DNA of 64,000 nt, taken from the NCBI RefSeq assembly GCF_007625205.1, contig NZ_VMNI01000010.1, positions 1 through 64,000 on the forward strand, given 5' to 3'. This stretch comes from Denitromonas ohlonensis (GTDB taxonomy: Bacteria > Pseudomonadota > Gammaproteobacteria > Burkholderiales > Rhodocyclaceae). How positions within the stretch are numbered: the stretch's first letter is position 1; each line of letters begins with the position of its first letter. Of this stretch, positions 1-64,000 are shown piece by piece. Made by a program: the position numbers and the translations under genes. A model generated the notes under the pieces. That model was not told the DNA's origin and did not search any database. It saw only the letters and a list, made by a program, of their open reading frames with translations.

Positions 1-23
1 AGCCCTGCGACGCCAACCGTCAA

Positions 24-137
24 GTCTGACGACCATAGCGTTCTGGAACCACCCCTTCCCATCCCGAACAGGACCGTGAAACGGAACAGCGCCGATGATA
101 GTGCCCATACGGGTGTGAAAGTAGGTCATCGTCAGAC
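24..137 (+). rRNA. rrf: 5S ribosomal RNA
   Basis: The sequence has the 5S core shared by betaproteobacteria: the GACGACCATAGCG 5' block, the CCCATCCCGAACAGG loop, CCGTGAAACG, GCGCCGATGATAGT and the 3' GAAAGTAGGTCATCGTC block. The terminal helix pairs GTCTGACGA with TCGTCAGAC, which sets the ends to within a base or two. The 23 bases before it would be 23S-5S spacer, so an rRNA operon lies just left of the window. Confidence 0.95.
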
Positions 138-149
138 TAACTAAAAGAA

Positions 150-180
150 AACCCCGCAATCATTCGATTGCGGGGTTTTT
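150..180 (+). terminator. Rho-independent terminator of the rRNA operon
   Basis: A 12-bp stem (AACCCCGCAATC pairing with GATTGCGGGGTT, four-base loop) is followed by a T run. It sits 13 bases after the 5S gene. The bases from here to the end of fabB (about 182-327) hold nothing I can recognise. Confidence 0.9.
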
Positions 181-327
181 TATTTGCTCACCAAAATAAT
201 TCCACAAACCAAATCCCCTTCAAATCCGTCATTCAATCGCTCAGATGCCGATGTAGCGCGCATTCGATGAACGCCGGCGCCGGAAATCGGAACGCAGCGA
301 TAAGTGGATGCTAATCATCTTTGGCTT

Positions 328-1566
328 CTATACGCGACGGAAGATCAATGAGGCGTTGGTACCGCCGAAGCCGAAACTATTCGACATGACAGTTGCAACC
401 CGTCGCTCTATGCACGATGTTACCAGGCTCATATTCTGCTCAAGAGCGGGGTCGAGTGGGGCATGTAGCGCGCTGCCGACAATAAAACTCTGATCGAGCA
501 TCAGGAGGCAGTAGATGGCTTCATGGACAGCCGCCGCGGCAATTGGATGACCGGTCATCCCCTTGGTGGAGGAAAACGCGGGCAAGGCTGGTCCAAACAC
601 TTCTTGTAGTGCCTTCACTTCGCTAAGGTCGCCGTTGGGCGTTGAGGTGGCGTGTGTGTTGATGTAGTCAACGACGGAGGTTTTGGCTTCATCTAACGCC
701 TGGCGCATGGCACGTGCCGCCCCGGCCGGATGGGGGCTGACCATGTCCATGCCGTCCGACGTGGCGCCGATTCCGATGATTTCACCGTAAATTCGGGCTC
801 CCCGTGCTGCGGCGTGGGTTAATGATTCGAGAACCAACATGCCGCCACCGCCGGCGATGACAAAGCCGTCTCGGCTAACAGCGTAGGGCCGGGAGGCTTT
901 TTCCGGGTGGTGATTAGAACTGCTGGAGAGCGCGCCCATGGCATCGAACAGGGCGGTAGAAGTCCAGCACACCTCTTCTGAGCCGCCAGCAAAGACGATG
1001 TCTTGCTTTCCCGATTGAATCAGCTGTGCCGCTTGTCCGATGCAATGGGCAGAGGTTGCGCAGGCGGAGGTGATGGAGAACGAGACGCCCTGGATGCCAA
1101 ATGCAGTCGAGAGGCATGCGGATGTGGTGCTTCCCATGACCCGCGGGACGAGATAAGGCGGGACTTTGTCCGCGCCGCGCTCCCTCAGGATATCGATGCC
1201 TGCGACGTGATGAAATCCGGATCCGATGCCCGAGCCTACGATCAGTCCCGTACGTGGATGGCGAACCGCTGAGAGCGGAAGCTGCGCATCGTCGAGGGCC
1301 TTGCTCAGTGAGTGATAAGCGTAGATGGCGGCGTCGCCCATGTAGCGGCCAATTTTTCGGGGTATTGCCGGCTCAGACGTCAGGTCGGGGATTCCCGCGA
1401 CTTGGCTCTTTAGCTTCAGCTCGGCATATTGGGGCACATGGCGAATGCCGGCGATCTGGTTTCTGAGCGCATAGGCGATCTCGTCCAGAGTGTTTCCGAT
1501 ACAGGATATTGCGCCCATCCCAGTAACAACGACACGACGATCTGAGCGGGATGTCGTGCTGGTCAT
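328..1566 (-). CDS. fabB: Beta-ketoacyl-ACP synthase I (FabB-type)
   Basis: This is a 412-residue condensing enzyme of the KAS I type, which extends acyl-ACP with malonyl-ACP. The catalytic triad is visible: Cys in ITSACATSAHC, His in NTHATSTPNGD and His in SSTKGMTGHP. The C-terminal SFGFGGTN motif is intact and the length is normal for FabB. A GTG 27 bases upstream is also open, but the ATG at 1566 begins a more typical N-terminus (RRVVVTGMGAISCIG). It lies on the same strand as the aryl polyene operon but is separated from it by a broken gene and an opposite-strand gene, and no fabA is adjacent. Its base composition is visibly less GC-rich than the pigment operon. It could serve primary fatty acid synthesis or be an extra ketosynthase for the pigment system; the sequence does not decide. 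Confidence 0.88.
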   Translation of the reverse strand: MTSTTSRSDRRVVVTGMGAISCIGNTLDEIAYALRNQIAGIRHVPQYAELKLKSQVAGIPDLTSEPAIPRKIGRYMGDAAIYAYHSLSKALDDAQLPLSAVRHPRTGLIVGSGIGSGFHHVAGIDILRERGADKVPPYLVPRVMGSTTSACLSTAFGIQGVSFSITSACATSAHCIGQAAQLIQSGKQDIVFAGGSEEVCWTSTALFDAMGALSSSSNHHPEKASRPYAVSRDGFVIAGGGGMLVLESLTHAAARGARIYGEIIGIGATSDGMDMVSPHPAGAARAMRQALDEAKTSVVDYINTHATSTPNGDLSEVKALQEVFGPALPAFSSTKGMTGHPIAAAAVHEAIYCLLMLDQSFIVGSALHAPLDPALEQNMSLVTSCIERRVATVMSNSFGFGGTNASLIFRRV

Positions 1567-1739
1567 GGTGCTTCCGAGGGGGCAGGGGAGCACGTTTCTC
1601 GATAGGTTTTACCATCATAGGCAAGGTCACTCGTGCAGGACAAGGTGTCGCCAAGGCGTGACCGGAGGCGCGCCGCCTGACGTCTGTCTTGCTGGGGATG
1701 CCGCATGTAAAAGCGTGTGAGATTCAATGCAACTCTCGC

Positions 1740-2200
1740 CTATTCTGTTAATTCTGTTCGGATAGCGCCGACAAGGCCGTCGGCCCATCGGTTGCAGTTG
1801 GGATGAATGACTTCCGTGCGGAATTTTACTTCGCCAGCGCTGAAGCTCGTAGCGTAAGGGGTGGGTTCCTTGATTGCATCGTTCATGTTGGTGCTGCCGA
1901 AATAGCTAATGTCGAAGGTGCTGTGGAGTAACGGATCGACGTCCGAATGGTGTGTTTGTTGCGGACAACGAGCGTCGCAATGGGCGCATTTTCATCCGCC
2001 GTGGTAGCAACACTCCAGTTTTTCTTCTGACATGCCCGGACGATTGCGGCCTGGACCTGATCGAGCGTGCGGTGTTGCCCGCTGCTTGGTGACCATGTCA
2101 CTCCGGTGTGGTTGATGATGGGGGCCGACGTCCTCGCGGCAACTGGGCTGGCGAGTAACATGAAAAATGCCGCGGTCGTCAGTGCTTTTATCAGGCTCAT
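1740..2200 (-). pseudogene. Frameshifted small exported protein
   Basis: The reading frame from the ATG at 2200 encodes a signal peptide (MSLIKALTTAAFFMLLASPVAA) and then a small domain containing LDQVQAAIVRACQKKNWSV and VVRNKHTIR. After RYST, near position 1922, this frame loses family-like sequence and stops at 1883. The neighbouring frame continues at once as STFDISYFGSTNMN and later IHPNCNRWADGL, ending in TAG at 1740. I recall small exported proteins of unknown function with this RNKHT...IRY...IHPNxNRW pattern. The joined product would be about 150 residues, so one base appears to be missing. It may be a true pseudogene or a sequencing error. It sits just beyond the 3' end of the pigment operon region, divergent from the small gene at 2321. 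Confidence 0.7.
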
Positions 2201-2320
2201 GATGAAAGGGTTCCAGGCGAGGGCGTTTGTGGAACGACAATTATCGTTTGCCAGGATGGGTTGCTGCAGTAAACTGGCCCGATGTCATGCATTTTGTTTA
2301 TTTCGAAGGGGAGATGCTCT

Positions 2321-2764
2321 GTGTCAATTTGTCGAAGTGTTGTCTTGGTTGCGCTGGCGGCGTTTGTTTCCTTGCCGGCTTTTGCACGTGATACTCGTCA
2401 TAATTTTCCGATTGCCGATGCGATGTCAGCATCAGGCGCTCGGGAAAAGCTGGATCCCGAGATCAAGTTTTTTTTCGGCACCCAAAAACCCCCGAAAGTC
2501 GTCAAACGCATTGGTGAATGGGGGACCAATAAAAAAACCAACGCTTTTGGTAAAGATGACAAGGTGGCCTGTGAGTGGGCATTTCTTAGCGCGATGCTTG
2601 AGTTGCAGGAGCGGGTTAAAAAAGAGGGTGGTAACGCGGTCATCAATATCAAGAGCAATTATCGCGGCAAAGAGACGTCGAGCAACGAGACCTACGAGTG
2701 CGGTGCTGGCGCCATCATGGCAGGCGTGGCGCTGAAGGGCACGGTTGTGCGACTCTCCCGTTAA
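2321..2764 (+). CDS. Small conserved exported protein (family often misnamed excinuclease ATPase subunit)
   Basis: A 147-residue protein with an N-terminal signal peptide (SVVLVALAAFVSLPAFA) and mature sequence starting RDTRHNFPIADAM. It contains TNKKTNAFGKDDKVACEWAFLSAMLELQE and then GGNAVINIKSNYRG and CGAGAIMAGVALKG. I recognise this as a widespread small periplasmic family. Databases sometimes call it an excinuclease subunit, but it has no ATPase or UvrA motif. I chose the GTG at 2321 because AAGGGGAG lies 7 bases upstream and translation then begins directly at the signal peptide; an ATG at 2282 is in frame but has no good ribosome site. Function unknown. The two cysteines flanking the core could form a disulfide. 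Confidence 0.8.
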   Translation: MSICRSVVLVALAAFVSLPAFARDTRHNFPIADAMSASGAREKLDPEIKFFFGTQKPPKVVKRIGEWGTNKKTNAFGKDDKVACEWAFLSAMLELQERVKKEGGNAVINIKSNYRGKETSSNETYECGAGAIMAGVALKGTVVRLSR

Positions 2765-2776
2765 GCGTGTTCGACG

Positions 2777-2796
2777 CGACGGCGGCTGGGCCGTCG
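2777..2796. terminator. Hairpin between convergent genes, possible weak terminator
   Basis: A perfect 7-bp GC stem (CGACGGC with GCCGTCG, six-base loop) lies in the 101-base gap between the convergent ends of the 2321 gene and the methyltransferase gene. There is no clear T run on either side, so its role as a terminator is uncertain. Confidence 0.35.
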
Positions 2797-2865
2797 TCGC
2801 GCTGTTGCATTTTGGGCCGCGCAACGACTCACCGCGAGGTGGCTCGGTGTGATTGGCACTGATGG

Positions 2866-3576
2866 CTAATCGCGCGGTTTGGTGGCCACGAGATTGACCA
2901 GGGTTTCTTCCCGCTCTTTCGGCACCCCGAACCCGAACCACTCGAAGGCACCCAAGTCTGAGCGACTCCACCACAAATAAGGCTCCGATACGTTCCTGGC
3001 ATCAAATTCAAAGCCAACGGCGCGGATCATCGCCTTGTATTCATCGGCGGTGCGTTGCACATGCATGGGGTGGCGAAACAGTAGCTTGATCACCCAGGAA
3101 TGAATATAGGCGCGCGTCGACTCCGCAAACAGCAAGCGACCGCCGGGTTTGAGAATCCGGTAGAACTCGCGCATGGCGTCTTCCTGGCGCAGCAGGTGAT
3201 GGAAGGTCTGGTGGCAAAACACCATATCGACGCTCGAATCGGGCAAATCAATGTTCGCGCAGTCGTTCTGCTGGAGCTCGGCGTCGATGCCTTGCTTGGT
3301 CAGGGTGGCGCGCGCGATGCTCAGGCTCTCCGCGTCAAACTCAACACCGATCAGGCGTGAGGGCGCAAAGGCGGCGTTCAGCAGGCTCAGGGAGTTGCCC
3401 TGCCCACAACCCACGTCGGCGATGATCGGTGCTGATGGAAACGGGGTATCCGTCAGGCGGCGAAGATCGTCGATGGCAATCTTGAGGACGTGGTTTCGCC
3501 AGATATTGGTGCCGAGAAACCAGAAGCCGAAGCGGGTCTCCGGTACGTAAGCATTGGATGTCATGGATTGTGGCAT
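2866..3576 (-). CDS. SAM-dependent methyltransferase, aryl polyene cluster (ApeA-like)
   Basis: A 236-residue class I methyltransferase. The SAM motif I is ADVGCGQGNSL near residue 57, followed by a GVEFDAESL motif II and the VFCHQTFHHL and LKPGGRLLFAE motifs. The preceding gene in the operon, the MipA-like protein, stops only 9 bases upstream of the ATG chosen here; a second in-frame ATG at 3564 is equally possible. It is the last gene of the minus-strand aryl polyene operon, so methylation of the pigment head group is the likely job. Whether it methylates carbon or oxygen cannot be read from the sequence. In the E. coli cluster the methyltransferase is the first gene, whereas here it is last. 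Confidence 0.75.
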   Translation of the reverse strand: MPQSMTSNAYVPETRFGFWFLGTNIWRNHVLKIAIDDLRRLTDTPFPSAPIIADVGCGQGNSLSLLNAAFAPSRLIGVEFDAESLSIARATLTKQGIDAELQQNDCANIDLPDSSVDMVFCHQTFHHLLRQEDAMREFYRILKPGGRLLFAESTRAYIHSWVIKLLFRHPMHVQRTADEYKAMIRAVGFEFDARNVSEPYLWWSRSDLGAFEWFGFGVPKEREETLVNLVATKPRD

Positions 3577-3584
3577 GTGTGCAG

Positions 3585-4418
3585 TTAGCGGGAGGTGGGG
3601 ACGCGCTGGGCAGACTCGAGGAATATCCACGAGATGCCGACGCCGCCGGTCCACGAGGTTTGCTGGCGAACCAGCGGGCTGTCTTCAAAGCTGGCGCCAC
3701 CGAGATGGTCGGCGCGCAGGAAGCCACCGACCCAGAGTTTTTTGAAGCGCTTGGCCAGCGTCAGGGTGAGCTGCCATCCGCCGTAGCCTGATTTTGCATT
3801 CCACGCCGGACGGTCTGCCGTTGCGTAGCGGTCGTCGACTTTGTAGTAATAGGCGAAGTAGTCCTTGTCGCCAAAGATCGGTCCGGTCGATACGCTGGCA
3901 TGCCAGCCCGGCCACGGGTGGTTGTCGCGATCGATCGCCAGCGTCGGGGTGAACACCGTGCCGACATCGCGGACACCGGGGATGTCGACCGCCAGCACCT
4001 TGCGCAGCGGCAGGCGCAGCGTGATGTCCCCCCAGGATTGACGGTGTTTGTAGCTCCACTGCGGCCCGATCTCGACGGTCGGGTCGAGGTCGGGCATGTC
4101 GCGGCGCGCGCGGTTGTCGTCGCTCTTCACCGGCACGGACGCAGCGAGGCTGATGTCCCATTCCGTATGGGCGTCCTGGTAGAACACGCCGCGCACCTTG
4201 TCGCGATCAATCTTCAGGAACTCGCCGCGGTACACCAGGTACGGGATTGGCAAGGCATAGCTCTGGCGTTGATCCGAGCCGCGATAGTCCGGTATCGACA
4301 GCAGCCCGACGCCGGCGCCGAACTCCCAGAGCGGTTCGTCGGCCGCGGCAGCGCTTGCCGACAACAGCAGTGCGAGCGGCAGTGTGGCCGCGCGAATTAG
4401 GCGAAATGGATCAGACAT
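3585..4418 (-). CDS. MipA/OmpV family outer-membrane protein
   Basis: A 277-residue protein with a signal peptide (LPLALLLSASAAAA, about residues 12-25) and the hallmark GAGVGLLSIPDYRGSDQ just after it. Alternating hydrophobic and polar segments and an aromatic near-terminal strand (WTGGVGISWIFLES) fit a small beta-barrel of the MipA/OmpV family (MltA-interacting protein). Its start overlaps the apeR stop by 8 bases, so it is almost certainly translated from the pigment operon message. MipA-like proteins are not part of the core E. coli aryl polyene cluster as I know it. A role in placing the pigment in the outer membrane or in coordinating it with envelope growth is inference. Confidence 0.82.
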   Translation of the reverse strand: MSDPFRLIRAATLPLALLLSASAAAADEPLWEFGAGVGLLSIPDYRGSDQRQSYALPIPYLVYRGEFLKIDRDKVRGVFYQDAHTEWDISLAASVPVKSDDNRARRDMPDLDPTVEIGPQWSYKHRQSWGDITLRLPLRKVLAVDIPGVRDVGTVFTPTLAIDRDNHPWPGWHASVSTGPIFGDKDYFAYYYKVDDRYATADRPAWNAKSGYGGWQLTLTLAKRFKKLWVGGFLRADHLGGASFEDSPLVRQQTSWTGGVGISWIFLESAQRVPTSR

Positions 4419-5640
4419 GATGGCGCTTGAAAATCAGTGAGGTATTGATGCCGCCGAATGCGAAGTTGTTGCTCATGAAGGTCGTGACGTTCAGCGGCCG
4501 CGCGCTACCCATGATGTAGTCCAGGGCGGCGCAGCGCGGGTCGGGGGTATCGAGATTCAAGCTCGGCGCGAAGCGTCCGGCGTGCATCATCTCGATGCCC
4601 AGCCAGGCTTCGATGGCACCGCAAGCGCCCAGCGTGTGGCCGAAGTGGCCTTTCAGGCTGCTGATCGGTGTCGACGCACCAAACACCTCAGCGACTGCGG
4701 TCGATTCGGCGATATCGCCGACCTCGGTGGCCGTGCCGTGCGCGCTGATGTAATCGATGGCCGATGGCGGCAGGTCGGCGTCGGCCAAGGCGCGTCGCAT
4801 GACGGTGGCCATGGTGTCGGCCGAGGGCTGGGTAATGTGCTTGCCGTCGGCGTTGCAGTCGAAGCCGACGATCTCGGCGAGGATGGTCGCGCCGCGCGCG
4901 ATGGCGTGTTCGTAGGATTCGAGCACCAAGGTGGCCGCACCTTCGCCAACCACCAGACCGTCGCGGCGGGTGTCGAAGGGGCGGGGCGTCAGCGTTGGCG
5001 TGTCGTTCATCTGGCTGGTGGCAAACAGCGTGTCGAACACCGCCGCCGCCGGGCTCGACAACTCCTCGGCGCCGCCAGCGATCATCAGCGCCTGCTTGCC
5101 ATAGCGGATCGCCTCATAGGCGTAGCCGATGCCCTGGCTGCCCGAGGTGCAGGCGCTGCTGGTCGGGATCACCCGGCCTTTCAAGCCAAAAAACAGACCG
5201 ATGTTGACCGCCGTGGTGTGGGCCATCATCTGGATGTAGCTGGTGGCGGTCACGCCGCTCATCTGGCCGGTTTCGAGCATCTGGCCGAACACCCGCACCG
5301 GCTCGACGCTGCCGCCGGAGGAGCCGTAGGCGATGCCCATACGGCCGTCGCTAATCTGCGCGTCGCCGAGCAGGCCGGCATGCGCCAGGGCGCGCTCGGT
5401 GGCGCACACCGACATCAGCGAGACGCGGCCCATCGAACGCAGCATCTTGCGCGGGTAGTGGCTCGGCACCTGAAAGTGATCGACCGGCGCGCCGAGGCGG
5501 GTTTGCAGGTCGGTGATGGCGTCCCATTCGGGCATGCGGCGCACGCCGTTGCGACCGGCGTTCATGGCCGCTTCGATAGCCTCCCAGGTGTCGCCCAGCG
5601 AGGTGATGCCGGCCATGCCGGTGACGACGACACGGTGCAT
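4411..5640 (-). CDS. apeR: Beta-ketoacyl-ACP synthase, aryl polyene biosynthesis (ApeR)
   Basis: A 409-residue ketosynthase starting MHRVVVTGMAG. The catalytic residues are visible: Cys in TSSACTSGSQG, His in SAHGTATEVGD and His in SLKGHFGHTLG, with the NNFAFGGIN C-terminal motif. The ATG overlaps the ketoreductase stop by one base. By position directly after the ketoreductase it corresponds to ApeR of the E. coli/Xenorhabdus cluster, where several ketosynthases share chain initiation and extension. The longer upstream extension of the open frame is rejected because it is the shadow of the ketoreductase gene. Confidence 0.88.
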   Translation of the reverse strand: MHRVVVTGMAGITSLGDTWEAIEAAMNAGRNGVRRMPEWDAITDLQTRLGAPVDHFQVPSHYPRKMLRSMGRVSLMSVCATERALAHAGLLGDAQISDGRMGIAYGSSGGSVEPVRVFGQMLETGQMSGVTATSYIQMMAHTTAVNIGLFFGLKGRVIPTSSACTSGSQGIGYAYEAIRYGKQALMIAGGAEELSSPAAAVFDTLFATSQMNDTPTLTPRPFDTRRDGLVVGEGAATLVLESYEHAIARGATILAEIVGFDCNADGKHITQPSADTMATVMRRALADADLPPSAIDYISAHGTATEVGDIAESTAVAEVFGASTPISSLKGHFGHTLGACGAIEAWLGIEMMHAGRFAPSLNLDTPDPRCAALDYIMGSARPLNVTTFMSNNFAFGGINTSLIFKRHHV

Positions 5641-6377
5641 CAGATGATGCCTCCATTCACGCCGATGACCTGACGCGTCACGTAGGATGCGGCGTCGGAC
5701 ATCAAGAAACCGACCACCGCGGCCACCTCGTCGGGCGTGCCGACGCGGTTCATCGGCACCATCTTGAGCGCTTCGTCCATGGGCAACTCGCGCGTCATGT
5801 CCGAGTCGATCAGGCCCGGGGCGACGCAATTGACGGTGATCCGTCGGCTCGCCAGTTCGACGGCGAGCGCTTTGGTGGCGCCGATCAGCCCGGCCTTGGC
5901 GGCGCTGTAATTGACTTGGCCGCGATTGCCCATCACGCCGGACACGGACGCCATGGTGACAATGCGGCCGCCTTTTTTCTTGCGCACCATCGGCATGACC
6001 AGCGGATGCACGATGTTGAAAAATCCGTTGAGCCCGGTGTCGATGACCTCGTCCCAGTCGCTGTCGCTGAGTGCGGGGAAGGCATTGTCGCGGGTGATGC
6101 CGGCATTGACCACCACGCCGTAGTAGGCGCCCCTGGCCTCGACATCCGCCTCCAGCGCGGTGCGCGCCGCATCCCGGTCGGTGACATCGAACACCAGCAG
6201 GTCGGCGCTGCCGCCGGTGTCGCGAATGGCGGCAATCACCGCTTCTGCTGCGGCAATGCCCTGACGACAGTGCACCGTGATGGCAAAGCCCTGCGCCGCC
6301 AGTTGCAGTGCGATGGCGCGGCCAAGGCCGCGGCTGGAGCCGGTGACGAGGACGCGGCGAGGCGGGGTGTCAGTCAT
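5640..6377 (-). CDS. apeQ: 3-oxoacyl-ACP reductase, aryl polyene biosynthesis (ApeQ)
   Basis: A 245-residue short-chain dehydrogenase of the FabG type that reduces the beta-keto group in each elongation round. The NADPH-binding TGSSRGLGRAIA lies at residues 11-22, then NAG, the catalytic Ser in MASVSGVMGNRG and the YSAAKAG Tyr/Lys pair. The ATG at 6377 overlaps the dehydratase stop by 8 bases. The in-frame extension further upstream has no family similarity. Place and length match ApeQ. Confidence 0.9.
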   Translation of the reverse strand: MTDTPPRRVLVTGSSRGLGRAIALQLAAQGFAITVHCRQGIAAAEAVIAAIRDTGGSADLLVFDVTDRDAARTALEADVEARGAYYGVVVNAGITRDNAFPALSDSDWDEVIDTGLNGFFNIVHPLVMPMVRKKKGGRIVTMASVSGVMGNRGQVNYSAAKAGLIGATKALAVELASRRITVNCVAPGLIDSDMTRELPMDEALKMVPMNRVGTPDEVAAVVGFLMSDAASYVTRQVIGVNGGII

Positions 6378-6804
6378 GGTCGGGAGTCTCGTAAACCTTG
6401 AGCGTGGCGTCGGCGATCTGCATGCCGTTGTGATGCAGCGTGCAATCGAAAGCACCGAGGCCAGAATCGTCGCGAAACACAAGATTTGCCTTGATGTCGA
6501 TGCGGGTATGGGCCGGAAAGCGCGCTTGGTCGCAGCGGTAGGCGCGGGTGCCAAGCAGGTAGCCAATCTTTGGTGGTCGGCCGTTACGTCGGCCTTCCAT
6601 GCCGACAAAGGCGGCGATCGCCTGCGCCATCAGTTCGATGCCGACCCACGCGGGCATGCCGCCTTCGGCATCCGAATACCACTGGCCGGGCAGGATGTCG
6701 GCGTAGGCGGCGACATGGTCGGTGGTGCACTCAGTGACCCCGGAGATCAGCAGGTTGGGTGCGCGGTGCGGGAGCAGCGCCTCGGGCGGCGGGAACGGAC
6801 TCAT
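6370..6804 (-). CDS. apeP: 3-hydroxyacyl-ACP dehydratase, aryl polyene biosynthesis (ApeP)
   Basis: A 144-residue single hotdog-fold protein. Visible features are the N-terminal LLPHRAPNLLISGV, WYSDAEGGMPAWVGIELMAQAIAAF (the central helix of the hotdog fold) and GYLLGTRAYR. This is the pattern of ApeP-type dehydratases, which are reported to work with ApeI as an unlike dehydratase pair. The ATG at 6804 forms an ATGA overlap with the apeO stop. A start 24 bases earlier is open but would lie inside apeO. Confidence 0.85.
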   Translation of the reverse strand: MSPFPPPEALLPHRAPNLLISGVTECTTDHVAAYADILPGQWYSDAEGGMPAWVGIELMAQAIAAFVGMEGRRNGRPPKIGYLLGTRAYRCDQARFPAHTRIDIKANLVFRDDSGLGAFDCTLHHNGMQIADATLKVYETPDHD

Positions 6805-8003
6805 GGCGCGTCTCCGATGGCCAGACAACAGTTGCTTCCGCCGAAGGCGAAGGAGCTCGATAACATGATTCGATGCGTGTGACGGTCGATAGTGTCGCCG
6901 ATGCGCACCAGATTCAGTTCGGGTAGCGCCGGGTCGGCGCAGCCGTCCCAGACATGCGCCGGCAGGCGGCGGTCGACATTATGGTGCGAAAGCGCCAGCC
7001 AGCAAAAGGCCAGTTCGGTGGCGCCCGCCGCGCCCAAGGTGTGACCCGTCAGGGGTTTGGTCGAGCTGCAGGGCACACCCTTGGGGAATAGGCGCGCCAC
7101 GGCGCGGCTCTCCATTTCATCATTCTTGGGCGTGGCCGTGCCATGCAGATTCAGGTAGCTGACGTCTTCGGAGTCAGCACCGGCCGCGGCGAGCGCCTGC
7201 CGAATAGCGGCTTCCGCGCCCTTGCCGTTCGGCTCGGGGGAGGAGATATGGTGTGCATCGCTTGACTCGCCCGCGCCGAGCAGGGCGATGGCGGCGGGGT
7301 CGCGGCAGACCAGAAACAGCGCAGCGCCTTCGCCAATATTGATGCCGCGGCGATTGGCGCTCATCGGATTGCACAGTTCGGCGCTGGTCGCTTCAAGCGC
7401 GCTGAAGCCGTTGATCGTCAGTCGGCACAAGGTATCGACACCGCCGGCGATGACCGCATCGCAGAGACCCGTGCAAATCAGGTGCTGGGCCGAGATCATG
7501 GCTTTGGCGCTGGAGGTGCAGGCGGTGGATACGGTGTAGGCCGGGCCGGTCAGTGCCAGCGCGTCAGCCAGAAACCGGGCGCAGTCGCCAAGCTCCTGCC
7601 GGCCGTATTGAAAGCCCGGCGGCAGCGTGCCGTGCTGCGCGTGGTGCGCGACGGCGGCTTCGCCTTCGAGAATGCCGGAGGTGCTGGTGCCCAGCACCAC
7701 GCCGACCCGATGGGCTCCAACGCGCGCGATGGTGGCGCGCACTTCATCTTCAATCTGCCTCAGCGCGGCGAGCAGCAGCCGGTTATTGCGGCTGTCGTAG
7801 TGCGCCAGTTCAGCGGGCAGGGCAGGGAGATCAGGGATGCGTGCGCGCCCGACGCGCGCCGCGCGCTGCGGTAGCCAGCCGTCTTCGCGCACCATGCCGG
7901 TGGTGTCGCCGCGAAACAGGGCGTGGCTGACGCTGGCCGTGTCATGACCAAGGGCGTTGACCAGGCCCAGCGCCGGCAGTGTGATGAGGGGGGCCATGTT
8001 CAT
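6801..8003 (-). CDS. apeO: Beta-ketoacyl-ACP synthase, aryl polyene biosynthesis (ApeO)
   Basis: A 400-residue ketosynthase. The active Cys is in VSTACTSSAKAM, the two His are in NLHGTATPKND and STKPLTGHTLG, and SSSFAFGGSN closes the protein. It is joined to apeN by an ATGA overlap and to apeP by another. In the characterised system ApeO is the catalytic partner of the non-catalytic chain-length factor ApeC, which is also present here, at the 5' end of the operon. Confidence 0.87.
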   Translation of the reverse strand: MNMAPLITLPALGLVNALGHDTASVSHALFRGDTTGMVREDGWLPQRAARVGRARIPDLPALPAELAHYDSRNNRLLLAALRQIEDEVRATIARVGAHRVGVVLGTSTSGILEGEAAVAHHAQHGTLPPGFQYGRQELGDCARFLADALALTGPAYTVSTACTSSAKAMISAQHLICTGLCDAVIAGGVDTLCRLTINGFSALEATSAELCNPMSANRRGINIGEGAALFLVCRDPAAIALLGAGESSDAHHISSPEPNGKGAEAAIRQALAAAGADSEDVSYLNLHGTATPKNDEMESRAVARLFPKGVPCSSTKPLTGHTLGAAGATELAFCWLALSHHNVDRRLPAHVWDGCADPALPELNLVRIGDTIDRHTHRIMLSSSFAFGGSNCCLAIGDAP

Positions 8004-8566
8004 TCCTCCAGGCGCGTTACCCGGATGCGGGCGTCCATCGGCGCGAACACCGCGTCGATGGTGCCGCGTGTCGGGTCGGTATCGGATTGCCGGGTCGTCA
8101 GCACCGGTGGCGCGTCGCCCTGGCGGATCGTGCGGCCGTGTGCGGTGGTGGACAGCTCGGCGTCTTGCCCCAGCCCTTCGCGGACCGCGTCGACGGGCCA
8201 GCTCATGAGTTGAATCAGCGCGGGCAGTTGCAGACCGAGCGCTTCGGCGGCGGGCGGGCCGTCCCAGGTGAGTGTGCCGTGGTCAGCGGTGATGCGGAAC
8301 ACCTTCTGGCCGAGCGGCGTGAGGGCGACGATCTGCATGTGTGCGGCGTGTGCGTCGATGGCGAACACCAGGCGTTCGCCGTCGGGGCGGTCGGGGAGGG
8401 TGAATTCCACCAGCTGGTTGACGGCCAGCGCTTGTCCCGCGGGGAGGGCTTGCAGGCAATAGCGCAGCGACGGCGCCAGGGCGGTGCAGCCCGCCTCGTG
8501 TGGCGCGCTGGCGCAGCCGGCGAGGGCCAGCGCGCTCAGCAGGATCAGGCGGGTGAGCGCTTTCAT
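8000..8566 (-). CDS. apeN: DUF3261-type lipoprotein of the aryl polyene cluster (ApeN)
   Basis: A 188-residue lipoprotein. The N-terminus MKALTRLILLSALALAGCAS contains a lipobox (LAGC) with the acylated Cys at residue 17. The body has LRYCLQALPAGQALAVNQLVEF and an alternating beta pattern as in DUF3261 proteins that sit between the MMPL exporter and the ketosynthase in aryl polyene clusters. It probably acts at the inner face of the outer membrane with ApeL and ApeM in moving the pigment lipid. Both ends overlap neighbours by 4 bases. Confidence 0.8.
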   Translation of the reverse strand: MKALTRLILLSALALAGCASAPHEAGCTALAPSLRYCLQALPAGQALAVNQLVEFTLPDRPDGERLVFAIDAHAAHMQIVALTPLGQKVFRITADHGTLTWDGPPAAEALGLQLPALIQLMSWPVDAVREGLGQDAELSTTAHGRTIRQGDAPPVLTTRQSDTDPTRGTIDAVFAPMDARIRVTRLEE

Positions 8567-10893
8567 GCTGTCGACCTGTGTGCGCTGCGACCGGCCAGCG
8601 CCAGCGGCGAGGCCAGAAACGCGGTGATGACCCCCATGAACAAAGTCAGCCCGAAGCTGGCGATCGCCGGCGTGCTGCTGAAGGCGAGCAGCCCGAAGCC
8701 GAGCACGGTGGTGATCGCCGCCAGCAACACGCCGAGTGCGGCCTCGCCCTGCGGCCCGCCCTCGCGGGTAAAGATGCCGTAGTCGGCGCCGATACCGAAG
8801 ACCAGCATCAGCGCCAGCCAGTGGAACAAGGTGGCTGGCAGGCCGAGATAGCCAAGCGCCGCCAGCGGCACGCCGACGGCCAGCACGCAGGGGATCAGTG
8901 TGGCCGCCGCACCGCGCCAGCCGTGGCGACGGCTGAGCAGGATCAGCGACAGGCCGATGGCGCAGGCCAGCGCCCAGGCCATGCCGCGGCGGTATTGCGC
9001 CATCAGTTTGGACACGGCGGCCGGCTTGTCGAGCAGCGTGACGCCGGGCAGGTCGGCGCTGGCGGCCGCGAGGGTGTCGGCGGTCCAACTGCCGTGCAGC
9101 GTGATCACGCTGGCCACGCCGGTTTCTGCAGGGCCCAGCCAGAGGTGGCGATAGGGTGTGGACAGCGGCTGTTTCAACCAGACATCGAGCGTAAGGTTTA
9201 GTTCGGTTTGATAGGCCTGGCTCAGCGCCTCGGCGATGCGGGGGCGATAGCCGACCTCGTCGAGCTGATGTGCCGCCCACTGATCGTCGCCGAACAGCGC
9301 CTCGCCGATCAGCCGGCGGTGGTCGGTCTGGCGTTGAGCTGAGGGGACGAAGCTGGAGATTGCGGTGAAGCCGCCGGCGTGCTGCGGGTCGCGCGCGCGC
9401 AGGGCGTCGGTCAGTTGCTCTTCGCGCTGAAGGAGTTGTTCGGTGTTGCGGGCGTGCACCAGAAACAGCCGGCTGCCCTGGCCGAGCTGGGTGAGCTCGC
9501 GGATCTGCGCTTCCTGGCGCGCCAGCGCGGGGTCGGGCGTGCTGAGCAGGCGCACGTCGTCATTGTGCGTCAGCATCCAGGCGCCGGGCAGACAGGCGGC
9601 GACAGCCATCGGCAGCAGCCAGTGCGCACGGGCTTGGAGGAAGCGCTGCCAGGTGGCGAATGCCTGACGAAGGCGGTCGAGTCCGGCGGTGCTGCGCGGG
9701 TCGGCCCGGTGGGCAAACAGCGGCAGCATCATGAGGGTTGCCAGATAGGCGGTGCCCAGCCCGACCATCGAGAACAGCGCGATCTGACGCAGGCCGGGGA
9801 AGGGCATGGCGAGCAGCGCAGAGTAGCCGAGCAGACTGGTGAGCAGGCCCTGGGTGAGCGCCGGGCGCATCGCCGCCATGGCCTCGCCGGCATGCCAGTC
9901 GGCGCCCGCCAGACGGCGCTTGGCGAAGTAGTGCAGCGGGTAGTCCACCGCAATACCCAGCAGGCTGGTGCCGCACACCAGGGTGAGCAGGTGCAATTGC
10001 CCGTCGACCAGCAACACCACCGCGATGCCGGCGGCAACGCCGGTGGCGATGCAGGCGATGCCGAGCAGTACCGGCCGCAGCGAGCGAAAGGCGAGCAGCA
10101 AGAGCGCGGTGATGCCGAGCAGGGAGATGCCGCCGATCAGCGACATCTCACGTTTGGCGGTGGTTTGGGCTGCCTCGGCGTAGAGCACCAGGCCGGTCGC
10201 CTCAAAATGTGCTGCTGGTACTTGCGCCTGAACGGCCGCGCGGGCTTGTGCCAGCGCGGCCACGACGGCGTCCTGCGTCGACACCGCGTGCGGGCTGCCG
10301 ACGGTTTCGGCGCTGACCAGCGCGTAGCTGTGGCCGTCGCGATGGGCCATCAGGATGCCGTCTTCGGGCGCAAATGCGCCGCCGGCGAACGGCAAATCCG
10401 CAAGGAAGCCGGCGAGCGTGCCGAAGGGGTCGAGCGGGCGGGGCACCGGCGTGGCGGTCGGGATCGGGCTGGCCAGGGCGCGGTAGAGGTCTTCTTGCAG
10501 CGCGTCCCGGCCGCGCTGCTGCAAGGCTGCGCGGGTGGCGGCGGAGAGCAGCCCGAAACGGTGCGGCAGGTAGGTGGTGAGCAGGGTGTCGAGCGCGTCG
10601 GGCGGAATGTCCAGCGTGACATGCTGCAAGGCCGGCGAGGCGCGCAGCGTTGTTGCCAGCACTTGGGCGCCGGCGCGCGCCTGGGCGGCATCGTCGGCGA
10701 CGGTGAGCAGCACGATGCGCCGTTCGTGGGCACGCGCGAGTTGCGACATGGCCTGCTCGGCGATCGGGCTGCGCTCGGTGGCGGGCAGCATGGCGAGCAG
10801 ATCGGTTTCGACCGGTAGCTTGTCGAAGGCGGCCAGCGCGATCATGCCTGCGACCAGCGCGGCGGCCAGGAAGGTGAACAGGCGGCGTGGCAT
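8563..10893 (-). CDS. apeM: MMPL/RND-family exporter of the aryl polyene cluster (ApeM)
   Basis: A 776-residue inner-membrane transporter. One N-terminal membrane helix is followed by a large periplasmic loop, a helix bundle (starting about residue 235 with LIGGISLLGITALLLLAFRSL), a second periplasmic loop and a second bundle near the C-terminus (ending FGLTLFMGVITAFLASPLALAGR). The GADYGIFTREG and GIAVDYPLHYFAKRR helices correspond to the conserved GxDY-type helix of the MMPL fold. Within the operon it is the obvious candidate for carrying the lipid-linked pigment across the periplasm, with the LolA-like ApeL and lipoprotein ApeN encoded on either side. Confidence 0.87.
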   Translation of the reverse strand: MPRRLFTFLAAALVAGMIALAAFDKLPVETDLLAMLPATERSPIAEQAMSQLARAHERRIVLLTVADDAAQARAGAQVLATTLRASPALQHVTLDIPPDALDTLLTTYLPHRFGLLSAATRAALQQRGRDALQEDLYRALASPIPTATPVPRPLDPFGTLAGFLADLPFAGGAFAPEDGILMAHRDGHSYALVSAETVGSPHAVSTQDAVVAALAQARAAVQAQVPAAHFEATGLVLYAEAAQTTAKREMSLIGGISLLGITALLLLAFRSLRPVLLGIACIATGVAAGIAVVLLVDGQLHLLTLVCGTSLLGIAVDYPLHYFAKRRLAGADWHAGEAMAAMRPALTQGLLTSLLGYSALLAMPFPGLRQIALFSMVGLGTAYLATLMMLPLFAHRADPRSTAGLDRLRQAFATWQRFLQARAHWLLPMAVAACLPGAWMLTHNDDVRLLSTPDPALARQEAQIRELTQLGQGSRLFLVHARNTEQLLQREEQLTDALRARDPQHAGGFTAISSFVPSAQRQTDHRRLIGEALFGDDQWAAHQLDEVGYRPRIAEALSQAYQTELNLTLDVWLKQPLSTPYRHLWLGPAETGVASVITLHGSWTADTLAAASADLPGVTLLDKPAAVSKLMAQYRRGMAWALACAIGLSLILLSRRHGWRGAAATLIPCVLAVGVPLAALGYLGLPATLFHWLALMLVFGIGADYGIFTREGGPQGEAALGVLLAAITTVLGFGLLAFSSTPAIASFGLTLFMGVITAFLASPLALAGRSAHRSTA

Positions 10894-11513
10894 CAGTCGG
10901 GGCGGGCGAAGAGCGCGGCTTCGGCGTCGTTCAGCCGGGTGTCGCGCTCGATCGCGGTGAAGCGGATTTCGGTGTGGTCGCCGCTGGCTTCAAAGATATC
11001 GACCTGTTCGACGGCCGTCGTGCCGGCGACCGTGATGCGCGCCAGATGGCGGGCGATTTCCGTCTTGCGCGGCGTGAGCGTCACATGCCACCGATCGGCG
11101 CCACGTACCGGTTCAAGCACGAAGCTCGACTGCAGCGGCGCCAGGTCGGCACTGAGCAGGGCTTGCATGATCTGCCCGGCCTGGGCGGCGCCGGCGGCTT
11201 CGCGGCTCGTGCGCGCCTTGCGCTGGCCGTCCGGCCCGATTTCGACGGTGCCGCGCGCGTCGATCAGATAGCGCACGGTGTAGGGCGATGCGACCTGCCA
11301 CAGTACGCCGGCGTCGCGCGCGTAGGTGAAATGGCCGGCGATGCGGAAGGGCTTGCGCATGGCGGCGAGGGTTTTGGTCTGGCTGAACTCGGCGCGCAGC
11401 ACCGGGCTGTCGGCGACCCGGGCGGCGATCTCCTTGAGTAGCGCATCATCGGCGTGTGCGCTGGCCGACAGGAACGCCAGCAGCGCTGCGAGAACAAAGC
11501 GGCGGCGTTTCAT
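10893..11513 (-). CDS. apeL: LolA-like outer-membrane lipoprotein carrier of the aryl polyene cluster (ApeL)
   Basis: A 206-residue periplasmic protein. The signal peptide is MKRRRFVLAALLAFLSASAHA. The mature part shows the LolA-like pattern: LRAEFSQTKTLAAMRKPFRIAGHF, then GVLWQVASPYTVRYLID and a strand-rich C-terminal half with VEQVDIFEASGDHTEIRF. LolA proteins carry acylated cargo across the periplasm; here the cargo would be the aryl polyene lipid. The start overlaps apeK by 4 bases and the stop overlaps apeM by one (TGATG). Confidence 0.84.
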   Translation of the reverse strand: MKRRRFVLAALLAFLSASAHADDALLKEIAARVADSPVLRAEFSQTKTLAAMRKPFRIAGHFTYARDAGVLWQVASPYTVRYLIDARGTVEIGPDGQRKARTSREAAGAAQAGQIMQALLSADLAPLQSSFVLEPVRGADRWHVTLTPRKTEIARHLARITVAGTTAVEQVDIFEASGDHTEIRFTAIERDTRLNDAEAALFARPD

Positions 11514-11926
11514 TCGGCGCCGCCCAGGCGATCGAGCAGTGCCGCGGGCGACACGAATTGCAGTTCGCCGCTGGCCATGTCGACCGCCACTTGAATCGTG
11601 TACGCGCGGGTCAGGCGCTGGCCGGTGGCGGCGTCGCGGATGGTGTAGGCGATCTTGAGTCGGTTCTGCGCTTCGACCAGCGCGGCTTCGATGCGGATCT
11701 TCTGACCGTAGCGCGCCGGCTTCACGTATTTGATGTGGCACTCGACCACCGGCCAGGCGTAGCCGGAGGCGCGCATCTGCGGGTAGTCGTAGTCGATGCT
11801 GCGCAGCAGGACGGTGCGTGCCTGCTCGAAATACTGCACATAGTGGCCGTGCCACACCACTTCCATGACATCCACGTGGAAGAAGGGGACGTCGACTTCC
11901 ACCTCCACCTTGGGCAGCGTACTCAT
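11510..11926 (-). CDS. apeK: 4-hydroxybenzoyl-CoA-type thioesterase (ApeK)
   Basis: A 138-residue hotdog thioesterase. The conserved N-terminal block FFHVDVMEVVWHGHYVQYFEQART carries the Asp and the WHGxY signature of the 4HBT/YbgC group. In the pigment cluster such a protein hydrolyses or edits ACP-bound chains. The ATG makes an ATGA overlap with the ammonia lyase stop; the long in-frame upstream extension is the shadow of the lyase and is rejected. Confidence 0.85.
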   Translation of the reverse strand: MSTLPKVEVEVDVPFFHVDVMEVVWHGHYVQYFEQARTVLLRSIDYDYPQMRASGYAWPVVECHIKYVKPARYGQKIRIEAALVEAQNRLKIAYTIRDAATGQRLTRAYTIQVAVDMASGELQFVSPAALLDRLGGAE

Positions 11927-13482
11927 GCGTAGAGCGTCCAGGCTTTGGCGCGCATCGCCGTCAGCGTGGCGCGCAGGTCGGCTTCGAGCGGGCGGTCTTC
12001 GGTGACCAGCGCGGACAGCGACGACACCTGCTGGTGGAAGGCGAGCACCGACGCGGGCAAGGCCTCGGCGCGCAGTTCGCCGGTTTGCAGGCGCAAGGCG
12101 AGGCCCTGGTTGGCGGCGAGCAGCGCGGCGGCGGCGACCTGCTCGCTGAGTTCCAGCACGCGCAGGCAGTCGCGTGCGGCGATGGTGCCCATGCTGACCT
12201 TGTCCTGGTTGTGGCACTCGGTTGAGCGCGAAAATACCGAGGCCGGCATGGTCAGTTTGAGCGCTTCGGCGGTCCACGCCGAGGCGCCGATCTGCACCGC
12301 CTTGAAGCCGTGGTTGATCATCGCCCGCTCGGCCGTCGCGCCGGAGAGGTTCTGCGGCAGGCCGTGGTTGAACTTGCTGTCGACCATCAGTGCCACCTGC
12401 CGGTCGAGCAGGTCGGCGAGGTTGGCGACGGCGGTTTTCATGGCGTCCATGACGAAGGCGATGTGCCCGCCATAGAAGTGGCCGCCGTGCAGCACCCAGT
12501 CGGCATCGGGGTCGATCAGCGGGTTGTCGTTGGCGCTGTTGAGCTCGTTCTCGATGTCGCGGCGCATCCACGGCAGCGCGTCGCGCAGCACGCCGATGAC
12601 GTGCGGGGCGCAGCGGATCGAGTAGCGATCCTGCAGGCGCATGGCACCGTCGTCGGTGTCTTCAGGCAGATCGGTGAAGATCCAGTCGGCGGCTTCGGCC
12701 TGGCCGGCGTGCGGTTTGGCGGCGAACAGGCGTGGGTCGAAATGACCGCGGTTGCCTTGCATGGCCATCGAGGCCAACGCGGTGATGCGTGTGGTCAGCC
12801 GGCTGAGGTAGTCGGCACGCGACCAGGCCTGGCAGGCCAGCGCGGTCATCACCGAGGTGCCGTTCATGATCGCCAGCCCTTCCTTGGGCTTGAGTTTGAG
12901 CGGGGCGATGTCGAGTTCGGCCAGCACCTCGGCGGTCGGACGCACCGCGCCGCGATAGCGCAGCTCGCGCTCGCCGACCAGCGCCGCGGCGACGTAGGAG
13001 AGGGGGGTCAGATCGCCGCTGGCGCCGACTGAGCCTTCTTCCGGAATCAGTGGCAGGGCATCGTTGACCAGCAGGTGTTCGATCTGTTCGAGCAGCGCGA
13101 CGCGCACGCCGGAGTAGCCTTGCGCCAGCGAGTTGAGGCGAGTGACCAGCACTGCGCGGGTGGCTGGCTCGTCCAGATGCCTGCCGAGGCCGCAGCCGTG
13201 GTAGCGGGTGAGGTGCAGCGGCAGCTCCTGCACCAGATCGGACGGCACGGTGACGGTGCAGGATTCACCATAGCCCGTGTTCACGCCATAGACCGTGCCG
13301 TTGTTGGCGAGCAGGCGCTCCAGATACGCGCCGCCGCGGGCGATGCGGGTGCGGAAGCTGTCGTCCTGCGAGAGGCGAACGGGGCGTCGGCCATCGGCGG
13401 CATCGACCACGTCTTCGATGCTCAGATGGCGGTTGCCGATGATGACCGTGTCGGCGGCCTGGTTTTGAACGGTGTCTTTCAT
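11923..13482 (-). CDS. Aromatic amino acid ammonia lyase (HAL/TAL/PAL family)
   Basis: A 519-residue MIO-dependent lyase. The Ala-Ser-Gly triad that cyclises to the MIO electrophile is in GSVGASGDLTP, and the YGVNTGYGE loop holds the conserved Tyr. GYSGVR, NGTSVM, NSANDNPLID and FHGGHFYGGH-like blocks are present. It sits inside the pigment operon between apeJ and apeK with 4-base overlaps on both sides. In flexirubin and some aryl polyene clusters such a lyase makes 4-coumarate or cinnamate as the aryl starter, and that is its likely role here. The substrate-selectivity position reads Tyr-His (TRYHGCGLG), where bacterial tyrosine lyases have His-Leu and histidine lyases have Ser-His, so tyrosine specificity is not proven by sequence. 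Confidence 0.87.
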   Translation of the reverse strand: MKDTVQNQAADTVIIGNRHLSIEDVVDAADGRRPVRLSQDDSFRTRIARGGAYLERLLANNGTVYGVNTGYGESCTVTVPSDLVQELPLHLTRYHGCGLGRHLDEPATRAVLVTRLNSLAQGYSGVRVALLEQIEHLLVNDALPLIPEEGSVGASGDLTPLSYVAAALVGERELRYRGAVRPTAEVLAELDIAPLKLKPKEGLAIMNGTSVMTALACQAWSRADYLSRLTTRITALASMAMQGNRGHFDPRLFAAKPHAGQAEAADWIFTDLPEDTDDGAMRLQDRYSIRCAPHVIGVLRDALPWMRRDIENELNSANDNPLIDPDADWVLHGGHFYGGHIAFVMDAMKTAVANLADLLDRQVALMVDSKFNHGLPQNLSGATAERAMINHGFKAVQIGASAWTAEALKLTMPASVFSRSTECHNQDKVSMGTIAARDCLRVLELSEQVAAAALLAANQGLALRLQTGELRAEALPASVLAFHQQVSSLSALVTEDRPLEADLRATLTAMRAKAWTLYA

Positions 13483-15173
13483 GGTTTTGAAGGAAGGGGT
13501 ATCGCCCGCTCCTCCCAGAAGTCGAAGAAGTTGAACCACTGCAGCGGCGCTTGGCCGCAGTAGTGTTCGAGCCGTTGGGCGTAGGCGCCCATGTGCTGCT
13601 GCAAGGCCTGGTCGCGCGCTTTGCGCGGCAGGTCGATGCGCTCGGCGAACGGCTCGAAGTGGAGGTGGTAGCGGTTGCCGGCGTCGAGACAGAAAAACAG
13701 ATACACCGGGCATTCGAGCAAGTGCGCCAACACGAACGGGCCTTGCGCGAAGGGCGCCGGCTGGCCGAGGAAAGGCAGGCGCTGGGTGCGGCCGTTTTCT
13801 GCCACCGGCGTGCGGTCGCCGACGATGAACAGCAGCTCGCCGCGGTCGATCTTGTCCTTGAAGGTGATAGCGGTGTCGGGGCCGAAGTCGGTGACTTGAA
13901 TGAGGTTGAAGGCGAAGTCGGGGTTGGCCTCGGCCATCATCTTGTTGAAGCGCACCGCGTGCTCGGTGAACACCACGGCGTTGATGGTGGTGAAGCGCGC
14001 CGCGACGCCGAGGGCGCGGGCCATTTCGAGATTGCCCAGGTGCGAGCCGATGATCAGCGCGCCGCGGCCGCTGGCGATGAGGGCGTCGAAATCGGCCTGG
14101 CCGTGGAAGCTCAGGTTCTGCGGCGCCACGGCACCGCTCCAGGCGGCGAGCTTGTCGAGCCCGGCGCGGGCGAAGGCCAGCATGTGGCGATAGGTGTCGG
14201 TCAGGCCGGGCGGCTTGGGCAAGGTGGTGCTCGGCCCGAAGTGGCGATACACCCGGTCGAGATACTGCTGCGAGGCTTGGCGCGCGGTGCGGCCGGTGAG
14301 CAAAAAGTAGCCGACGATGGGGTAGAGCATCAGGCTGGCCACCGGCCGGCCGAGCAGGCGATAGGTGGTGAGCACCGTTTTCAAGCCGAGGCTGCTGCCG
14401 CGCTCGGCCAGGCGCGACCAGTGCGGTGCGTTGTTACCCGCGCGCAGGCGTCGCCACACCAGCGCGGGTGCGCGCCACAGCATGCCGGCAACCAGTTTGG
14501 TGTGGGTGGCCGAGATGCGCAGGTTGTCCTTGAGCATCGCGAAGTGCGAGATGCCGTCGGCCGGGTAGGTCACGCGCGTGGGCACGTTGATGATCGGCAG
14601 GCCAAGCCAGGCCAGGCGCACCAGAATCTCGATGTCGAAGGCCATGCGCCGGGCGATGTGCGGGCCGAGGATGCGCATCGTCGCGGCCAGCGGGTAGAGC
14701 CGGAAGCCGCACATCGAGTCGGGCACGTCGCGCGAGAGGGTTTCGATGCGCACCCAGAAGTGGGTGATCGATCGGCCATACAGGCGCGACTTGGGCACGC
14801 TGTCATCGTAGATCGGCCGACCGCAGACGACCGCCTCGGGCGTGGCGGCACCGAGTTCAAGAAAGCGCGGCACGTCGGCCAGAGTGTGCTGGCCGTCGGC
14901 GTCGACTTGCAGCGCGTGGGTCAGGCCGTCGGCATGGGCTTGCGTGAAGCCGGCGATCACCGCTGCGCCCTTGCCGCCATTGACGGGCAGGGTGATGAGC
15001 CGTGTCAGCGGGCAGTCGGCGACGGCGCGCGCCAGCGCCTCGCGGGTGGGGGCGTCGCTACCGTCGTCGATCAGATAGATCGGCAGGCCGTGCTCGGCAA
15101 GCTGTGTGACGACATGCGCAATGGTGTGCGGGTGGTTGTAGACCGGCACCAGAAAACAGGGGCGGAAGCTCAT
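13479..15173 (-). CDS. apeJ: Glycosyltransferase-acyltransferase fusion (ApeJ)
   Basis: A 564-residue two-domain protein. Residues 1-240 form a family 2 glycosyltransferase: FLVPVYNHPHTI at the start, IDDGSDAPTRE, and LQVDADGQHT with the metal-binding DAD. Residues from about 270 form a lauroyl-acyltransferase-like domain: the HX4E motif is in GSHLGNLEMAR and FIVGDRTPV follows. This arrangement matches ApeJ, proposed to link the polyene to a lipid or sugar carrier. I start at the ATG at 15173, which overlaps apeI by an ATGA; the open frame extends 188 codons upstream only as a shadow of apeI and apeH. Confidence 0.88.
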   Translation of the reverse strand: MSFRPCFLVPVYNHPHTIAHVVTQLAEHGLPIYLIDDGSDAPTREALARAVADCPLTRLITLPVNGGKGAAVIAGFTQAHADGLTHALQVDADGQHTLADVPRFLELGAATPEAVVCGRPIYDDSVPKSRLYGRSITHFWVRIETLSRDVPDSMCGFRLYPLAATMRILGPHIARRMAFDIEILVRLAWLGLPIINVPTRVTYPADGISHFAMLKDNLRISATHTKLVAGMLWRAPALVWRRLRAGNNAPHWSRLAERGSSLGLKTVLTTYRLLGRPVASLMLYPIVGYFLLTGRTARQASQQYLDRVYRHFGPSTTLPKPPGLTDTYRHMLAFARAGLDKLAAWSGAVAPQNLSFHGQADFDALIASGRGALIIGSHLGNLEMARALGVAARFTTINAVVFTEHAVRFNKMMAEANPDFAFNLIQVTDFGPDTAITFKDKIDRGELLFIVGDRTPVAENGRTQRLPFLGQPAPFAQGPFVLAHLLECPVYLFFCLDAGNRYHLHFEPFAERIDLPRKARDQALQQHMGAYAQRLEHYCGQAPLQWFNFFDFWEERAIPLPSKP

Positions 15174-15511
15174 CGCTGAAACACCGCCCTGCCGCTGGAT
15201 TTGGCCCGACCGTCGACGGTGTAGGCGAAACGCAGGGTGTTTTTCTCGGGCGACCACTCCAGCGTCAGTTCCAGCGCGTCGCCGGGCAGCACGCGGTCGT
15301 TGAACTTGAGGGCGTCGAGTCTCTGGCAGCTGCCGGCCGGGGCAAAGTACTGCAGGGCGAAACGGATCGCCCAATCGACCTGGGCGACGCCGGGCAGGAT
15401 CGGGGTGCCCGGGAAATGGCCGGCAAACTGGATCAGGTCGGCGTCGGCCGTGATGCTCAGACGAACGTGGGTATCGCTGTGCTCGATGAGTTGTGCGGTG
15501 GGCAGGCTCAT
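15170..15511 (-). CDS. apeI: 3-hydroxyacyl-ACP dehydratase, aryl polyene biosynthesis (ApeI)
   Basis: A 113-residue small hotdog protein with the catalytic-type segment FAGHFPGTPILPGVAQVDWAI, as in the FabZ-like ApeI family. The His of GHFPG is the expected catalytic residue. With ApeP it would dehydrate the growing chain and leave the conjugated double bonds. It overlaps apeH by 4 bases and apeJ by 4 bases. Confidence 0.87.
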   Translation of the reverse strand: MSLPTAQLIEHSDTHVRLSITADADLIQFAGHFPGTPILPGVAQVDWAIRFALQYFAPAGSCQRLDALKFNDRVLPGDALELTLEWSPEKNTLRFAYTVDGRAKSSGRAVFQR

Positions 15512-16866
15512 GACGGGACGGCCTCGTCGAAGAGGCGCTGCAAGGCGTCGAGCGGGAGTTTGCCGCGCTCGTTGTAGGGCAATTCGGCGGGGAAGCGCCA
15601 GCGGCGCGGCAGGGTGACGCGCTCGAAGTGTGCGAGCAGGTGGGCGCGCAGCGCGTCGATGGTGGCGCGGCGGCCGAGCGCATCGAGCTGGTGCCGGCCG
15701 TCGGGCGTGAGGACGGCGATGGCGCCGAGCTGCTCACGAGGGCCGGGCAGCACGATCACGGCGCAGGCGGCAATCCACGGGTGCGCGTTGAGCTGCTTCT
15801 CCATCGCCGGCAAGGAAACGCGCTTGCCCTCGAGCTTGATGATGCGGTCGGCGCGCCCGCGCAGGTGGAATCGGCCCCCGGCCAACATTTCGGCCAGATC
15901 GCCAGTCGCCATGGGCGTGTCTTCATCGGCAAACGGCGAGCGCACTTGCAGGGCGCACGCCGCGTCGACCGCGATGTCGACGCCGGGCAAGGGCTGCCAG
16001 GGCGATTCGGCCTGTGGCCACTGGCGGCGCCAGGCGATGCCGCCGGTTTCGGTGCTGCCATACACTTCGATCGGCGCCTGACCCAAGGCCGCGCCGAGCG
16101 TGGCGGCGGTGTCGGCGGCCAGCGGGGCGCCGGAGGAGAAGATGGCCGCGGTGTAGGGCGCCAGCTCGACCGGATCGAGCAGATCGCCCAGGCGCGACAG
16201 ATGGGCCGGGCTGGAGATGACCGTGCCGCGGCCATGGGCGCGCAGGCGGTTGAGTAGCGCGTGCGGGGTGGCGGCGACGGCGGTGTCGAAGGGCCGGCCG
16301 GCGCTCAGCGGCCCCAGCAGTCGGAACAGCAGGCCGTAGATGTGGAAATGGGGCACGGTGGCGAACACCGGATCGGTGCCCAGCAGCGCGCCCCACTGCG
16401 CCTGGTGCGCGAGCACTTCGGCGTCGAGCTGGATGAGCCGCTTGGCGATGGGTTTTGGGGCACCGCTACTGCCCGAGGTGGTGAGTTCGATGGCGGCGTC
16501 GGGCGACAGCGGCGCGCCGGGCGTCCAGCCATCGACGCCGGGCAGGTGGTGGATGGCGGCGGTGTCGAGGACGCCGTCGCAGGTGTCGGCGCACTGTGCC
16601 ATCGACGCGTGCTGGAAGTTGGCGGGAATCACCACCTGTTTGCCGGCATGCAGCACGCCGAGAAACCCGATCAAAAAGTCGGCTGCATCCGGCGTGTCGA
16701 GCGCGATCCGGCGTCCTGGCTGTGCGGCCAGGGCGAGCGCGACGGCGCCCACGCGCGACCAGAATTCGCCCCAGCTCAGTACTGCGCCGTTCTCGCGCAG
16801 GGCGACCTGCGTATGGCTTGGTCGGTCAGCTGGGGTCAGCCCGATCAACGATCTGGGCTCGTTCAA
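15508..16866 (-). CDS. apeH: Acyl-ACP/CoA ligase of the aryl polyene cluster (ApeH)
   Basis: A 452-residue member of the AMP-forming ligase superfamily. The P-loop is TTSGSSGAPKP, the adenine-binding segment is YGSTETGGIAWR, and LRGRADRIIKLEGKRVS is the hinge motif. It should activate the aryl acid starter and load it on an ACP. The start is not settled: a TTG at 16866 overlaps the upstream stop (TTGA) and has GGAG 7 bases before it, so I use it; a GTG at 16902 is also open but would overlap apeG by 40 bases. Confidence 0.85.
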   Translation of the reverse strand: MNEPRSLIGLTPADRPSHTQVALRENGAVLSWGEFWSRVGAVALALAAQPGRRIALDTPDAADFLIGFLGVLHAGKQVVIPANFQHASMAQCADTCDGVLDTAAIHHLPGVDGWTPGAPLSPDAAIELTTSGSSGAPKPIAKRLIQLDAEVLAHQAQWGALLGTDPVFATVPHFHIYGLLFRLLGPLSAGRPFDTAVAATPHALLNRLRAHGRGTVISSPAHLSRLGDLLDPVELAPYTAAIFSSGAPLAADTAATLGAALGQAPIEVYGSTETGGIAWRRQWPQAESPWQPLPGVDIAVDAACALQVRSPFADEDTPMATGDLAEMLAGGRFHLRGRADRIIKLEGKRVSLPAMEKQLNAHPWIAACAVIVLPGPREQLGAIAVLTPDGRHQLDALGRRATIDALRAHLLAHFERVTLPRRWRFPAELPYNERGKLPLDALQRLFDEAVPS

Positions 16867-17426
16867 CGTGACGCTCCGACATGCCGTCGCCGGTACAGCC
16901 ACTCACCCACAAAGAGCAGACCCATCAGGGCATAGGCGACACCGCCGTTGTACCAAGCCCAGGCTTCACGGCTGGCGAGCACGGCGGTGTAAGCCGCGAT
17001 GGCCCCATTGACGATGAAAAAGGCGCACCACAGTTGGGTGACCTTGCGGGTGTAGGCCACGCCTTCGGGCGGCAGATCAGGGCGTTGCAGTCGGGCGATG
17101 CGCTCGATGACGGTCGGCGGATTGATGAGCGAGTGGGCGAAGAGCGAGAGCATGGCCAGATTGACGATAACGGGGTAGAGCCGAAGAACGGTTTCGCTGT
17201 TGCTGATGGCGACCAGCGCGGCGAGGGTGAGCAGCGCGCCGACCAGCAACCAGCGCTGTCCGCCACGGGTGGCAGTGGCGCCTTTGCCGCTGGTGAGCAG
17301 ACGCAAGCCGGCCAGCACCAGCAGCAGTGGGATCACTTGCCGGGGTTCGAAGTGGCCCAGCGCCAGATAGATGGCGACAGGCGTGGCTGCGAACAGCAGC
17401 GCGCGAACGACCGGCAACAGGCGCAA
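16863..17426 (-). CDS. apeG: COG4648-type inner-membrane protein of the aryl polyene cluster (ApeG)
   Basis: A hydrophobic protein of about 187 residues with five or six predicted membrane helices, including LLFAATPVAIYLALG, VIPLLLVLAGLRLL, WLLVGALLTLAALVAI and GVAYALMGLLFVGEWLY. By position between the second ACP and the ligase it matches ApeG, a membrane protein of unknown role. The only likely starts are non-ATG: a TTG at 17426 just after the apeF stop, which I use, or a GTG at 17456 whose extra residues look like a shadow of apeF. Confidence 0.75.
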   Translation of the reverse strand: MRLLPVVRALLFAATPVAIYLALGHFEPRQVIPLLLVLAGLRLLTSGKGATATRGGQRWLLVGALLTLAALVAISNSETVLRLYPVIVNLAMLSLFAHSLINPPTVIERIARLQRPDLPPEGVAYTRKVTQLWCAFFIVNGAIAAYTAVLASREAWAWYNGGVAYALMGLLFVGEWLYRRRHVGASR

Positions 17427-17427
17427 A

Positions 17428-17697
17428 TCAGCTGTCCAGCAGCGAGCGCACCGCACGCACGACGTCGGCGACGGTACGCACGGCCTTGAACTCGTCGGCC
17501 TTGATGCGCTTGCCGGTCAGGGTTTGCAGTTTAACGGCCAGGTCGACGGCGTCGATGCTGTCCAGGTCGAGATCTTCATAGAGGTTGGCCTCCAGGGTGA
17601 TCTGCGCTTCGGGCGTTTCGAAGGACTCGACGAGGATCTTCTTGAGCTCGTCGAAAATTGCCTCATTGCTCAGTGCCATGATGTTTTCCATTTTCAT
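17428..17697 (-). CDS. apeF: Acyl carrier protein 2 of the aryl polyene cluster (ApeF)
   Basis: An 89-residue acidic four-helix carrier protein. The phosphopantetheine Ser is in DLDLDSIDAVDLAVKL. It overlaps apeE by an ATGA; a second ATG at 17679 (MALSNEAIF) could also be used. Clusters of this family carry two ACPs, and the phosphopantetheinyl transferase at the head of the operon would modify both. Confidence 0.88.
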   Translation of the reverse strand: MKMENIMALSNEAIFDELKKILVESFETPEAQITLEANLYEDLDLDSIDAVDLAVKLQTLTGKRIKADEFKAVRTVADVVRAVRSLLDS

Positions 17698-17960
17698 GCT
17701 TCGTTCTCGCTGCGCTGGCGCACCAGTTCGACCAGGGTGTTCACGGATTGAAAGTAGCGCTTGACGCTGGGGTCGTCACCATCGAGGCGCACCTGGTAGC
17801 GCTTGCGCAGCGCCACGCCAAGCTCCAGCGCGTCGATGGAGTCCAGGCCCAGGCCGTCGCCGAACAGCGGTGCCGCCGGATCGATGTCGTCGGCGGTCAT
17901 GTCCTCGAGGTCGAGGGTGTCGATGATCAGTTGCCTGATCTCAGTGTGCAGATTGTCCAC
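17694..17960 (-). CDS. apeE: Acyl carrier protein 1 of the aryl polyene cluster (ApeE)
   Basis: An 88-residue carrier protein with the attachment Ser in GLGLDSIDALELGVAL. No ATG precedes the conserved part. A GTG at 17960 lies inside the end of apeD and is preceded by GGAG about 10 bases away, so I use it; a TTG at 17969 is possible. This is one of the few operon junctions without a simple ATGA overlap. Confidence 0.85.
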   Translation of the reverse strand: MDNLHTEIRQLIIDTLDLEDMTADDIDPAAPLFGDGLGLDSIDALELGVALRKRYQVRLDGDDPSVKRYFQSVNTLVELVRQRSENEA

Positions 17961-18729
17961 AGGCCGCAAGCTCCAGGGCGAAATGGTTTTCCAGGGCGAC
18001 CGTCAGGCGGCGAACGGCGAGCGTGCCGGGCAGGTCCGGTTCGATCAGGTCGCTGACGGAAAGAGGGGATTTTACTTCGAGTCGGTACTCGAATCGACGG
18101 GGCGGGATGTCATACCACGGCCGGCCTTTCGACAGCGTGGGGGGATCGCAGCTGAGCACGACCGGCAGAATGGGTTGCTCGCAGCCCAGTGCGATGTGCG
18201 CGGCGCCGCGCAAAAAGCGCAATGGCACGCCCGGCTGGGTGCGGGTGCCTTCGGGAAAAATCACCAGTGCACCGCCTTGCTGAAGCGCGCCGACACAGGA
18301 TTCGACCAGTGCTTCCGATGATTTGGCATTGCTGATGTAACCGGCCGCACGTACCACGCCGCCCAGAAAAGGGCTGTTCCACAGCGCGCCCTTGACCACG
18401 CAGTCGGAGCGCGGCATCAGCGAGATCATGACCACCACATCGATCAGGGTCGGGTGATTGGCCAGCACCAGCGCGCCGCGCGCCTCGGCGAGTGCGTCGG
18501 CATTCTTGAGGTGCAGGCGCATGATGCCGACGGTGCACATGAAACCGACAAATACCCCGAAGAGTTTGTGGATCAGCCATTGGGTGCGTTCGCGGCGGCG
18601 GTTGGCATCGCCCGGCAGCAGGCGGATCACCGGACAGGCGAGGAGGGTAATCATCAATCCGCCGATGCTGAACAGGCTGAAGGCCACACCGGTCATCAGC
18701 AGGCGCCATACGTAATTGAGCTTACGCAT
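17941..18729 (-). CDS. apeD: Lysophospholipid-type acyltransferase of the aryl polyene cluster (ApeD)
   Basis: A 262-residue membrane-anchored acyltransferase of the PlsC type. A hydrophobic N-terminus (LLMTGVAFSLFSIGGLMITLLACPVI) precedes the HX4D motif in LANHPTLIDVV and the IFPEGTRTQ motif. It probably transfers the polyene or a fatty acyl group to the lipid anchor. The start overlaps the apeC stop by 8 bases and the stop lies inside apeE. Confidence 0.85.
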   Translation of the reverse strand: MRKLNYVWRLLMTGVAFSLFSIGGLMITLLACPVIRLLPGDANRRRERTQWLIHKLFGVFVGFMCTVGIMRLHLKNADALAEARGALVLANHPTLIDVVVMISLMPRSDCVVKGALWNSPFLGGVVRAAGYISNAKSSEALVESCVGALQQGGALVIFPEGTRTQPGVPLRFLRGAAHIALGCEQPILPVVLSCDPPTLSKGRPWYDIPPRRFEYRLEVKSPLSVSDLIEPDLPGTLAVRRLTVALENHFALELAACGQSAH

Positions 18730-19534
18730 CGGCGAGCGTCCATTGCCAGGTGCTGCGCTGGCCGGTCCAGATGTCGCTCGGGCCGTGTCCGGCGAGCACG
18801 TGCAGCAGGCTCAGACCCATCATGCGATCGGTGGGCGCGGCAGACGTGCGCTGCGTGGCCACGTGCAGACGGCTCGGGCCGCGGATGTCGAGCAGCAGCG
18901 CCAGGGCATGCGGTGTTTCGGCGCTGTCGATGTCCTGCGTGTAAAGCTCGGGCACCGGGGCGTCGGCGTACACCAGCAAGATCTGCGGCTGTCCGGCCGA
19001 TAGCCGGGCAGCGGCTTCAGTGAGCGCCATGCCGAGCGTTTCATCGCCGGCGGCGATGGCCGTGGCGGGGGCAGTGTCCTGACGGGCTATGGAGAACACG
19101 CCGGCCGAGGCATTGTGCACGCTCAGACTGAAGCTGGCGGGCGAGACTTCTTCGCCGGCGGCGAGGTCATTGAGCATGGTCAGCGTGCGGGCCAGTTCGC
19201 CGTGACGGGAGGCAAACACCATGGGCACGCCAGTGCGCTCACCGAGGCAGCGGTGGGCCACATTGAGCGCCGCGCGCGCGACCGGGCCGAGGCGCCGGCG
19301 CAGCATGGGGTCGACAAAGCCGATGTCGGCCGCGGCACCGGCCGGGTCAAAGGCCTCGGGGGGCGATGCGCGCCATTCTTGCTGTGTGCTTCGGCCGGGC
19401 GCCCATGCCTCCCATGTGGCCAGCGGCAAAGAGAATGAATCCATGCTTTCGGGCGCGGTTAAGGGTGTCAGGGCGCGCAATTCTAGCAGGGTAGTGTTAC
19501 GTGTTGTAACACCTTCTGTCCTCTCGTGTGTCAT
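18722..19534 (-). CDS. apeC: Non-catalytic ketosynthase-like chain length factor (ApeC)
   Basis: A 270-residue protein related to the N-terminal half of ketosynthases (Ketoacyl-synt_2 type). Where an active enzyme has the nucleophilic Cys it reads VHNASAGVFS, and no HGT motif follows, so it cannot condense on its own. It matches ApeC, the chain-length-factor partner of ApeO in the characterised system. The ATG at 19534 overlaps the upstream PPTase stop as ATGA, which decides it over an ATG 9 bases earlier. Confidence 0.83.
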   Translation of the reverse strand: MTHERTEGVTTRNTTLLELRALTPLTAPESMDSFSLPLATWEAWAPGRSTQQEWRASPPEAFDPAGAAADIGFVDPMLRRRLGPVARAALNVAHRCLGERTGVPMVFASRHGELARTLTMLNDLAAGEEVSPASFSLSVHNASAGVFSIARQDTAPATAIAAGDETLGMALTEAAARLSAGQPQILLVYADAPVPELYTQDIDSAETPHALALLLDIRGPSRLHVATQRTSAAPTDRMMGLSLLHVLAGHGPSDIWTGQRSTWQWTLADA

Positions 19535-20244
19535 GTGTCGCACCGCGCTGGATCCCGCTCAATGCGCAAGTCCCAGCGTGTCCAGTGCGACTGGCGGGGG
19601 ACGAAGCTCCCGTCATGCCATTCGTTCAGTTCGACCGTGGCGACGGTGCCCTCGGTGGTCCAGCCGGTCGTCAGCGTATCGGTCAAGGCCGTCGTGCCCG
19701 CGTCCCAGGGCGTGGCGGCGATGTTGGCCGGATGTCGTGCTTGCCAGCGGGTTTGCGCCAGCGCCGTCAGGAGCGGCGCGCCGGTGACTTTTGCCCAGGA
19801 CTCCTTGAGTACCCAGAGCTGGTGGAAGGCGGTCGAAAAATCGGACTGTTCTGCCAGCCAGCGGGTGTCGTCGTCAGCAAAAAAAGCGTTCGCGAGGCCA
19901 TGTCGTGAGCGCGGGGCATGCGCCTGAAGGTCAAAGCCGCAGCGCAGCGTCTGGCTGATGGCGCAACCGACGTGGTCGCCGCTGTGACTGAGGCTGAACT
20001 GCGGGGCGTCGGGTCCGTCGAGCTGCGGCCGATCTCCGAGCAGGTGGATTCGCCAGGCGGCGGGTGCTCGTGTGCCGTCCTGGCTCAGCGCCAGACGCAA
20101 CAACGCCCGACCGGCGCAGAACTGTCGGCGTCGGCGGCTGGAGGTTATTGCGCGGGCGCGTTGCTGCTCGTCGGGCGCGAGCAAATCCACCCGGTCGCTC
20201 AGGGCGTCGGTCGTGCAGATGAAGATGCGCAGACGATCGGTCAT
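19531..20244 (-). CDS. Sfp-type 4'-phosphopantetheinyl transferase
   Basis: A 237-residue PPTase, first gene of the pigment operon. FSLSHSGDHVGCAIS is followed by CGFDLQ, at the place of the G-I-D-I-E metal site, and WVLKESWAKVTG is the WxxKExxxK motif. The Glu of the first metal motif is Gln here; other members of the superfamily also vary at this residue, so activity is still likely. It should convert ApeE and ApeF to their active form. The 215-base gap to the divergent parA gene must hold the operon promoter, but I cannot point to a convincing -35/-10 pair. Confidence 0.85.
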   Translation of the reverse strand: MTDRLRIFICTTDALSDRVDLLAPDEQQRARAITSSRRRRQFCAGRALLRLALSQDGTRAPAAWRIHLLGDRPQLDGPDAPQFSLSHSGDHVGCAISQTLRCGFDLQAHAPRSRHGLANAFFADDDTRWLAEQSDFSTAFHQLWVLKESWAKVTGAPLLTALAQTRWQARHPANIAATPWDAGTTALTDTLTTGWTTEGTVATVELNEWHDGSFVPRQSHWTRWDLRIERDPARCDT

Positions 20245-20459
20245 CGGGGTGTTTGCTGGCGTCGGCGCGGGGGCCGGCGGAAGAGGCCTAGGGCGAACGA
20301 TACCGGGTCTTGTCGGCCTTGGGCAGCGTGGTCAGCCGGGTGGTCGGTCGCGCAGCCCGGCGCGCAATGGCGGTGCGCCTTGGGGCGCTGTCATCAAATT
20401 CGGCAAGGCCGTGCGCTACTATTCACGGTTATCTCAGAATTGAACCAAGGAAACCGCCA

Positions 20460-21125
20460 ATGGCGCGCGCGCCAATCGTCACGTTGATTTCTCAAAAAGG
20501 GGGCGCGGGGAAAACCACCGTGACCATGCAGTTGGCCGCCGGCCTCGCGCGCCGCGGGCGCAAGGTTGAAATTGTCGATCTCGACATGCAGGAGTCGGCC
20601 AGCCGATGGGCGGCTGCGGCATCCCCGGAGCATCCGTTTCCGGCGCGGGTGCACCGCTTCAGTGATGATCCGCGTGAGCTTCCGGACAAGCTGGCCAAGT
20701 GGCGCAAGCGGGCGGATGTGGTGCTGCTCGACTGCCCGCCATCCATCGATCATCCGCGTACGCTGGCAGCGCTGAATCACACCGATCTGGCGATTATCCC
20801 GGTGGTGCCGAGCCCCACCGACCTGTGGTCGACGCGGGCGGTCGAGCGCCTGATCGTCGGTCTTCAGGCCACGCATCCGGGTCTGCAGGGCGTGCTGGTG
20901 CCCAACCGGGTCACCCGCACCTCGCTGGCGGCGGACGTGATGGAGGTGATGCGCGAGTTCGATCTGCCGGTGCTGTCCACCATTCTCAATCAGCGCAATG
21001 CTTATGCGCAGAGTGCGGCGGTCGGCGGTTCGGTGTTTGACCTGGGCAGCGCGGCCCAGCCGGCACAGCTTGAGGTCTTGCGGCTGGTCAGCGCGGTGGT
21101 GAAGCGTTTGGGAGGGGGTGAATGA
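20460..21125 (+). CDS. Orphan ParA-family ATPase
   Basis: A 221-residue MinD/ParA-type ATPase. The deviant Walker A is SQKGGAGKTTVTM at residues 10-22, with the signature Lys present. Walker A' is IVDLDMQESASRW and Walker B is VVLLDCPPSID. The ATG has AAGGA 8 bases upstream. No parB or replication gene is next to it; its partner is the small basic protein that overlaps its stop. Small orphan ParA proteins usually space a protein cargo over the nucleoid (for example chemosensory arrays, carboxysomes or PHB granules), and the cargo here is not known. Confidence 0.85.
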   Translation: MARAPIVTLISQKGGAGKTTVTMQLAAGLARRGRKVEIVDLDMQESASRWAAAASPEHPFPARVHRFSDDPRELPDKLAKWRKRADVVLLDCPPSIDHPRTLAALNHTDLAIIPVVPSPTDLWSTRAVERLIVGLQATHPGLQGVLVPNRVTRTSLAADVMEVMREFDLPVLSTILNQRNAYAQSAAVGGSVFDLGSAAQPAQLEVLRLVSAVVKRLGGGE

Positions 21126-21496
21126 TTGTTCGTAAGCAAATCAAGGCGTCGCTGCGCGCCAGTATTGACGATGAAGATGCGGCGCTGAAAAAACGCCTGC
21201 CGACCCGCAGCGAAAAGCGTCGCGCCTCGGTCAAGCTGACCACCAAGGCCGTGAACCGGATGTCGCCGCCGATCAAGCCGAGTGTGGTGGCGCCGGCCAA
21301 ACCGGCTGAGGTCGTCCTGTCGGTCGATGAGGCTGCGCAACTCAAAAAAATGCGCGATCACCTGCGCGAACAGGCGCCGTCGGTGAGCCGAAGCGATTTG
21401 ATGCGGGTGGCGGTGGAGTTGCTGCTGGCGGTCGGGCCGGACGAGGTAAAAGTCCGGCTGGACGGGTTGCCTCGGTTTCCCAAAAAAAATAAATAG
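21122..21496 (+). CDS. Small basic partner protein of the orphan ParA
   Basis: A 124-residue protein whose ATG overlaps the parA stop (ATGA). The first 55 residues are very rich in Lys and Arg (KQIKASLRAS, LKKRLPTRSEKRR). The second half, VDEAAQLKKMRDHLREQ then VSRSDLMRVAVELLLAVG, looks like a helical ribbon-helix-helix-type module, and the C-terminus is basic again. A basic N-terminal tail is typical of partners that stimulate ParA ATPase. I do not recognise a named family. Confidence 0.72.
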   Translation: MIVRKQIKASLRASIDDEDAALKKRLPTRSEKRRASVKLTTKAVNRMSPPIKPSVVAPAKPAEVVLSVDEAAQLKKMRDHLREQAPSVSRSDLMRVAVELLLAVGPDEVKVRLDGLPRFPKKNK

Positions 21497-21553
21497 CGGA
21501 AGGCGCGCGAGTGCGGCGCACTGCAGGCGATTCATGGGTGAGGCGGCGTGTGC

Positions 21554-21628
21554 TGGTCTCCCCGACAGGAATCGAACCTGTATCTAGCGCTTAGGAGGCG
21601 CTCGTTCTATCCATTGAACCACGGAGAG
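21554..21628 (-). tRNA. tRNA-Arg (anticodon CCU)
   Basis: On the minus strand a full cloverleaf is visible: acceptor CTCTCCG pairing with CGGGGAG (with one G-T pair), D arm GTTC/GAAC, anticodon arm AGCGC-CTCCTAA-GCGCT with anticodon CCT, T arm CAGG-TTCGATTC-CTGT, and an encoded CCA end. It reads the AGG codon. No integrase or duplicated tRNA end is seen beside it. Confidence 0.95.
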
Positions 21629-21745
21629 AGACCGGGCCCCGCGATGGGTGGGGGCGGGGCGCAGTTTACCGCGAATTCAGGCTTTTTCGAAGCGCGGGGC
21701 CGCGGGGCGGTAAAATGCGCGCTTTGCCCTGTTGCTGGATGCCTC

Positions 21746-23635
21746 ATGCCCCTGATTTCCGTAGATCGTGCCTGCCTTGCCTTTGGTCACGTCGCCCTGC
21801 TCGATAAGGCCGATTTTCAGCTCGATGCGGGTGAGCGGGTCGCGCTGATCGGGCGCAATGGCTCGGGCAAGTCCAGCTTGCTGCGGGCCATGGTCGGGCA
21901 GTCGCCGCTGGATGATGGCGAGGTCTGGCGCGCGCCGGGCATTCGCATCGCGTATGTGTCGCAGGAGGCGGATTTTGACCTCGCGCGCTCGGTGTTTGAT
22001 GTGGTGGCCGAAGGCCTGGGCGATGTGGCGGCGGTGCTCAAGGCCTATCACGCGGCGCTTCATCATATTGCCGAGGACGCGTCGGAGGCCGCGATGGCCG
22101 AGCTGGAGCGCACGCAGCACGCGGTGGATAGCGCCGACGCCTGGCGCATGAATCAGCGTGTCGAAGCCATGCTGGGCCGGCTGGCGTTGGATGGCGACCT
22201 GATCGTCAGCACCCTGTCGGGCGGCGGCATCAAGCGGGTGGCGTTGGCGCGGGCGATTGTCGGCGATCCGGAGCTGCTGCTGCTCGATGAGCCGACCAAC
22301 CATCTCGACCTCGATGGCATCCTGTGGCTGGAGGAGTTGATCAAGAGCTTCTCCGGCGCGGTGGTGCTGATCACCCACGACCGGGTGTTCATGGACAACG
22401 TGTCGACCCGCATCGTCGAGCTCGATCGCGGCAACCTGGCCAGTTTCGACGGGCGCTTTGCCGATTACCAGGTGAAGAAGGCCGAGCAGCTTGAGTCCGA
22501 AGCCAAGGCCAGCGCGCGTTTCGACAAGCTGCTGGCGCAAGAAGAGGTTTGGATTCGCAAGGGCGTCGAGGCGCGTCGCACTCGCAACGAAGGCCGGGTG
22601 CGGCGGCTGGAGGCGTTGCGTCGTGAGCGCGCGGCCCGCCGAGAGCGCCAGGGCAATGTGACGCTGGCGCTCGACCGGGGCGACAAGTCCGGCCAGATGG
22701 TGGCGGAGCTCGAAAACGTCAGCAAAGGCTACGGTGGTGCGCCGCTGGTGCGTGACTTCTCGACCCGCATCATGCGCGGCGACCGCATCGGCTTCATTGG
22801 CCCCAACGGCGCGGGCAAGACCACGCTGCTCAAACTGATTCTGGGCGAGCTTGAGCCTGACAGCGGCACGGTGCGCCGCGGCACGCGCCAGCAGGTGGCC
22901 TATTTTGACCAGTTGCGTGCGCAGCTCGACCCCGAGGCGCCGCTGACCGAGGTGATCAGCCCGGGCTCGGACTATGTCGAGATCGGTGGCGAGCGCAAGC
23001 ATGTGATCGGCTACCTGGAAGACTTCCTGTTCGCGCCGCAGCGGGCGAGGTCGCCGGTCAAGTCGCTGTCGGGTGGTGAGCGCAACCGCCTCTTGCTGGC
23101 GCGCTTGTTTGCCCAGCCGGCCAACGTGCTGGTGCTCGACGAGCCGACCAACGACCTGGATATTGAAACGCTGGATCTGCTCGAAGCGCTGCTGGCGGAC
23201 TACGCCGGCACGCTGTTCCTGGTCAGTCACGACCGGGCTTTCCTCGATAATACGGTGACGCAGGTCATCGCCTCCGAGGGCAACGGCGAGTGGAAGGAGT
23301 ATGTGGGTGGCTATGCCGACTGGCAGCGTCTGCGCAAGCAGCCGGCGGCGCCGGTGGCCGAAAAGAAGGCGGTCGTGACCAAGGACAAGCCCAAGGCCGC
23401 GCCTGCCAAGAAGCTGTCATTCAAGGATCAGCGCGAACTCGACGGCTTGCCGGATCGCATCAGTGCGCTGGAGGCGGAAGAGGCGAGCCTGCACGCCCGC
23501 CTGGCCGACCCCAATCTGTATCAGAGCACACCGGACGTGGCGGTCGAGCTGAACGCGCGGCTTGAGGCGGTGGGTGAAGAGATGCTGGCGGCGATGGCGC
23601 GCTGGGAAGAACTGGAGCAGCAAGCCGGCGGTTGA
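21746..23635 (+). CDS. uup: ABC-F family ATPase Uup
   Basis: A 629-residue soluble protein with two ABC ATPase domains. First domain: Walker A GRNGSGKSS near residue 33, signature LSGGGIKR, Walker B LLLLDEPTNHLD. Second domain: GPNGAGKTT, LSGGERNR, LVLDEPTNDLD. The linker between them is charged, and the C-terminus (KLSFKDQRELDGLPDRISALEAE onward) is the coiled-coil extension typical of Uup, a ribosome- and DNA-associated ABC-F protein. The first signature motif has an extra Gly (SGGGIKR), the only oddity. The ATG at 21746 begins the conserved MPLISVDRACLAFG. Confidence 0.93.
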   Translation: MPLISVDRACLAFGHVALLDKADFQLDAGERVALIGRNGSGKSSLLRAMVGQSPLDDGEVWRAPGIRIAYVSQEADFDLARSVFDVVAEGLGDVAAVLKAYHAALHHIAEDASEAAMAELERTQHAVDSADAWRMNQRVEAMLGRLALDGDLIVSTLSGGGIKRVALARAIVGDPELLLLDEPTNHLDLDGILWLEELIKSFSGAVVLITHDRVFMDNVSTRIVELDRGNLASFDGRFADYQVKKAEQLESEAKASARFDKLLAQEEVWIRKGVEARRTRNEGRVRRLEALRRERAARRERQGNVTLALDRGDKSGQMVAELENVSKGYGGAPLVRDFSTRIMRGDRIGFIGPNGAGKTTLLKLILGELEPDSGTVRRGTRQQVAYFDQLRAQLDPEAPLTEVISPGSDYVEIGGERKHVIGYLEDFLFAPQRARSPVKSLSGGERNRLLLARLFAQPANVLVLDEPTNDLDIETLDLLEALLADYAGTLFLVSHDRAFLDNTVTQVIASEGNGEWKEYVGGYADWQRLRKQPAAPVAEKKAVVTKDKPKAAPAKKLSFKDQRELDGLPDRISALEAEEASLHARLADPNLYQSTPDVAVELNARLEAVGEEMLAAMARWEELEQQAGG

Positions 23636-23640
23636 ACCGC

Positions 23641-24528
23641 TCAGATGGCGAGCAGACGCACCATTAGCCCGGCACTGACCAGCAGCACGACGAGAAAGCC
23701 CCAGCCCCAGAGCTGATAGCGGCGGCCAAGCTGTGACGGATCGAGGTCCGAAATCAGATACAGCCGCCGCCCCTCGGGCTTGCGAACGATATGCGCTTCG
23801 GCCGCGGCGTGGAGCTCGGCTTGTTGGCGGCGCACTTCGCGCTTGGCTTCGGCGCGCGCCAGCTCCCATTCCTGCAAATCGACCTGGCCGTCGCCGTCGA
23901 GATCGAAGCGTTCGAGCAGGCGTGGGTGATCGGCTTTCCAGTCGGCCAGCAGGTCGCGCACCTGGCGGGCGGTGTCATGCGCGGGGTCGATGCTGCCCAG
24001 GGTGGTGAAGTCGCCGATGACGTAGATCGGGTCTTGCTTGATCAGGCACCACTGGGTGTAGCGGCGGTCGTCGCGTATCACCACATCCTTGCGGGTGATC
24101 AGTAACTCGGCGCCTTCGGGGTCGACCGCGCACTGGCCGCTGCCGTCGTCGAGCAAGAAGGAGGCGTCGCTCTCGTCGTCCGAAAAACGCCGCCAGCTGT
24201 CGCCGTCTTTTTCATCCACCACCAGCCGATACCACAGCACCGGCAGGCCGTTGAGCGGGGAGTAGAGCGGCGCGCCATCGAGCGGCATGCCCTGACCAAA
24301 CAGTTCGGTATAGCCTTGGGCGGCCGAGGCGATGCGCGAGGTGGGCGTGTCGAGAATCAGCCGGCTGTGGTGGATGGAGCGCAGCCAGCCGAACAGCGCG
24401 GCGGCCACCACCAGCACCAGCGCCACCAAGCGAAAGCTGCCGTCGGCTTGAAAGCCGGCAAAGCCGAGCGCGGCGATGCCGGACGCGACCGCCGCGCCGG
24501 TGCGATCCGGTCGCAGTGAAACGAGCAT
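23641..24528 (-). CDS. GIDE-domain membrane protein with an EF-hand loop
   Basis: A 295-residue membrane protein with hydrophobic segments near residues 31-49 and 272-292. Between them is a GIDE-type domain (SRIASAAQGYTELFGQ, GLPVLWYRLVVDEKDGD, FLLDDGSGQCAVDPEGAEL), the domain shared with mitochondrial E3 ligase MUL1/GIDE but without any RING finger. Residues 209-220 form a perfect 12-residue EF-hand loop, DLDGDGQVDLQE. The gene follows lemA on the same strand with an 18-base gap; lemA and GIDE-domain genes are often paired. Role unknown, probably envelope-associated and possibly calcium-responsive. Confidence 0.8.
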   Translation of the reverse strand: MLVSLRPDRTGAAVASGIAALGFAGFQADGSFRLVALVLVVAAALFGWLRSIHHSRLILDTPTSRIASAAQGYTELFGQGMPLDGAPLYSPLNGLPVLWYRLVVDEKDGDSWRRFSDDESDASFLLDDGSGQCAVDPEGAELLITRKDVVIRDDRRYTQWCLIKQDPIYVIGDFTTLGSIDPAHDTARQVRDLLADWKADHPRLLERFDLDGDGQVDLQEWELARAEAKREVRRQQAELHAAAEAHIVRKPEGRRLYLISDLDPSQLGRRYQLWGWGFLVVLLVSAGLMVRLLAI

Positions 24529-24546
24529 GATTTTGCTGGGCGGCGC

Positions 24547-25122
24547 TTAGGCGCTGAACAGGGCTTTGAGGTCGACGTCGGCTTTTTCGGCGGTGGAGAA
24601 CTCGAGCAGGGGCTGCTCGGTGAAGCCGGTGAGGCGCGCGATGATCAGGTCGGGGAATTGCTCGATGCGGATGTTGTGCACATTGGTGCTCTCGTTAAAC
24701 CACTCGCGGCGATCGGCAATGCCGTTTTCGAGCGCGGTGATGCGTGTTTGCAGCTGCATGAAGTGCTCGTTGGCCTTCAGTTCCGGATAAGCCTCTGCCA
24801 CCGCGAAGAGTTGGCCGAGCCCGAAACGCAGCATGCCTTCGGCCTGTCCGAGCGCGGGCACGTCGTGCTTGGCGCGCGCGTCGGAGACGCGGGAGCGGGC
24901 TTCGATCACGCGGGTGAGCGTGCTTTCTTCGAATTGCTTGTATTGGCGGCAGACTTCGACCAGCTTGGGCAGTTCGTCATGACGCTGTTTGAGCATCACG
25001 TCGATATTGGCCCAGGCCTTGGCAATGTTGTGCTTGAGCCGCACCAGGTTGTTATAGACGACGATGCCATACAGCAAGGCAATGGCAATCACACCGAGCA
25101 GGACGAGGGCGGACACGGACAT
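24547..25122 (-). CDS. lemA: LemA family protein
   Basis: A 191-residue LemA protein. One N-terminal membrane helix (LVLLGVIAIALLYGIVVYNNLV) is followed by the family signature LKHNIAKAWANIDVMLKQRHDELPKLVEV and by FNESTNVHNIRIEQFPDLIIA. Length and layout are normal. It is upstream of the GIDE-domain gene in a likely two-gene operon. The biochemical role of LemA proteins is not settled. Confidence 0.92.
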   Translation of the reverse strand: MSVSALVLLGVIAIALLYGIVVYNNLVRLKHNIAKAWANIDVMLKQRHDELPKLVEVCRQYKQFEESTLTRVIEARSRVSDARAKHDVPALGQAEGMLRFGLGQLFAVAEAYPELKANEHFMQLQTRITALENGIADRREWFNESTNVHNIRIEQFPDLIIARLTGFTEQPLLEFSTAEKADVDLKALFSA

Positions 25123-25216
25123 CGAGGGCTTCCTTTAAAAGCGGGCCGGCGAGCCGGCGGGTCGGGGGCATTTTAACCGCTGGCGACGACGGCCGGCCGG
25201 CGGGGCTGCCGAGGGG

Positions 25217-26116
25217 TTAGTCTGGGCGGGCGGGCGGCTCGGCGTCGGCCTCGGATGTATCCTCTGGCGCAGGCATCAGACGTATCGCGTCTTCCTCGGG
25301 AATGGCCAGTCGCCGGATGAGTTGCTCGCGGTTGAGTTTCAGCAGTGACTGGATCGCGGTCAGGTCGTCGGGAATCGCGGCGTTGCCCCAGCCCTTGGCG
25401 TTGTGGCGGGCCAGGGCGTTGGCCAGCGCGACGGTGCGCACGCGGGGGTTGCTGGCACTCGATTCGTCCATCAGGTGGATGAGCAGTTCGGGGAGTTGCC
25501 ATTTTTTCGCCAGCGCGAGCTGGATTTCATTGGCAGAAAAGCCGAACACCTCGCGTTGCACGGCAGCGCTGCGCAGGCTGGCGTCGGCGCGCTGCATGGC
25601 GTAGGCCTTGGCGGTCAACGCCGGGGCAAACGCCCAGCACAGGATGTCTGCGGTGTCGTGCAGCAAGGCGGCAATGGTGATTTCTTCAACGTCCAGATCG
25701 TGACGGATGATCGCCCATTCACGCGCGTAGTGGGCGGCGCGACGGGCGCGCCCAATGACACCCAGGACGCCAATGAGCGCCGCGGGGGTGTCGGCGAGTG
25801 CGTCTTCGATGGTGGGCAGGTCTTCGAACTGGCGAAAGAAGGGCGTGATGCCGATCATCATCACGGCCCGGTCAATGGTGGTGATGGCGTGATTTTGCGC
25901 CTGGCGTCGGTGGGTCTCGAGATGGCTGAGCACGCGCAGCGTCATCAGGGGGTCGCCCAGGATGACCTGCGTGATCTGTTTTCCGTTGACCCTGCCTTCC
26001 TGCTCGCGCATTCCGGCGAGGTCGCGCGCCGTGCGGCGAAGGACGGGCAGGCTGCCCTGGGAGAACAGGTCGACATAGGCATCGAGGGAGGGGAGGGCCT
26101 CGTTCAGTCGGTTCAT
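25217..26116 (-). CDS. HDOD-domain protein
   Basis: A 299-residue protein with one HDOD domain, which is related to the HD phosphohydrolase fold but usually lacks catalytic activity and acts in signalling. Typical pieces are LPVLRRTARDLAGM, ILGDPLMTLRVLSHLE, IDRAVMMIGITPFF and the middle IAALLHDTADILCWAF. The C-terminus (after about residue 270) is acidic and disordered. It is a single gene, divergent from the AcuI-like gene. Confidence 0.83.
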   Translation of the reverse strand: MNRLNEALPSLDAYVDLFSQGSLPVLRRTARDLAGMREQEGRVNGKQITQVILGDPLMTLRVLSHLETHRRQAQNHAITTIDRAVMMIGITPFFRQFEDLPTIEDALADTPAALIGVLGVIGRARRAAHYAREWAIIRHDLDVEEITIAALLHDTADILCWAFAPALTAKAYAMQRADASLRSAAVQREVFGFSANEIQLALAKKWQLPELLIHLMDESSASNPRVRTVALANALARHNAKGWGNAAIPDDLTAIQSLLKLNREQLIRRLAIPEEDAIRLMPAPEDTSEADAEPPARPD

Positions 26117-26269
26117 GATGGTCTCATTTTTCCGGGTTGTCGCTATTTACGGCGCGTGGCACGCTGGACTTGAGCTTTGCGACGGGGCGGTGCAGACGCC
26201 GCGGATGAATTCGTTATAATCTTTTGGGATGGGCGCTTGCGCTTCGCGCGGGCCGAGACGGAGAAGCAT

Positions 26270-27268
26270 GTGAAAGGGTCTTTCAAGGCGTTTCTGATCG
26301 AGCAGGCTGAAGACAAAACCATACGCGCAGGGATGCAGTCCCTGAGCCCCGATGACCTGGATGTGGGCGAGGTGTTGATCCGGGTGCACTACTCGAGCAT
26401 CAACTACAAGGATGCCCTCGCCGCGACGGGCAAGGGCAAGATCATTCGCCGCTTTCCGTGTGTGGGCGGCATCGATTTGTCGGGTGAAGTGGTCGAGAGT
26501 TCGGATCCGCGGTTTTCTGCCGGCGATCCGGTGATCGCGACCAGCTTTGATATTGGCGTGGCCCACCATGGTGGCTATGCCGAGTACGCGCGCATTCCCG
26601 CCAAATGGGTGGTGGCGCTGCCCGAGGGCTTGAGTCTGTTCGAGGCGATGGCCTTGGGGACGGCGGGTTTCACCGCGGCGCTGGGGGTGCAGCGCATGGA
26701 AGACAACGGCCTGCGGCCCGATAATGGCCCGGTCGTGGTGTCCGGCGCGACCGGCGGTGTGGGCAGTCTGGCGATCGACATTCTGGCGGCCGCCGGTTAT
26801 TCGGTCACGGCGCTGACCGGCAAGGCCTCTGAAGAAGACTATCTGCGCTCGCTGGGTGCCAGCGATATCCTGCTGCGCGAATCGATCGATTTCGACAAGG
26901 TTCGCGCGCTCGAAGGGGCGCGCTGGGCCGGCGCGGTGGACAACACCGGCGGCAAGATCCTGCACTGGATGCTGGCGACCATGCAGCAGGCCGGCACGGT
27001 GGCCAGTATTGGCAATGCGGCAGGCTTTGATCTTGATACCAGCGTGTTTCCGTTCATCCTGCGCGGCGTGAGCTTGCTCGGTGTGGACTCCGGTTACATC
27101 GGGTTCCCGGTGCGCCAGCAGATCTGGGACAGGCTGGCCACCAATTTGCGCCCGCGTCACCTCGAGGCGGTTACGCAGACCATCGATTTTGACGCGTTGC
27201 CGACCGCCTTTGATGATTTCATCGCCGGGCGCATTCGCGGCCGTACCGTAGTTCGGATTGGCGCGTGA
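26270..27268 (+). CDS. YhdH/AcuI-type NADPH-dependent oxidoreductase (acrylyl-CoA reductase-like)
   Basis: A 332-residue zinc-independent medium-chain reductase. LIRVHYSSINYKDALAATGKGKIIRRFP is the YhdH/AcuI signature and VVSGATGGVGSLAIDILAAAGY is the NADPH-binding loop. The best start is the GTG at 26270, with GGAG about 7 bases upstream; the longer open frame adds unrelated residues. AcuI converts acryloyl-CoA to propionyl-CoA, and prpE lies 1.3 kb downstream on the same strand, so a link to C3 metabolism is reasonable but unproven. Confidence 0.85.
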   Translation: MKGSFKAFLIEQAEDKTIRAGMQSLSPDDLDVGEVLIRVHYSSINYKDALAATGKGKIIRRFPCVGGIDLSGEVVESSDPRFSAGDPVIATSFDIGVAHHGGYAEYARIPAKWVVALPEGLSLFEAMALGTAGFTAALGVQRMEDNGLRPDNGPVVVSGATGGVGSLAIDILAAAGYSVTALTGKASEEDYLRSLGASDILLRESIDFDKVRALEGARWAGAVDNTGGKILHWMLATMQQAGTVASIGNAAGFDLDTSVFPFILRGVSLLGVDSGYIGFPVRQQIWDRLATNLRPRHLEAVTQTIDFDALPTAFDDFIAGRIRGRTVVRIGA

Positions 27269-27290
27269 GCGGTTTGGGGAGGAGTCCTTC

Positions 27291-28484
27291 GTGAGCGACG
27301 AGAGCATTTCGCTGCCGCGCGTGTTGATCGTCGATGACTCGCGCATGGTGCGCGCGTCGATCAGCCGCAATATTCGTGAGCGCTTCGACGTGCGCGAAGA
27401 AGCCGACGGCGAGGCTGGCTGGGAAGCGCTGCTGATCGATCCGTCGATCCAGGTGGTGATCTCCGATCTGGGTATGCCGCGGCTCGACGGCTATGGCCTG
27501 CTGGAGCGGATTCGATCATCCAAGCTGTCGCGCATTCATGAACTGCCGGTGATCATCATCTCCGGTGAAGAGGATGATGTGGCCCGCGTCAAGGCGCGCG
27601 AAATGGGCGCGACCGATTTCATCACCAAGGGCACGGGCACGGTCGAGCTACTCAGCCGCCTCGAAGCCCTGACTCGCCTGGCCCGCGCTACGCGCGAGCT
27701 CGAAGCCAGTCGCGAGGCGCTGGCCAGCCATAGCCCGGTCGACCCTGAGTCTGGCCTGGTCACGCAAGCTTATTTGAACTGGCACGGCAATCAGGAGCTC
27801 GCTCTGGCGCGGCGACGCAATGGCGATCTGGCCGCGATGGTGATCGTCATCGATCACTTCGACAAAATGGTGGCCGACTACGGCGTTCATATCACCGAGC
27901 TGATCAATCGCAAGCTGTCGAAAATTCTGTCGTCCAAGGTGCGCAAGGAAGACACCGTGGCGCAGATGGCGCAAGGGCAGTTTGCCGTGCTGTGCCCCAG
28001 CACCGATCTCGATGGCTGCTCGGCCTTCGCGCTGCGGCTGCAACGGGCCATCGACAAGCTGGTCATGACCTACCGGGACACGCGCATCCGCATGAGCGTT
28101 ACCGTTGGCATCGCCGCAGGGGCGGGGGCCAGTGAAGCGACAACACTCAGCCATCTGATCGGCTTGTCCGTCCAGCGTGCGCAAGCCGGCGTCAACGCCG
28201 GTGGCAGCAAGGTGATTGCCGAAAGCGGCGAGATCACGCCGGGAGAGCTCAGCCGTTTTGTGCGCCTGCCGGTCAGCATCGATCATGTGCTGATGCAGAT
28301 CCGCTCTGGCGCGACCAGCGAAGTGCTGTTGCGTCTGCCGGATGTCGCGGCAACGCTGATGCCGCTGCTCGACTTGATAGAATCCGAATTTCGTTGCGGG
28401 TTGCCGCTCGACGCATTGCGTCAGTTGCGTCGTCGGCCGCCCGGCGAAGAAGATCCCCATGAGGGAACAACAACAAAGCTATGA
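27291..28484 (+). CDS. Response regulator with degenerate GGDEF domain
   Basis: A 397-residue two-domain regulator. Residues 9-130 form a receiver domain: acidic pair D15-D16, phospho-acceptor D59 in VISDLGMP and K113 in FITKG. Residues from about 150 form a GGDEF-like domain in which the active motif is AQGQF (227-231), so it cannot make c-di-GMP. The inhibitory-site motif RxxD is kept exactly five residues upstream as RKED (218-221), so it may bind c-di-GMP. The GTG start at 27291 has GGGGAGGAG 6 bases before it. No histidine kinase is adjacent. Confidence 0.85.
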   Translation: MSDESISLPRVLIVDDSRMVRASISRNIRERFDVREEADGEAGWEALLIDPSIQVVISDLGMPRLDGYGLLERIRSSKLSRIHELPVIIISGEEDDVARVKAREMGATDFITKGTGTVELLSRLEALTRLARATRELEASREALASHSPVDPESGLVTQAYLNWHGNQELALARRRNGDLAAMVIVIDHFDKMVADYGVHITELINRKLSKILSSKVRKEDTVAQMAQGQFAVLCPSTDLDGCSAFALRLQRAIDKLVMTYRDTRIRMSVTVGIAAGAGASEATTLSHLIGLSVQRAQAGVNAGGSKVIAESGEITPGELSRFVRLPVSIDHVLMQIRSGATSEVLLRLPDVAATLMPLLDLIESEFRCGLPLDALRQLRRRPPGEEDPHEGTTTKL

Positions 28485-28514
28485 AATTAGCTGGCAGGAG
28501 CAACACCGTAGTAT

Positions 28515-28529
28515 TGACGTAGTACGTCA
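28515..28529. promoter_or_regulatory. Perfect palindrome upstream of prpE, candidate operator
   Basis: TGACGTA-G-TACGTCA is a perfect 15-bp inverted repeat, 40 bases before the prpE start codon and in the gap after the response regulator gene. Its position is right for an operator controlling prpE. The protein that would bind it is unknown. Confidence 0.45.
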
Positions 28530-28568
28530 CTCACAATCGAAGGGAATAATAGGGAGAGGATTGTTGTC

Positions 28569-30461
28569 ATGACGACATTTAAAGAGTTTCACCGCCGTTC
28601 CATTGAAGACCGGGATGGCTTCTGGAATGAGCAAGCGCAACTGATTGACTGGCACAAGGCACCGGAGCAGATTTGCGATTATTCGCGTCCGCCCTTCGTC
28701 AAGTGGTTCAAGGGGGGCGAGACCAACCTGTGCTACAACGCGGTCGATCGCCATGCCGCCAAACGGCCGAACGACAAGGCGCTGGTTTACATCTCGACCG
28801 AGACCAACGAAGAAGTGGTCTACAGCTTTGCCGAGTTGCAGCGCGAAGTCGAACGCATGGCGGCGATCTATCAGGATCTGGGCGTCAAGAAAGGCGATCG
28901 CGTTCTGATCTACATGCCGATGATTGCCGAAGCCGCATTTGCCATGCTGGCCTGCGCTCGTATTGGCGCGATCCACTCGGTGGTGTTCGGTGGTTTTGCG
29001 GCGGGTTCGCTCGCGACGCGTATCGACGATGCCAAGCCGGTGCTGATGGTCAGCTCCGATGCCGGCATGCGCAACGGCAAGGCCGTGCCATACAAGCATC
29101 TGGTCGATGAGGCCTGCAAGCTGGCGGAATTCCCGCCGGCCAAAGTGCTGCTCATCGACCGTGGCCTCGACAAGGGCTTCCCGAAAGTTGCCGGCCGCGA
29201 CGAAGATTACGCCAGCCTGCGCGCCAAGCACATGGATGCCCAGGTGCCGGTGGTCTGGGTTGAGTCCTCCGACCCCAGCTACATCCTGTACACCTCGGGC
29301 ACCACGGGCAAGCCGAAGGGCGTCCAGCGTGACACGGGTGGCTACGCCGTTGCATTGGCCGCATCGATGAAGCACATCTTTACCGGCGAAGCCGGCGAAA
29401 GCATGTTTGCCACCTCGGACATCGGCTGGGTGGTCGGTCACTCCTACATCATCTACGGTCCGCTGCTCGCCGGCATGGCGACCATCATGTACGAAGGCAC
29501 GCCGCTGCGTCCTGATGCCGGCATCTGGTGGCAGATCGTCGAGAAGTACAAGGTCAGCGTGATGTTCTCGGCGCCGACCGCGGTCCGCGTCCTCAAAAAG
29601 CAGGATCCGGCCTTCCTCAAGAAGCACGATCTGTCTTCGCTCAAGGCGCTGTTCCTGGCCGGCGAGCCGCTCGACGAGACCTCGCACGAGTGGATCATGA
29701 GCGAACTGGGTATTCCGGTCATCGACAACTACTGGCAGACCGAAACCGGCTGGCCGATTCTTGCCGTGTGCCGTGGCGTTGAAGACAGTCCGATCAAGCT
29801 CGGTTCGCCCGCCTTCCCGGTGTACGGATACGATCTGCGCCTGTTCCGCGAGGACGGTAGCGAATGCGATGCCAATGAAAAAGGCATCGTCGGTATCGTT
29901 CCGCCGCTGCCGCCGGGCTGCCTGTCCACGGTGTGGGGGCAGGACGACCGTTTCGTGTCGACCTATTTCAGCACCTTCAGCGATCCGGTCATCTACTCGT
30001 CGTCCGACTGGGGCATCCGTGACGACAAGGGCTACTACACGATCCTCGGCCGCATGGACGATGTGATCAACGTGGCCGGTCACCGTCTGGGAACCCGCGA
30101 GATTGAAGAAGCGGTCCAGACCCACCCGGCGATTGCCGAAGTGGCGGTGGTGGGTGTGGCCGATCAGCTCAAGGGGCAGATGCCGATGGCCTTTGCCGTG
30201 GTGAAGGACGCATCGACTGCCGACACCGCCGAGAAGCGCGCCGCGCTTGAAAAGGAAGTGATGAAGCGGGTCGACAGCTCTTTGGGCGCCATTGCGCGCC
30301 CGGCCCGCGTCCTGTTCATCTCCGGTCTTCCCAAGACGCGTTCGGGCAAGCTGCTGCGTCGCTCCATCCAGGCGCTGGCCGAAGGTCGCGATCCGGGTGA
30401 TCTGACCACCATGGAAGATCCGGCTGCACTGGAGCAGATTCAGGCCGCACTGAAAGCCTAA
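28569..30461 (+). CDS. prpE: Propionyl-CoA synthetase
   Basis: A 630-residue AMP-forming acyl-CoA synthetase close to PrpE: N-terminal FWNEQAQLIDWHKAP, the P-loop YTSGTTGKPKGVQRDTGG, DIGWVVGHSYIIYGPL, YWQTETGWPI and the C-terminal catalytic Lys in TRSGKLLRRS. The QRDTGGY signature after the P-loop is typical of PrpE as against acetyl-CoA synthetase. It makes propionyl-CoA from propionate, normally for the 2-methylcitrate cycle, but no other prp gene is in the window. AGAGGA lies 8 bases before the ATG. A terminator follows. Confidence 0.93.
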   Translation: MTTFKEFHRRSIEDRDGFWNEQAQLIDWHKAPEQICDYSRPPFVKWFKGGETNLCYNAVDRHAAKRPNDKALVYISTETNEEVVYSFAELQREVERMAAIYQDLGVKKGDRVLIYMPMIAEAAFAMLACARIGAIHSVVFGGFAAGSLATRIDDAKPVLMVSSDAGMRNGKAVPYKHLVDEACKLAEFPPAKVLLIDRGLDKGFPKVAGRDEDYASLRAKHMDAQVPVVWVESSDPSYILYTSGTTGKPKGVQRDTGGYAVALAASMKHIFTGEAGESMFATSDIGWVVGHSYIIYGPLLAGMATIMYEGTPLRPDAGIWWQIVEKYKVSVMFSAPTAVRVLKKQDPAFLKKHDLSSLKALFLAGEPLDETSHEWIMSELGIPVIDNYWQTETGWPILAVCRGVEDSPIKLGSPAFPVYGYDLRLFREDGSECDANEKGIVGIVPPLPPGCLSTVWGQDDRFVSTYFSTFSDPVIYSSSDWGIRDDKGYYTILGRMDDVINVAGHRLGTREIEEAVQTHPAIAEVAVVGVADQLKGQMPMAFAVVKDASTADTAEKRAALEKEVMKRVDSSLGAIARPARVLFISGLPKTRSGKLLRRSIQALAEGRDPGDLTTMEDPAALEQIQAALKA

Positions 30462-30479
30462 GTGTTTGATGCTGAATTG

Positions 30480-30506
30480 AAAAAGCCCGCGAAAGCGGGC
30501 TTTTTC
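30480..30506. terminator. Bidirectional intrinsic terminator
   Basis: AAAAAGCCCGC-GAAA-GCGGGCTTTTT forms an 11-bp stem with a GAAA loop between the converging ends of prpE and the acyltransferase gene. The A and T tracts on the two sides let it work in both directions. Confidence 0.92.
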
Positions 30507-30522
30507 TTATCTGTCGCCAGTG

Positions 30523-31272
30523 TTATCGCGGTGGCGCGCTGGCATCGATCTGCGCCTGAATCACGCGCCAGATCGGTTTGACCATGAAGCGCAGCCCTTT
30601 GATGATGCCTTGTACGTCCATCATCGAGGGTACGCGGGTGCCGCGGTGCTCGACCGGGCCGCCGATCTGCGTGATTTCGACCCCCAGCTTGGAAAAATGG
30701 GAGGCCAGGCGGGGCTCGGTGAGGACAAAAAGCGTGTCGATGTTATTTCGTGCCGCCAGCGCGACCGACCCAAGATACAGGCCGATCGGAATGTAGGGGA
30801 AGCGCGGTTGGCGCCCCGCGAGTTCATAGTCGTCGTCGTGCAGCGCCACGGCAACATTTTGCTCTCCTTTGCGTCGCCGATAGGTTGAGCGCACGGCCAA
30901 GCGAGAGACTTCCGCGATACGTCGGCGGTCGAGCTTCATTGGATCAATGAGCCTGCGATCGATGGTGTGCGCGCAGGTTTTTTCGAAGGGCAGCAGTTCG
31001 TCCAGTGCGTCGGGCGGCGGCAGCACCAGGCGAATACAGCCGACCGACGGGTTGGGCGGCTGTGAGCCACGCAGCAGGCAGTGCAGGCTGTTGCTGTCGT
31101 AGGCGTCGGTTTCGCGGCGGTCCGGTCGCTCGGGCTCGAATTTGAGCTCTTCGCAGTAGACCTCGTGGCGCACACGAAAGACCTCGTCGCGCACGGCATC
31201 AGTGGCCGCGGCTTCGATCTGGAAGTACTTGCTGAAGCCGACACCGAGATTGAAGCGATCGAACAGTGACAT
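30523..31272 (-). CDS. PEP-CTERM/exosortase-associated acyltransferase (FeeM-like N-acyl amino acid synthase family)
   Basis: A 249-residue GNAT-fold enzyme. EVFRVRHEVYCEELKFEP at the N-terminus is the signature of the exosortase-system-associated acyltransferase family, which is related to autoinducer synthases and to FeeM N-acyl amino acid synthases. IAEVSRLAVRSTYRRR is the conserved core. FeeM enzymes acylate an amino acid (often Tyr) from acyl-ACP. It is the third gene of a minus-strand unit after two ABC permeases, and a PEP-CTERM protein is encoded 4.7 kb away. Its true product is unknown. Confidence 0.85.
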   Translation of the reverse strand: MSLFDRFNLGVGFSKYFQIEAAATDAVRDEVFRVRHEVYCEELKFEPERPDRRETDAYDSNSLHCLLRGSQPPNPSVGCIRLVLPPPDALDELLPFEKTCAHTIDRRLIDPMKLDRRRIAEVSRLAVRSTYRRRKGEQNVAVALHDDDYELAGRQPRFPYIPIGLYLGSVALAARNNIDTLFVLTEPRLASHFSKLGVEITQIGGPVEHRGTRVPSMMDVQGIIKGLRFMVKPIWRVIQAQIDASAPPR

Positions 31273-31299
31273 GATGACTCCTTGATATTCCGTTCGCGC

Positions 31300-32511
31300 T
31301 CAGACGCCCTGACGGAGTGCGTCGACGATCTGGGTCGACGCGACTCGGCGGGCGGGGAAGATGGCCGCCAGAACGGTGGCGACAAGTCCGATCACAAAGG
31401 CCACGGCGATGGTCGACGGCACGATGCGGATGAAGGCAACATAGCCCAGGTTGGCGTTGGGCGGCGGCGGCATCGGGATGCCAATGGCCGAGACGCCCAG
31501 CGCAACGCCGATGCCGACAAGCACGCCGAGACCGGCGCCGATCAGCCCGAGAATCGTACTTTCAACCAGCAGCAAGCGAAAAATGGCCGGCGGCCGGCTC
31601 CCGAGCGCGAGCATGGTGCCAAATTCGCTCTGGCGCTCAAACACGCTCATGTTGACGCTATTGACCACCGAGAGCAGCACCATGGCCAGAATGATGAGCT
31701 GAAGAATGCCGAACTGACGGTCGTAGAGCTGAACGGTTTTGTCGTAAAAGTCGGACAGCTGTCGCCAGTTGCGGATGTCGAGCTCGTCGGGGAGCGCCGC
31801 CTGGAGGCGCTGGTGGGCGGGCGAGGTGTCTTCGGTGCGGTGCAAGGAGACCACCAGCAGGTTGGCGCCCTCGGTCAGCATGAGTTGTTGTGCGGCCTGC
31901 AGCGGGATGCGCACCGTGCGCGCATCAAAGTCTTTGGAGAAACTCTGGAAGACGCCGATCACGTTCATGTCGATCGTATTCAGCGCGCCGCCCGCGGTGT
32001 TCATCACCAGGGTGACATGGTCGCCGGGCACGATGCCGAGCGCTTGGGCAACGCCCTGGCCGACGGTCATGCCAAAGGTGTCGTCGTCGTCAAGCTGGCG
32101 GCCCGCGGTGATCGACAGATAGCTGCCGAGTTGCGCCTCCTTGCGTGGCTCGATGCCCTCACCAACGATGGCCAGATCGCGTTTCCCGTTGTTGAGCAGG
32201 CCCGAAAAGCTCAGCCGGGCGGTGACGCCGCTGACCTCGGGGGTTTGCTCCAGTTGTGCCGCAACGCGGGCGGGGTCGGCAATCAGGAAGCGCTCGGGGT
32301 GCCGGGTGCCTTGCTCCAGATAACCGCGTTTGAAGACCTGGAAATGCCCGGTCTGCGAGTGAATGATCGCCTCGCCGAGCTGGACGAAGATGTCCGCCAC
32401 GAAGCCGCCCGAGACGATCAGGCCAGCGACACCGAAAACGATGGCCATCAACGTCATGCCGGTGCGCACTTTCTGGCGAAGCACATTGCGAAGGGCGAGT
32501 TTGATCAGCAT
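31300..32511 (-). CDS. FtsX/LolE-type ABC transporter permease
   Basis: A 403-residue inner-membrane permease of the MacB/LolC/E class: one N-terminal helix (LMAIVFGVAGLIVSGGFV), a large periplasmic core domain (about residues 45-270), and three C-terminal helices (LQLIILAMVLLSVVNSVNMSVF, then LLLVESTILGLIGAGLGVLVGIGVALG and IAVAFVIGLVATVLAAIFPARR). Five bases separate it from the upstream permease, so the two probably form a heterodimer. No ATP-binding subunit is encoded in this unit. Confidence 0.86.
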   Translation of the reverse strand: MLIKLALRNVLRQKVRTGMTLMAIVFGVAGLIVSGGFVADIFVQLGEAIIHSQTGHFQVFKRGYLEQGTRHPERFLIADPARVAAQLEQTPEVSGVTARLSFSGLLNNGKRDLAIVGEGIEPRKEAQLGSYLSITAGRQLDDDDTFGMTVGQGVAQALGIVPGDHVTLVMNTAGGALNTIDMNVIGVFQSFSKDFDARTVRIPLQAAQQLMLTEGANLLVVSLHRTEDTSPAHQRLQAALPDELDIRNWRQLSDFYDKTVQLYDRQFGILQLIILAMVLLSVVNSVNMSVFERQSEFGTMLALGSRPPAIFRLLLVESTILGLIGAGLGVLVGIGVALGVSAIGIPMPPPPNANLGYVAFIRIVPSTIAVAFVIGLVATVLAAIFPARRVASTQIVDALRQGV

Positions 32512-32516
32512 GGCGG

Positions 32517-33761
32517 TCAGCGCTGGTGACGCAGGGCGTCGACAATGATCATTCGGGAGGCCTTCCAGGCCGGGAAGACGCTGGCCAGAAGCGTGGTGGT
32601 GATCGCAAGCACGAGGGCGTCAAACGCGAGTGCGGGGGTAATGGCAATCTGCCCGGTGAAGCCGTGTGCCATGCCCGGCGGGGGTGGCATGGGAATGCCG
32701 ACGCTGGAAATGATCTGGCCGAGCAGCAGGCCGACGACAATGCCGCCCACGCCGCCAACCACGCCGATCAGAAGCCCTTCAGAGATGAACTGCTGCAGGA
32801 TGCCCTGGCGCTTCACCCCAATGGCCATGGCGGTGCCGATTTCGCTGGTGCGCTCGAGTACCGACATGGTCAAGGTGTTGGAAATGCTCAACACCACAAT
32901 CAGTGCGATCAGCAGGCGAACGACGCCCACCTGGCGGGTGAACAACTCAACGGTCTTGTTGTAGAAGTCGGCCAGATCGCTCCACGGCACGACGTCGAAG
33001 GCTTTCGGATCGAGCGAGGCGCGCAATTGCTGAACCGTTGCATCGGTGTGTGCGGTGTCGTCGAGGAGTACGACCCACGAGGTCGAGCCACTCACCCGCA
33101 TCAGACTCCGCGCAATGCCGATCGGCGCGCGCAGGACGACGTCGTCGTAGGCCTTGGTGATGGTGGCGAAGATGCCGGCCACCTGGCACTCGACCGCATT
33201 GACACCGCCGCCCGCGGTCGTGCCAAGCAGCACGATCGTGTCGCCGGGTTCGGCGCCAATGCTGGCGGCCAATCCCTCTCCGAGCAGGACGGAGTTCTCG
33301 GGGCTTTCGGTGAGATCCTTGCCGCGCAACACGGTGATGGCGCGGCTGATCGGTGCTTCGAGGTCGGGGGCGATGCCTTCGCCAATGAACGAGACCGTCG
33401 CGTCGCCCTTGCTGAGCAGGCCGCCAAAGGTCAGTCGTGGGGCGAGGGTCTTGATGGCTGGTGTTTTGGCGGATTGGGTGGTGTCGATCGGCGCTTCGTC
33501 GATCAGGTAGCGATACGGATCGGACTGGCCGCCAGACAGGAAGCCCGGGCGAACAAGCTGAATGTGGCCCAGCTGCGAGTGGATCGTCGATTCACGCATG
33601 TCGATGAAGATCCACTGGATGAATCCGCCTGCGAGCAGGAACGCTACCACCCCACCGCCCACGGTGCCGAGCGCAAACAAAGAGCGCCGGCGGTGACGCA
33701 AGAGATTTCTTGCGGCCAGCGTAATGTCTTGCTTCAGGCGTTGGAGAGCGTTGCGCCACAT
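32517..33761 (-). CDS. FtsX/LolE-type ABC transporter permease
   Basis: A 414-residue permease with the same layout as its downstream neighbour: RNLLRHRRRSLFALGTVGGGVVAFLLAGG at the start, a periplasmic core, and three C-terminal helices (LLIALIVVLSISNTLTMSVLERTSEIGTAMAIG; LLIGVVGGVGGIVVGLLLG; ALVLAITTTLLASVFPAWKA). It is the first gene of the minus-strand unit and is divergent from the ThiF gene with a 67-base gap, which suggests shared control. Such permeases usually move lipids, lipoproteins or acylated small molecules. Confidence 0.86.
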   Translation of the reverse strand: MWRNALQRLKQDITLAARNLLRHRRRSLFALGTVGGGVVAFLLAGGFIQWIFIDMRESTIHSQLGHIQLVRPGFLSGGQSDPYRYLIDEAPIDTTQSAKTPAIKTLAPRLTFGGLLSKGDATVSFIGEGIAPDLEAPISRAITVLRGKDLTESPENSVLLGEGLAASIGAEPGDTIVLLGTTAGGGVNAVECQVAGIFATITKAYDDVVLRAPIGIARSLMRVSGSTSWVVLLDDTAHTDATVQQLRASLDPKAFDVVPWSDLADFYNKTVELFTRQVGVVRLLIALIVVLSISNTLTMSVLERTSEIGTAMAIGVKRQGILQQFISEGLLIGVVGGVGGIVVGLLLGQIISSVGIPMPPPPGMAHGFTGQIAITPALAFDALVLAITTTLLASVFPAWKASRMIIVDALRHQR

Positions 33762-33828
33762 GGCAGTTTCATGTCGAGAAGGAGTTGCCTATGATAACGG
33801 TTCGATTTGCGGAAGATGAAGGTGTCGC

Positions 33829-34713
33829 ATGAGCGGGGCATTTGATTATGGTGCGGCATTCTCGAGAAATATCGGTTGGGTCACGGAGGACGAGCAGGCG
33901 GCGCTGAAGCGCAAGCGTGTTGCCATCGCCGGGATGGGCGGCGTCGGTGGCGTGCATTTGCTGACCTTGGCGCGCTTCGGCATCGGCGCTTTTTCGATTG
34001 CCGACTTCGATACATTTGATGTCGTCAACTTCAATCGTCAGGCCGGGGCCGTGGTATCGACGCTCGGGCAGCCCAAGGCCGAGGTCTTGTCCCGCATGGC
34101 AAAGGACATCAATCCTGAGCTGGATGTGAGGGTGTTCCCGGAGGGCGTGTCGGATGCCAATCTCGACACCTTTCTGGATGGCGCCGATCTCTATGTCGAT
34201 GGCCTCGATTTTTTTGCCTTCGCCGCCCGGCGCGCCACATTTGCGGCGTGTCGCCGACGGGGCATTCCGGCGATTACCGCAGCGCCGCTCGGAATGGGCG
34301 TGGCGTTTCTGTGCTTTACGCCCGAGAGCATGAGCTTTGAGGACTATTTCTGCCTCGACGACTGCGACGAGAACGAAATGGCGCTGCGATTCCTGCTCGG
34401 CCTGTCGCCCGCCATGCTACAGCGCAGCTATCTGGCCGACCCGTCGCGCGTGAATCTGGCGGAACATAAAGGACCTTCGACGATTGCCGCGTGCCAGCTG
34501 TGCGCCGGGGTGATCGCGACGGAGAGCGTCAAACTGCTGCTCGGTCGCGGCGGCGTGCCCGTGGCGCCACGCGGCTACCAGTTCGACGCGTATCGCAATC
34601 GCTTTACCCGCACCTGGCGACCCGGGGGTAATCGAAATCCGATCCAGAAAATCGGCCTGGCCATTGCACGCCGGCAACTGGCGGGCATGAAGAAGGCGTC
34701 ACATCATGGCTGA
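33829..34713 (+). CDS. ThiF/MoeB/E1-like adenylyltransferase
   Basis: A 294-residue E1-superfamily enzyme. VAIAGMGGVGGVHLLTLARFGIG is the ATP-binding glycine loop, IADFDTFDVVNFNRQ contains the conserved Asp and the Arg of the NxNRQ motif, and DGLDFFAFAARR aligns with the Mg-binding segment. A CxxC (CQLC) sits near residue 223, but the other zinc pair is replaced by CLDDC, so zinc binding is uncertain. These enzymes adenylate a C-terminal carboxylate, of a protein or a small molecule. Its stop overlaps the nitroreductase gene by 8 bases, so the two act together. Confidence 0.83.
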   Translation: MSGAFDYGAAFSRNIGWVTEDEQAALKRKRVAIAGMGGVGGVHLLTLARFGIGAFSIADFDTFDVVNFNRQAGAVVSTLGQPKAEVLSRMAKDINPELDVRVFPEGVSDANLDTFLDGADLYVDGLDFFAFAARRATFAACRRRGIPAITAAPLGMGVAFLCFTPESMSFEDYFCLDDCDENEMALRFLLGLSPAMLQRSYLADPSRVNLAEHKGPSTIAACQLCAGVIATESVKLLLGRGGVPVAPRGYQFDAYRNRFTRTWRPGGNRNPIQKIGLAIARRQLAGMKKASHHG

Positions 34714-35782
34714 TCGCGACACGCTGCTGAAAATGCTCGATCTGGCCCGCTGGGCGCCCAGCGGAGACAACACCCAGCCATGGCGTTTTGAGATCGTGTC
34801 GGAGTCGCACATTGCCATCCATGGGCACGACACCCGCGATTGGTGCGTGTATGACTTCCGTGGTTACGCCAGCCACATCGCGCACGGAGCGCTGCTCGAA
34901 ACGCTGCGTATTGCCGCCAGTGATGCCGGCTTGATCGCCACATGGGCGCTTCGCGACGGCACGACGGATGTCGCGCCGATTTACGATGTCACGCTTGAGC
35001 CCTCGGCAGATATCGCGCCCGACCCCTTGCTGGCTTTTGTTGAATCTCGTGCGGTGCAGCGCCGCCCCATGCAAACCACGCCGCTCACCGGCGAACAAAA
35101 GGCCGCGCTCAAGCATGCCGTGGGTGACGACTTCGAGCTCAGTTTCTTTGAGTCCGGCCAGATGAAGCGCCGGGTGGCCAAGCTGCTGTGGGATAGCGCC
35201 TACCTTCGCCTGACCTGCCCCGAGGCCTATGAGGTTCACAAGCGCGTGATCGAATGGGGCGCGAGATTCAGCGACGACAAGATCCCGGAAGAGGCCGTTG
35301 GCGTCGATGCCGCCACCGCCAAGCTGATGCGCTGGGTCATGCAGAGTTGGGCGCGGGTGGCGTTTTTCAACAAGTATCTGGCAGGCACGATTGCCCCCCG
35401 AATTCAGCTCGACGTCTTGCCGGCATTACGCTGCGCTGCGCATATTCTGATCACACCCAAGAGCACGCCGGCGGGGTTTCTGGACTACGTTCGTGCCGGC
35501 CAGTCCATGCAGCGGCTGTGGCTTACGACTGCGTCGCTCGGCTTGCACCTTCAGCCCGAGATGACCCCGGTGATCTTTCGGTGGTACGCGCAAAACGGGG
35601 CGCCGATTACAGCAGATCGAAGCATGGATGCGGCGTCGGCGCGATTGGCGGGGCGGTTTGATGTCTTGGCCGGCCGTGGCACGGATGACCCGTTCGTGTT
35701 TTTCTGTCGTGTTGGCACTGGCGCGAACCCCGTTTCTCGCTCCTTGCGGATAGCGCTTCGCACGTTGTTGCGGTCGGATTGA
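34706..35782 (+). CDS. Nitroreductase-family flavoprotein
   Basis: A 358-residue protein with the FMN-binding start DLARWAPSGDNTQPWRFEI and a nitroreductase-type C-terminal half (RAGQSMQRLWLTTASLGLHLQPEM, with the flavin-contacting region before it). It is much longer than simple nitroreductases (about 200 residues) because of the middle segment 90-240. Related folds oxidise azolines or modify small molecules in natural product pathways. Translation is coupled to the ThiF gene by an 8-base overlap. Substrate unknown. Confidence 0.8.
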   Translation: MADRDTLLKMLDLARWAPSGDNTQPWRFEIVSESHIAIHGHDTRDWCVYDFRGYASHIAHGALLETLRIAASDAGLIATWALRDGTTDVAPIYDVTLEPSADIAPDPLLAFVESRAVQRRPMQTTPLTGEQKAALKHAVGDDFELSFFESGQMKRRVAKLLWDSAYLRLTCPEAYEVHKRVIEWGARFSDDKIPEEAVGVDAATAKLMRWVMQSWARVAFFNKYLAGTIAPRIQLDVLPALRCAAHILITPKSTPAGFLDYVRAGQSMQRLWLTTASLGLHLQPEMTPVIFRWYAQNGAPITADRSMDAASARLAGRFDVLAGRGTDDPFVFFCRVGTGANPVSRSLRIALRTLLRSD

Positions 35783-35956
35783 ACTTCAGCGGGTGTGCCC
35801 GCGCGGTTGGCGTCGATAAGACACGATTTGATGCTGGATAGCGCGCCATCCGAGGTGTCGGCAAATTTTACAGATGGCCGGTTTGGGTTTGTGGCGGATC
35901 AAGGTGCAAGTGGAAAAGGTGCTTGTTTACAGTCAGTTATCTTTATGTTGGTTTGA

Positions 35957-35971
35957 TGGCACGGTCATTGC
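35957..35971 (+). promoter_or_regulatory. Sigma-54 (RpoN) promoter of the PEP-CTERM gene
   Basis: TGGCACGGTCATTGC has the -24 GG and -12 GC exactly 10 bases apart and matches the TGGCAC-N5-TTGC consensus fully. It lies 46 bases before the PEP-CTERM ATG. PEP-CTERM genes are commonly under RpoN and the PrsK/PrsR two-component system, which fits. The rest of the 235-base gap (35783-36017) shows no other clear feature. Confidence 0.85.
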
Positions 35972-36017
35972 TTTTACTCAGTCGAGGCAAGCAGCCTTTC
36001 AATATTCGAAGGAGAAC

Positions 36018-36803
36018 ATGGCTATGACTACTTTTCTGAAAAAATCTTTGCTTGGCGTTGCAGCCTCGACCGCGATCATGGCATCCGGCTCGGCGCACGC
36101 TGTGCTGACCAACTGGTGGCTCGATACTGACGGCGTTGGTGGTAACGCCGCGGTTCAAGTCCAGCAGTATGTCGACCTGAACGGCCAGGCGCTGGTGGAG
36201 AACACCTTCACCGGCGGTGGCAACTTCAACTTCAATGAGGTGGGTTTCTTCACCTCGGTGCTGGCAGACAGCGTGACACCGCTGGCGCCGGGACTGTCCT
36301 CCACCTTTGTGGGTACGGGTACTGGCAACGTGGGTGGCAACCTGAGCTTCTTGACGGGTACGCTGAACATTTCGTCGGGTGTGACCCAGATCGCGTCTTT
36401 TGATCTGGTGACTGGTAGCGCCAACCTGAACGGTGGCACGGTGCTGCCGAACGGCCCGGTTTCGTTGATTTTCAAGGCAACATCGTTGTCCGCTGGCTAC
36501 TTCTTTGATGCGGGCTTGACCGATTTGTCCACCATCGTTTCCAGCCCGCAGGGTCTGTTGTTTGGTTTTGCGACTACCAACGCGATTCCTATCAATACCG
36601 GCAACCAGGCTTCCGCAGGTCTTCAGGCCCAGTACGTGTCTGAGTTCGGTGCGCTGAGCCAGACCAATGTGGATCAGCAGAATCTGCTGCAACTGTCGAA
36701 CAACGGCCAGTTCCAGCTTCAGGTTCCGGAGCCCGCATCGCTTGCGCTGCTGGGTCTGGGCTTGGTCGGCCTCGCTTCGGTGCGTCGCCGTAACAAAGCC
36801 TAA
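36018..36803 (+). CDS. PEP-CTERM sorting-domain protein
   Basis: A 261-residue exported protein. The signal peptide is TTFLKKSLLGVAASTAIMASGSAHA. The mature part is rich in Gly, Asn, Ser and Thr with beta-type repeats. The C-terminal anchor is classic: PEPASLALLGLGLVGLASVRRR, i.e. PEP motif, hydrophobic helix and Arg cluster, recognised and cleaved by an exosortase. The start has GAAGGAG upstream. Such proteins are surface or matrix proteins linked to exopolysaccharide and flocculation. No exosortase gene is in the window. Confidence 0.93.
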   Translation: MAMTTFLKKSLLGVAASTAIMASGSAHAVLTNWWLDTDGVGGNAAVQVQQYVDLNGQALVENTFTGGGNFNFNEVGFFTSVLADSVTPLAPGLSSTFVGTGTGNVGGNLSFLTGTLNISSGVTQIASFDLVTGSANLNGGTVLPNGPVSLIFKATSLSAGYFFDAGLTDLSTIVSSPQGLLFGFATTNAIPINTGNQASAGLQAQYVSEFGALSQTNVDQQNLLQLSNNGQFQLQVPEPASLALLGLGLVGLASVRRRNKA

Positions 36804-36822
36804 GCTGCTGCCATTCGGTGTG

Positions 36823-36853
36823 AAAAAGGGCTCGCGAAAGCGAGCCCTTTTTT
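36823..36853 (+). terminator. Intrinsic terminator after the PEP-CTERM gene
   Basis: AAAAAGGGCTCGC-GAAA-GCGAGCCCTTTTT gives a 13-bp stem with a GAAA loop and a T run. It begins 20 bases after the stop codon. It could also stop transcription coming from proB on the other strand. Confidence 0.92.
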
Positions 36854-36970
36854 TGTTTCTCGGTGCTGACGGCCTTGGTTTCGATGTGGACTGTTGAGCG
36901 AACCGTTGTAAGTCGAGATGGCAATCGACCCAGGCCCCGCCCCACTTTGGGCCGGGTATGTCGATCCAAA

Positions 36971-39273
<2,303 letters not shown>

Positions 39274-39302
39274 CAGATACTGCCTGCCAGGCGGCCGAGA
39301 GA

Positions 39303-39566
39303 TTACTCGGCGACCGGGATGATGCTCACTGTGCGACGCTTCTTGGGGCCTTTCACCGCGAACAACACCGTGCCGTCCTTGAGGGCGAACAGGGTGTGAT
39401 CCTTGCCCATGCCGACGTTTTCGCCAGCGTGGTACTCGGTGCCGCGCTGACGGACGATGATGTTGCCAGCGGGGATCAGTTGGCCGCCGTAGCGTTTGAC
39501 GCCCAGGCGTTTCGATTCTGAGTCGCGACCGTTCCGGGAACTGCCGCCGGCTTTTTTATGTGCCAT
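39303..39566 (-). CDS. rpmA: 50S ribosomal protein L27
   Basis: An 87-residue L27 with the conserved N-terminus [20 protein letters not shown] and [29 protein letters not shown]. It is 15 bases downstream of rplU, and AGGAGATTAC precedes the ATG. Confidence 0.97.
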
Positions 39567-39581
39567 GACGTAATCTCCTGA

Positions 39582-39893
39582 TTAGGCCGAAATCGTATCA
39601 ATACGGATTTCGGTGTAGTTCTGACGGTGGCCTTGATGCTTGATGTAATGCTTGCGACGACGCATCTTGAAAATCTTGACTTTGTCGTGACGTCCTTGCG
39701 AAAGCACGGTGGCCTTCACGGTGGCACCTTCAATCACGGGCGTGCCGATTTTCACCGACTCGCCTTCGCCGACCATCAAAATCTGGTCGAGTGTGATTTC
39801 CGAGCCCACGTCTGCTGGCATCTGTTCTACTTTGATCTTTTGGCCGGCAGACACGCGATACTGCTTGCCCCCGGTTTTTATGACCGCATACAT
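39582..39893 (-). CDS. rplU: 50S ribosomal protein L21
   Basis: A 103-residue L21: [14 protein letters not shown] at the start, [11 protein letters not shown], and [26 protein letters not shown] at the end. First gene of the rplU-rpmA block, with a sigma-70 promoter 40-70 bases upstream. Confidence 0.97.
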
Positions 39894-39933
39894 GGTGTAG
39901 CTCCAGTTAATCGGAATTGCGCGAAAACCCAGC

Positions 39934-39962
39934 AGTTTATTGGCGAGCTATTGTTTTGTCAA
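39934..39962 (-). promoter_or_regulatory. Sigma-70 promoter of rplU overlapping the sulP stop codon
   Basis: On the minus strand TTGACA (39962-39957) is followed by exactly 17 bases and TAAACT (39939-39934). The TGA inside the -35 hexamer is the stop codon of the upstream SulP gene. The start of rplU is about 40 bases from the -10. Confidence 0.75.
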
Positions 39963-41671
39963 AGATTTTCTGGTGGGCTGGCCAGCGGGGCGAGTGCGTC
40001 GATGGCCTGGCGCTCGTGCCGGTAGCTGCCGTGAGGCGCTATGCTCGTCCATACGTCATCGCGTTCGAGTACGTCGATGACCTGTTTTTTGAGGCCGCAA
40101 AACGCGAGCTGTTGGCCGTGCTTGGCCAGATTCGCGGCTTCGCGGCGGACCGCGTCGAGGCCCGTGGCGTCGATGGCGTTGATGCCGGCGGCGGAGACCA
40201 GCACGATGCGCACATCCGGCTGCGCCGTTCGGGCCCAATTGACGGCTTCTTGAAAACGGGTGGCATTGACGAAGTGGAGCGGGCCGTCGAAGCGCATCAC
40301 CACGAGGTGCGGATGGGGGTGCGGCAGGCCGAAGCGCTCCAGGTCGCGGTGAGTGCCGTCTTCGTGCAGGCCGAGCAGCGCGATGCGCGGTTTCATGCTG
40401 CGCCAGATCAGCAGGGCGAGCGAGAGCAGCAGGCCGGTGAGGATGCCGTTCTGGATGTTGGGGGCAAACACCAGGGTGGCGACAAAGGTGGTGGCGGCGG
40501 CGAGGCCGTCGTCGCGGTCGATGCGCCAGGCGTGGACGAGGGTGGCGGGCTGAAAGAGGCGCGCGACGGCGTCGAGAATCACAGCCGCGAGAACGGCCAG
40601 CGGCAGGTGATGGAGCCATTGGCCGAGCGCCAGTGCTGCGACGACGACGGCGAGTGCGCACACCAGCGACGCCACACCGGTTTGTGCACCATTGGCCAGA
40701 TTGAGCGCCGAGCGGGAGAACGAGGCGCTGGTGGGGAGTGTGCTGGCACAGGCGCCGGCGATCTTGGCCAGACCCTGGCCGATCAGCTCCTGATTCTCAT
40801 TCCACGCCTCACCTGTTTTCTCGGAAATCAGCTTGGCACTGGAGGCGGTTTCAAGAAAGCTGACCATGGCGAGCACGAACGCGGCGGGCAGCAGCGTGAT
40901 GATCATGTTCCACTCGGGGACGGTCGGAAGTTGCAGGCTGGGGCGCAGCGCGGGCAAGTCGCCTATCACGGCGCCGCCGTTGGCTTCGAAGCCGGTCAGC
41001 GCTGACAGCGCCGTGCAGGCGACAACAACCACCAGCACGCCGGGCAGGCGAGGCACGAAGTGACGCAGCCCGATGAGCGCGGCCAATGCGCCGATGCCCA
41101 GCGCCAATGTGGGCAGGTGCGGGGCCATTGCGCCATGAAAAATTCGGATCGCTTCATCAACAAGCTGCGGCGAGCGCGGGCCGGGGGCCCCCAGAAGCGC
41201 GGGGATTTGCGAGAAGCAGATCAGCAGTGCGGCAGCATTGATGAAGGCGGCGAACACCGGCTGAGAGAGAAGATTGAGCACCCAGCCCTGGCGCAGCAGC
41301 CCCAGGCCGAGCTGAATTGCGCCCGCGAGCAGGCCAATGGCGATGGCGAGGATGAGATAGCTCTCGCTGCCCATGGCGGCGAGGGGCGCGATGCTGGCCG
41401 CGGTGAGCATGCCGGTGAGTGCCACCGGGCCGGTCGAGAGCTGTGGGCAACTGCCGAACAGCGCACCGATTACGGTTGGCAGCATGGCTGCGTAGAGCCC
41501 GTAGTGCGCTGGGAAGCCTGCCAGCTGCGCATAGGCGAGTGATTGCGGGATGGCGACCAGCGCAACGCTTAAGCCGGCCCGGATGTCGCCCTGAAGTGCC
41601 GCACGCGTCAATTGGCTGCGCCAGCGCAGGAAGGGGAGTAGCCGTTCGAGGCGACTGATCGGGGCAGTCAT
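39959..41671 (-). CDS. SulP-family anion transporter with STAS domain
   Basis: A 570-residue SLC26/SulP transporter. The membrane domain (about residues 25-420) begins with the family signature LSVALVAIPQSLAYAQLAGFPAHYGLYAAMLP, followed by STGPVALTGML. The cytoplasmic STAS domain starts near residue 455 (LVVMRFDGPLHFVNATRFQEAV) and contains GINAIDATGLDAVRR. The substrate cannot be predicted from this: sulfate, bicarbonate and dicarboxylates are all carried by the family. It is probably a single gene, and its stop codon forms part of the rplU promoter. Confidence 0.9.
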   Translation of the reverse strand: MTAPISRLERLLPFLRWRSQLTRAALQGDIRAGLSVALVAIPQSLAYAQLAGFPAHYGLYAAMLPTVIGALFGSCPQLSTGPVALTGMLTAASIAPLAAMGSESYLILAIAIGLLAGAIQLGLGLLRQGWVLNLLSQPVFAAFINAAALLICFSQIPALLGAPGPRSPQLVDEAIRIFHGAMAPHLPTLALGIGALAALIGLRHFVPRLPGVLVVVVACTALSALTGFEANGGAVIGDLPALRPSLQLPTVPEWNMIITLLPAAFVLAMVSFLETASSAKLISEKTGEAWNENQELIGQGLAKIAGACASTLPTSASFSRSALNLANGAQTGVASLVCALAVVVAALALGQWLHHLPLAVLAAVILDAVARLFQPATLVHAWRIDRDDGLAAATTFVATLVFAPNIQNGILTGLLLSLALLIWRSMKPRIALLGLHEDGTHRDLERFGLPHPHPHLVVMRFDGPLHFVNATRFQEAVNWARTAQPDVRIVLVSAAGINAIDATGLDAVRREAANLAKHGQQLAFCGLKKQVIDVLERDDVWTSIAPHGSYRHERQAIDALAPLASPPENL

Positions 41672-41819
41672 CAGGGCAGCTCCTCGTAGGCGGGCGGCGC
41701 GATCGGCCGAGAGGCGTTTATGTTAGCAAATCCGCATGTGGGCTCGGCGTATCGATTGCGCGGGATGCGGGTTTTCCCGCGCTGGCGTTTTTCAACGGCT
41801 CGGCGTACGCTAGCAAAAG

Positions 41820-41830
41820 TTGTCAGACAA
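41820..41830. promoter_or_regulatory. Candidate FadR/GntR-type operator
   Basis: TTGTCAGACAA is a perfect 11-bp palindrome (TTGTC-A-GACAA), 12 bases before the ATG of the GntR-family regulator. FadR-subfamily regulators bind short palindromes of the TNGTNNNACNA type, and this site fits. Autoregulation of the whole glc operon is the natural reading. Confidence 0.6.
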
Positions 41831-41842
41831 GCAGATCAATTG

Positions 41843-42604
41843 ATGCCAGAAATTGCCCGCGTGGCCCGACCCTCTCAGTTAAGTGAAACCGTCTCGAAGA
41901 CCATTGAGAAATGGATTCTCGACGGCGTCATGGCGCCGGGGGTCAAGTTGCCGACCGAGAAAACGCTGTCCGCCGAATTCGGCGTGTCGCGCGCCGTGGT
42001 GCGGGAGGCCATCTCGCGTCTGAAGGCGGAGGGTTATGTTGCCTCCCGCCAGGGCGCCGGTGCGTTTGTTGAGGCGCGGCCGGGTCAGAACAGCTTCCGG
42101 CTGGCCGATGCTGTCGACCCCGCTGGCCCGGCGGCGACCGCGCATATCTTTGAGCTGCGCTACATCGTCGAAACCGCCGCTGCCGCACTGGCGGCCAGTC
42201 GCCGATCGGATCAAGATCTGGCGCAGATGCGCGAAGCCTTGCTGCGGATGCGTCATGCGGTCGCCGAGCGGACCGATGGCACGCAGGCGGATGACGACTT
42301 CCATGTGGCGATTGCCGCCGCCACGGGCAACCCGGCGCTGCTACGTTTTATCCGCTTTGTGGGCCACCAGTTTTTTGCTTCGCGCGTGCCGACCTGGAAT
42401 GCCGAGGGGCATGCGGCGGGGCGCGCCGACGCAGCGCAGGCCGAGCATGAACGCATGTTCGAGGCCATTGCCGCCGGCGACGGCGTTGCGGCTCGTGAGG
42501 CCGCACGTATACATATGGTCGAGGCGGCGCGCCGCATCGGCATCGATACTGACCACTGGGATCCGGCGCCTCAGGCGCCCTGGGAAGAGGAGGCTCTGCC
42601 ATGA
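41843..42604 (+). CDS. FadR-subfamily GntR transcriptional regulator of the glycolate operon
   Basis: A 253-residue regulator. The N-terminal winged helix is SQLSETVSKTIEKWILDGVMAPGVKLPTE, then LSAEFGVSRAVVREAISRLKAEGYV. The C-terminal all-helical FCD ligand domain includes FELRYIVETAAAALAA, DDDFHVAIAAATGNP and the metal-binding His residues of that fold. It overlaps glcD (ATGA) and is likely the glycolate- or lactate-responsive switch, like GlcC/LldR. The ATG at 41843 is chosen over an ATG 123 bases upstream, whose extra residues are unlike the family. Confidence 0.87.
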   Translation: MPEIARVARPSQLSETVSKTIEKWILDGVMAPGVKLPTEKTLSAEFGVSRAVVREAISRLKAEGYVASRQGAGAFVEARPGQNSFRLADAVDPAGPAATAHIFELRYIVETAAAALAASRRSDQDLAQMREALLRMRHAVAERTDGTQADDDFHVAIAAATGNPALLRFIRFVGHQFFASRVPTWNAEGHAAGRADAAQAEHERMFEAIAAGDGVAAREAARIHMVEAARRIGIDTDHWDPAPQAPWEEEALP

Positions 42605-44115
42605 CTGCCGCGACGGCATCGTTACCCGAAAACGCACTGCGAGAGGTCGATTACTCGCAGGTGGATGTGGCGCGCCTGATTGGCGAGCTTCGTGCCGTGT
42701 TGCCGCCGGTCGCGCTATTGCACGACAGCGAAGACATGCGCCCTTATGAATGCGATGGACTGAGCATTTACCGCCAGGTACCGCTGGCCGTGGTTTTGCC
42801 GGGCACTGAGGCTGAGGTGGCCGCCGTGCTGAAGATCTGTCACTCGGTCGGCGTGCCGGTGGTGGCGCGTGGGGCCGGTACCGGCTTGTCGGGCGGCGCT
42901 TTGCCGCATGCGCACGGCGTGCTGCTGTCGCTGGCGCGCATGAACAAGATCCTCAATATCGACCCGCTGGCGCGTACCGCCGTGGTGCAGCCGGGCGTGC
43001 GCAATCTGCGCATTTCGGAAGAGGTGGCGCCGCACGGGCTCTACTATGCGCCGGACCCGTCCTCGCAGATCGCCTGTTCCATCGGCGGCAACGTGGCCGA
43101 GAACGCGGGCGGCGTGCATTGCCTCAAGTACGGTTTGACGGTGCACAACGTGCTGCGCATTCGTGGCGTGACGATTGACGGCGAGGTGGTCGAGATCGGC
43201 AACCATGGCCTCGACGCGCCGGGCTACGACTTGCTGGCGCTGATGCATGGCTCCGAAGGCATGCTGGCGGTGGTGACCGAAATCACCGTCAAGCTCACGC
43301 CCAAGCCGCAGTTTGCTCAATGCGTGCTGGCCGCGTTTGATGACGTGATCAAGGCCGGCGAGGCGGTGGCGGCGGTGATCGCGGCCGGCATCATCCCGGC
43401 CGGGCTGGAGATGATGGATCAGCCGGCGACCGCCGCGGTCGAGTCCTTTGTGCACGCGGGCTACCCGCTGGATGCCGCGGCGATCTTGCTGTGCGAGTCG
43501 GACGGCACGCCGGAAGAGGTGGCCGAAGAGATCCAGCGCATGTGCGCGGTGCTCGAATCGCACGGCGCGACCGAGGTGCGTATCTCGCGTGACGAGGCGG
43601 AGCGGATGCGCTTCTGGGCCGGTCGCAAGGCGGCGTTTCCGGCGGCGGGCCGGATCTCGGCCGACTACTACTGCATGGACGGCACCATCCCCCGCAAGCG
43701 GCTCGGCGAGATGCTGACTGCTATCCAGGGCATGGAAAAGACTTACGACCTGCGGTGCATCAACGTGTTCCATGCCGGCGACGGCAACATGCACCCGCTG
43801 ATTCTGTTTGATGCAAACGTGCCGGGTGAGCTCGAGCGGGCCGAGGAATTCGGTGCCGCCATTCTCGATCTGTCGGTCGATCTGGGGGGCACGATTACCG
43901 GTGAGCACGGGGTCGGTATCGAGAAAATCAATCAGATGTGCCGGCAGTTCAACGTGGCCGAGCGCCAGACCTTCTTCCGGGTCAAGGCCGCCTTCGATCC
44001 GAAGGGGTTGCTCAATCCGGGCAAGGCGATTCCGTCCATGAACCGCTGTGCCGAATTCGGCCGCATGCATGTGCAGGGCGGCCAGGTGCCGCATCCGGAG
44101 ATCGAGCGCTTCTGA
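42601..44115 (+). CDS. glcD: Glycolate oxidase FAD-linked subunit GlcD
   Basis: A 504-residue FAD-binding oxidoreductase. The PCMH-type FAD domain includes VPVVARGAGTGLSGGALPHAHGV and SQIACSIGGNVAENAGGVHCLKYGLTVHNVL. The C-terminal half has VFHAGDGNMHPLILFD and GTITGEHGVGIEK, with catalytic-site His residues. GlcD with GlcE and GlcF forms the membrane-bound glycolate dehydrogenase that makes glyoxylate. The reading frame is complete and its length is normal. Confidence 0.94.
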   Translation: MTAATASLPENALREVDYSQVDVARLIGELRAVLPPVALLHDSEDMRPYECDGLSIYRQVPLAVVLPGTEAEVAAVLKICHSVGVPVVARGAGTGLSGGALPHAHGVLLSLARMNKILNIDPLARTAVVQPGVRNLRISEEVAPHGLYYAPDPSSQIACSIGGNVAENAGGVHCLKYGLTVHNVLRIRGVTIDGEVVEIGNHGLDAPGYDLLALMHGSEGMLAVVTEITVKLTPKPQFAQCVLAAFDDVIKAGEAVAAVIAAGIIPAGLEMMDQPATAAVESFVHAGYPLDAAAILLCESDGTPEEVAEEIQRMCAVLESHGATEVRISRDEAERMRFWAGRKAAFPAAGRISADYYCMDGTIPRKRLGEMLTAIQGMEKTYDLRCINVFHAGDGNMHPLILFDANVPGELERAEEFGAAILDLSVDLGGTITGEHGVGIEKINQMCRQFNVAERQTFFRVKAAFDPKGLLNPGKAIPSMNRCAEFGRMHVQGGQVPHPEIERF

Positions 44116-44243
44116 TGTCAAAGGGATGGATTCAGTTCCTGCTGGTCGCCGTACCGGTGTTGGGGCTGATTGGCGCATGGGCCACCTTGCGCGCTTGGCC
44201 GAATCGGCCGCGCGACGAGGCAAGCGATGATGAGGGCAAGTGA
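44115..44243 (+). CDS. 42-residue single-helix membrane peptide between glcD and glcE
   Basis: A short frame starts with an ATG that overlaps the glcD stop (TGATG) and ends with a TGA that overlaps the glcE start (TGATG). The product has one hydrophobic helix (FLLVAVPVLGLIGAWATLRAW) and a charged C-terminal tail rich in Asp, Glu and Arg. The tight coupling on both sides suggests it is really translated. It could anchor GlcDEF to the membrane. No named family is recognised. Confidence 0.6.
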   Translation: MSKGWIQFLLVAVPVLGLIGAWATLRAWPNRPRDEASDDEGK

Positions 44244-45307
44244 TGACAGACTTTGAGCAAACGTGGGCCGAGCAGATCCGCGAGGCGGCAGCGAGCAAGA
44301 CGCCGCTGCGCATTCGGGGCGGCGGCAGCAAGGATTTTTACGGGCAGCAACTGGCGGGCACCGTGCTGGATGCGAAGGCGCACCGCGGCGTGATCAGCCA
44401 TGAGCCGACCGAGCTGGTGGTCAAGGTGCGCGCCGGTACGCCGCTGGCGGAACTGGAGGCGGCGCTGTTGGCCGAGGGCCAGATGCTCGGCTTCGAGCCG
44501 CCGCATTTTGGCCCCGATGCGACGGTCGGTGGCTGTGTGGCAGCCGGCTTGTCCGGCCCACGGCGCGCCACGGCCGGTGCGGTGCGCGACTTCATGCTCG
44601 GCGTGACGCTGCTCGATGGCCGTGGCAATCGCCTGCACTTTGGCGGCGAGGTGATGAAAAACGTCGCCGGCTACGATGTTGCGCGGCTGATGACCGGCAG
44701 TCTCGGCACCTTGGGCGTGCTGCTTGATGTCTCGATCAAGGTGTTGCCGCTGCCGGTGGCCGAGGCCACGCTGCGTTTCGAAATGGATGCGCTCGAGGCG
44801 GTTGCACAGATGAATCGCTGGGGCGGCCAGCCGCTGCCGGTGTCAGCAACCAGCTGGATGGCCGGCGTGCTGACCGTTCGCTTGTCGGGCGCTGAAGCGG
44901 CCGTGACTGCCGCCTGTGCCCGCCTCGGCGGCGAACGCCTGAGTGAGCAGGCCGCCCGAGCCCACTGGCAAGGCCTGCGTGAGCAGAGCCAGGGCTTTTT
45001 CGGGGGCGAAGCACCGCTGTGGCGCTTGTCGGTGCCTTCGGTGGCCGAGGCCACCGGGCTGGCCGGCTCGCAGCTGATCGAATGGGGGGGCGCCCAGCGC
45101 TGGGTGCGCACCGAGCAGGATGCGGCCAGCGTTCGCGCTCGCGCGACGGCGCTCGGCGGGCATGCCACGCTGTTCCGCGGGGCCGACAAGTCGGTCGGCG
45201 CCTTCCACCCCTTGCCACCGGCGCTGCGCAGCATTCATCAACGCCTCAAGCACAGCTTTGATCCGGACGGGATTCTGAACCCCGGCCGGCTCTACGACGG
45301 ACTCTGA
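44243..45307 (+). CDS. glcE: Glycolate oxidase FAD-binding subunit GlcE
   Basis: A 354-residue FAD-binding subunit, shorter than GlcD. LRIRGGGSKDFYG is the FAD-loop start, then VVKVRAGTPLAELEAAL, GPDATVGGCVAAGLSGPRRATAG and GEVMKNVAGYDVARLMTGSLGTLGVLL. It ends HSFDPDGILNPGRLY as expected for GlcE. The ATG at 44243 follows the small peptide stop; a GTG one codon earlier is possible. Confidence 0.93.
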   Translation: MTDFEQTWAEQIREAAASKTPLRIRGGGSKDFYGQQLAGTVLDAKAHRGVISHEPTELVVKVRAGTPLAELEAALLAEGQMLGFEPPHFGPDATVGGCVAAGLSGPRRATAGAVRDFMLGVTLLDGRGNRLHFGGEVMKNVAGYDVARLMTGSLGTLGVLLDVSIKVLPLPVAEATLRFEMDALEAVAQMNRWGGQPLPVSATSWMAGVLTVRLSGAEAAVTAACARLGGERLSEQAARAHWQGLREQSQGFFGGEAPLWRLSVPSVAEATGLAGSQLIEWGGAQRWVRTEQDAASVRARATALGGHATLFRGADKSVGAFHPLPPALRSIHQRLKHSFDPDGILNPGRLYDGL

Positions 45308-45310
45308 GCC

Positions 45311-46546
45311 ATGCAGACAACACTCGCAGATTTCATCAAGGACACCGAAGCGGGCCGCGAGGCCGATGCCATCTTGCGCACCTGCGTGCATTGCGGCTTC
45401 TGCACGGCGACGTGCCCGACCTACCAGTTGCTGGGCGACGAGCTCGACGGCCCGCGCGGGCGGATCTACCTCATCAAGCAGATGCTCGAAGGTCAGCCGG
45501 TCACCGAAAAGACCCGGCTGCATCTCGATCGCTGCCTGACCTGCCGCGCCTGCGAAACCACCTGTCCGTCGGGCGTGGCCTACGGCCGGCTGGTCGATCT
45601 GGGGCGCTATATTGTCGAGCAGAAGGTGCCTCGTACCGGTGTGGACAAGGCGGCGCGCTGGTTGCTGCGCGAGTTTGTGCCGCGTCCGCGTCTGTTTGGT
45701 GCCGCGATGAAAATGGGGCGATTGGCGCGCCCGCTATTGCCTAAAGTGCTCGCTGACAAAGTGCCGTTGGCCGCGCCGGCCGGGCGCTGGCCCGAGGCGC
45801 GTCATGCCCGCAAGATGCTGTCGCTGGCCGGCTGTGCGCAGCCGGCCATGGCGCCGGCCATCAACGCGGCGACGGCGCGCGTGCTCGACGCGGTGGGCAT
45901 CTCGCTGGTTCAGCTGGGCGGCACGGGCTGCTGTGGCGCGGTGCGCCATCACCTGAACGACCACGCCGGTGGCAAGGATGACGCACGCCGCAACATCGAC
46001 ACCTGGTGGCCGATGATCGAGGCCGGCGAGATCGAGGCGATCGTGATGACAGCCTCGGGTTGTGGCGTGCAGGTGAAGGACTATGGGCATTTCCTGGCGT
46101 CCGATCCCGCGTATGCGGCCAAGGCCGCGCGGGTCTCGGAATTGACGCGTGATATTGCAGAGGTGCTGGCTGATAAGCTCGATGCACTTGCCGCCTGCCT
46201 GCCGACGCCGCCCGAGTCGCCCACGCCGCTGGCCTTCCATTCGCCCTGCACCTTGCAGCATGGCCTGAAGGTGAAAGGCAAGGTCGAGGCGATTATGGCG
46301 GTGGCGGGCTACGCGCCGACGCCGGTGAAGGATTCGCATCTGTGCTGCGGCTCGGCCGGGACATACTCCCTGTTGCAGCCGACCTTGTCCAAGACCTTGC
46401 GGGACAACAAGCTCACGGCCTTGCAGGCCGGCGGTGCGGCGTGCATTGCGTCGGCCAACATCGGTTGCATCACGCATCTGCAAACCGGCACCGACACGCC
46501 GGTGCAGCACTGGGTCGAGCTGGTCGACGCACGACTGCTTCGCTGA
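45311..46546 (+). CDS. glcF: Glycolate oxidase iron-sulfur subunit GlcF
   Basis: A 411-residue iron-sulfur protein. Two [4Fe-4S] motifs are visible: CVHCGFCTATCPT and CLTCRACETTCPSGV. Two CCG domains follow: GGTGCCGAVRHH and HSPCTLQHG with LCCGSAGTYS. It passes electrons from GlcD/E to the quinone pool. It starts 3 bases after the glcE stop and is the last gene of the operon. The 221-base gap after it (46547-46767) holds only two short inverted repeats (46693-46706 and 46716-46728) and no gene. Confidence 0.94.
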   Translation: MQTTLADFIKDTEAGREADAILRTCVHCGFCTATCPTYQLLGDELDGPRGRIYLIKQMLEGQPVTEKTRLHLDRCLTCRACETTCPSGVAYGRLVDLGRYIVEQKVPRTGVDKAARWLLREFVPRPRLFGAAMKMGRLARPLLPKVLADKVPLAAPAGRWPEARHARKMLSLAGCAQPAMAPAINAATARVLDAVGISLVQLGGTGCCGAVRHHLNDHAGGKDDARRNIDTWWPMIEAGEIEAIVMTASGCGVQVKDYGHFLASDPAYAAKAARVSELTRDIAEVLADKLDALAACLPTPPESPTPLAFHSPCTLQHGLKVKGKVEAIMAVAGYAPTPVKDSHLCCGSAGTYSLLQPTLSKTLRDNKLTALQAGGAACIASANIGCITHLQTGTDTPVQHWVELVDARLLR

Positions 46547-46767
46547 AGCCCCGGGCGGGTGAGGTGTGACACTTTTCACGTTTCACTCGCCAAAGCCCTC
46601 AAGATGCTTCGGGGGCGGCCGTTACTGCGGGGCATGGAGATCGTGCCTGCCGTCGTCCCGCGTTCCGGCGTCCCCCTTTCGAGCGATTGGGTGTGAGCGT
46701 CCTCACGCCCGTCGTCGCGAGTCTCGCGCGAGAACGTGGCCTGTCAGCGTGTGAGCGATCATCTGGC

Positions 46768-47208
46768 TCAGGCTCGGTTGTTGCCGATCAGCATGCTGGC
46801 CTCGGCGTCTGCCACCACTTCCCCATTCTGATTCGTGCATATCCCGGACAGCACCACGATGCCCGCGTCGTGCTGCGGCTTGGGCGTCAATGCGGTCACC
46901 GTCCACGCGATGGTCAAGGTGTCGCCTGCGCGTACCGGCGCCTTGAAGCGCGAGGTATGTTCGAGATAGGCGTGCGCCGTGCCATGAAACAGCATGCCGA
47001 GCGCGGCGGCCATGAACGATGTGGTCAGGTAGCCGTGGGCAATGCGGCCACCGAAGCGGCTGCCCTCGGCCATGTGCTGATTGACATGCAGCGGGTTGAA
47101 ATCGCCAAACAGGCCTGCGCCGAGCACAAGATGCGTTTCGGTCAGTGTCATGCTGCTGTCAAAACATGTGCCGACCGAGATTTCGTTAAATCCGCGTCCA
47201 AGTTGCAT
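46768..47208 (-). CDS. MaoC-like hotdog dehydratase
   Basis: A 146-residue MaoC/R-hydratase-type protein. The hydratase signature GDFNPLHVNQHMAEGSRFGGRIAHGYLTTS carries the catalytic Asp and His. FKAPVRAGDTLTI is the typical second block. It would hydrate or dehydrate acyl-CoA substrates; the exact substrate is unknown. It stands alone between converging glcF and the divergent phosphatase gene. Confidence 0.85.
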   Translation of the reverse strand: MQLGRGFNEISVGTCFDSSMTLTETHLVLGAGLFGDFNPLHVNQHMAEGSRFGGRIAHGYLTTSFMAAALGMLFHGTAHAYLEHTSRFKAPVRAGDTLTIAWTVTALTPKPQHDAGIVVLSGICTNQNGEVVADAEASMLIGNNRA

Positions 47209-47332
47209 GGGCTATGTATTCCGGTAGATGCGAGGTATTTGGCGAAACGATACCATGCAGCCTTGTCGCTTCGCGGCACGATAAAAACAAAGCCCCCATC
47301 AGGGCGATAGAACGGACTTGAACAGCATCCCT

Positions 47333-48112
47333 ATGGCACTCAAGGTTGAAACCTGCGTCGCGCGGCACCAGGGCGATCGCGTCGAACAGCAAGATCGCGT
47401 GGCGATTTTTGGCCACCCCGACAAACCGGGCATGATGATGGCGGTGCTCGCCGATGGCATGGGCGGTCACACGGGTGGCGCGATGGCGGCCGAGCAGGTG
47501 CTGCTCAAGGCGCGACAGAATTTCGAGGCCTTTGCGCCGCGAGAGGAAACGCCCGAGATGCTGCTCACCAGCATCGTCCACGAAAGTCATCTGGTCATCA
47601 AACTCACCCGCTTTACCAGTGAGCAGGATCCGCACAGCACCGCCGTGGCCTTTTTGCTGCAACCCGATCGCGCGGACTGGGTGCATTGCGGCGACTCTCG
47701 CTTCTACCATTATCGTGGTGACCAGGTGATCTACCGCAGCCCCGACCACTCACTGGTTGGCGAGTTGCAGCGCAAAGGCCGACTGGATGAGGCCGGCGCG
47801 CTGACGCACCCGCACCGCAACGTCTTGCTCTCCTGCCTGGGAAGCGATCGCGAACCGCGAGTCGATCTGGCCGGTGTGGCGCCGCTGATCGGCGGCGACA
47901 GTTTCTTGTTGTGCTCGGACGGCCTGTGGGCGTATTTCACTGATCTGGAAATCGGCGAGATCCTGTCCAGCATGAGTGCACGCGATGCCTGCCAGGCGCT
48001 GATCTCCCAGGCGCGCGAACGCGCCAAAGGTGAGGGCGACAATGTGTCGCTGGCGGTGGTGCGGCTGATCGATGTGCCGCCCGAAGCCTCACCGTTGGGG
48101 CAGCTGCACTGA
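47333..48112 (+). CDS. PP2C-family Ser/Thr protein phosphatase
   Basis: A 259-residue PP2C-like phosphatase. The metal-binding motifs are seen in order: VLADGMGGHTGG, HCGDSRFYHYR, LCSDGLW and GEGDNVSLAVV. I start at the ATG at 47333; a TTG 15 bases earlier is open. No protein kinase is next to it, although such phosphatases often partner with Hanks-type kinases. Confidence 0.88.
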   Translation: MALKVETCVARHQGDRVEQQDRVAIFGHPDKPGMMMAVLADGMGGHTGGAMAAEQVLLKARQNFEAFAPREETPEMLLTSIVHESHLVIKLTRFTSEQDPHSTAVAFLLQPDRADWVHCGDSRFYHYRGDQVIYRSPDHSLVGELQRKGRLDEAGALTHPHRNVLLSCLGSDREPRVDLAGVAPLIGGDSFLLCSDGLWAYFTDLEIGEILSSMSARDACQALISQARERAKGEGDNVSLAVVRLIDVPPEASPLGQLH

Positions 48113-48124
48113 GCGTGTCGGGCG

Positions 48125-49210
48125 CTAATTCGGGTCGTCGGTCTTGAGCCACTTCCTGCGCCAGAAAATGGCGGCAAGGACGGTGGCGGTGACGGCCATC
48201 AGGCTGATCGCCAGCCAGAACCCGTCGTGAGCATCGCGCCAGGGCATGTCCTGAAAGTTCATGCCGAAGATGCCGGCGATGAGCGTGGCCGGTAAAAACA
48301 GTGTGGTCAGCACCGCCAGCACCCGGACCTCGAGGTTCAGCCGGTTGCTGACGCTCGATAGATAGATTTCCAGAGCACCACTGAGTACGTCGCGCACGCT
48401 GTCCAGGTCTTCCTGGACATGCATCGTGTGATCGAGCACGTCCCGCAGATAGGGGCGCACCTCGTCCCCAAAAAAACGGCTCTCGCCGCGGTTGAGCGTC
48501 ATCAGCACCTCGCGTAGCGGCGTGATGGCGCGGCGGATGGTCTGCACCTCATGCCGCAATCCGTTGATGGTTCGAAGGATGGCGGGCGTGGGATGGGTGA
48601 GCACGGCGTCTTCGACCGGCGCCGCGGCGGCGTCGAGGCCCTCGATCACCAGAAAATAGCGATCGACGATGCTGTCGATCAAGGCATGGGCGAGGTGGTC
48701 GATCGGCTTGTTGCGCAGTGGGCTGCCAAGCGTGCGCAGTCGCTCGCGGACGGGTTCGAAAACGCCCGTGGATCGCTCCTGGAACGACAGCACGAAGTTG
48801 CGCCCCAGCACCAGGCTGATCTGGTCGGACTCCAGCGTTTTGCTGGCCGCATCCCAGGCAAACAGGCGCACCACACAGAACAGCACATCGCCGTAGTCTT
48901 CGACCTTCGAGCGCTGATGGGTATTGAGGATGTCCTCAAGGATCAGGGGGTGCAGGTTGAACTGCTTGCCCAGGTTGCCCAGCCAGGTGACATCACGCAG
49001 GCCACGCACGTCGAGCCAGGTGAACTCGTGCGGGCCGACGCGCTGGGGCGTCGGTTCGGTGGCGGCGAGCAGCTTCTCGGTGAAGTGCGCGCTGTCGTAG
49101 CTGATCGAGGTTAGCGTGGTGTGATCGGCGCGAACTTCGCCGATATGCACGAGCGTGCCCGGCGGTAAACCGGCTTTCCGACTGTGGGATGTGCTGCGTC
49201 TCTTTTTCAT
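48125..49210 (-). CDS. CorA-family magnesium/divalent cation transporter
   Basis: A 361-residue CorA-type channel. The large cytoplasmic N-terminal funnel domain (residues 1-290) is followed by two C-terminal membrane helices. The pore signature GMNFQDMPW (GMN) follows the first helix (VLTTLFLPATLIAGIFGMNF). The C-terminal tail is short and basic (FWRRKWLK). Its stop is 12 bases from the converging phosphatase stop. Confidence 0.91.
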   Translation of the reverse strand: MKKRRSTSHSRKAGLPPGTLVHIGEVRADHTTLTSISYDSAHFTEKLLAATEPTPQRVGPHEFTWLDVRGLRDVTWLGNLGKQFNLHPLILEDILNTHQRSKVEDYGDVLFCVVRLFAWDAASKTLESDQISLVLGRNFVLSFQERSTGVFEPVRERLRTLGSPLRNKPIDHLAHALIDSIVDRYFLVIEGLDAAAAPVEDAVLTHPTPAILRTINGLRHEVQTIRRAITPLREVLMTLNRGESRFFGDEVRPYLRDVLDHTMHVQEDLDSVRDVLSGALEIYLSSVSNRLNLEVRVLAVLTTLFLPATLIAGIFGMNFQDMPWRDAHDGFWLAISLMAVTATVLAAIFWRRKWLKTDDPN

Positions 49211-49400
49211 GCGGGGGGCTTCGTCCTGGCCTGTGGGCGTGGTACGTTCGCTGTGACAGGTTTTACCATGCTGAGCGATTCAGTATGATAGTCGCCACGG
49301 GGAGCAGTCGCCCATCATGCCGGCCCGAGCTTGGGAGAGGTGCCGCAGCAGAAGATGACCACCCGCAGGTTTGATGTTTTCTGCAAACAGGGAGTTTTAC

Positions 49401-50525
49401 ATGCCATTAGTCATTGGTATTGCGGCGGAAACGACGCCTGGAGAGCGAAGGCTCTCCGTCGTTCCGGACGTGGTCAAAAAGTATCTCGCATTGGGCGCTG
49501 AAGTCGTCATGCAAAAAGGCGCCGGTATTCCCGCGCACTTTCGCGACGAAGCCTTCGAGTCGGTCACTTGGGTCGACGAAGATGTCGACGTCTGTGCTGC
49601 CGCCGACATTCTGCTCGGTGTTCAGCCGCCGTCGCTCAAGCGCATCGGCAAGCTCAAACCCGGTGCCGTGGTGCTCGGATTCCTCCAGCCGTGGTTCGAC
49701 GCCAAGCGCGCCGAGCGGATGATGGAAAAGAACATCACCTCTTTCGCGCTGGAGTTGTTGCCGCGCATCAGCCGTTCACAAAGCATGGACGGGCTGTCCT
49801 CGCAGGCGGCCGTCGCCGGCTACGAGTGCGCGCTGATCGCGGCGGACCATTCGCCCAAGTTTTTCCCCATGCTCACCTATGCGGCGGGCACCATCCGTCC
49901 GGCCAAGGTGCTGGTGATCGGCGCTGGTGTGGCTGGTCTGCAAGCCATTGCCACCGCGCGGCGTATCGGCGCCATGGTTGAAGCCTACGACGTGCGCCCC
50001 GAAACCCGTGAGCAGATCGAATCGCTGGGTGCCAAATTTGTCGACACCGGCGTGTCGGCGGCCGGTCTGGGCGGCTATGCCCGTGAGTTGACCGACGAAG
50101 AAAAAGGCAAGCAGGCCGAAAAACTGGCCAAAGCGGTGTCGCAGTGCGATGCACTCATCACCACGGCCGCCATTCCGGGCCGCAAGGCGCCGGTGATCAT
50201 CACCGCCGCCATGGTCGCCGGCATGAAGCCGGGCGCGGTGGTGGTCGACATGGCCGCCGAGAGCGGTGGCAACGTCGAAGGCACGGTGGCGGGCGAGAAG
50301 ACCTGGATCAACGACGTTCTCGTCGTTGGTCCGACGCACATCACCAGCCGCATGCCGGTGCACGCCTCCGAGATGTACGCCAAGAACCTGTTCAACTTCA
50401 TCAGCCCCTTCATCAAGGACGGCGTGTTGACGATGGATTGGGAAGACGAGGTGATGGCCGGTTGCTGCCTGACCCACGACGGGCAACTGCGCCACGCAGG
50501 TGTCAAACAGATTCTCGGCCTGTAA
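49401..50525 (+). CDS. pntAA: NAD(P) transhydrogenase subunit alpha part 1
   Basis: A 374-residue domain I protein (NAD(H)-binding). IGIAAETTPGERRLSVVPDVVKKY at the start, RSQSMDGLSSQAAVAGYECALIA and KVLVIGAGVAGLQAIATARRIGAMVEAYDVRPE are the family blocks. In E. coli this is fused to the membrane part as PntA; here the split form is present (AA, AB, B). The enzyme couples proton flow to transfer of hydride from NADH to NADP+. The ATG at 49401 is preceded by GGGAG. Confidence 0.94.
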   Translation: MPLVIGIAAETTPGERRLSVVPDVVKKYLALGAEVVMQKGAGIPAHFRDEAFESVTWVDEDVDVCAAADILLGVQPPSLKRIGKLKPGAVVLGFLQPWFDAKRAERMMEKNITSFALELLPRISRSQSMDGLSSQAAVAGYECALIAADHSPKFFPMLTYAAGTIRPAKVLVIGAGVAGLQAIATARRIGAMVEAYDVRPETREQIESLGAKFVDTGVSAAGLGGYARELTDEEKGKQAEKLAKAVSQCDALITTAAIPGRKAPVIITAAMVAGMKPGAVVVDMAAESGGNVEGTVAGEKTWINDVLVVGPTHITSRMPVHASEMYAKNLFNFISPFIKDGVLTMDWEDEVMAGCCLTHDGQLRHAGVKQILGL

Positions 50526-50540
50526 CCGGAGGGTACGATC

Positions 50541-50840
50541 ATGGAAGGCATTGTCTATCTATACGTTTTCGTGCTGGCGGCATTCACCGGTTACGAAGTC
50601 ATTTCGCGTGTGCCCGTTATTCTGCACACCCCACTCATGTCCGGCTCCAACTTCATTCACGGCGTGGTGCTGATCGGCGCCATGGTGGTGATGGGGCACG
50701 CTGACCCCGACAGCCCGCTGCAACTGACGCTCGGCTTCTTCGCCGTGTTGCTCGGCGCAGCCAACGCGGCCGGCGGTTATGTGGTCACCGAGCGCATGCT
50801 CGCGATGTTCAAAGCGGGCAAGAAGAAGGGGGCCGAATAA
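50541..50840 (+). CDS. pntAB: NAD(P) transhydrogenase subunit alpha part 2
   Basis: A 99-residue membrane subunit with three helices: YLYVFVLAAFTGYEVI, PLMSGSNFIHGVVLIGAMVVM and LTLGFFAVLLGAANAAGGYVV. The SNFIHG motif is conserved in this part of the proton path. It overlaps pntB by one base (TAATG). Confidence 0.93.
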   Translation: MEGIVYLYVFVLAAFTGYEVISRVPVILHTPLMSGSNFIHGVVLIGAMVVMGHADPDSPLQLTLGFFAVLLGAANAAGGYVVTERMLAMFKAGKKKGAE

Positions 50841-52210
50841 TGAAGTGGTTCATTGATATTTCCTATGTCGCCGTGGCCGTGGTGTTCGTCCTCGGCCTGA
50901 AGGCGATGAGTTCCCCTGCGACCGCCCGCAAAGGCATCGTCTGGGCCGGTTGGGCGATGATCGCCGCGACGCTTGTCACCTTGTTCTGGCCGGGCATGCA
51001 GAACTTTGCGCTGATGATCGTCGCGATGGTGATCGGCGGTTCCGTGGCATGGTGGTCGGGCAAGAACGTGGCCATGACCGACATGCCGCAGATGGTCGCC
51101 ATCTACAACGGCATGGGCGGTGGCGCGGCGGCGGCGATTGCCGCGGTGGAGTTCGCGCGAGGCGAGATGCACGGCGGCATGGTGGCGCTGCTGGCGGTGC
51201 TTGGCGCCTTGATCGGCTCGGTGGCCTTCTCCGGCTCCTGCGTGGCCTACGCCAAGCTGCAAGGCATCATGAAGAAGGCGTATCGCTTCCCGATGCAGAA
51301 CCAGCTCAACGTCGGTCTGGCGGCGGTGGTCGGCATTCTCGGCCTGGCCATCGTCACCGCCACCGATCCGGATGGCTGGGCGATCGTGCTGTTCTTTGTG
51401 CTGTCGCTGGCGCTCGGCGTCATCGTCACCAGTCCGATCGGCGGTGCCGACATGCCGGTGGTGATCTCGCTGCTCAACGCCTTCACCGGTCTGGCCGTGG
51501 GCTTCGAGGGCTATGTGCTGGGCAATCCGGCGCTGGTTGTGGCGGGTATCGTGGTCGGCGCGTCCGGCACCTTGCTCACCCAGTTGATGGCCAAGGCCAT
51601 GAACCGGCCCATTACCAACGTGTTGTTCACCCCGATGACGGGTGAGGCGCAGGAAGGTGAGGCAATTGAAGGCTCGATGCGCGAAATGGGCGCACTTGAT
51701 GCTGCCGCCACCATGCGCTACGCCAACAAGGTCATCATCGTGCCGGGTTACGGTATGGCGGTGGCCGGTGCGCAGCACAAGGTCTGGGAAATGAGCCAGT
51801 TGCTTGAAGAGGCGGGCGTCGAAGTGGTGTTTGCCATCCACCCGGTGGCCGGGCGTATGCCGGGACACATGAACGTGCTGCTGGCCGAAGCCGGTGTGCC
51901 TTACGATAAAATCTTCGACCTGGAAGAAATCAACGCCGAGTTCAGCCTGTCGGACGTGGCCTTGGTCATTGGTGCCAACGATGTGGTTAACCCCACGGCG
52001 CGTACCGACAAGTCCAGCCCGATCTACGGCATGCCGATTCTCAATGCCGATCAGGCGCAGAACGTGATCGTCATCAAGCGCGGCAAGGGCACGGGTTACT
52101 CGGGTATCGAGAACGCACTGTTCTACAAAGAAAACTGCAGCATGCTCTACGGCTCGGCGCAGCAGGCCGTGGGCGAGATCATCTCCCATGTGAAGTCGAT
52201 GGAAGGCTGA
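50840..52210 (+). CDS. pntB: NAD(P) transhydrogenase subunit beta
   Basis: A 456-residue PntB. The N-terminal half has about eight membrane helices (for example GSVAFSGSCVAYAKLQG and ADMPVVISLLNAFTGLAVGFEG); the C-terminal domain III binds NADP(H), with IIVPGYGMAVAGAQH and FAIHPVAGRMPGHMNVLLAEA. A hairpin terminator closes the operon. Confidence 0.95.
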   Translation: MKWFIDISYVAVAVVFVLGLKAMSSPATARKGIVWAGWAMIAATLVTLFWPGMQNFALMIVAMVIGGSVAWWSGKNVAMTDMPQMVAIYNGMGGGAAAAIAAVEFARGEMHGGMVALLAVLGALIGSVAFSGSCVAYAKLQGIMKKAYRFPMQNQLNVGLAAVVGILGLAIVTATDPDGWAIVLFFVLSLALGVIVTSPIGGADMPVVISLLNAFTGLAVGFEGYVLGNPALVVAGIVVGASGTLLTQLMAKAMNRPITNVLFTPMTGEAQEGEAIEGSMREMGALDAAATMRYANKVIIVPGYGMAVAGAQHKVWEMSQLLEEAGVEVVFAIHPVAGRMPGHMNVLLAEAGVPYDKIFDLEEINAEFSLSDVALVIGANDVVNPTARTDKSSPIYGMPILNADQAQNVIVIKRGKGTGYSGIENALFYKENCSMLYGSAQQAVGEIISHVKSMEG

Positions 52211-52235
52211 TTCTCCGCGCCAGAGTGATTTGAAG

Positions 52236-52259
52236 CGCCTCCCTTCGGGGAGGCGTTTT
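52236..52259 (+). terminator. Intrinsic terminator of the pnt operon
   Basis: CGCCTCCC-TTCG-GGGAGGCG forms an 8-bp stem followed by TTTTC, 25 bases after the pntB stop. Confidence 0.85.
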
Positions 52260-52380
52260 CAGTCAACCTGGACACTGTAGTTGGGCGCGCCCGATTGCGT
52301 GCCTGGCGGTCGGCACCGAAACAGTCAATACCCACCATTGCCTCCCAAGACCGGCAAGCGGTCAACTGCGGTTTTCAGGT

Positions 52381-55044
52381 CTATAGCAGCTGGGCGAAAT
52401 CGTCGGGTGCGAGCGGGGCAGCGAACAGTCGCCCCTGCTGGCGATGGCAGCCGAGGGCGAGCAGGGCGTCTTGTTGTTCAATGGATTCGACGCCGACCGC
52501 CTGCAGGCGCAAACCCAGCGCGGCCGACGCGGCAAGGGTCGCGGCGAGGACGCTGTGGTTGTCGGCATTGGCCATATCGCGAATCAGCGAGCGGTCCAGT
52601 TTGAGTCGATGGACCGGGCGCTGGCGAAGCCGGGCGAGCGGCAGCGGCGTGGCGCCGACGCCGGTGATGGCGAGGCGCACCCCGGCGTTGTCGAGGGCGT
52701 ACAGCGCTTTGATCAGATCGCCGTGGTCCTGCGTCAAGCAGCTTTCGGGCAGATTCAGTTCGATGGCGCTGGCCGGCAAGCCGGTTTCGGCGAGCACTTC
52801 GAGTAAGGTTTCTTGCAGGCGCCCGTATGTCAGCATGTGCTCGGTGGCACCAATGGCGACGGGGATCGTCTGCCCGGCCTGGTGCCATTCGGCCGCGTGC
52901 CCGCACACCATCCGCAGGGCTTGGCGGCCGATTTCCAGGTCAAGTCCGGCACTTTGTGCAATGGGGAGAAACTGATGGGCCGGGACGAGGCCCATGTCGG
53001 GATGCTGCCAGCGAAGGAGCGCCTCGGCGGCAATGATGCATCCGGTCTGCGCGTCCACCACGGGCTGAAAGTACATGGCCAGTTCATCGCGCTCAAGGGC
53101 GTGCGCGAGTGAGCGCTCGAGTGCGGCTTGTTCGAAGCTTGCCGTGTTGAGTTCGTCCGTATGAAAGCGGACGGCGCCGGGGCCTTCGAGGCGCGCGCGC
53201 TCGAGTGCGGCCGAGGCCAGTGCGCACAGCTCGTCAAAATCGGCGCCGTCGCCGGGAAACACCGCCGCACCGAGGCTGGCGGTGAGCGTCACGGATACCT
53301 GGCCTGCCTTGAAGGGCGCCTTGATGGCGTCGTGCAAGGCGTGGACTTCGCGCGTGACGTCACTGAGCAGCTCGACGCCATGAATCAGGGCGAGAAAGCG
53401 ATCGCTGCCCACACGCGCCAGTTGAATGCGCGGGCTGCATTGACGGATGCGGGTGGCGAATTGCTGCAGCACCTGATCGCCCAGCGCGGTGCCGTGGGCG
53501 GTGTTGATCTGCTTGAACTGGTCGATGTCCACAAAGGCCAGCGCCAGATGCTGCTGTTTTCGCAGCGCGCCGGGGGTGAGTTCGGTGAATCGCGCCCGAA
53601 TGAAATGGGCCTTGGGCAAGCCGGTCATCGCGTCGTGATTGACCAGATAGTCGCTGCGCGCTTCGGCTTGCTTGCGGGCGGAGAGATCGCTGAACAGCCC
53701 GATGTGGGCCACGGTGGCACCGTCGGCGCTGTGCACGCTGTTGAACGACAGCCATTCCGGGAAGGCTTCGCCCTTGCGGTTGCGCAGCCAGAACTCGCCT
53801 TGCCAGGCCTGATGGGCGCCAAGGCTGCTCTGCAAACGCTCAAAAAACGCATCGTCCTGCCGGCCACTGGCGGCGTCGGCGAGTGGCTTGCCGCGCAAGG
53901 CGTGGATGTCGAGTCCGGTCAGCGTGGCGAAGGCGGTATTGATCGACAGGATTTTGTGTTCGGCGTCGGTCACGATAACCGCACGCGCATTGGTGCTGAA
54001 GATGTCGAAATCGACCGGCGAAGCCGATGCGCTGGCGCCGCCGTGGACGATCAGCCATTCGCTGTGGGCGCCGTCGAGGGCCTGGGCCTGAGTGTGTGCG
54101 CTGAAGGCCTTGCCGCCGCCCAGCCACTGCCAGTTGCCGCTCACAAGCGTGCTGACGGTGTCGCTGCGAAGTGTCGACAGGCGCATGCCGATCAGTGCCG
54201 AGCGTTCCCGGCCGTGCATCGTGGCAGCCATGTCGTTGGCGGCGAGGATGGTGTGGTCGCTGCCGCGCACGACGAGCATGGCCTGGGGGGCATGGCGAAA
54301 CACCTGACTGGCGCGGGTGTCCACCGCGGCGACCGGCGAGGATGCGCTCAGCAGCAGCACCTGCCAGCCGGGTTCCGGCCCCGCCAGCAGGCGACCGTGC
54401 ATGGCCGGGGCGCCATCGGTGGGCGTGACGGTGACCGGCCCGGATTCGCGGGCGGGGTCACTGATTGTGCATAGTGCCGATAACGGGAGTCCGGTGAGGG
54501 CGCCGCCTTCGCGCGAGAAACGACGGCGGGCCGGCGCGTTGGCGGCCATGATCTTGCCGCGGGCATCGACAACCAGCGCCGCCTGGTCGAGCGCGGCGGC
54601 GAGGCGCGGCCAGACGGCGTCGGCGGCGCGTTGCACATTGGGGGTGAGACCGGTGACCGGGTCGGGGCTGAGGATCAGGGCATGCACGCCGGGCCGGATA
54701 CGCGCGGCGGCGACATAGCTCAGATCGCGCTCGCGCCCGCCGGGCAGGCCGACCCGCAGGCTGCCGCGCATCTCGCCCTGGATGAACAGGGCGCCGCGGG
54801 CCTTGAGGAAAGCGCGCTCAGTCGGGAAGAGCGAGGACAGCGGTTGGCCGGCCAGGTCGCGGTAGCTGCGCTCCAGCAAGCGACAGACGGCGCTGTTGAC
54901 CTCCAGGATCGTTTCGTCGCTGGCGATGATCAGCCCCTCGTTCATGAGTTCGAACAAGGACAGATACAAGCCGGCTTCGGCCCCTTCGGTCAGGTCGGGG
55001 ACGAAAAGATCGTCGGGTTCTCGGGGCACGGGAGCCAGTTCCAT
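52381..55044 (-). CDS. PAS-GGDEF-EAL protein with both output domains degenerate
   Basis: An 887-residue cytoplasmic sensor with no membrane helix. At least three PAS-type modules fill residues 25-470 (for example IIASDETILEVNSAVCRLLERS and IVTDAEHKILSINTAFATLTGL). The GGDEF domain (475-645) has GSDRF at 546-550 and no RxxD site, so synthesis of c-di-GMP is doubtful. The EAL domain (from about 650) keeps EAL at 674-676, but the catalytic DDFG is ITGVG (793-797) and the AEGVE motif is AVGVE, so the phosphodiesterase should be inactive. It is likely a signal-binding or scaffold protein. It is monocistronic. Confidence 0.87.
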   Translation of the reverse strand: MELAPVPREPDDLFVPDLTEGAEAGLYLSLFELMNEGLIIASDETILEVNSAVCRLLERSYRDLAGQPLSSLFPTERAFLKARGALFIQGEMRGSLRVGLPGGRERDLSYVAAARIRPGVHALILSPDPVTGLTPNVQRAADAVWPRLAAALDQAALVVDARGKIMAANAPARRRFSREGGALTGLPLSALCTISDPARESGPVTVTPTDGAPAMHGRLLAGPEPGWQVLLLSASSPVAAVDTRASQVFRHAPQAMLVVRGSDHTILAANDMAATMHGRERSALIGMRLSTLRSDTVSTLVSGNWQWLGGGKAFSAHTQAQALDGAHSEWLIVHGGASASASPVDFDIFSTNARAVIVTDAEHKILSINTAFATLTGLDIHALRGKPLADAASGRQDDAFFERLQSSLGAHQAWQGEFWLRNRKGEAFPEWLSFNSVHSADGATVAHIGLFSDLSARKQAEARSDYLVNHDAMTGLPKAHFIRARFTELTPGALRKQQHLALAFVDIDQFKQINTAHGTALGDQVLQQFATRIRQCSPRIQLARVGSDRFLALIHGVELLSDVTREVHALHDAIKAPFKAGQVSVTLTASLGAAVFPGDGADFDELCALASAALERARLEGPGAVRFHTDELNTASFEQAALERSLAHALERDELAMYFQPVVDAQTGCIIAAEALLRWQHPDMGLVPAHQFLPIAQSAGLDLEIGRQALRMVCGHAAEWHQAGQTIPVAIGATEHMLTYGRLQETLLEVLAETGLPASAIELNLPESCLTQDHGDLIKALYALDNAGVRLAITGVGATPLPLARLRQRPVHRLKLDRSLIRDMANADNHSVLAATLAASAALGLRLQAVGVESIEQQDALLALGCHRQQGRLFAAPLAPDDFAQLL

Positions 55045-55155
55045 CGGCAGCCTGGATGAGGGTGATCGGGATGCTCACCATCATATCGACCTGTCGCGGT
55101 GGATCTTGACTTTGAAAGGGGGGCGTTTCCCCCTCTGTTTGTTCGTTTCAGCGCG

Positions 55156-55179
55156 GGCCCGTCTGCGGACAGACGGGCC
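55156..55179. terminator. Strong hairpin downstream of rhlE
   Basis: GGCCCGTCTG-CGGA-CAGACGGGCC is a perfect 10-bp stem with a 4-base loop, 27 bases past the rhlE stop. There is no T run after it on the minus strand, so it may act as a mRNA 3' stabiliser or a weak terminator. Confidence 0.5.
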
Positions 55180-55205
55180 ATAAAATGGCTGAAAGCCTTG
55201 TGGGC

Positions 55206-56672
55206 TCAGCCTTTGCGGCCGACACCACCAAGCAGGAAGGCCACCGGTCGGTTGGCGCGTGACGGGGTGTCGGGTTTGGTGCTTGGGGCCTTGGGCGCGT
55301 CGCTGGCTTCGTAGGGCTTGGCATAATCGAAGCCATCGGCGGCGACGGTGGATTTCTTGCGTGCCGGCGTGCGCGTGCGCTCGCTTCGGCCGCGCGGCGC
55401 GGCGCTGTCGTCACCGCCTCGGCCGCGCGGGGCGGCGCTATCGTCACTGCCCCGGCTGCGGCGCCCGGCGTTGTCTTCGTTGCGGCCGCGGCGGCCGGCA
55501 CTGGCGCCGTCGCTGTGGTCACGAACACCGGAGGCCTGGAAGTCTTCAACGGTATGTACCGGAATCGTCAGCTTGATCAGCTTTTCGATGCCAGCCAGGT
55601 TGCTGCGATCTTCGGGCGCCACGAGTGAAATGGCTTTGCCTTTCTTGCCGGCGCGACCGGTGCGGCCGATGCGGTGCACATAGTCTTCCGAGGTATTGGG
55701 CAGGACATAGTTGACCACGTAGGGCAGGTCGTCGATGTCCAGGCCGCGGGCGGCCACGTCGGTGGCCACGAGCACGCGGGTGGTGCCGTTCTTGAAGCCT
55801 TCGAGGGCCTCGGTACGCTGCTGCTGGCTCTTGTCGCCATGGATGGCGTCGGCCGGGATGTCGCAGCGGTTGAGGTAGTGGGTGAGTCGGCTGCAGCCGA
55901 ACTTGGTGTCGACAAACACCAGCACCTGGGCGTCGATGGTGGTCTTGAGCAGATGCACCAGCAGGTCACGCTTGCGGCTGGACTCGACCGGATAGACCTG
56001 GTGCTCGATGGTCTCGCTGACCATGTTGCGGCGGGCGACTTCGATCAGTTGCGGCTCGTTCAGCATCTGGTCGGCCAGCTTCTTGATTTCGTTCGAGAAG
56101 GTGGCCGAGAACAGCAGGCTCTGGCGCTGGTTGGGCAGCATCGAGAGGATGCGGCGGATGTCGGGGATGAAGCCCATGTCGAGCATGCGGTCGGCTTCGT
56201 CGAGCACCAGCATCTTGACCTGGTTGAGCTGGATGCTGCGCTGCTGGACGTGGTCGAGCAGACGGCCGGGGGTGGCCACCACGATCTCGACGCCTTCGCG
56301 CAGGATCTGCGTCTGGGCGCGCATGTCGACACCGCCGTAGATGCAGGTGGCGCGCAGCGGCAGGTATCGACTATAGGTGAGCACCGACTCATACACCTGC
56401 ATGGCCAGCTCGCGGGTCGGCGCCAGAATGAGGGCGCGAACCGGGTGGCGGGCGGGCGAGGTGCTGGTGCTGGCATGCGGGGCCAGGCGTTGCAGGACCG
56501 GCAGCGTGAAGCTGGCGGTTTTGCCGGTGCCGGTTTGCGCACCGCCCATCACGTCGCGGCCCGACAGTACGATCGGAATGGCGTCGCGTTGGATGGGGGT
56601 CGGCTCTGAGTAGCCGGCGTCTTCAACGGCGCGCAGCAGTTCCGGCATCAGGCCGAGATCGGCAAAAGTCAT
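55206..56672 (-). CDS. rhlE: DEAD-box RNA helicase RhlE-type
   Basis: A 488-residue DEAD-box helicase. The helicase motifs are in order: Q motif EPTPIQRDAIP, AQTGTGKT, PTRELA, VLDEADRMLDMGF, FSATF, and HRIGRTGRAG. The core ends near residue 380. The C-terminus is a basic, low-complexity tail with tandem Arg-Gly/Asp units (DDSAAPRGRGG, DDSAAPRGRSE). It probably acts in ribosome assembly and RNA decay. The tail repeats are imperfect copies of about 12 residues. Confidence 0.92.
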   Translation of the reverse strand: MTFADLGLMPELLRAVEDAGYSEPTPIQRDAIPIVLSGRDVMGGAQTGTGKTASFTLPVLQRLAPHASTSTSPARHPVRALILAPTRELAMQVYESVLTYSRYLPLRATCIYGGVDMRAQTQILREGVEIVVATPGRLLDHVQQRSIQLNQVKMLVLDEADRMLDMGFIPDIRRILSMLPNQRQSLLFSATFSNEIKKLADQMLNEPQLIEVARRNMVSETIEHQVYPVESSRKRDLLVHLLKTTIDAQVLVFVDTKFGCSRLTHYLNRCDIPADAIHGDKSQQQRTEALEGFKNGTTRVLVATDVAARGLDIDDLPYVVNYVLPNTSEDYVHRIGRTGRAGKKGKAISLVAPEDRSNLAGIEKLIKLTIPVHTVEDFQASGVRDHSDGASAGRRGRNEDNAGRRSRGSDDSAAPRGRGGDDSAAPRGRSERTRTPARKKSTVAADGFDYAKPYEASDAPKAPSTKPDTPSRANRPVAFLLGGVGRKG

Positions 56673-56759
56673 AGGCGGCGGGTGTCCTGAGTGGGCGCAC
56701 GGCGCCCCAATAGGTGAGAAAACAAAGGATTATAACGCGTTGCGCTGTCGTTTCGGTGA

Positions 56760-57839
56760 TCAGCGGAAGTCGGTTCGGCTGAGGTAGCCGGTGACCTCTT
56801 CGCGATCGTGGTAGAGCTGTTTGAAACGCAGTACATGCGGGACGCCGTTGAGCTTGTTTTCGATGATGTCCTGACACTTGAGGAGCGCGCCGTAGCGTTG
56901 CTTCATGGGGAGCTTGAGATTGAAGATCGCGTGGCGACAGCGCTTGTTGGCGCTCCAGTCGCCCATCAGCGTGGCGATCCGGCTGGGTTGCTCGACCATG
57001 TCGCACACCAGCCAGTCGACCGCGCGTGGCGGGCGCCAGGTAAAGCCGTCGGCGCGGATGTGGGTAACCATGCCGCCGGCGAGCAGCTGTTTGTCCATCG
57101 GGCCGTTGTCGATCGCGGTCACATACAGTCCGCGTTGCGCCAGCTGCCAGCTCCAGCCACCCGGGGCGGCGCCCAGGTCGACCGCCTTGCCTTGCGGGCG
57201 CAGCCAGCGTTCGCGCTCCTTGTCGTCGAGCAGGCACATGAGCGCTTCGGCGAGCTTGAGCGTGGAGCGGCTCGGCGCCTCCGACGGCATGCGCAGGCGG
57301 GCGATGCCTTGCGGCCAGGGATTGGTGAGCTGGGCATTGCCGAGGCCGATCCAGGCCTGGGTTTCGTCGGGGAAGAACAATTGGAGCTGCGGATCGCGAC
57401 CGTTGGGGCGCAGCAGGCCGGCCTGCGCCAGACCGTTTTCCAGTGGGCCGGCAAATCGCTTGCAAAAGCCGGAGCGGCTCTTGCCCTCGTTGGTGTCCGG
57501 ATATTCGTACATCACGCTTGAGACGCGTGCGCCGGCCTTGCTCAGCGCCTCGACGATGGGCGTGACCCGGTCTCGGCTGGGGAGCGCCGCAATGGTGTGG
57601 ATGACCGGCCAGGCCTGCCGCGCGAAGATCAGGTCGCGCCAGTTGAGCGCGGCCTGTACTTCAGACCAGATCAGCGGTTCGTCGAGCTGAAACAACACGT
57701 AACCGTCGCGCTCCCGCATGGTGCTGGCGCGGCCGGGTATGCTGGCCAGCGTGGCGCGCTCTTCAAGCTCCGCAGCGACCTCTTTTTCGAAGCCTGGGCG
57801 GCATTGGACGAGCAGGGCTGAGGCGATAGGCAGGGGCAT
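56760..57839 (-). CDS. rlmM: 23S rRNA 2'-O-ribose methyltransferase RlmM
   Basis: A 359-residue RlmM that methylates the ribose of C2498 in 23S rRNA (E. coli numbering). The N-terminal part is a THUMP-like RNA-binding region. The Rossmann domain has AVDLGAAPGGWSWQLAQRG as motif I, DWLVCDMVEQP and AIFNLKLPMKQRY. The ATG at 57839 starts the conserved LLVQCRPGFEKEVAAEL; a further upstream extension would overlap the divergent aldo/keto reductase start. Confidence 0.9.
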   Translation of the reverse strand: MPLPIASALLVQCRPGFEKEVAAELEERATLASIPGRASTMRERDGYVLFQLDEPLIWSEVQAALNWRDLIFARQAWPVIHTIAALPSRDRVTPIVEALSKAGARVSSVMYEYPDTNEGKSRSGFCKRFAGPLENGLAQAGLLRPNGRDPQLQLFFPDETQAWIGLGNAQLTNPWPQGIARLRMPSEAPSRSTLKLAEALMCLLDDKERERWLRPQGKAVDLGAAPGGWSWQLAQRGLYVTAIDNGPMDKQLLAGGMVTHIRADGFTWRPPRAVDWLVCDMVEQPSRIATLMGDWSANKRCRHAIFNLKLPMKQRYGALLKCQDIIENKLNGVPHVLRFKQLYHDREEVTGYLSRTDFR

Positions 57840-57934
57840 GGAGGCGGGGACGACACAGAGGCAGAATGGCCGGATAATACTGGCATCCGATGCCGCTCGC
57901 CATGTTCGGGCGCAGATCATTGTGAGGAAGGCCA

Positions 57935-58972
57935 ATGCAGTATCAACAATTGGGCCGCAGCGCGCTGGAGGTGTCGCGTGTTTGCCTGGGGACCATGACC
58001 TTCGGTCAGCAGAATACCGAGGCCGAAGCGCATGCGCAGCTCGATTGTGCCCGGGCTGCCGGCGTGAATTTCATCGATACCGCCGAGCTCTATGCGGTGC
58101 CCGCGCGAGCCGAGACCTACGGCGCGAGTGAGCGCATCGTCGGGTCCTGGCTGCGCCGTCAGCCACGCGATCAGATTGTGCTGGCCACCAAGGTGGCGGG
58201 CCCGGCGCGCGGATTGCAGTGGATACGGGGCGGCCCGCTGGCGCTCGACGCGGCAAACATTCAGGCCGCGATCGAAGGCAGTCTGACGCGCTTGCAAACG
58301 GATTATGTCGATCTGTACCAATTGCACTGGCCCGAGCGAAACCAGCCCATGTTCGGGCAGTGGCAGTACGACCCGGCGCGGGAGCGCGACTGCACGCCGA
58401 TTCGCGTGCAACTCGAGGCGCTGTCAGCGCTGGTCAAGGCCGGCAAAGTGCGCTATGTCGGGTTGTCGAACGAGCACCCGTGGGGTGTTGCCGAGTTTGT
58501 TCGACTCGCCCGCGAGCATGATTTGCCCTGCGTCGTGTCCGTTCAGAATGCCTACAACCTGCTCAATCGGATCTACGAGTACGGGATGGCCGAGTTGTGC
58601 GAACGCGAGGGCGTTGGCCTGCTGGCCTATTCGCCGCTGGGTTTTGGTTTGCTGACGGGCAAGTATCTGACCGACCCGAAGACGGCGGGGCGGCTCAATG
58701 CGTTTGCCGGTTTCGGCCAGCGCTATGACAAGCCAGGCGTCGCCCCGGCGGTCGCCGCCTATGCCCGGGTGGCGAAAGATTTTGGTCGTTCGCCCACGGC
58801 GCTGGCGCTGGCGTTTGTACTGGGGCGCTGGTTTGTGAGCAGTACCATTATTGGTGCGACCTCGATCGAACAGCTAAAGGAAAATCTCGATGCTGCCGAT
58901 ATGACACTGTCAGGCGAAGAGCTCGCCGCGATTGACGCGGTGCATCTGCAGTGGAGCAACCCTGCGCCATGA
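57935..58972 (+). CDS. Aldo/keto reductase (Tas-like)
   Basis: A 345-residue TIM-barrel NADPH reductase close to E. coli Tas. The catalytic residues are visible: Asp in NFIDTAELYAV, Tyr in the same block, Lys in VLATKVAGP and His in YQLHWPER. NAYNLLNR and YSPLGFGLLTGKYL are typical Tas blocks. Substrate not known. Confidence 0.9.
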   Translation: MQYQQLGRSALEVSRVCLGTMTFGQQNTEAEAHAQLDCARAAGVNFIDTAELYAVPARAETYGASERIVGSWLRRQPRDQIVLATKVAGPARGLQWIRGGPLALDAANIQAAIEGSLTRLQTDYVDLYQLHWPERNQPMFGQWQYDPARERDCTPIRVQLEALSALVKAGKVRYVGLSNEHPWGVAEFVRLAREHDLPCVVSVQNAYNLLNRIYEYGMAELCEREGVGLLAYSPLGFGLLTGKYLTDPKTAGRLNAFAGFGQRYDKPGVAPAVAAYARVAKDFGRSPTALALAFVLGRWFVSSTIIGATSIEQLKENLDAADMTLSGEELAAIDAVHLQWSNPAP

Positions 58973-59000
58973 GGCCACGTGAAGTGAAGGACGCGATTCT

Positions 59001-60536
59001 GTGAAAGAGATTGTCGCCGCGACAGATTTGAAGATCGGCATGTTCGTCGCTGAGCTGGATCGGCCGTGGCTGGATTCCCCCTTTCTGATCCAGGGCTTCG
59101 TCGTCGAAAACCAGGCCACACTGGACAAGCTTCAGGCCCTGTGCCGGTTTGTGTCGGTGGATTGGCAGCGCAGCACGGGCGAGCACTATCGTGCGCCGGT
59201 GCGCGAATCGGTGGCGTCGACCGTTGGACACAGCCTGGCCGGCGCTGCCCGCATTGCCGGGCGTACCGCGGCACCTCGGCCAAAACACGATTTTGTGGAT
59301 GTGCTGCGTTGGCTACGCAGCGGGGGGGCGCCGCCGCCCGAATTATCGCCACCGTCGGCGGCCCGCGCGTGGGTTGATGCGGAGGCGCCGGCAGGACGTC
59401 CTGCCACGAACTATGCGTCAGACGACGAGGCGCCGTCGCGTGAAGGCTGGCGCGCGCGCATGTCCCGCTGGTTTGCCCGGGAAGAGGCGCCCGCGCCCTA
59501 TGTGGTGGCGGACCCCCTGGCCAGCAAGGATGAAGACCTCGGTCCGAAGCGCGAGGGCGCCAGCGCAACGGTCTGGATCGAGTCGGCTGCGGTTGAGGAT
59601 GAACTGTTCCTCGCCACGCCGGCCTATGAGTCGGCACAGACCACCGTCGAACAACTGGTGGCGGATGTGCAGCAGAACCTGCGTCCGGACATGGAGCGGG
59701 TGCGCAGCAATGTCGAAGACATGATGCAGAGCGTGGTGCGCAACCCCGACGCGCTGCTGTGGCTCACCCGGCTCAAGCGAACCGACCAGTACGCCTATGA
59801 TCACGCGCTGGATGTCAGCGTGCTGCTGATGGTGTTTGCGCGGTCGCTGGGCATGACGGCGCATGAGATGACGCTGCTGGGTATTGTTGGCTTGATGCAG
59901 GACATCGGCAAGGTGCGCCTGCCGCCCCGACTGCTCAAAAAATCCGGCCTGATCACCCCGCTGGAGCGCCAGATCTTCCAGGCCCATGTCGATTATTCGC
60001 TGGCGATTCTGAAAGACACGCCCGATGGCTCCCCCGAGGTCCTCGAGATTGTCTCGCGCCATCATGAGCGCTACGACGGCTCCGGCTATCCGGACGGTAT
60101 GGCGGGCGACGCCATTGGGCGCTATAGCGAAATGGCGGGGCTGGTCGATACCTACTGTGCGATGACGCGCGAGCGGCCGTGGGGTGATGCGCTCAGCCCT
60201 CAAAGTGCGCTTGAACAGATCAACACCATGCGCGAGCGCGATTTCTCCGAGACGGTGGTCGATACCTTCATCCAGTGTGTCGGCCTCTATCCGGTGGGGA
60301 CGCTGGTGGCGCTGAACACGGGCGAGGTGGCGGTGGTGATTGCGCAAAATCAGGTTCGCCGCTTGCGACCGCGGGTGCTGGTGCTGTTGGCGCCGGATCA
60401 CTCCCCCAATGCGCACCCGCCGACACTCGATCTGCTCTACGACCCGGTGGCGCCCGATGGGTCGGTCTACGAAATCCGCAAGGCCTTGCCACCGGGCGCC
60501 TACGGCATCGATCCGAAGGAGTTCTACCTCGGATGA
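59001..60536 (+). CDS. HD-GYP protein with DUF3391 and altered HD motif
   Basis: A 511-residue protein. The N-terminal DUF3391-type region (KIGMFVAELDRPWLDSPFLIQGF) occupies residues 1-60, then a long low-complexity charged and Pro-rich stretch (85-200). The HD-GYP domain runs from about 240 to 410. The HD pair is changed to QD at 300-301 (LMQDIGK), while HHE (354-356) and GYP (362-364) are intact. Loss of one metal-binding His suggests reduced or no hydrolysis of c-di-GMP. GTG start at 59001, with AAGGA upstream. Its stop overlaps the next gene as ATGA. Confidence 0.86.
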   Translation: MKEIVAATDLKIGMFVAELDRPWLDSPFLIQGFVVENQATLDKLQALCRFVSVDWQRSTGEHYRAPVRESVASTVGHSLAGAARIAGRTAAPRPKHDFVDVLRWLRSGGAPPPELSPPSAARAWVDAEAPAGRPATNYASDDEAPSREGWRARMSRWFAREEAPAPYVVADPLASKDEDLGPKREGASATVWIESAAVEDELFLATPAYESAQTTVEQLVADVQQNLRPDMERVRSNVEDMMQSVVRNPDALLWLTRLKRTDQYAYDHALDVSVLLMVFARSLGMTAHEMTLLGIVGLMQDIGKVRLPPRLLKKSGLITPLERQIFQAHVDYSLAILKDTPDGSPEVLEIVSRHHERYDGSGYPDGMAGDAIGRYSEMAGLVDTYCAMTRERPWGDALSPQSALEQINTMRERDFSETVVDTFIQCVGLYPVGTLVALNTGEVAVVIAQNQVRRLRPRVLVLLAPDHSPNAHPPTLDLLYDPVAPDGSVYEIRKALPPGAYGIDPKEFYLG

Positions 60537-62347
60537 ACGCCGCGCTCCGTGCGACTTCGACTGCGCTGGCTTTGCTGGACGAGGCGGATCTCGCTCGTCT
60601 GCTGACACAGCAGGGTTTTCAGCCGGAAGATCGCGCGGCGGTGCGCGCCTTTGGCCGCGTGGTCAGTCGCGACCAGTTGCAGGCCGACTTTGCGACCGCT
60701 TTTCTGTCTCGCGCCGGTGCGCCGGTGGCGCCGGATGCCGCCGACGCCGAGGCTGCGTTTTGCGACGAGTTGCTCGACATCTGCCATTGGCAGGGCGACG
60801 CCGACTGGTTCAACCGCCTGGCCGCACGGTGGCGCGACTGTCTCGACCGCGGGGTGTCCGATCACTTCCCCTGGGCGGCCTGTGGCGCCTTGCTGTCTGC
60901 CTGCCGGGACCGGCTCGTCGGGGGGCGCGCCGAGGTCTTTCAGCTCGAAATGGATCTGCTTACCGGCCTGGTGCGGGTCATCTGGGCCTTGGCGGCCTAT
61001 CTGGCCGAAGTGGGCATTTTGCGAGAGCGTGAAAAGCTGCGCGCATTTACCTTGCTTGATGCGCACACCGGTTTGCCCAACCGCCGTCGCTTCGAGCAAG
61101 TGCTTGAGGCGGCGCTGGCGGTGGCCAGTGCGGACTGGTCGGTGGGGCTGGTGATTCTGAGCTTGCGGGCAGGCGATGCGTCGGCCACCTTGCTGGCAGG
61201 CGAGCGTGAGCGTGTGCAACTGGCCGTCAGCGAGCGCCTCGCCACCGCGATCCGCGATGGCGATGTGCTGTGTCTGACCGGTGAAGATGAGTGGTCGCTG
61301 GTGCAATGCGCCGTGCGCTCTCCCGCGCAGGTTCTGCTGGCCGCACACAAGTTGCGGGAAGTCGCGCTGAGCGCCGTGGCCTCGCTGGACGTGGCCAAAC
61401 ACCTGACGATCAGCGCTGGCGGTGCCAGCGGTCCGGTGGATGCGGCCGATGCCAAAGGGCTTGAACGCGCCGCGCGCAACGCCTTGTTTGCCGCCCGGGA
61501 CGCGCGTCAGCCGGTGGCCATGTACTCGCCGGAGGCGGCTCAGACGTCGCATGCGGCCGCCGGCCTCGAGCAAGAGTTCATGCGCGCGCTGGCAATGCAG
61601 CACTTTGAACTGTTCTTGCAGCCGCAGATCGATGTGGCCACCGGCGCGTGTCGTAGCGTCGAGGCCTTGCTGCGCTGGCGGCGTGCCGAAGGCAGCTGGG
61701 TGGCGCCACCGGCGGTGATTGAACTCGCTGAACGCTCCGGCGGCGGCGCTCAGATGCTGCGCTCCTTGCTGTCGCGGCAGGCGCGTATCGCCGATGAACT
61801 GGCGCGGGCCGGGGTCGATGTGGCGGTGATGCTCAATCTGACCTCTCAAGATATTCGCGACCCCGATTTGCCTGCCCTGGTGCGCCAGTCGCTGGACAGC
61901 TGGCGGGTTCCGGCGCATCGCGTGGGCTTTGAACTCACCGAGGGGGCGTTGCTGGTCGACGAACCTGCCGCGGGCAAGGTGGTGGCGGCGCTGGGCGAGG
62001 CAGGATATGCCGTGGCGCTGGACGATTTCGGTACCGGGTATTCGTCGCTGTCGCATCTGCGCCGTCTGCCCGTCGATGAGCTGAAGATTGATCGTCAGTT
62101 TGTGGCCGGCGTGTGCACCGATGAGCAAGACCGCGCCATGGTCGAAGCCTTGCTGGTGATGGCGCGTGCGTTCAAGCTGCGGGTTGTCGCCGAGGGCGTT
62201 GAGACCGAAGCGCAGGCGAGCCTGCTGACGGAAATGGGCTGTGATCGCTTGCAGGGCTACTTTTTTGCCCGGCCCATGAATGTTGAGGCGTTTGTGCGGT
62301 GGTGGCGCGCGCGCTATGTTCAGCCGGTCGTGCCGCTAGGGACTTGA
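60533..62347 (+). CDS. GGDEF-EAL protein, probable c-di-GMP phosphodiesterase
   Basis: A 604-residue protein. Residues 1-165 are a helical sensor-like domain that vaguely resembles a globin-coupled sensor, which I cannot confirm. The GGDEF domain has GEDEW at 250-254 in place of GGDEF but keeps RxxD as RDGD at 241-244. The EAL domain (from 355) looks fully active: EALLRW (377-382), MLNLT, ELTEGALL, ALDDFGTGYSSL, ELKIDRQF, AEGVE and LQGYFFARP. It is translationally coupled to the HD-GYP gene, so it is likely the enzyme that works with that protein. Confidence 0.88.
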   Translation: MNAALRATSTALALLDEADLARLLTQQGFQPEDRAAVRAFGRVVSRDQLQADFATAFLSRAGAPVAPDAADAEAAFCDELLDICHWQGDADWFNRLAARWRDCLDRGVSDHFPWAACGALLSACRDRLVGGRAEVFQLEMDLLTGLVRVIWALAAYLAEVGILREREKLRAFTLLDAHTGLPNRRRFEQVLEAALAVASADWSVGLVILSLRAGDASATLLAGERERVQLAVSERLATAIRDGDVLCLTGEDEWSLVQCAVRSPAQVLLAAHKLREVALSAVASLDVAKHLTISAGGASGPVDAADAKGLERAARNALFAARDARQPVAMYSPEAAQTSHAAAGLEQEFMRALAMQHFELFLQPQIDVATGACRSVEALLRWRRAEGSWVAPPAVIELAERSGGGAQMLRSLLSRQARIADELARAGVDVAVMLNLTSQDIRDPDLPALVRQSLDSWRVPAHRVGFELTEGALLVDEPAAGKVVAALGEAGYAVALDDFGTGYSSLSHLRRLPVDELKIDRQFVAGVCTDEQDRAMVEALLVMARAFKLRVVAEGVETEAQASLLTEMGCDRLQGYFFARPMNVEAFVRWWRARYVQPVVPLGT

Positions 62348-62360
62348 CGCCGCGGCGGGT

Positions 62361-62738
62361 TCACGGGCGGCGGCTGTAGCGCGGGCGCGGTGCGTCGGGC
62401 TCGGCCGCATGCGCCTCGGGGGCGGCAGTTTTTGTTTCGTCCGATTGGGTCGGGTCGGGTGTTTCGGTCATTGTCGGTGGCACCACGTCGATCTTGTTTT
62501 CGACCATGTAGTCGTTCATATTCCGCCACCCGTTGAACACGTCGGCTTTGGACGCTTTGGGGTTGAGCGAAAAACAGTCCTCCAGCGCGCGGCCGGCGTG
62601 GCGGCAGGCGCTGCCGATGGCTTCGCCTTCGGCCTGCGCCCGGGCAGCTTCTTTTACCGGATCGGGAATGCCCAGTTCCTCGCAGCCGGTGAGGGTGGCG
62701 ATCAGCGCAAAGGCAATGGCGGCAGATTGAAGTGTCAT
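62361..62738 (-). CDS. Small hypothetical lipoprotein
   Basis: A 125-residue protein with a lipoprotein signal peptide (IAFALIATLTGC, lipobox LTGC). The first half contains a Cys pair (GSACRHAGRALEDCFSLNPKASKADVFNGWRNMNDYMVENKI) that may form a disulfide. The C-terminal third is acidic, Pro- and Thr-rich and disordered. I recognise no named family. The ATG at 62738 is chosen because it begins the signal peptide. Confidence 0.7.
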   Translation of the reverse strand: MTLQSAAIAFALIATLTGCEELGIPDPVKEAARAQAEGEAIGSACRHAGRALEDCFSLNPKASKADVFNGWRNMNDYMVENKIDVVPPTMTETPDPTQSDETKTAAPEAHAAEPDAPRPRYSRRP

Positions 62739-62864
62739 GGTGAATACCAAATAGGGTCCGACGATGAAAGATATCGTCGCCCCAGGCAAAATCTTGAGCG
62801 GCGTTGCCGCGCAAAATTTCGGATCAAGCGAGTTGTCCGCGCACATCGCGGGAGGAAGGTTCTG

Positions 62865-64000
62865 ATGTTGATGCAATCGATGTCGAAAATGTGGCGCTAT
62901 GGGCTGGTCGCAGCGCTGGCGTCCGCGGGGCTGACACACGCAGCCGGCGAGCCACATGTGGTGAGCTTGTCGCATGTTTTTGATGCAGAGCGGGCCCAGC
63001 AACTCGAGACCTTGGTCGAGCGCTTCAACGCCTCGGATCGCGGTGGGCGGGTGCGTGTCGTGGCTGACCCCACGGCCGAAGCGGAAGCGGCGATTCAGAT
63101 CGTGCAAGGCGATGCCGAGCAGGCCTTGCGCAAACGCGGCGCGTACCGACCGCTCTATCAGGTCATGGCGGAGTCCGGCATGGCGCTTGGCCGCGACAAG
63201 GTGCTGGCGGCGTTTGACCGCGACACCACCGATTCACGAGGCCGTCGCGTGGCCTTGCCGGTGGGCATGCACACGCCGGTGCTGTTCATCAATCGCCAGG
63301 CCTTCATCGGTGCCGGGCTCGACCCGGATGCGCCGCCGCGGACATGGCGTGAGCTGCAGGACGCGCTCGGCAAGCTCTTTGATGCCGGACAGGCGTGCCC
63401 CGGTACCGTGTCCAATCCCAGCTGGGTCATGGTCGACAACGTCAGCGCGCGCCAGAATGTGGCGGTCACCCGGCAGGCCGGGCGCAAGGAAGAGCTGTCG
63501 GTCAACGGCATGCTCCAGATCCGCCACATTGCGCTGATGGCCAGCTGGGTGCGTGCGCGCTATCTTCACCTGCACGGCGCGGGCGCTGAGCCACTTGAGC
63601 GATTCAAGCGCGGCGAGTGCGCAGTGATTGCGGCAGAGTCAGCGCATTGGCCCGAATTCCGCCAATCGGCGGGGTTTGACGTCGGCGTCAGCGAATTGCC
63701 TTTTTATGACGACTTTCCCGGTGGCGTGGGCGCGACCCTCGCGGATGGCCCGACGCTGTGGGTGGCCAAGGGCAAGAAGCGCGACGACTACAAAGTCGTC
63801 GCCCGCTTTGTGCGCTTTTTGCTGAAGCCCGAAAACCAGCTGGCCTGGCAGCGTGGCACCGGCTATTTGCCGATGGACGAAAAAGGCAGCGTGGCCGGCG
63901 GCGGTGTGGCCAGCGATCAGCCCAATCTGGTGGTGGCCCGTAAACAACTCGGCGCGAGTGCCAAAGGCAGCCCTGCCAGTACCGAGCTGCCCCGGCAAGC
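62865..64000 (+). CDS. UgpB-like ABC transporter substrate-binding protein (cut by the window end)
   Basis: An open frame from the ATG at 62865 to the last base of the window, 378 codons without a stop. The signal peptide is followed by EPHVVSLSHVFDAERAQQLETLV. THTPVLFINRQAFIGAGLDPDAPPRTWREL, DGPTLWVAKGKKRDDY, FLLKPENQLAWQRGTGYLP match UgpB-type glycerol-3-phosphate binding proteins. GGAGGAAGG lies just upstream. Rest of the gene and any transporter genes are outside the window, so the substrate is uncertain. Confidence 0.82.
   Translation, partial: MLMQSMSKMWRYGLVAALASAGLTHAAGEPHVVSLSHVFDAERAQQLETLVERFNASDRGGRVRVVADPTAEAEAAIQIVQGDAEQALRKRGAYRPLYQVMAESGMALGRDKVLAAFDRDTTDSRGRRVALPVGMHTPVLFINRQAFIGAGLDPDAPPRTWRELQDALGKLFDAGQACPGTVSNPSWVMVDNVSARQNVAVTRQAGRKEELSVNGMLQIRHIALMASWVRARYLHLHGAGAEPLERFKRGECAVIAAESAHWPEFRQSAGFDVGVSELPFYDDFPGGVGATLADGPTLWVAKGKKRDDYKVVARFVRFLLKPENQLAWQRGTGYLPMDEKGSVAGGGVASDQPNLVVARKQLGASAKGSPASTELPRQ

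Follow-up and report, generated by a model that had tools for sequence, protein, structure and literature searches.

What does an N-acyl amino acid synthase make when its gene lies beside two permease genes, a ThiF-type gene and a flavin oxidase gene, and where in the cell does the product go? The question is raised by a locus in Denitromonas ohlonensis, within a stretch of 64,000 nucleotides that was analysed as a whole and is termed here the window. The features of the locus are as follows.

30523..31272, minus strand: N-acyl amino acid synthase (NAS) of the TIGR03694 exosortase-associated type, 249 aa, assigned by TIGR03694 score and predicted fold
31300..32511, minus strand: FtsX1, an FtsX/LolCE-like permease, 403 aa, assigned by MacB_PCD and FtsX domains
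32517..33761, minus strand: FtsX2, an FtsX/LolCE-like permease, 414 aa, assigned by MacB_PCD and FtsX domains
33762..33828, no strand: intergenic gap of 67 bases between two divergent units
33829..34713, plus strand: ThiF-type adenylating cyclase of the PRK08223 family, 294 aa
34706..35782, plus strand: FDO, an Acg-like flavin-dependent oxidase of the nitroreductase superfamily, 358 aa, assigned by PF00881 and fold
35957..35972, plus strand: match to a sigma-54 type -24/-12 promoter for the PEP-CTERM gene, found by pattern
36018..36803, plus strand: PepA-like PEP-CTERM neighbour gene; the start is our reading, and the frame is open from 35874

Open frames are present at the positions that an earlier proposal, hereafter the original prediction, had assigned to the five genes, and the gap between the units and the 8-base overlap of the ThiF and flavoprotein genes, which it had also described, are both seen in these frames. 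The NAS gene adjoins the permease genes, 28 bases apart, and the permease pair stands between the NAS and ThiF genes. The same order, NAS< FtsX1< FtsX2< ThiF> FDO>, is repeated in 13 of 80 named loci fetched with a ThiF profile; in one of these, L169, the FDO match is found 2 kb further along. Because the order recurs in this way, the arrangement is taken to be more than chance.

In profile searches the synthase scores 255.6 bits against TIGR03694 (cut-off 111.95), 53.8 bits against PF13444 (cut-off 22.4) and 27.1 bits against the FeeM family PF21926 (cut-off 27), and a structure search places its predicted fold closest to acyl-homoserine lactone synthases and FeeM. Two exosortase matches are found in the same genome, and the synthase is thus of the exosortase-associated TIGR03694 type; where a synthase of this type is present, an exosortase is also found in the genome (31/31). 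N-acyl amino acid synthases have reportedly been tied to PEP-CTERM/exosortase systems by Craig et al. in 2011, and the feature in common with the present locus is a TIGR03694-type synthase in an exosortase genome. With our profiles, no NAS is recognised near ThiF at loci of Janthinobacterium, Duganella and Rugamonas. A scan of upstream frames at these loci revealed an MCP in L206 and CstA in L213.

The ThiF protein scores 147.7 bits against PF00899 (cut-off 28.1) and 480.7 bits against PRK08223 (cut-off 266). Assignment as MoeB, ThiF or TcdA was rejected, as the cut-offs of these families are missed. Aligned to TcdA, ThiF and MoeB, the protein has an intact ATP site and an adenylating domain; residues G35, G37, G38, G40, G41, D61, N69, R70, K83, D124 and D127 are invariant in 23 sequences, a conservation that pertains to the general ATP site only, the catalytic residues of TrzS being D217, R540 and Q651. 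The flavoprotein scores 34.5 bits against PF00881 (cut-off 23.5). Its best NCBIfam match is the Acg family NF047509, at 111.2 bits and below the cut-off of 199, and its best fold match in a structure search is 2ymv, an Acg homologue; fold and the 8-base overlap mark it as an Acg-like oxidase adjoining ThiF, with the NF047509 cut-off itself missed. On NF005901, a model of the fused TrzS family with 722 positions, the ThiF protein covers 91-225 and the flavoprotein 373-718, in the right order, and neither half alone reaches the cut-off of 476.

Elsewhere in the order, ThiF lies in an open frame of at least 660 aa in 11 of 51 ThiF genomes, which leaves room for a ThiF-FDO fusion, and around 12 of the 51 ThiF loci our profiles recognise no FDO up to 10 kb away. 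Our figures for FDO are minimum values, since the neighbour in L171 is a weak match to PF00881 (22.6 bits, cut-off 23.5) and several c0-cluster genes adjoining ThiF score below our FDO threshold. The downstream gene in L186 is a cation efflux protein.

That synthase, carboxylate-activating ThiF protein and flavoprotein form one pathway, as originally predicted, is supported by chemistry known from homologues. The TIGR03694 synthase would acylate what is most probably an aromatic amino acid. The ThiF protein would then adenylate the carboxylate, with closure to an oxazolone, and the Acg-type flavoenzyme would carry out a desaturation with O2 to yield an N-acyl oxazolone, or an N-acyl dehydroamino acid if the ring is then hydrolysed.

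The gene beyond the flavoprotein scores 32.1 bits against PF07589 (cut-off 20.7), in agreement with the claim that a PEP-CTERM gene is a neighbour. The PepA-like cut-off is barely reached (80.6 bits versus 80). Translation probably begins at the ATG at 36018 and not at 35874, and the -24/-12 match, the sole exact one in the window, lies 46 bases before this ATG; family score and sigma-54 promoter match together place the gene in the PepA type. An identical promoter match is found in L167 and L168, two of the seven named loci having a PEP match. Relaxed to at most two mismatches, the sigma-54 pattern shows no enrichment over the window, with 5 matches against 17.2 expected; it is only the exact match that stands out. 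Membership of the PEP-CTERM gene in the ThiF-FDO transcript was considered, and its own sigma-54 type promoter would rule this out.

Both permeases have MacB_PCD and FtsX domains above cut-off. A designation as LolC/LolE was rejected, with scores on the lolCE model of 112 bits (FtsX1) and 98.6 bits against a cut-off of 362.45. So was a complete transporter inside the window, where matches to an ABC ATPase are only weak pieces at 21791-23263, none of which exceeds 47.7 bits against the LolD model. The permease pair is only half of a transporter, and candidate genes for the ATPase, carrier and barrel are on another contig of the genome, C21, in the order LolA< LolD> DUF1302> FeeM< exosortase-cluster genes>, where FeeM denotes a NAS gene of the FeeM type. 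The LolA-like gene belongs to PF17131 (LolA_like). The ATPase scores 225.1 bits on the LolD model (cut-off 307.75) and ranks only fifth among the genome's 77 ATPase matches, and the barrel is a weak match to DUF1302 (43.7 bits, fifth of six), both being linked to the permease pair via their neighbour genes. One genome therefore holds the permease pair, an ATPase and a LolA-fold carrier; with the LolC/LolE and LolD cut-offs missed, the set does not classify as the LolCDE lipoprotein exporter family.

In one relative, L184, the window set and the C21 set are contiguous and form one locus. The pair lacks nearby partners in 14 named loci, of which 13 were searched for a LolA orthologue (L181 left out), and 12 of these 13 genomes have one elsewhere; LolD and DUF1302 genes lie beside the LolA orthologue in all 14 loci found. 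The pair is absent at the Aromatoleum loci L174 and L177. In six ThiF loci the place of the pair is taken by an MMPL pump, accompanied by genes of LolA-like and DUF1302 type, and none of these six genomes is among those with the pair; the cluster names FeeM, LolA_like, DUF1302, MMPL, glycosyltransferase and methyltransferases were each assigned from one or two representatives. The exporter looks to be a new part of the gene set, and the position of the partner genes beside exosortase genes suggests a dedicated route for a lipid to the cell surface. FtsX1 and FtsX2, with the C21-encoded LolD-like ATPase, may draw the lipid out of the inner membrane and pass it to the LolA-like carrier, and the DUF1302 barrel may aid its arrival at the outer membrane or outside.

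The distribution of the genes was surveyed in 300 genomes of the same order. The profiles used to scan individual loci for neighbouring genes were built from the order's own loci, with thresholds of our choosing, such that those loci match by construction; the locus tally covers 52 of the 80 named loci, those of at least 15 kb. ThiF is found with NAS in 50 of 51 genomes. An FtsX2 match is found in 47 genomes. By our cut the pair is counted in 32, with a best match at least 45% identical (FtsX2 orthologues 45-56%), including G005, whose match of 226 bits is truncated at the end of a contig. The other 15 were set aside, G058 among them (297.5 bits, 40%, a single permease and no NAS), and loci were fetched for 14 of these (G077 missing). 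All 32 pair genomes have NAS and all 32 have an exosortase; if every genome with an FtsX2 match is counted, NAS is present in 36 of 47. In seven of the 32, no NAS lies inside the fetched stretch. Fisher tests of co-occurrence address shared descent only through a repeat by family. The original prediction held that absence of the set from other exosortase-bearing species would speak against it; the set is conserved in such species.

ThiF genomes without the pair (30/51) and pair genomes without the window-type ThiF (11/32) indicate that the pair is not specific to oxazolones. The presence of the exporter in genomes that lack this ThiF makes it probable that its cargo is N-acyl amino acids in general, rather than oxazolones alone. 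The same 11 genomes are compatible with another reading, in which the enzymes make an acyl-oxazolone or N-acyl dehydroamino acid, and the pair with its LolD-like, LolA-like and DUF1302 partners exports a different exosortase-programme cargo, which may be a lipoprotein, a further lipid or a polysaccharide carrier, NAS being linked through the shared programme only. Confinement of the pair to exosortase genomes (32/32) and sets lying directly beside exosortase-cluster genes, as in 7 of the 32 pair genomes, also fit such a cargo. However, within the 111 exosortase genomes NAS is itself tied to the pair (32/32 with it, 36/79 without it), and in the window the NAS gene directly adjoins the permeases; this reading is considered unlikely. 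Less probable still is a diffusible signal similar to acyl-homoserine lactones, merely secreted by the transporter: the synthase fold is closest to the acyl-homoserine lactone synthases, but a freely diffusing signal would seem to need neither a LolA-like carrier nor a barrel. It is scarcely credible that the ThiF protein and flavoprotein act in cofactor or tRNA metabolism and that their position next to the synthase is accidental, for although the ThiF core is common to TcdA, ThiF and MoeB, PRK08223 is the family whose cut-off is reached, the genome holds two further ThiF-domain proteins, and ThiF is almost always accompanied by NAS.

The explanation we favour, and regard as fairly likely, is that the enzymes build an N-acyl aromatic amino acid, close it to a ring and desaturate it, and that a Lol-like ABC system carries the lipid towards the outer membrane as part of the exosortase surface programme. 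Gene anatomy and gene association were observed; we infer the chemistry from homology and the transport from the association of the genes. The original prediction thus stands as to pathway, conservation and an association with export, and does not as to its term "uncharacterised"; export by the permeases agrees with the gene association, with the amendment that they make up half a transporter and have candidate partners on C21. If the favoured explanation is true, a Lol-like ABC route would carry a small lipid instead of a lipoprotein. With genes for permeases, ATPase, carrier and barrel forming a conserved set that accompanies the synthase, the location of the lipid and its relation to the PEP-CTERM surface layer become concretely testable. 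An oxazolone, or azlactone, is chemically a mild acylating agent, and oxazolones are reported to break down in acids and methanol (PMC12856293). Perhaps, as a highly speculative extension, the exosortase system is served by a small lipid of its own, delivered by a Lol-type route; at the outer membrane this oxazolone or N-acyl amino acid would react with PEP-CTERM proteins or exopolysaccharide, or anchor them, and would be the membrane partner still missing from that reaction.

The enzymes have known counterparts. An ATP-dependent ring closure and an O2-dependent desaturation, leading to an oxazolone, are described for TyzB/TyzC and TrzS, and Massilia kyonggiensis and Thalassotalea are noted to carry the same set of three genes, in the available portions of three papers (PMC10404671; PMC12856293; PMC12479983); it is in this respect that the pathway is not uncharacterised. 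OxzAB of Pseudoalteromonas, and TyzABC and TrzAS of mycobacteria and Rhodococcus, combine a synthase, a ThiF-like cyclase and an Acg-like oxidase in adjacent or fused form, as far as the text available describes them (PMC10404671; PMC12856293). The window set is likened to these by common family models and the same closest solved oxidase structure, and differs in its exosortase-associated synthase, its separate ThiF and FDO genes and the permease pair alongside. The sets for kyonggic acids, thalassotalic acids and stieleriacines also consist of synthase, ThiF and nitroreductase family genes, and occur in Massilia, of the same broad betaproteobacterial group as the window genome, and in others; no oxazolone was observed for these products, and the words exosortase, permease and transporter do not appear in the text of that paper (PMC12479983).

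The transport genes resemble LolCDE-LolA and other Type VII ABC systems such as YbbAP-TesA, with two FtsX/MacB_PCD permeases, a LolD-like ATPase and a LolA-like carrier. YbbAP-TesA is reported, in the text available, to pull hydrophobic compounds out of the inner membrane (PMC12646458). In contrast to LolCDE-LolA, the set described here adds a DUF1302-type outer-membrane barrel, is split over two loci and falls below the LolC/LolE and LolD cut-offs. In the excerpts available, AmeABCD terpene efflux employs a DUF1302 barrel and a LolA-superfamily protein with an RND pump, and the genes for aryl-polyene transport pair Lol-like proteins with an RND pump that handles a lipid of the outer membrane (PMC6394551; PMC8253772). 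This arrangement resembles the MMPL form of the six relatives, whereas the window genome has an ABC permease pair where those systems have the RND pump.

The five genes predicted at 30523–35782 of the window have the coordinates and orientation that had been claimed for them. They encode an N-acyl amino acid synthase (NAS, 30523–31272, minus strand), two FtsX permeases (FtsX1, 31300–32511, and FtsX2, 32517–33761, both minus), ThiF (33829–34713, plus) and an Acg-like flavin-dependent oxidase (FDO, 34706–35782, plus). Both permeases have MacB_PCD and FtsX domains, and no LolD-like ATPase is found near the pair in the window. Another contig of the same genome, C21, carries the following genes.

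Features of C21
52744–53514, minus strand: LolA_like
53517–54308, plus strand: LolD-like ATPase
54616–55368 (extent of match), plus strand: DUF1302-type barrel
55810–56259 (extent of match), minus strand: FeeM-type synthase
from 56671 on: exosortase-cluster export, chain-length and kinase genes
66849–67601: exosortase

By arithmetic, at least about 83 kb separate the window locus from the C21 locus, however the contigs join. The C21 ATPase is weak on the LolD model and the barrel weak on the DUF1302 model; both are assigned to the export set by neighbourhood. In Rhodocyclales bacterium RYN_554 the genes of the window and those of C21 come together in a single locus (L184), which reads LolA<, LolD>, DUF1302>, NAS<, FtsX1<, FtsX2<, ThiF>, FDO>, PEP-CTERM<, FeeM>, FeeM<, followed by exosortase-cluster genes. 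The original prediction saw an exporter in the permeases; the export set is indeed conserved, but the window holds just half of the transporter. The substrate of the permease pair is suggested solely by association.

An FtsX2 orthologue (best match ≥45% identity, a cut-off chosen in this analysis) is present in 32 of 300 genomes of the order. Near the pair in these 32 are found LolD (27), LolA (27), DUF1302 (28), NAS (25) and ThiF (19). Of thirteen named genomes searched that have the pair with no LolA, LolD or DUF1302 in the locus, 12 carry the LolA orthologue elsewhere (≥58% identity); the thirteenth is the 3.1 Mb MAG of locus L173. Among five comparison genomes, in which a complete pair was not recognised at the locus, the orthologue was found in two, both Zoogloea, and not in two Aromatoleum and one Janthinobacterium. 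LolD and DUF1302 matches lie beside LolA in all 14 LolA loci found. The exporter's LolD-like ATPase at L074:5926–6996, the sole ATPase scanned, has an N-terminal FHA domain, a hint of phosphorylation control.

In the same survey, ThiF is over its cut-off in 51 genomes, TIGR03694 is found in 31, FeeM in 59 and exosortase in 111. Some NAS is present in 50 of the 51 ThiF genomes, the exception (G266) being 70% complete with its ThiF match at a contig end. All 32 FtsX2 genomes have NAS. The proposed link to exosortase-bearing species was borne out, as exosortase is present in 49/51 ThiF genomes and 32/32 FtsX2 genomes; the same is true of 31/31 TIGR03694 genomes. Among exosortase genomes, NAS is found in 32/32 with the pair versus 36/79 others (Fisher 3e-9), and in 13/13 versus 13/38 when the comparison is repeated by family. 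The pair occurs without ThiF in 11 genomes, and ThiF without the pair in 30.

At the level of family models, the acyltransferase reaches the TIGR03694 cut-off and ThiF that of PRK08223. The flavoprotein reaches the Pfam nitroreductase cut-off and resembles Acg-type oxidases, though it falls below the curated Acg cut-off. The closest named ThiF relatives are from Denitromonas halophila SFB-3 (98%) and Zoogloeaceae bacterium G21618-S1 (97%), which marks the window as Denitromonas-like. The ATP-site residues of ThiF are kept across 23 homologues. On the fused Rv1355c (TrzS) family model, ThiF covers positions 91–225 and the flavoprotein 373–718, in the correct order. The predicted FDO structure (mean pLDDT 90.1) has as its top fold match the Acg homologue 2ymv (E 4.1e-13, TM-score 0.69 by query length, 17% identity), also reported by the TrzS authors as closest to their oxidase domain (PMC12856293, in excerpt). 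The synthase model (mean pLDDT 86.8) best matches acyl-homoserine lactone synthases (5w8e, E 7.2e-10), followed by FeeM (2g0b, E 3.1e-7).

TyzB and TrzS carry out ATP-dependent cyclisation, TyzC and TrzS O2-dependent desaturation, and gene sets of the same kind are described from Massilia kyonggiensis, Thalassotalea and Stieleria (excerpts of PMC12856293, PMC12479983 and PMC10404671); the chemistry is therefore known in kind. By homology, the window enzymes would perform these same reactions. The original prediction thus had the right type of pathway, but its chemistry is already described. N-acyltyrosines have surfactant and antibiotic activity, and the catalytic glutamate of the exosortase-type NAS has been reported (PMC4897644, in part). 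What is new is a Lol-like export set that is conserved, lies in two pieces in the window genome and is tied to synthase and exosortase. Among the matches listed in a literature search, no paper joins these enzymes with a LolA-like/DUF1302/FtsX exporter, a weak absence given that few subscription papers were covered; the words exosortase, permease and transporter are absent from the text of PMC12479983 and PMC12856293.

Within 10 kb of ThiF at 51 loci, several of whose stretches end early at contig ends, are found NAS (44), FDO (39), FtsX (19), MMPL (6), exosortase-cluster genes (12) and glycosyltransferases (13). Some loci also have methyltransferases, an O-methyltransferase or a fatty acid desaturase, and these variable genes hint at a phenolic product. 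EryCIII-like glycosyltransferases near ThiF/FDO (L067, L068, L070, L072, L074, L076, L081, L091, L099, L106) possibly represent a tailoring step on the lipid. Two ThiF/FDO loci, L103 and L104, have both synthase types, the FeeM-type gene before FDO and the TIGR03694-type divergent from ThiF. L144 holds another FeeM-type synthase, at about 9357–10652 (G000 C31:191521–192000), whose open frame is 442 aa long, and FeeM matches in frames of similar length occur in G111, G218 and G294.

At 10/51 loci, a PEP-CTERM gene of the same type as that in the window is within 3 kb of ThiF. In the window, the only exact sigma-54 (-24/-12) consensus, TGGCACGGTCATTGCT at 35957–35972, is 46 bases before the ATG of the downstream PEP-CTERM gene, which is PepA-like. 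Of the seven named loci that have a PEP match, the two nearest relatives (L167 and L168) share this consensus unchanged and the remaining five lack it. Excerpted accounts describe Aquincola pepA as RpoN-dependent and taking part in flocculation (PMC9850573), and the disruption of an exosortase-type NAS gene in a methanotroph, undertaken to examine whether it contributes to polysaccharide band formation (PMC11072679).

Weaker FtsX2 matches number 15, of which 14 were fetched. In thirteen of these 14 loci a single permease is accompanied by both LolD and LolA-like genes, and in the remaining locus a permease is found with LolD; the profiles of this analysis detect no NAS in the 14 stretches. The paralogous single-permease LolD-FtsX-LolA_like sets (L152, L154–L162, L164–L166) constitute an uncharacterised exporter family. 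At six of the 51 ThiF loci (L062, L066, L082, L094, L098, L110) an MMPL pump accompanies LolA-like and DUF1302 genes. The six MMPL-type genomes show no overlap with the 32 pair genomes, and MMPL apparently takes the place of the FtsX pair as an interchangeable inner-membrane pump. In known systems, as far as the excerpted sources go, Castellaniella monoterpene efflux combines DUF1302, LolA-superfamily and RND proteins (PMC6394551), carriage of aryl polyenes by Lol-like and RND proteins has been proposed (PMC8253772), and mmpL9 adjoins the tyz genes (PMC10404671).
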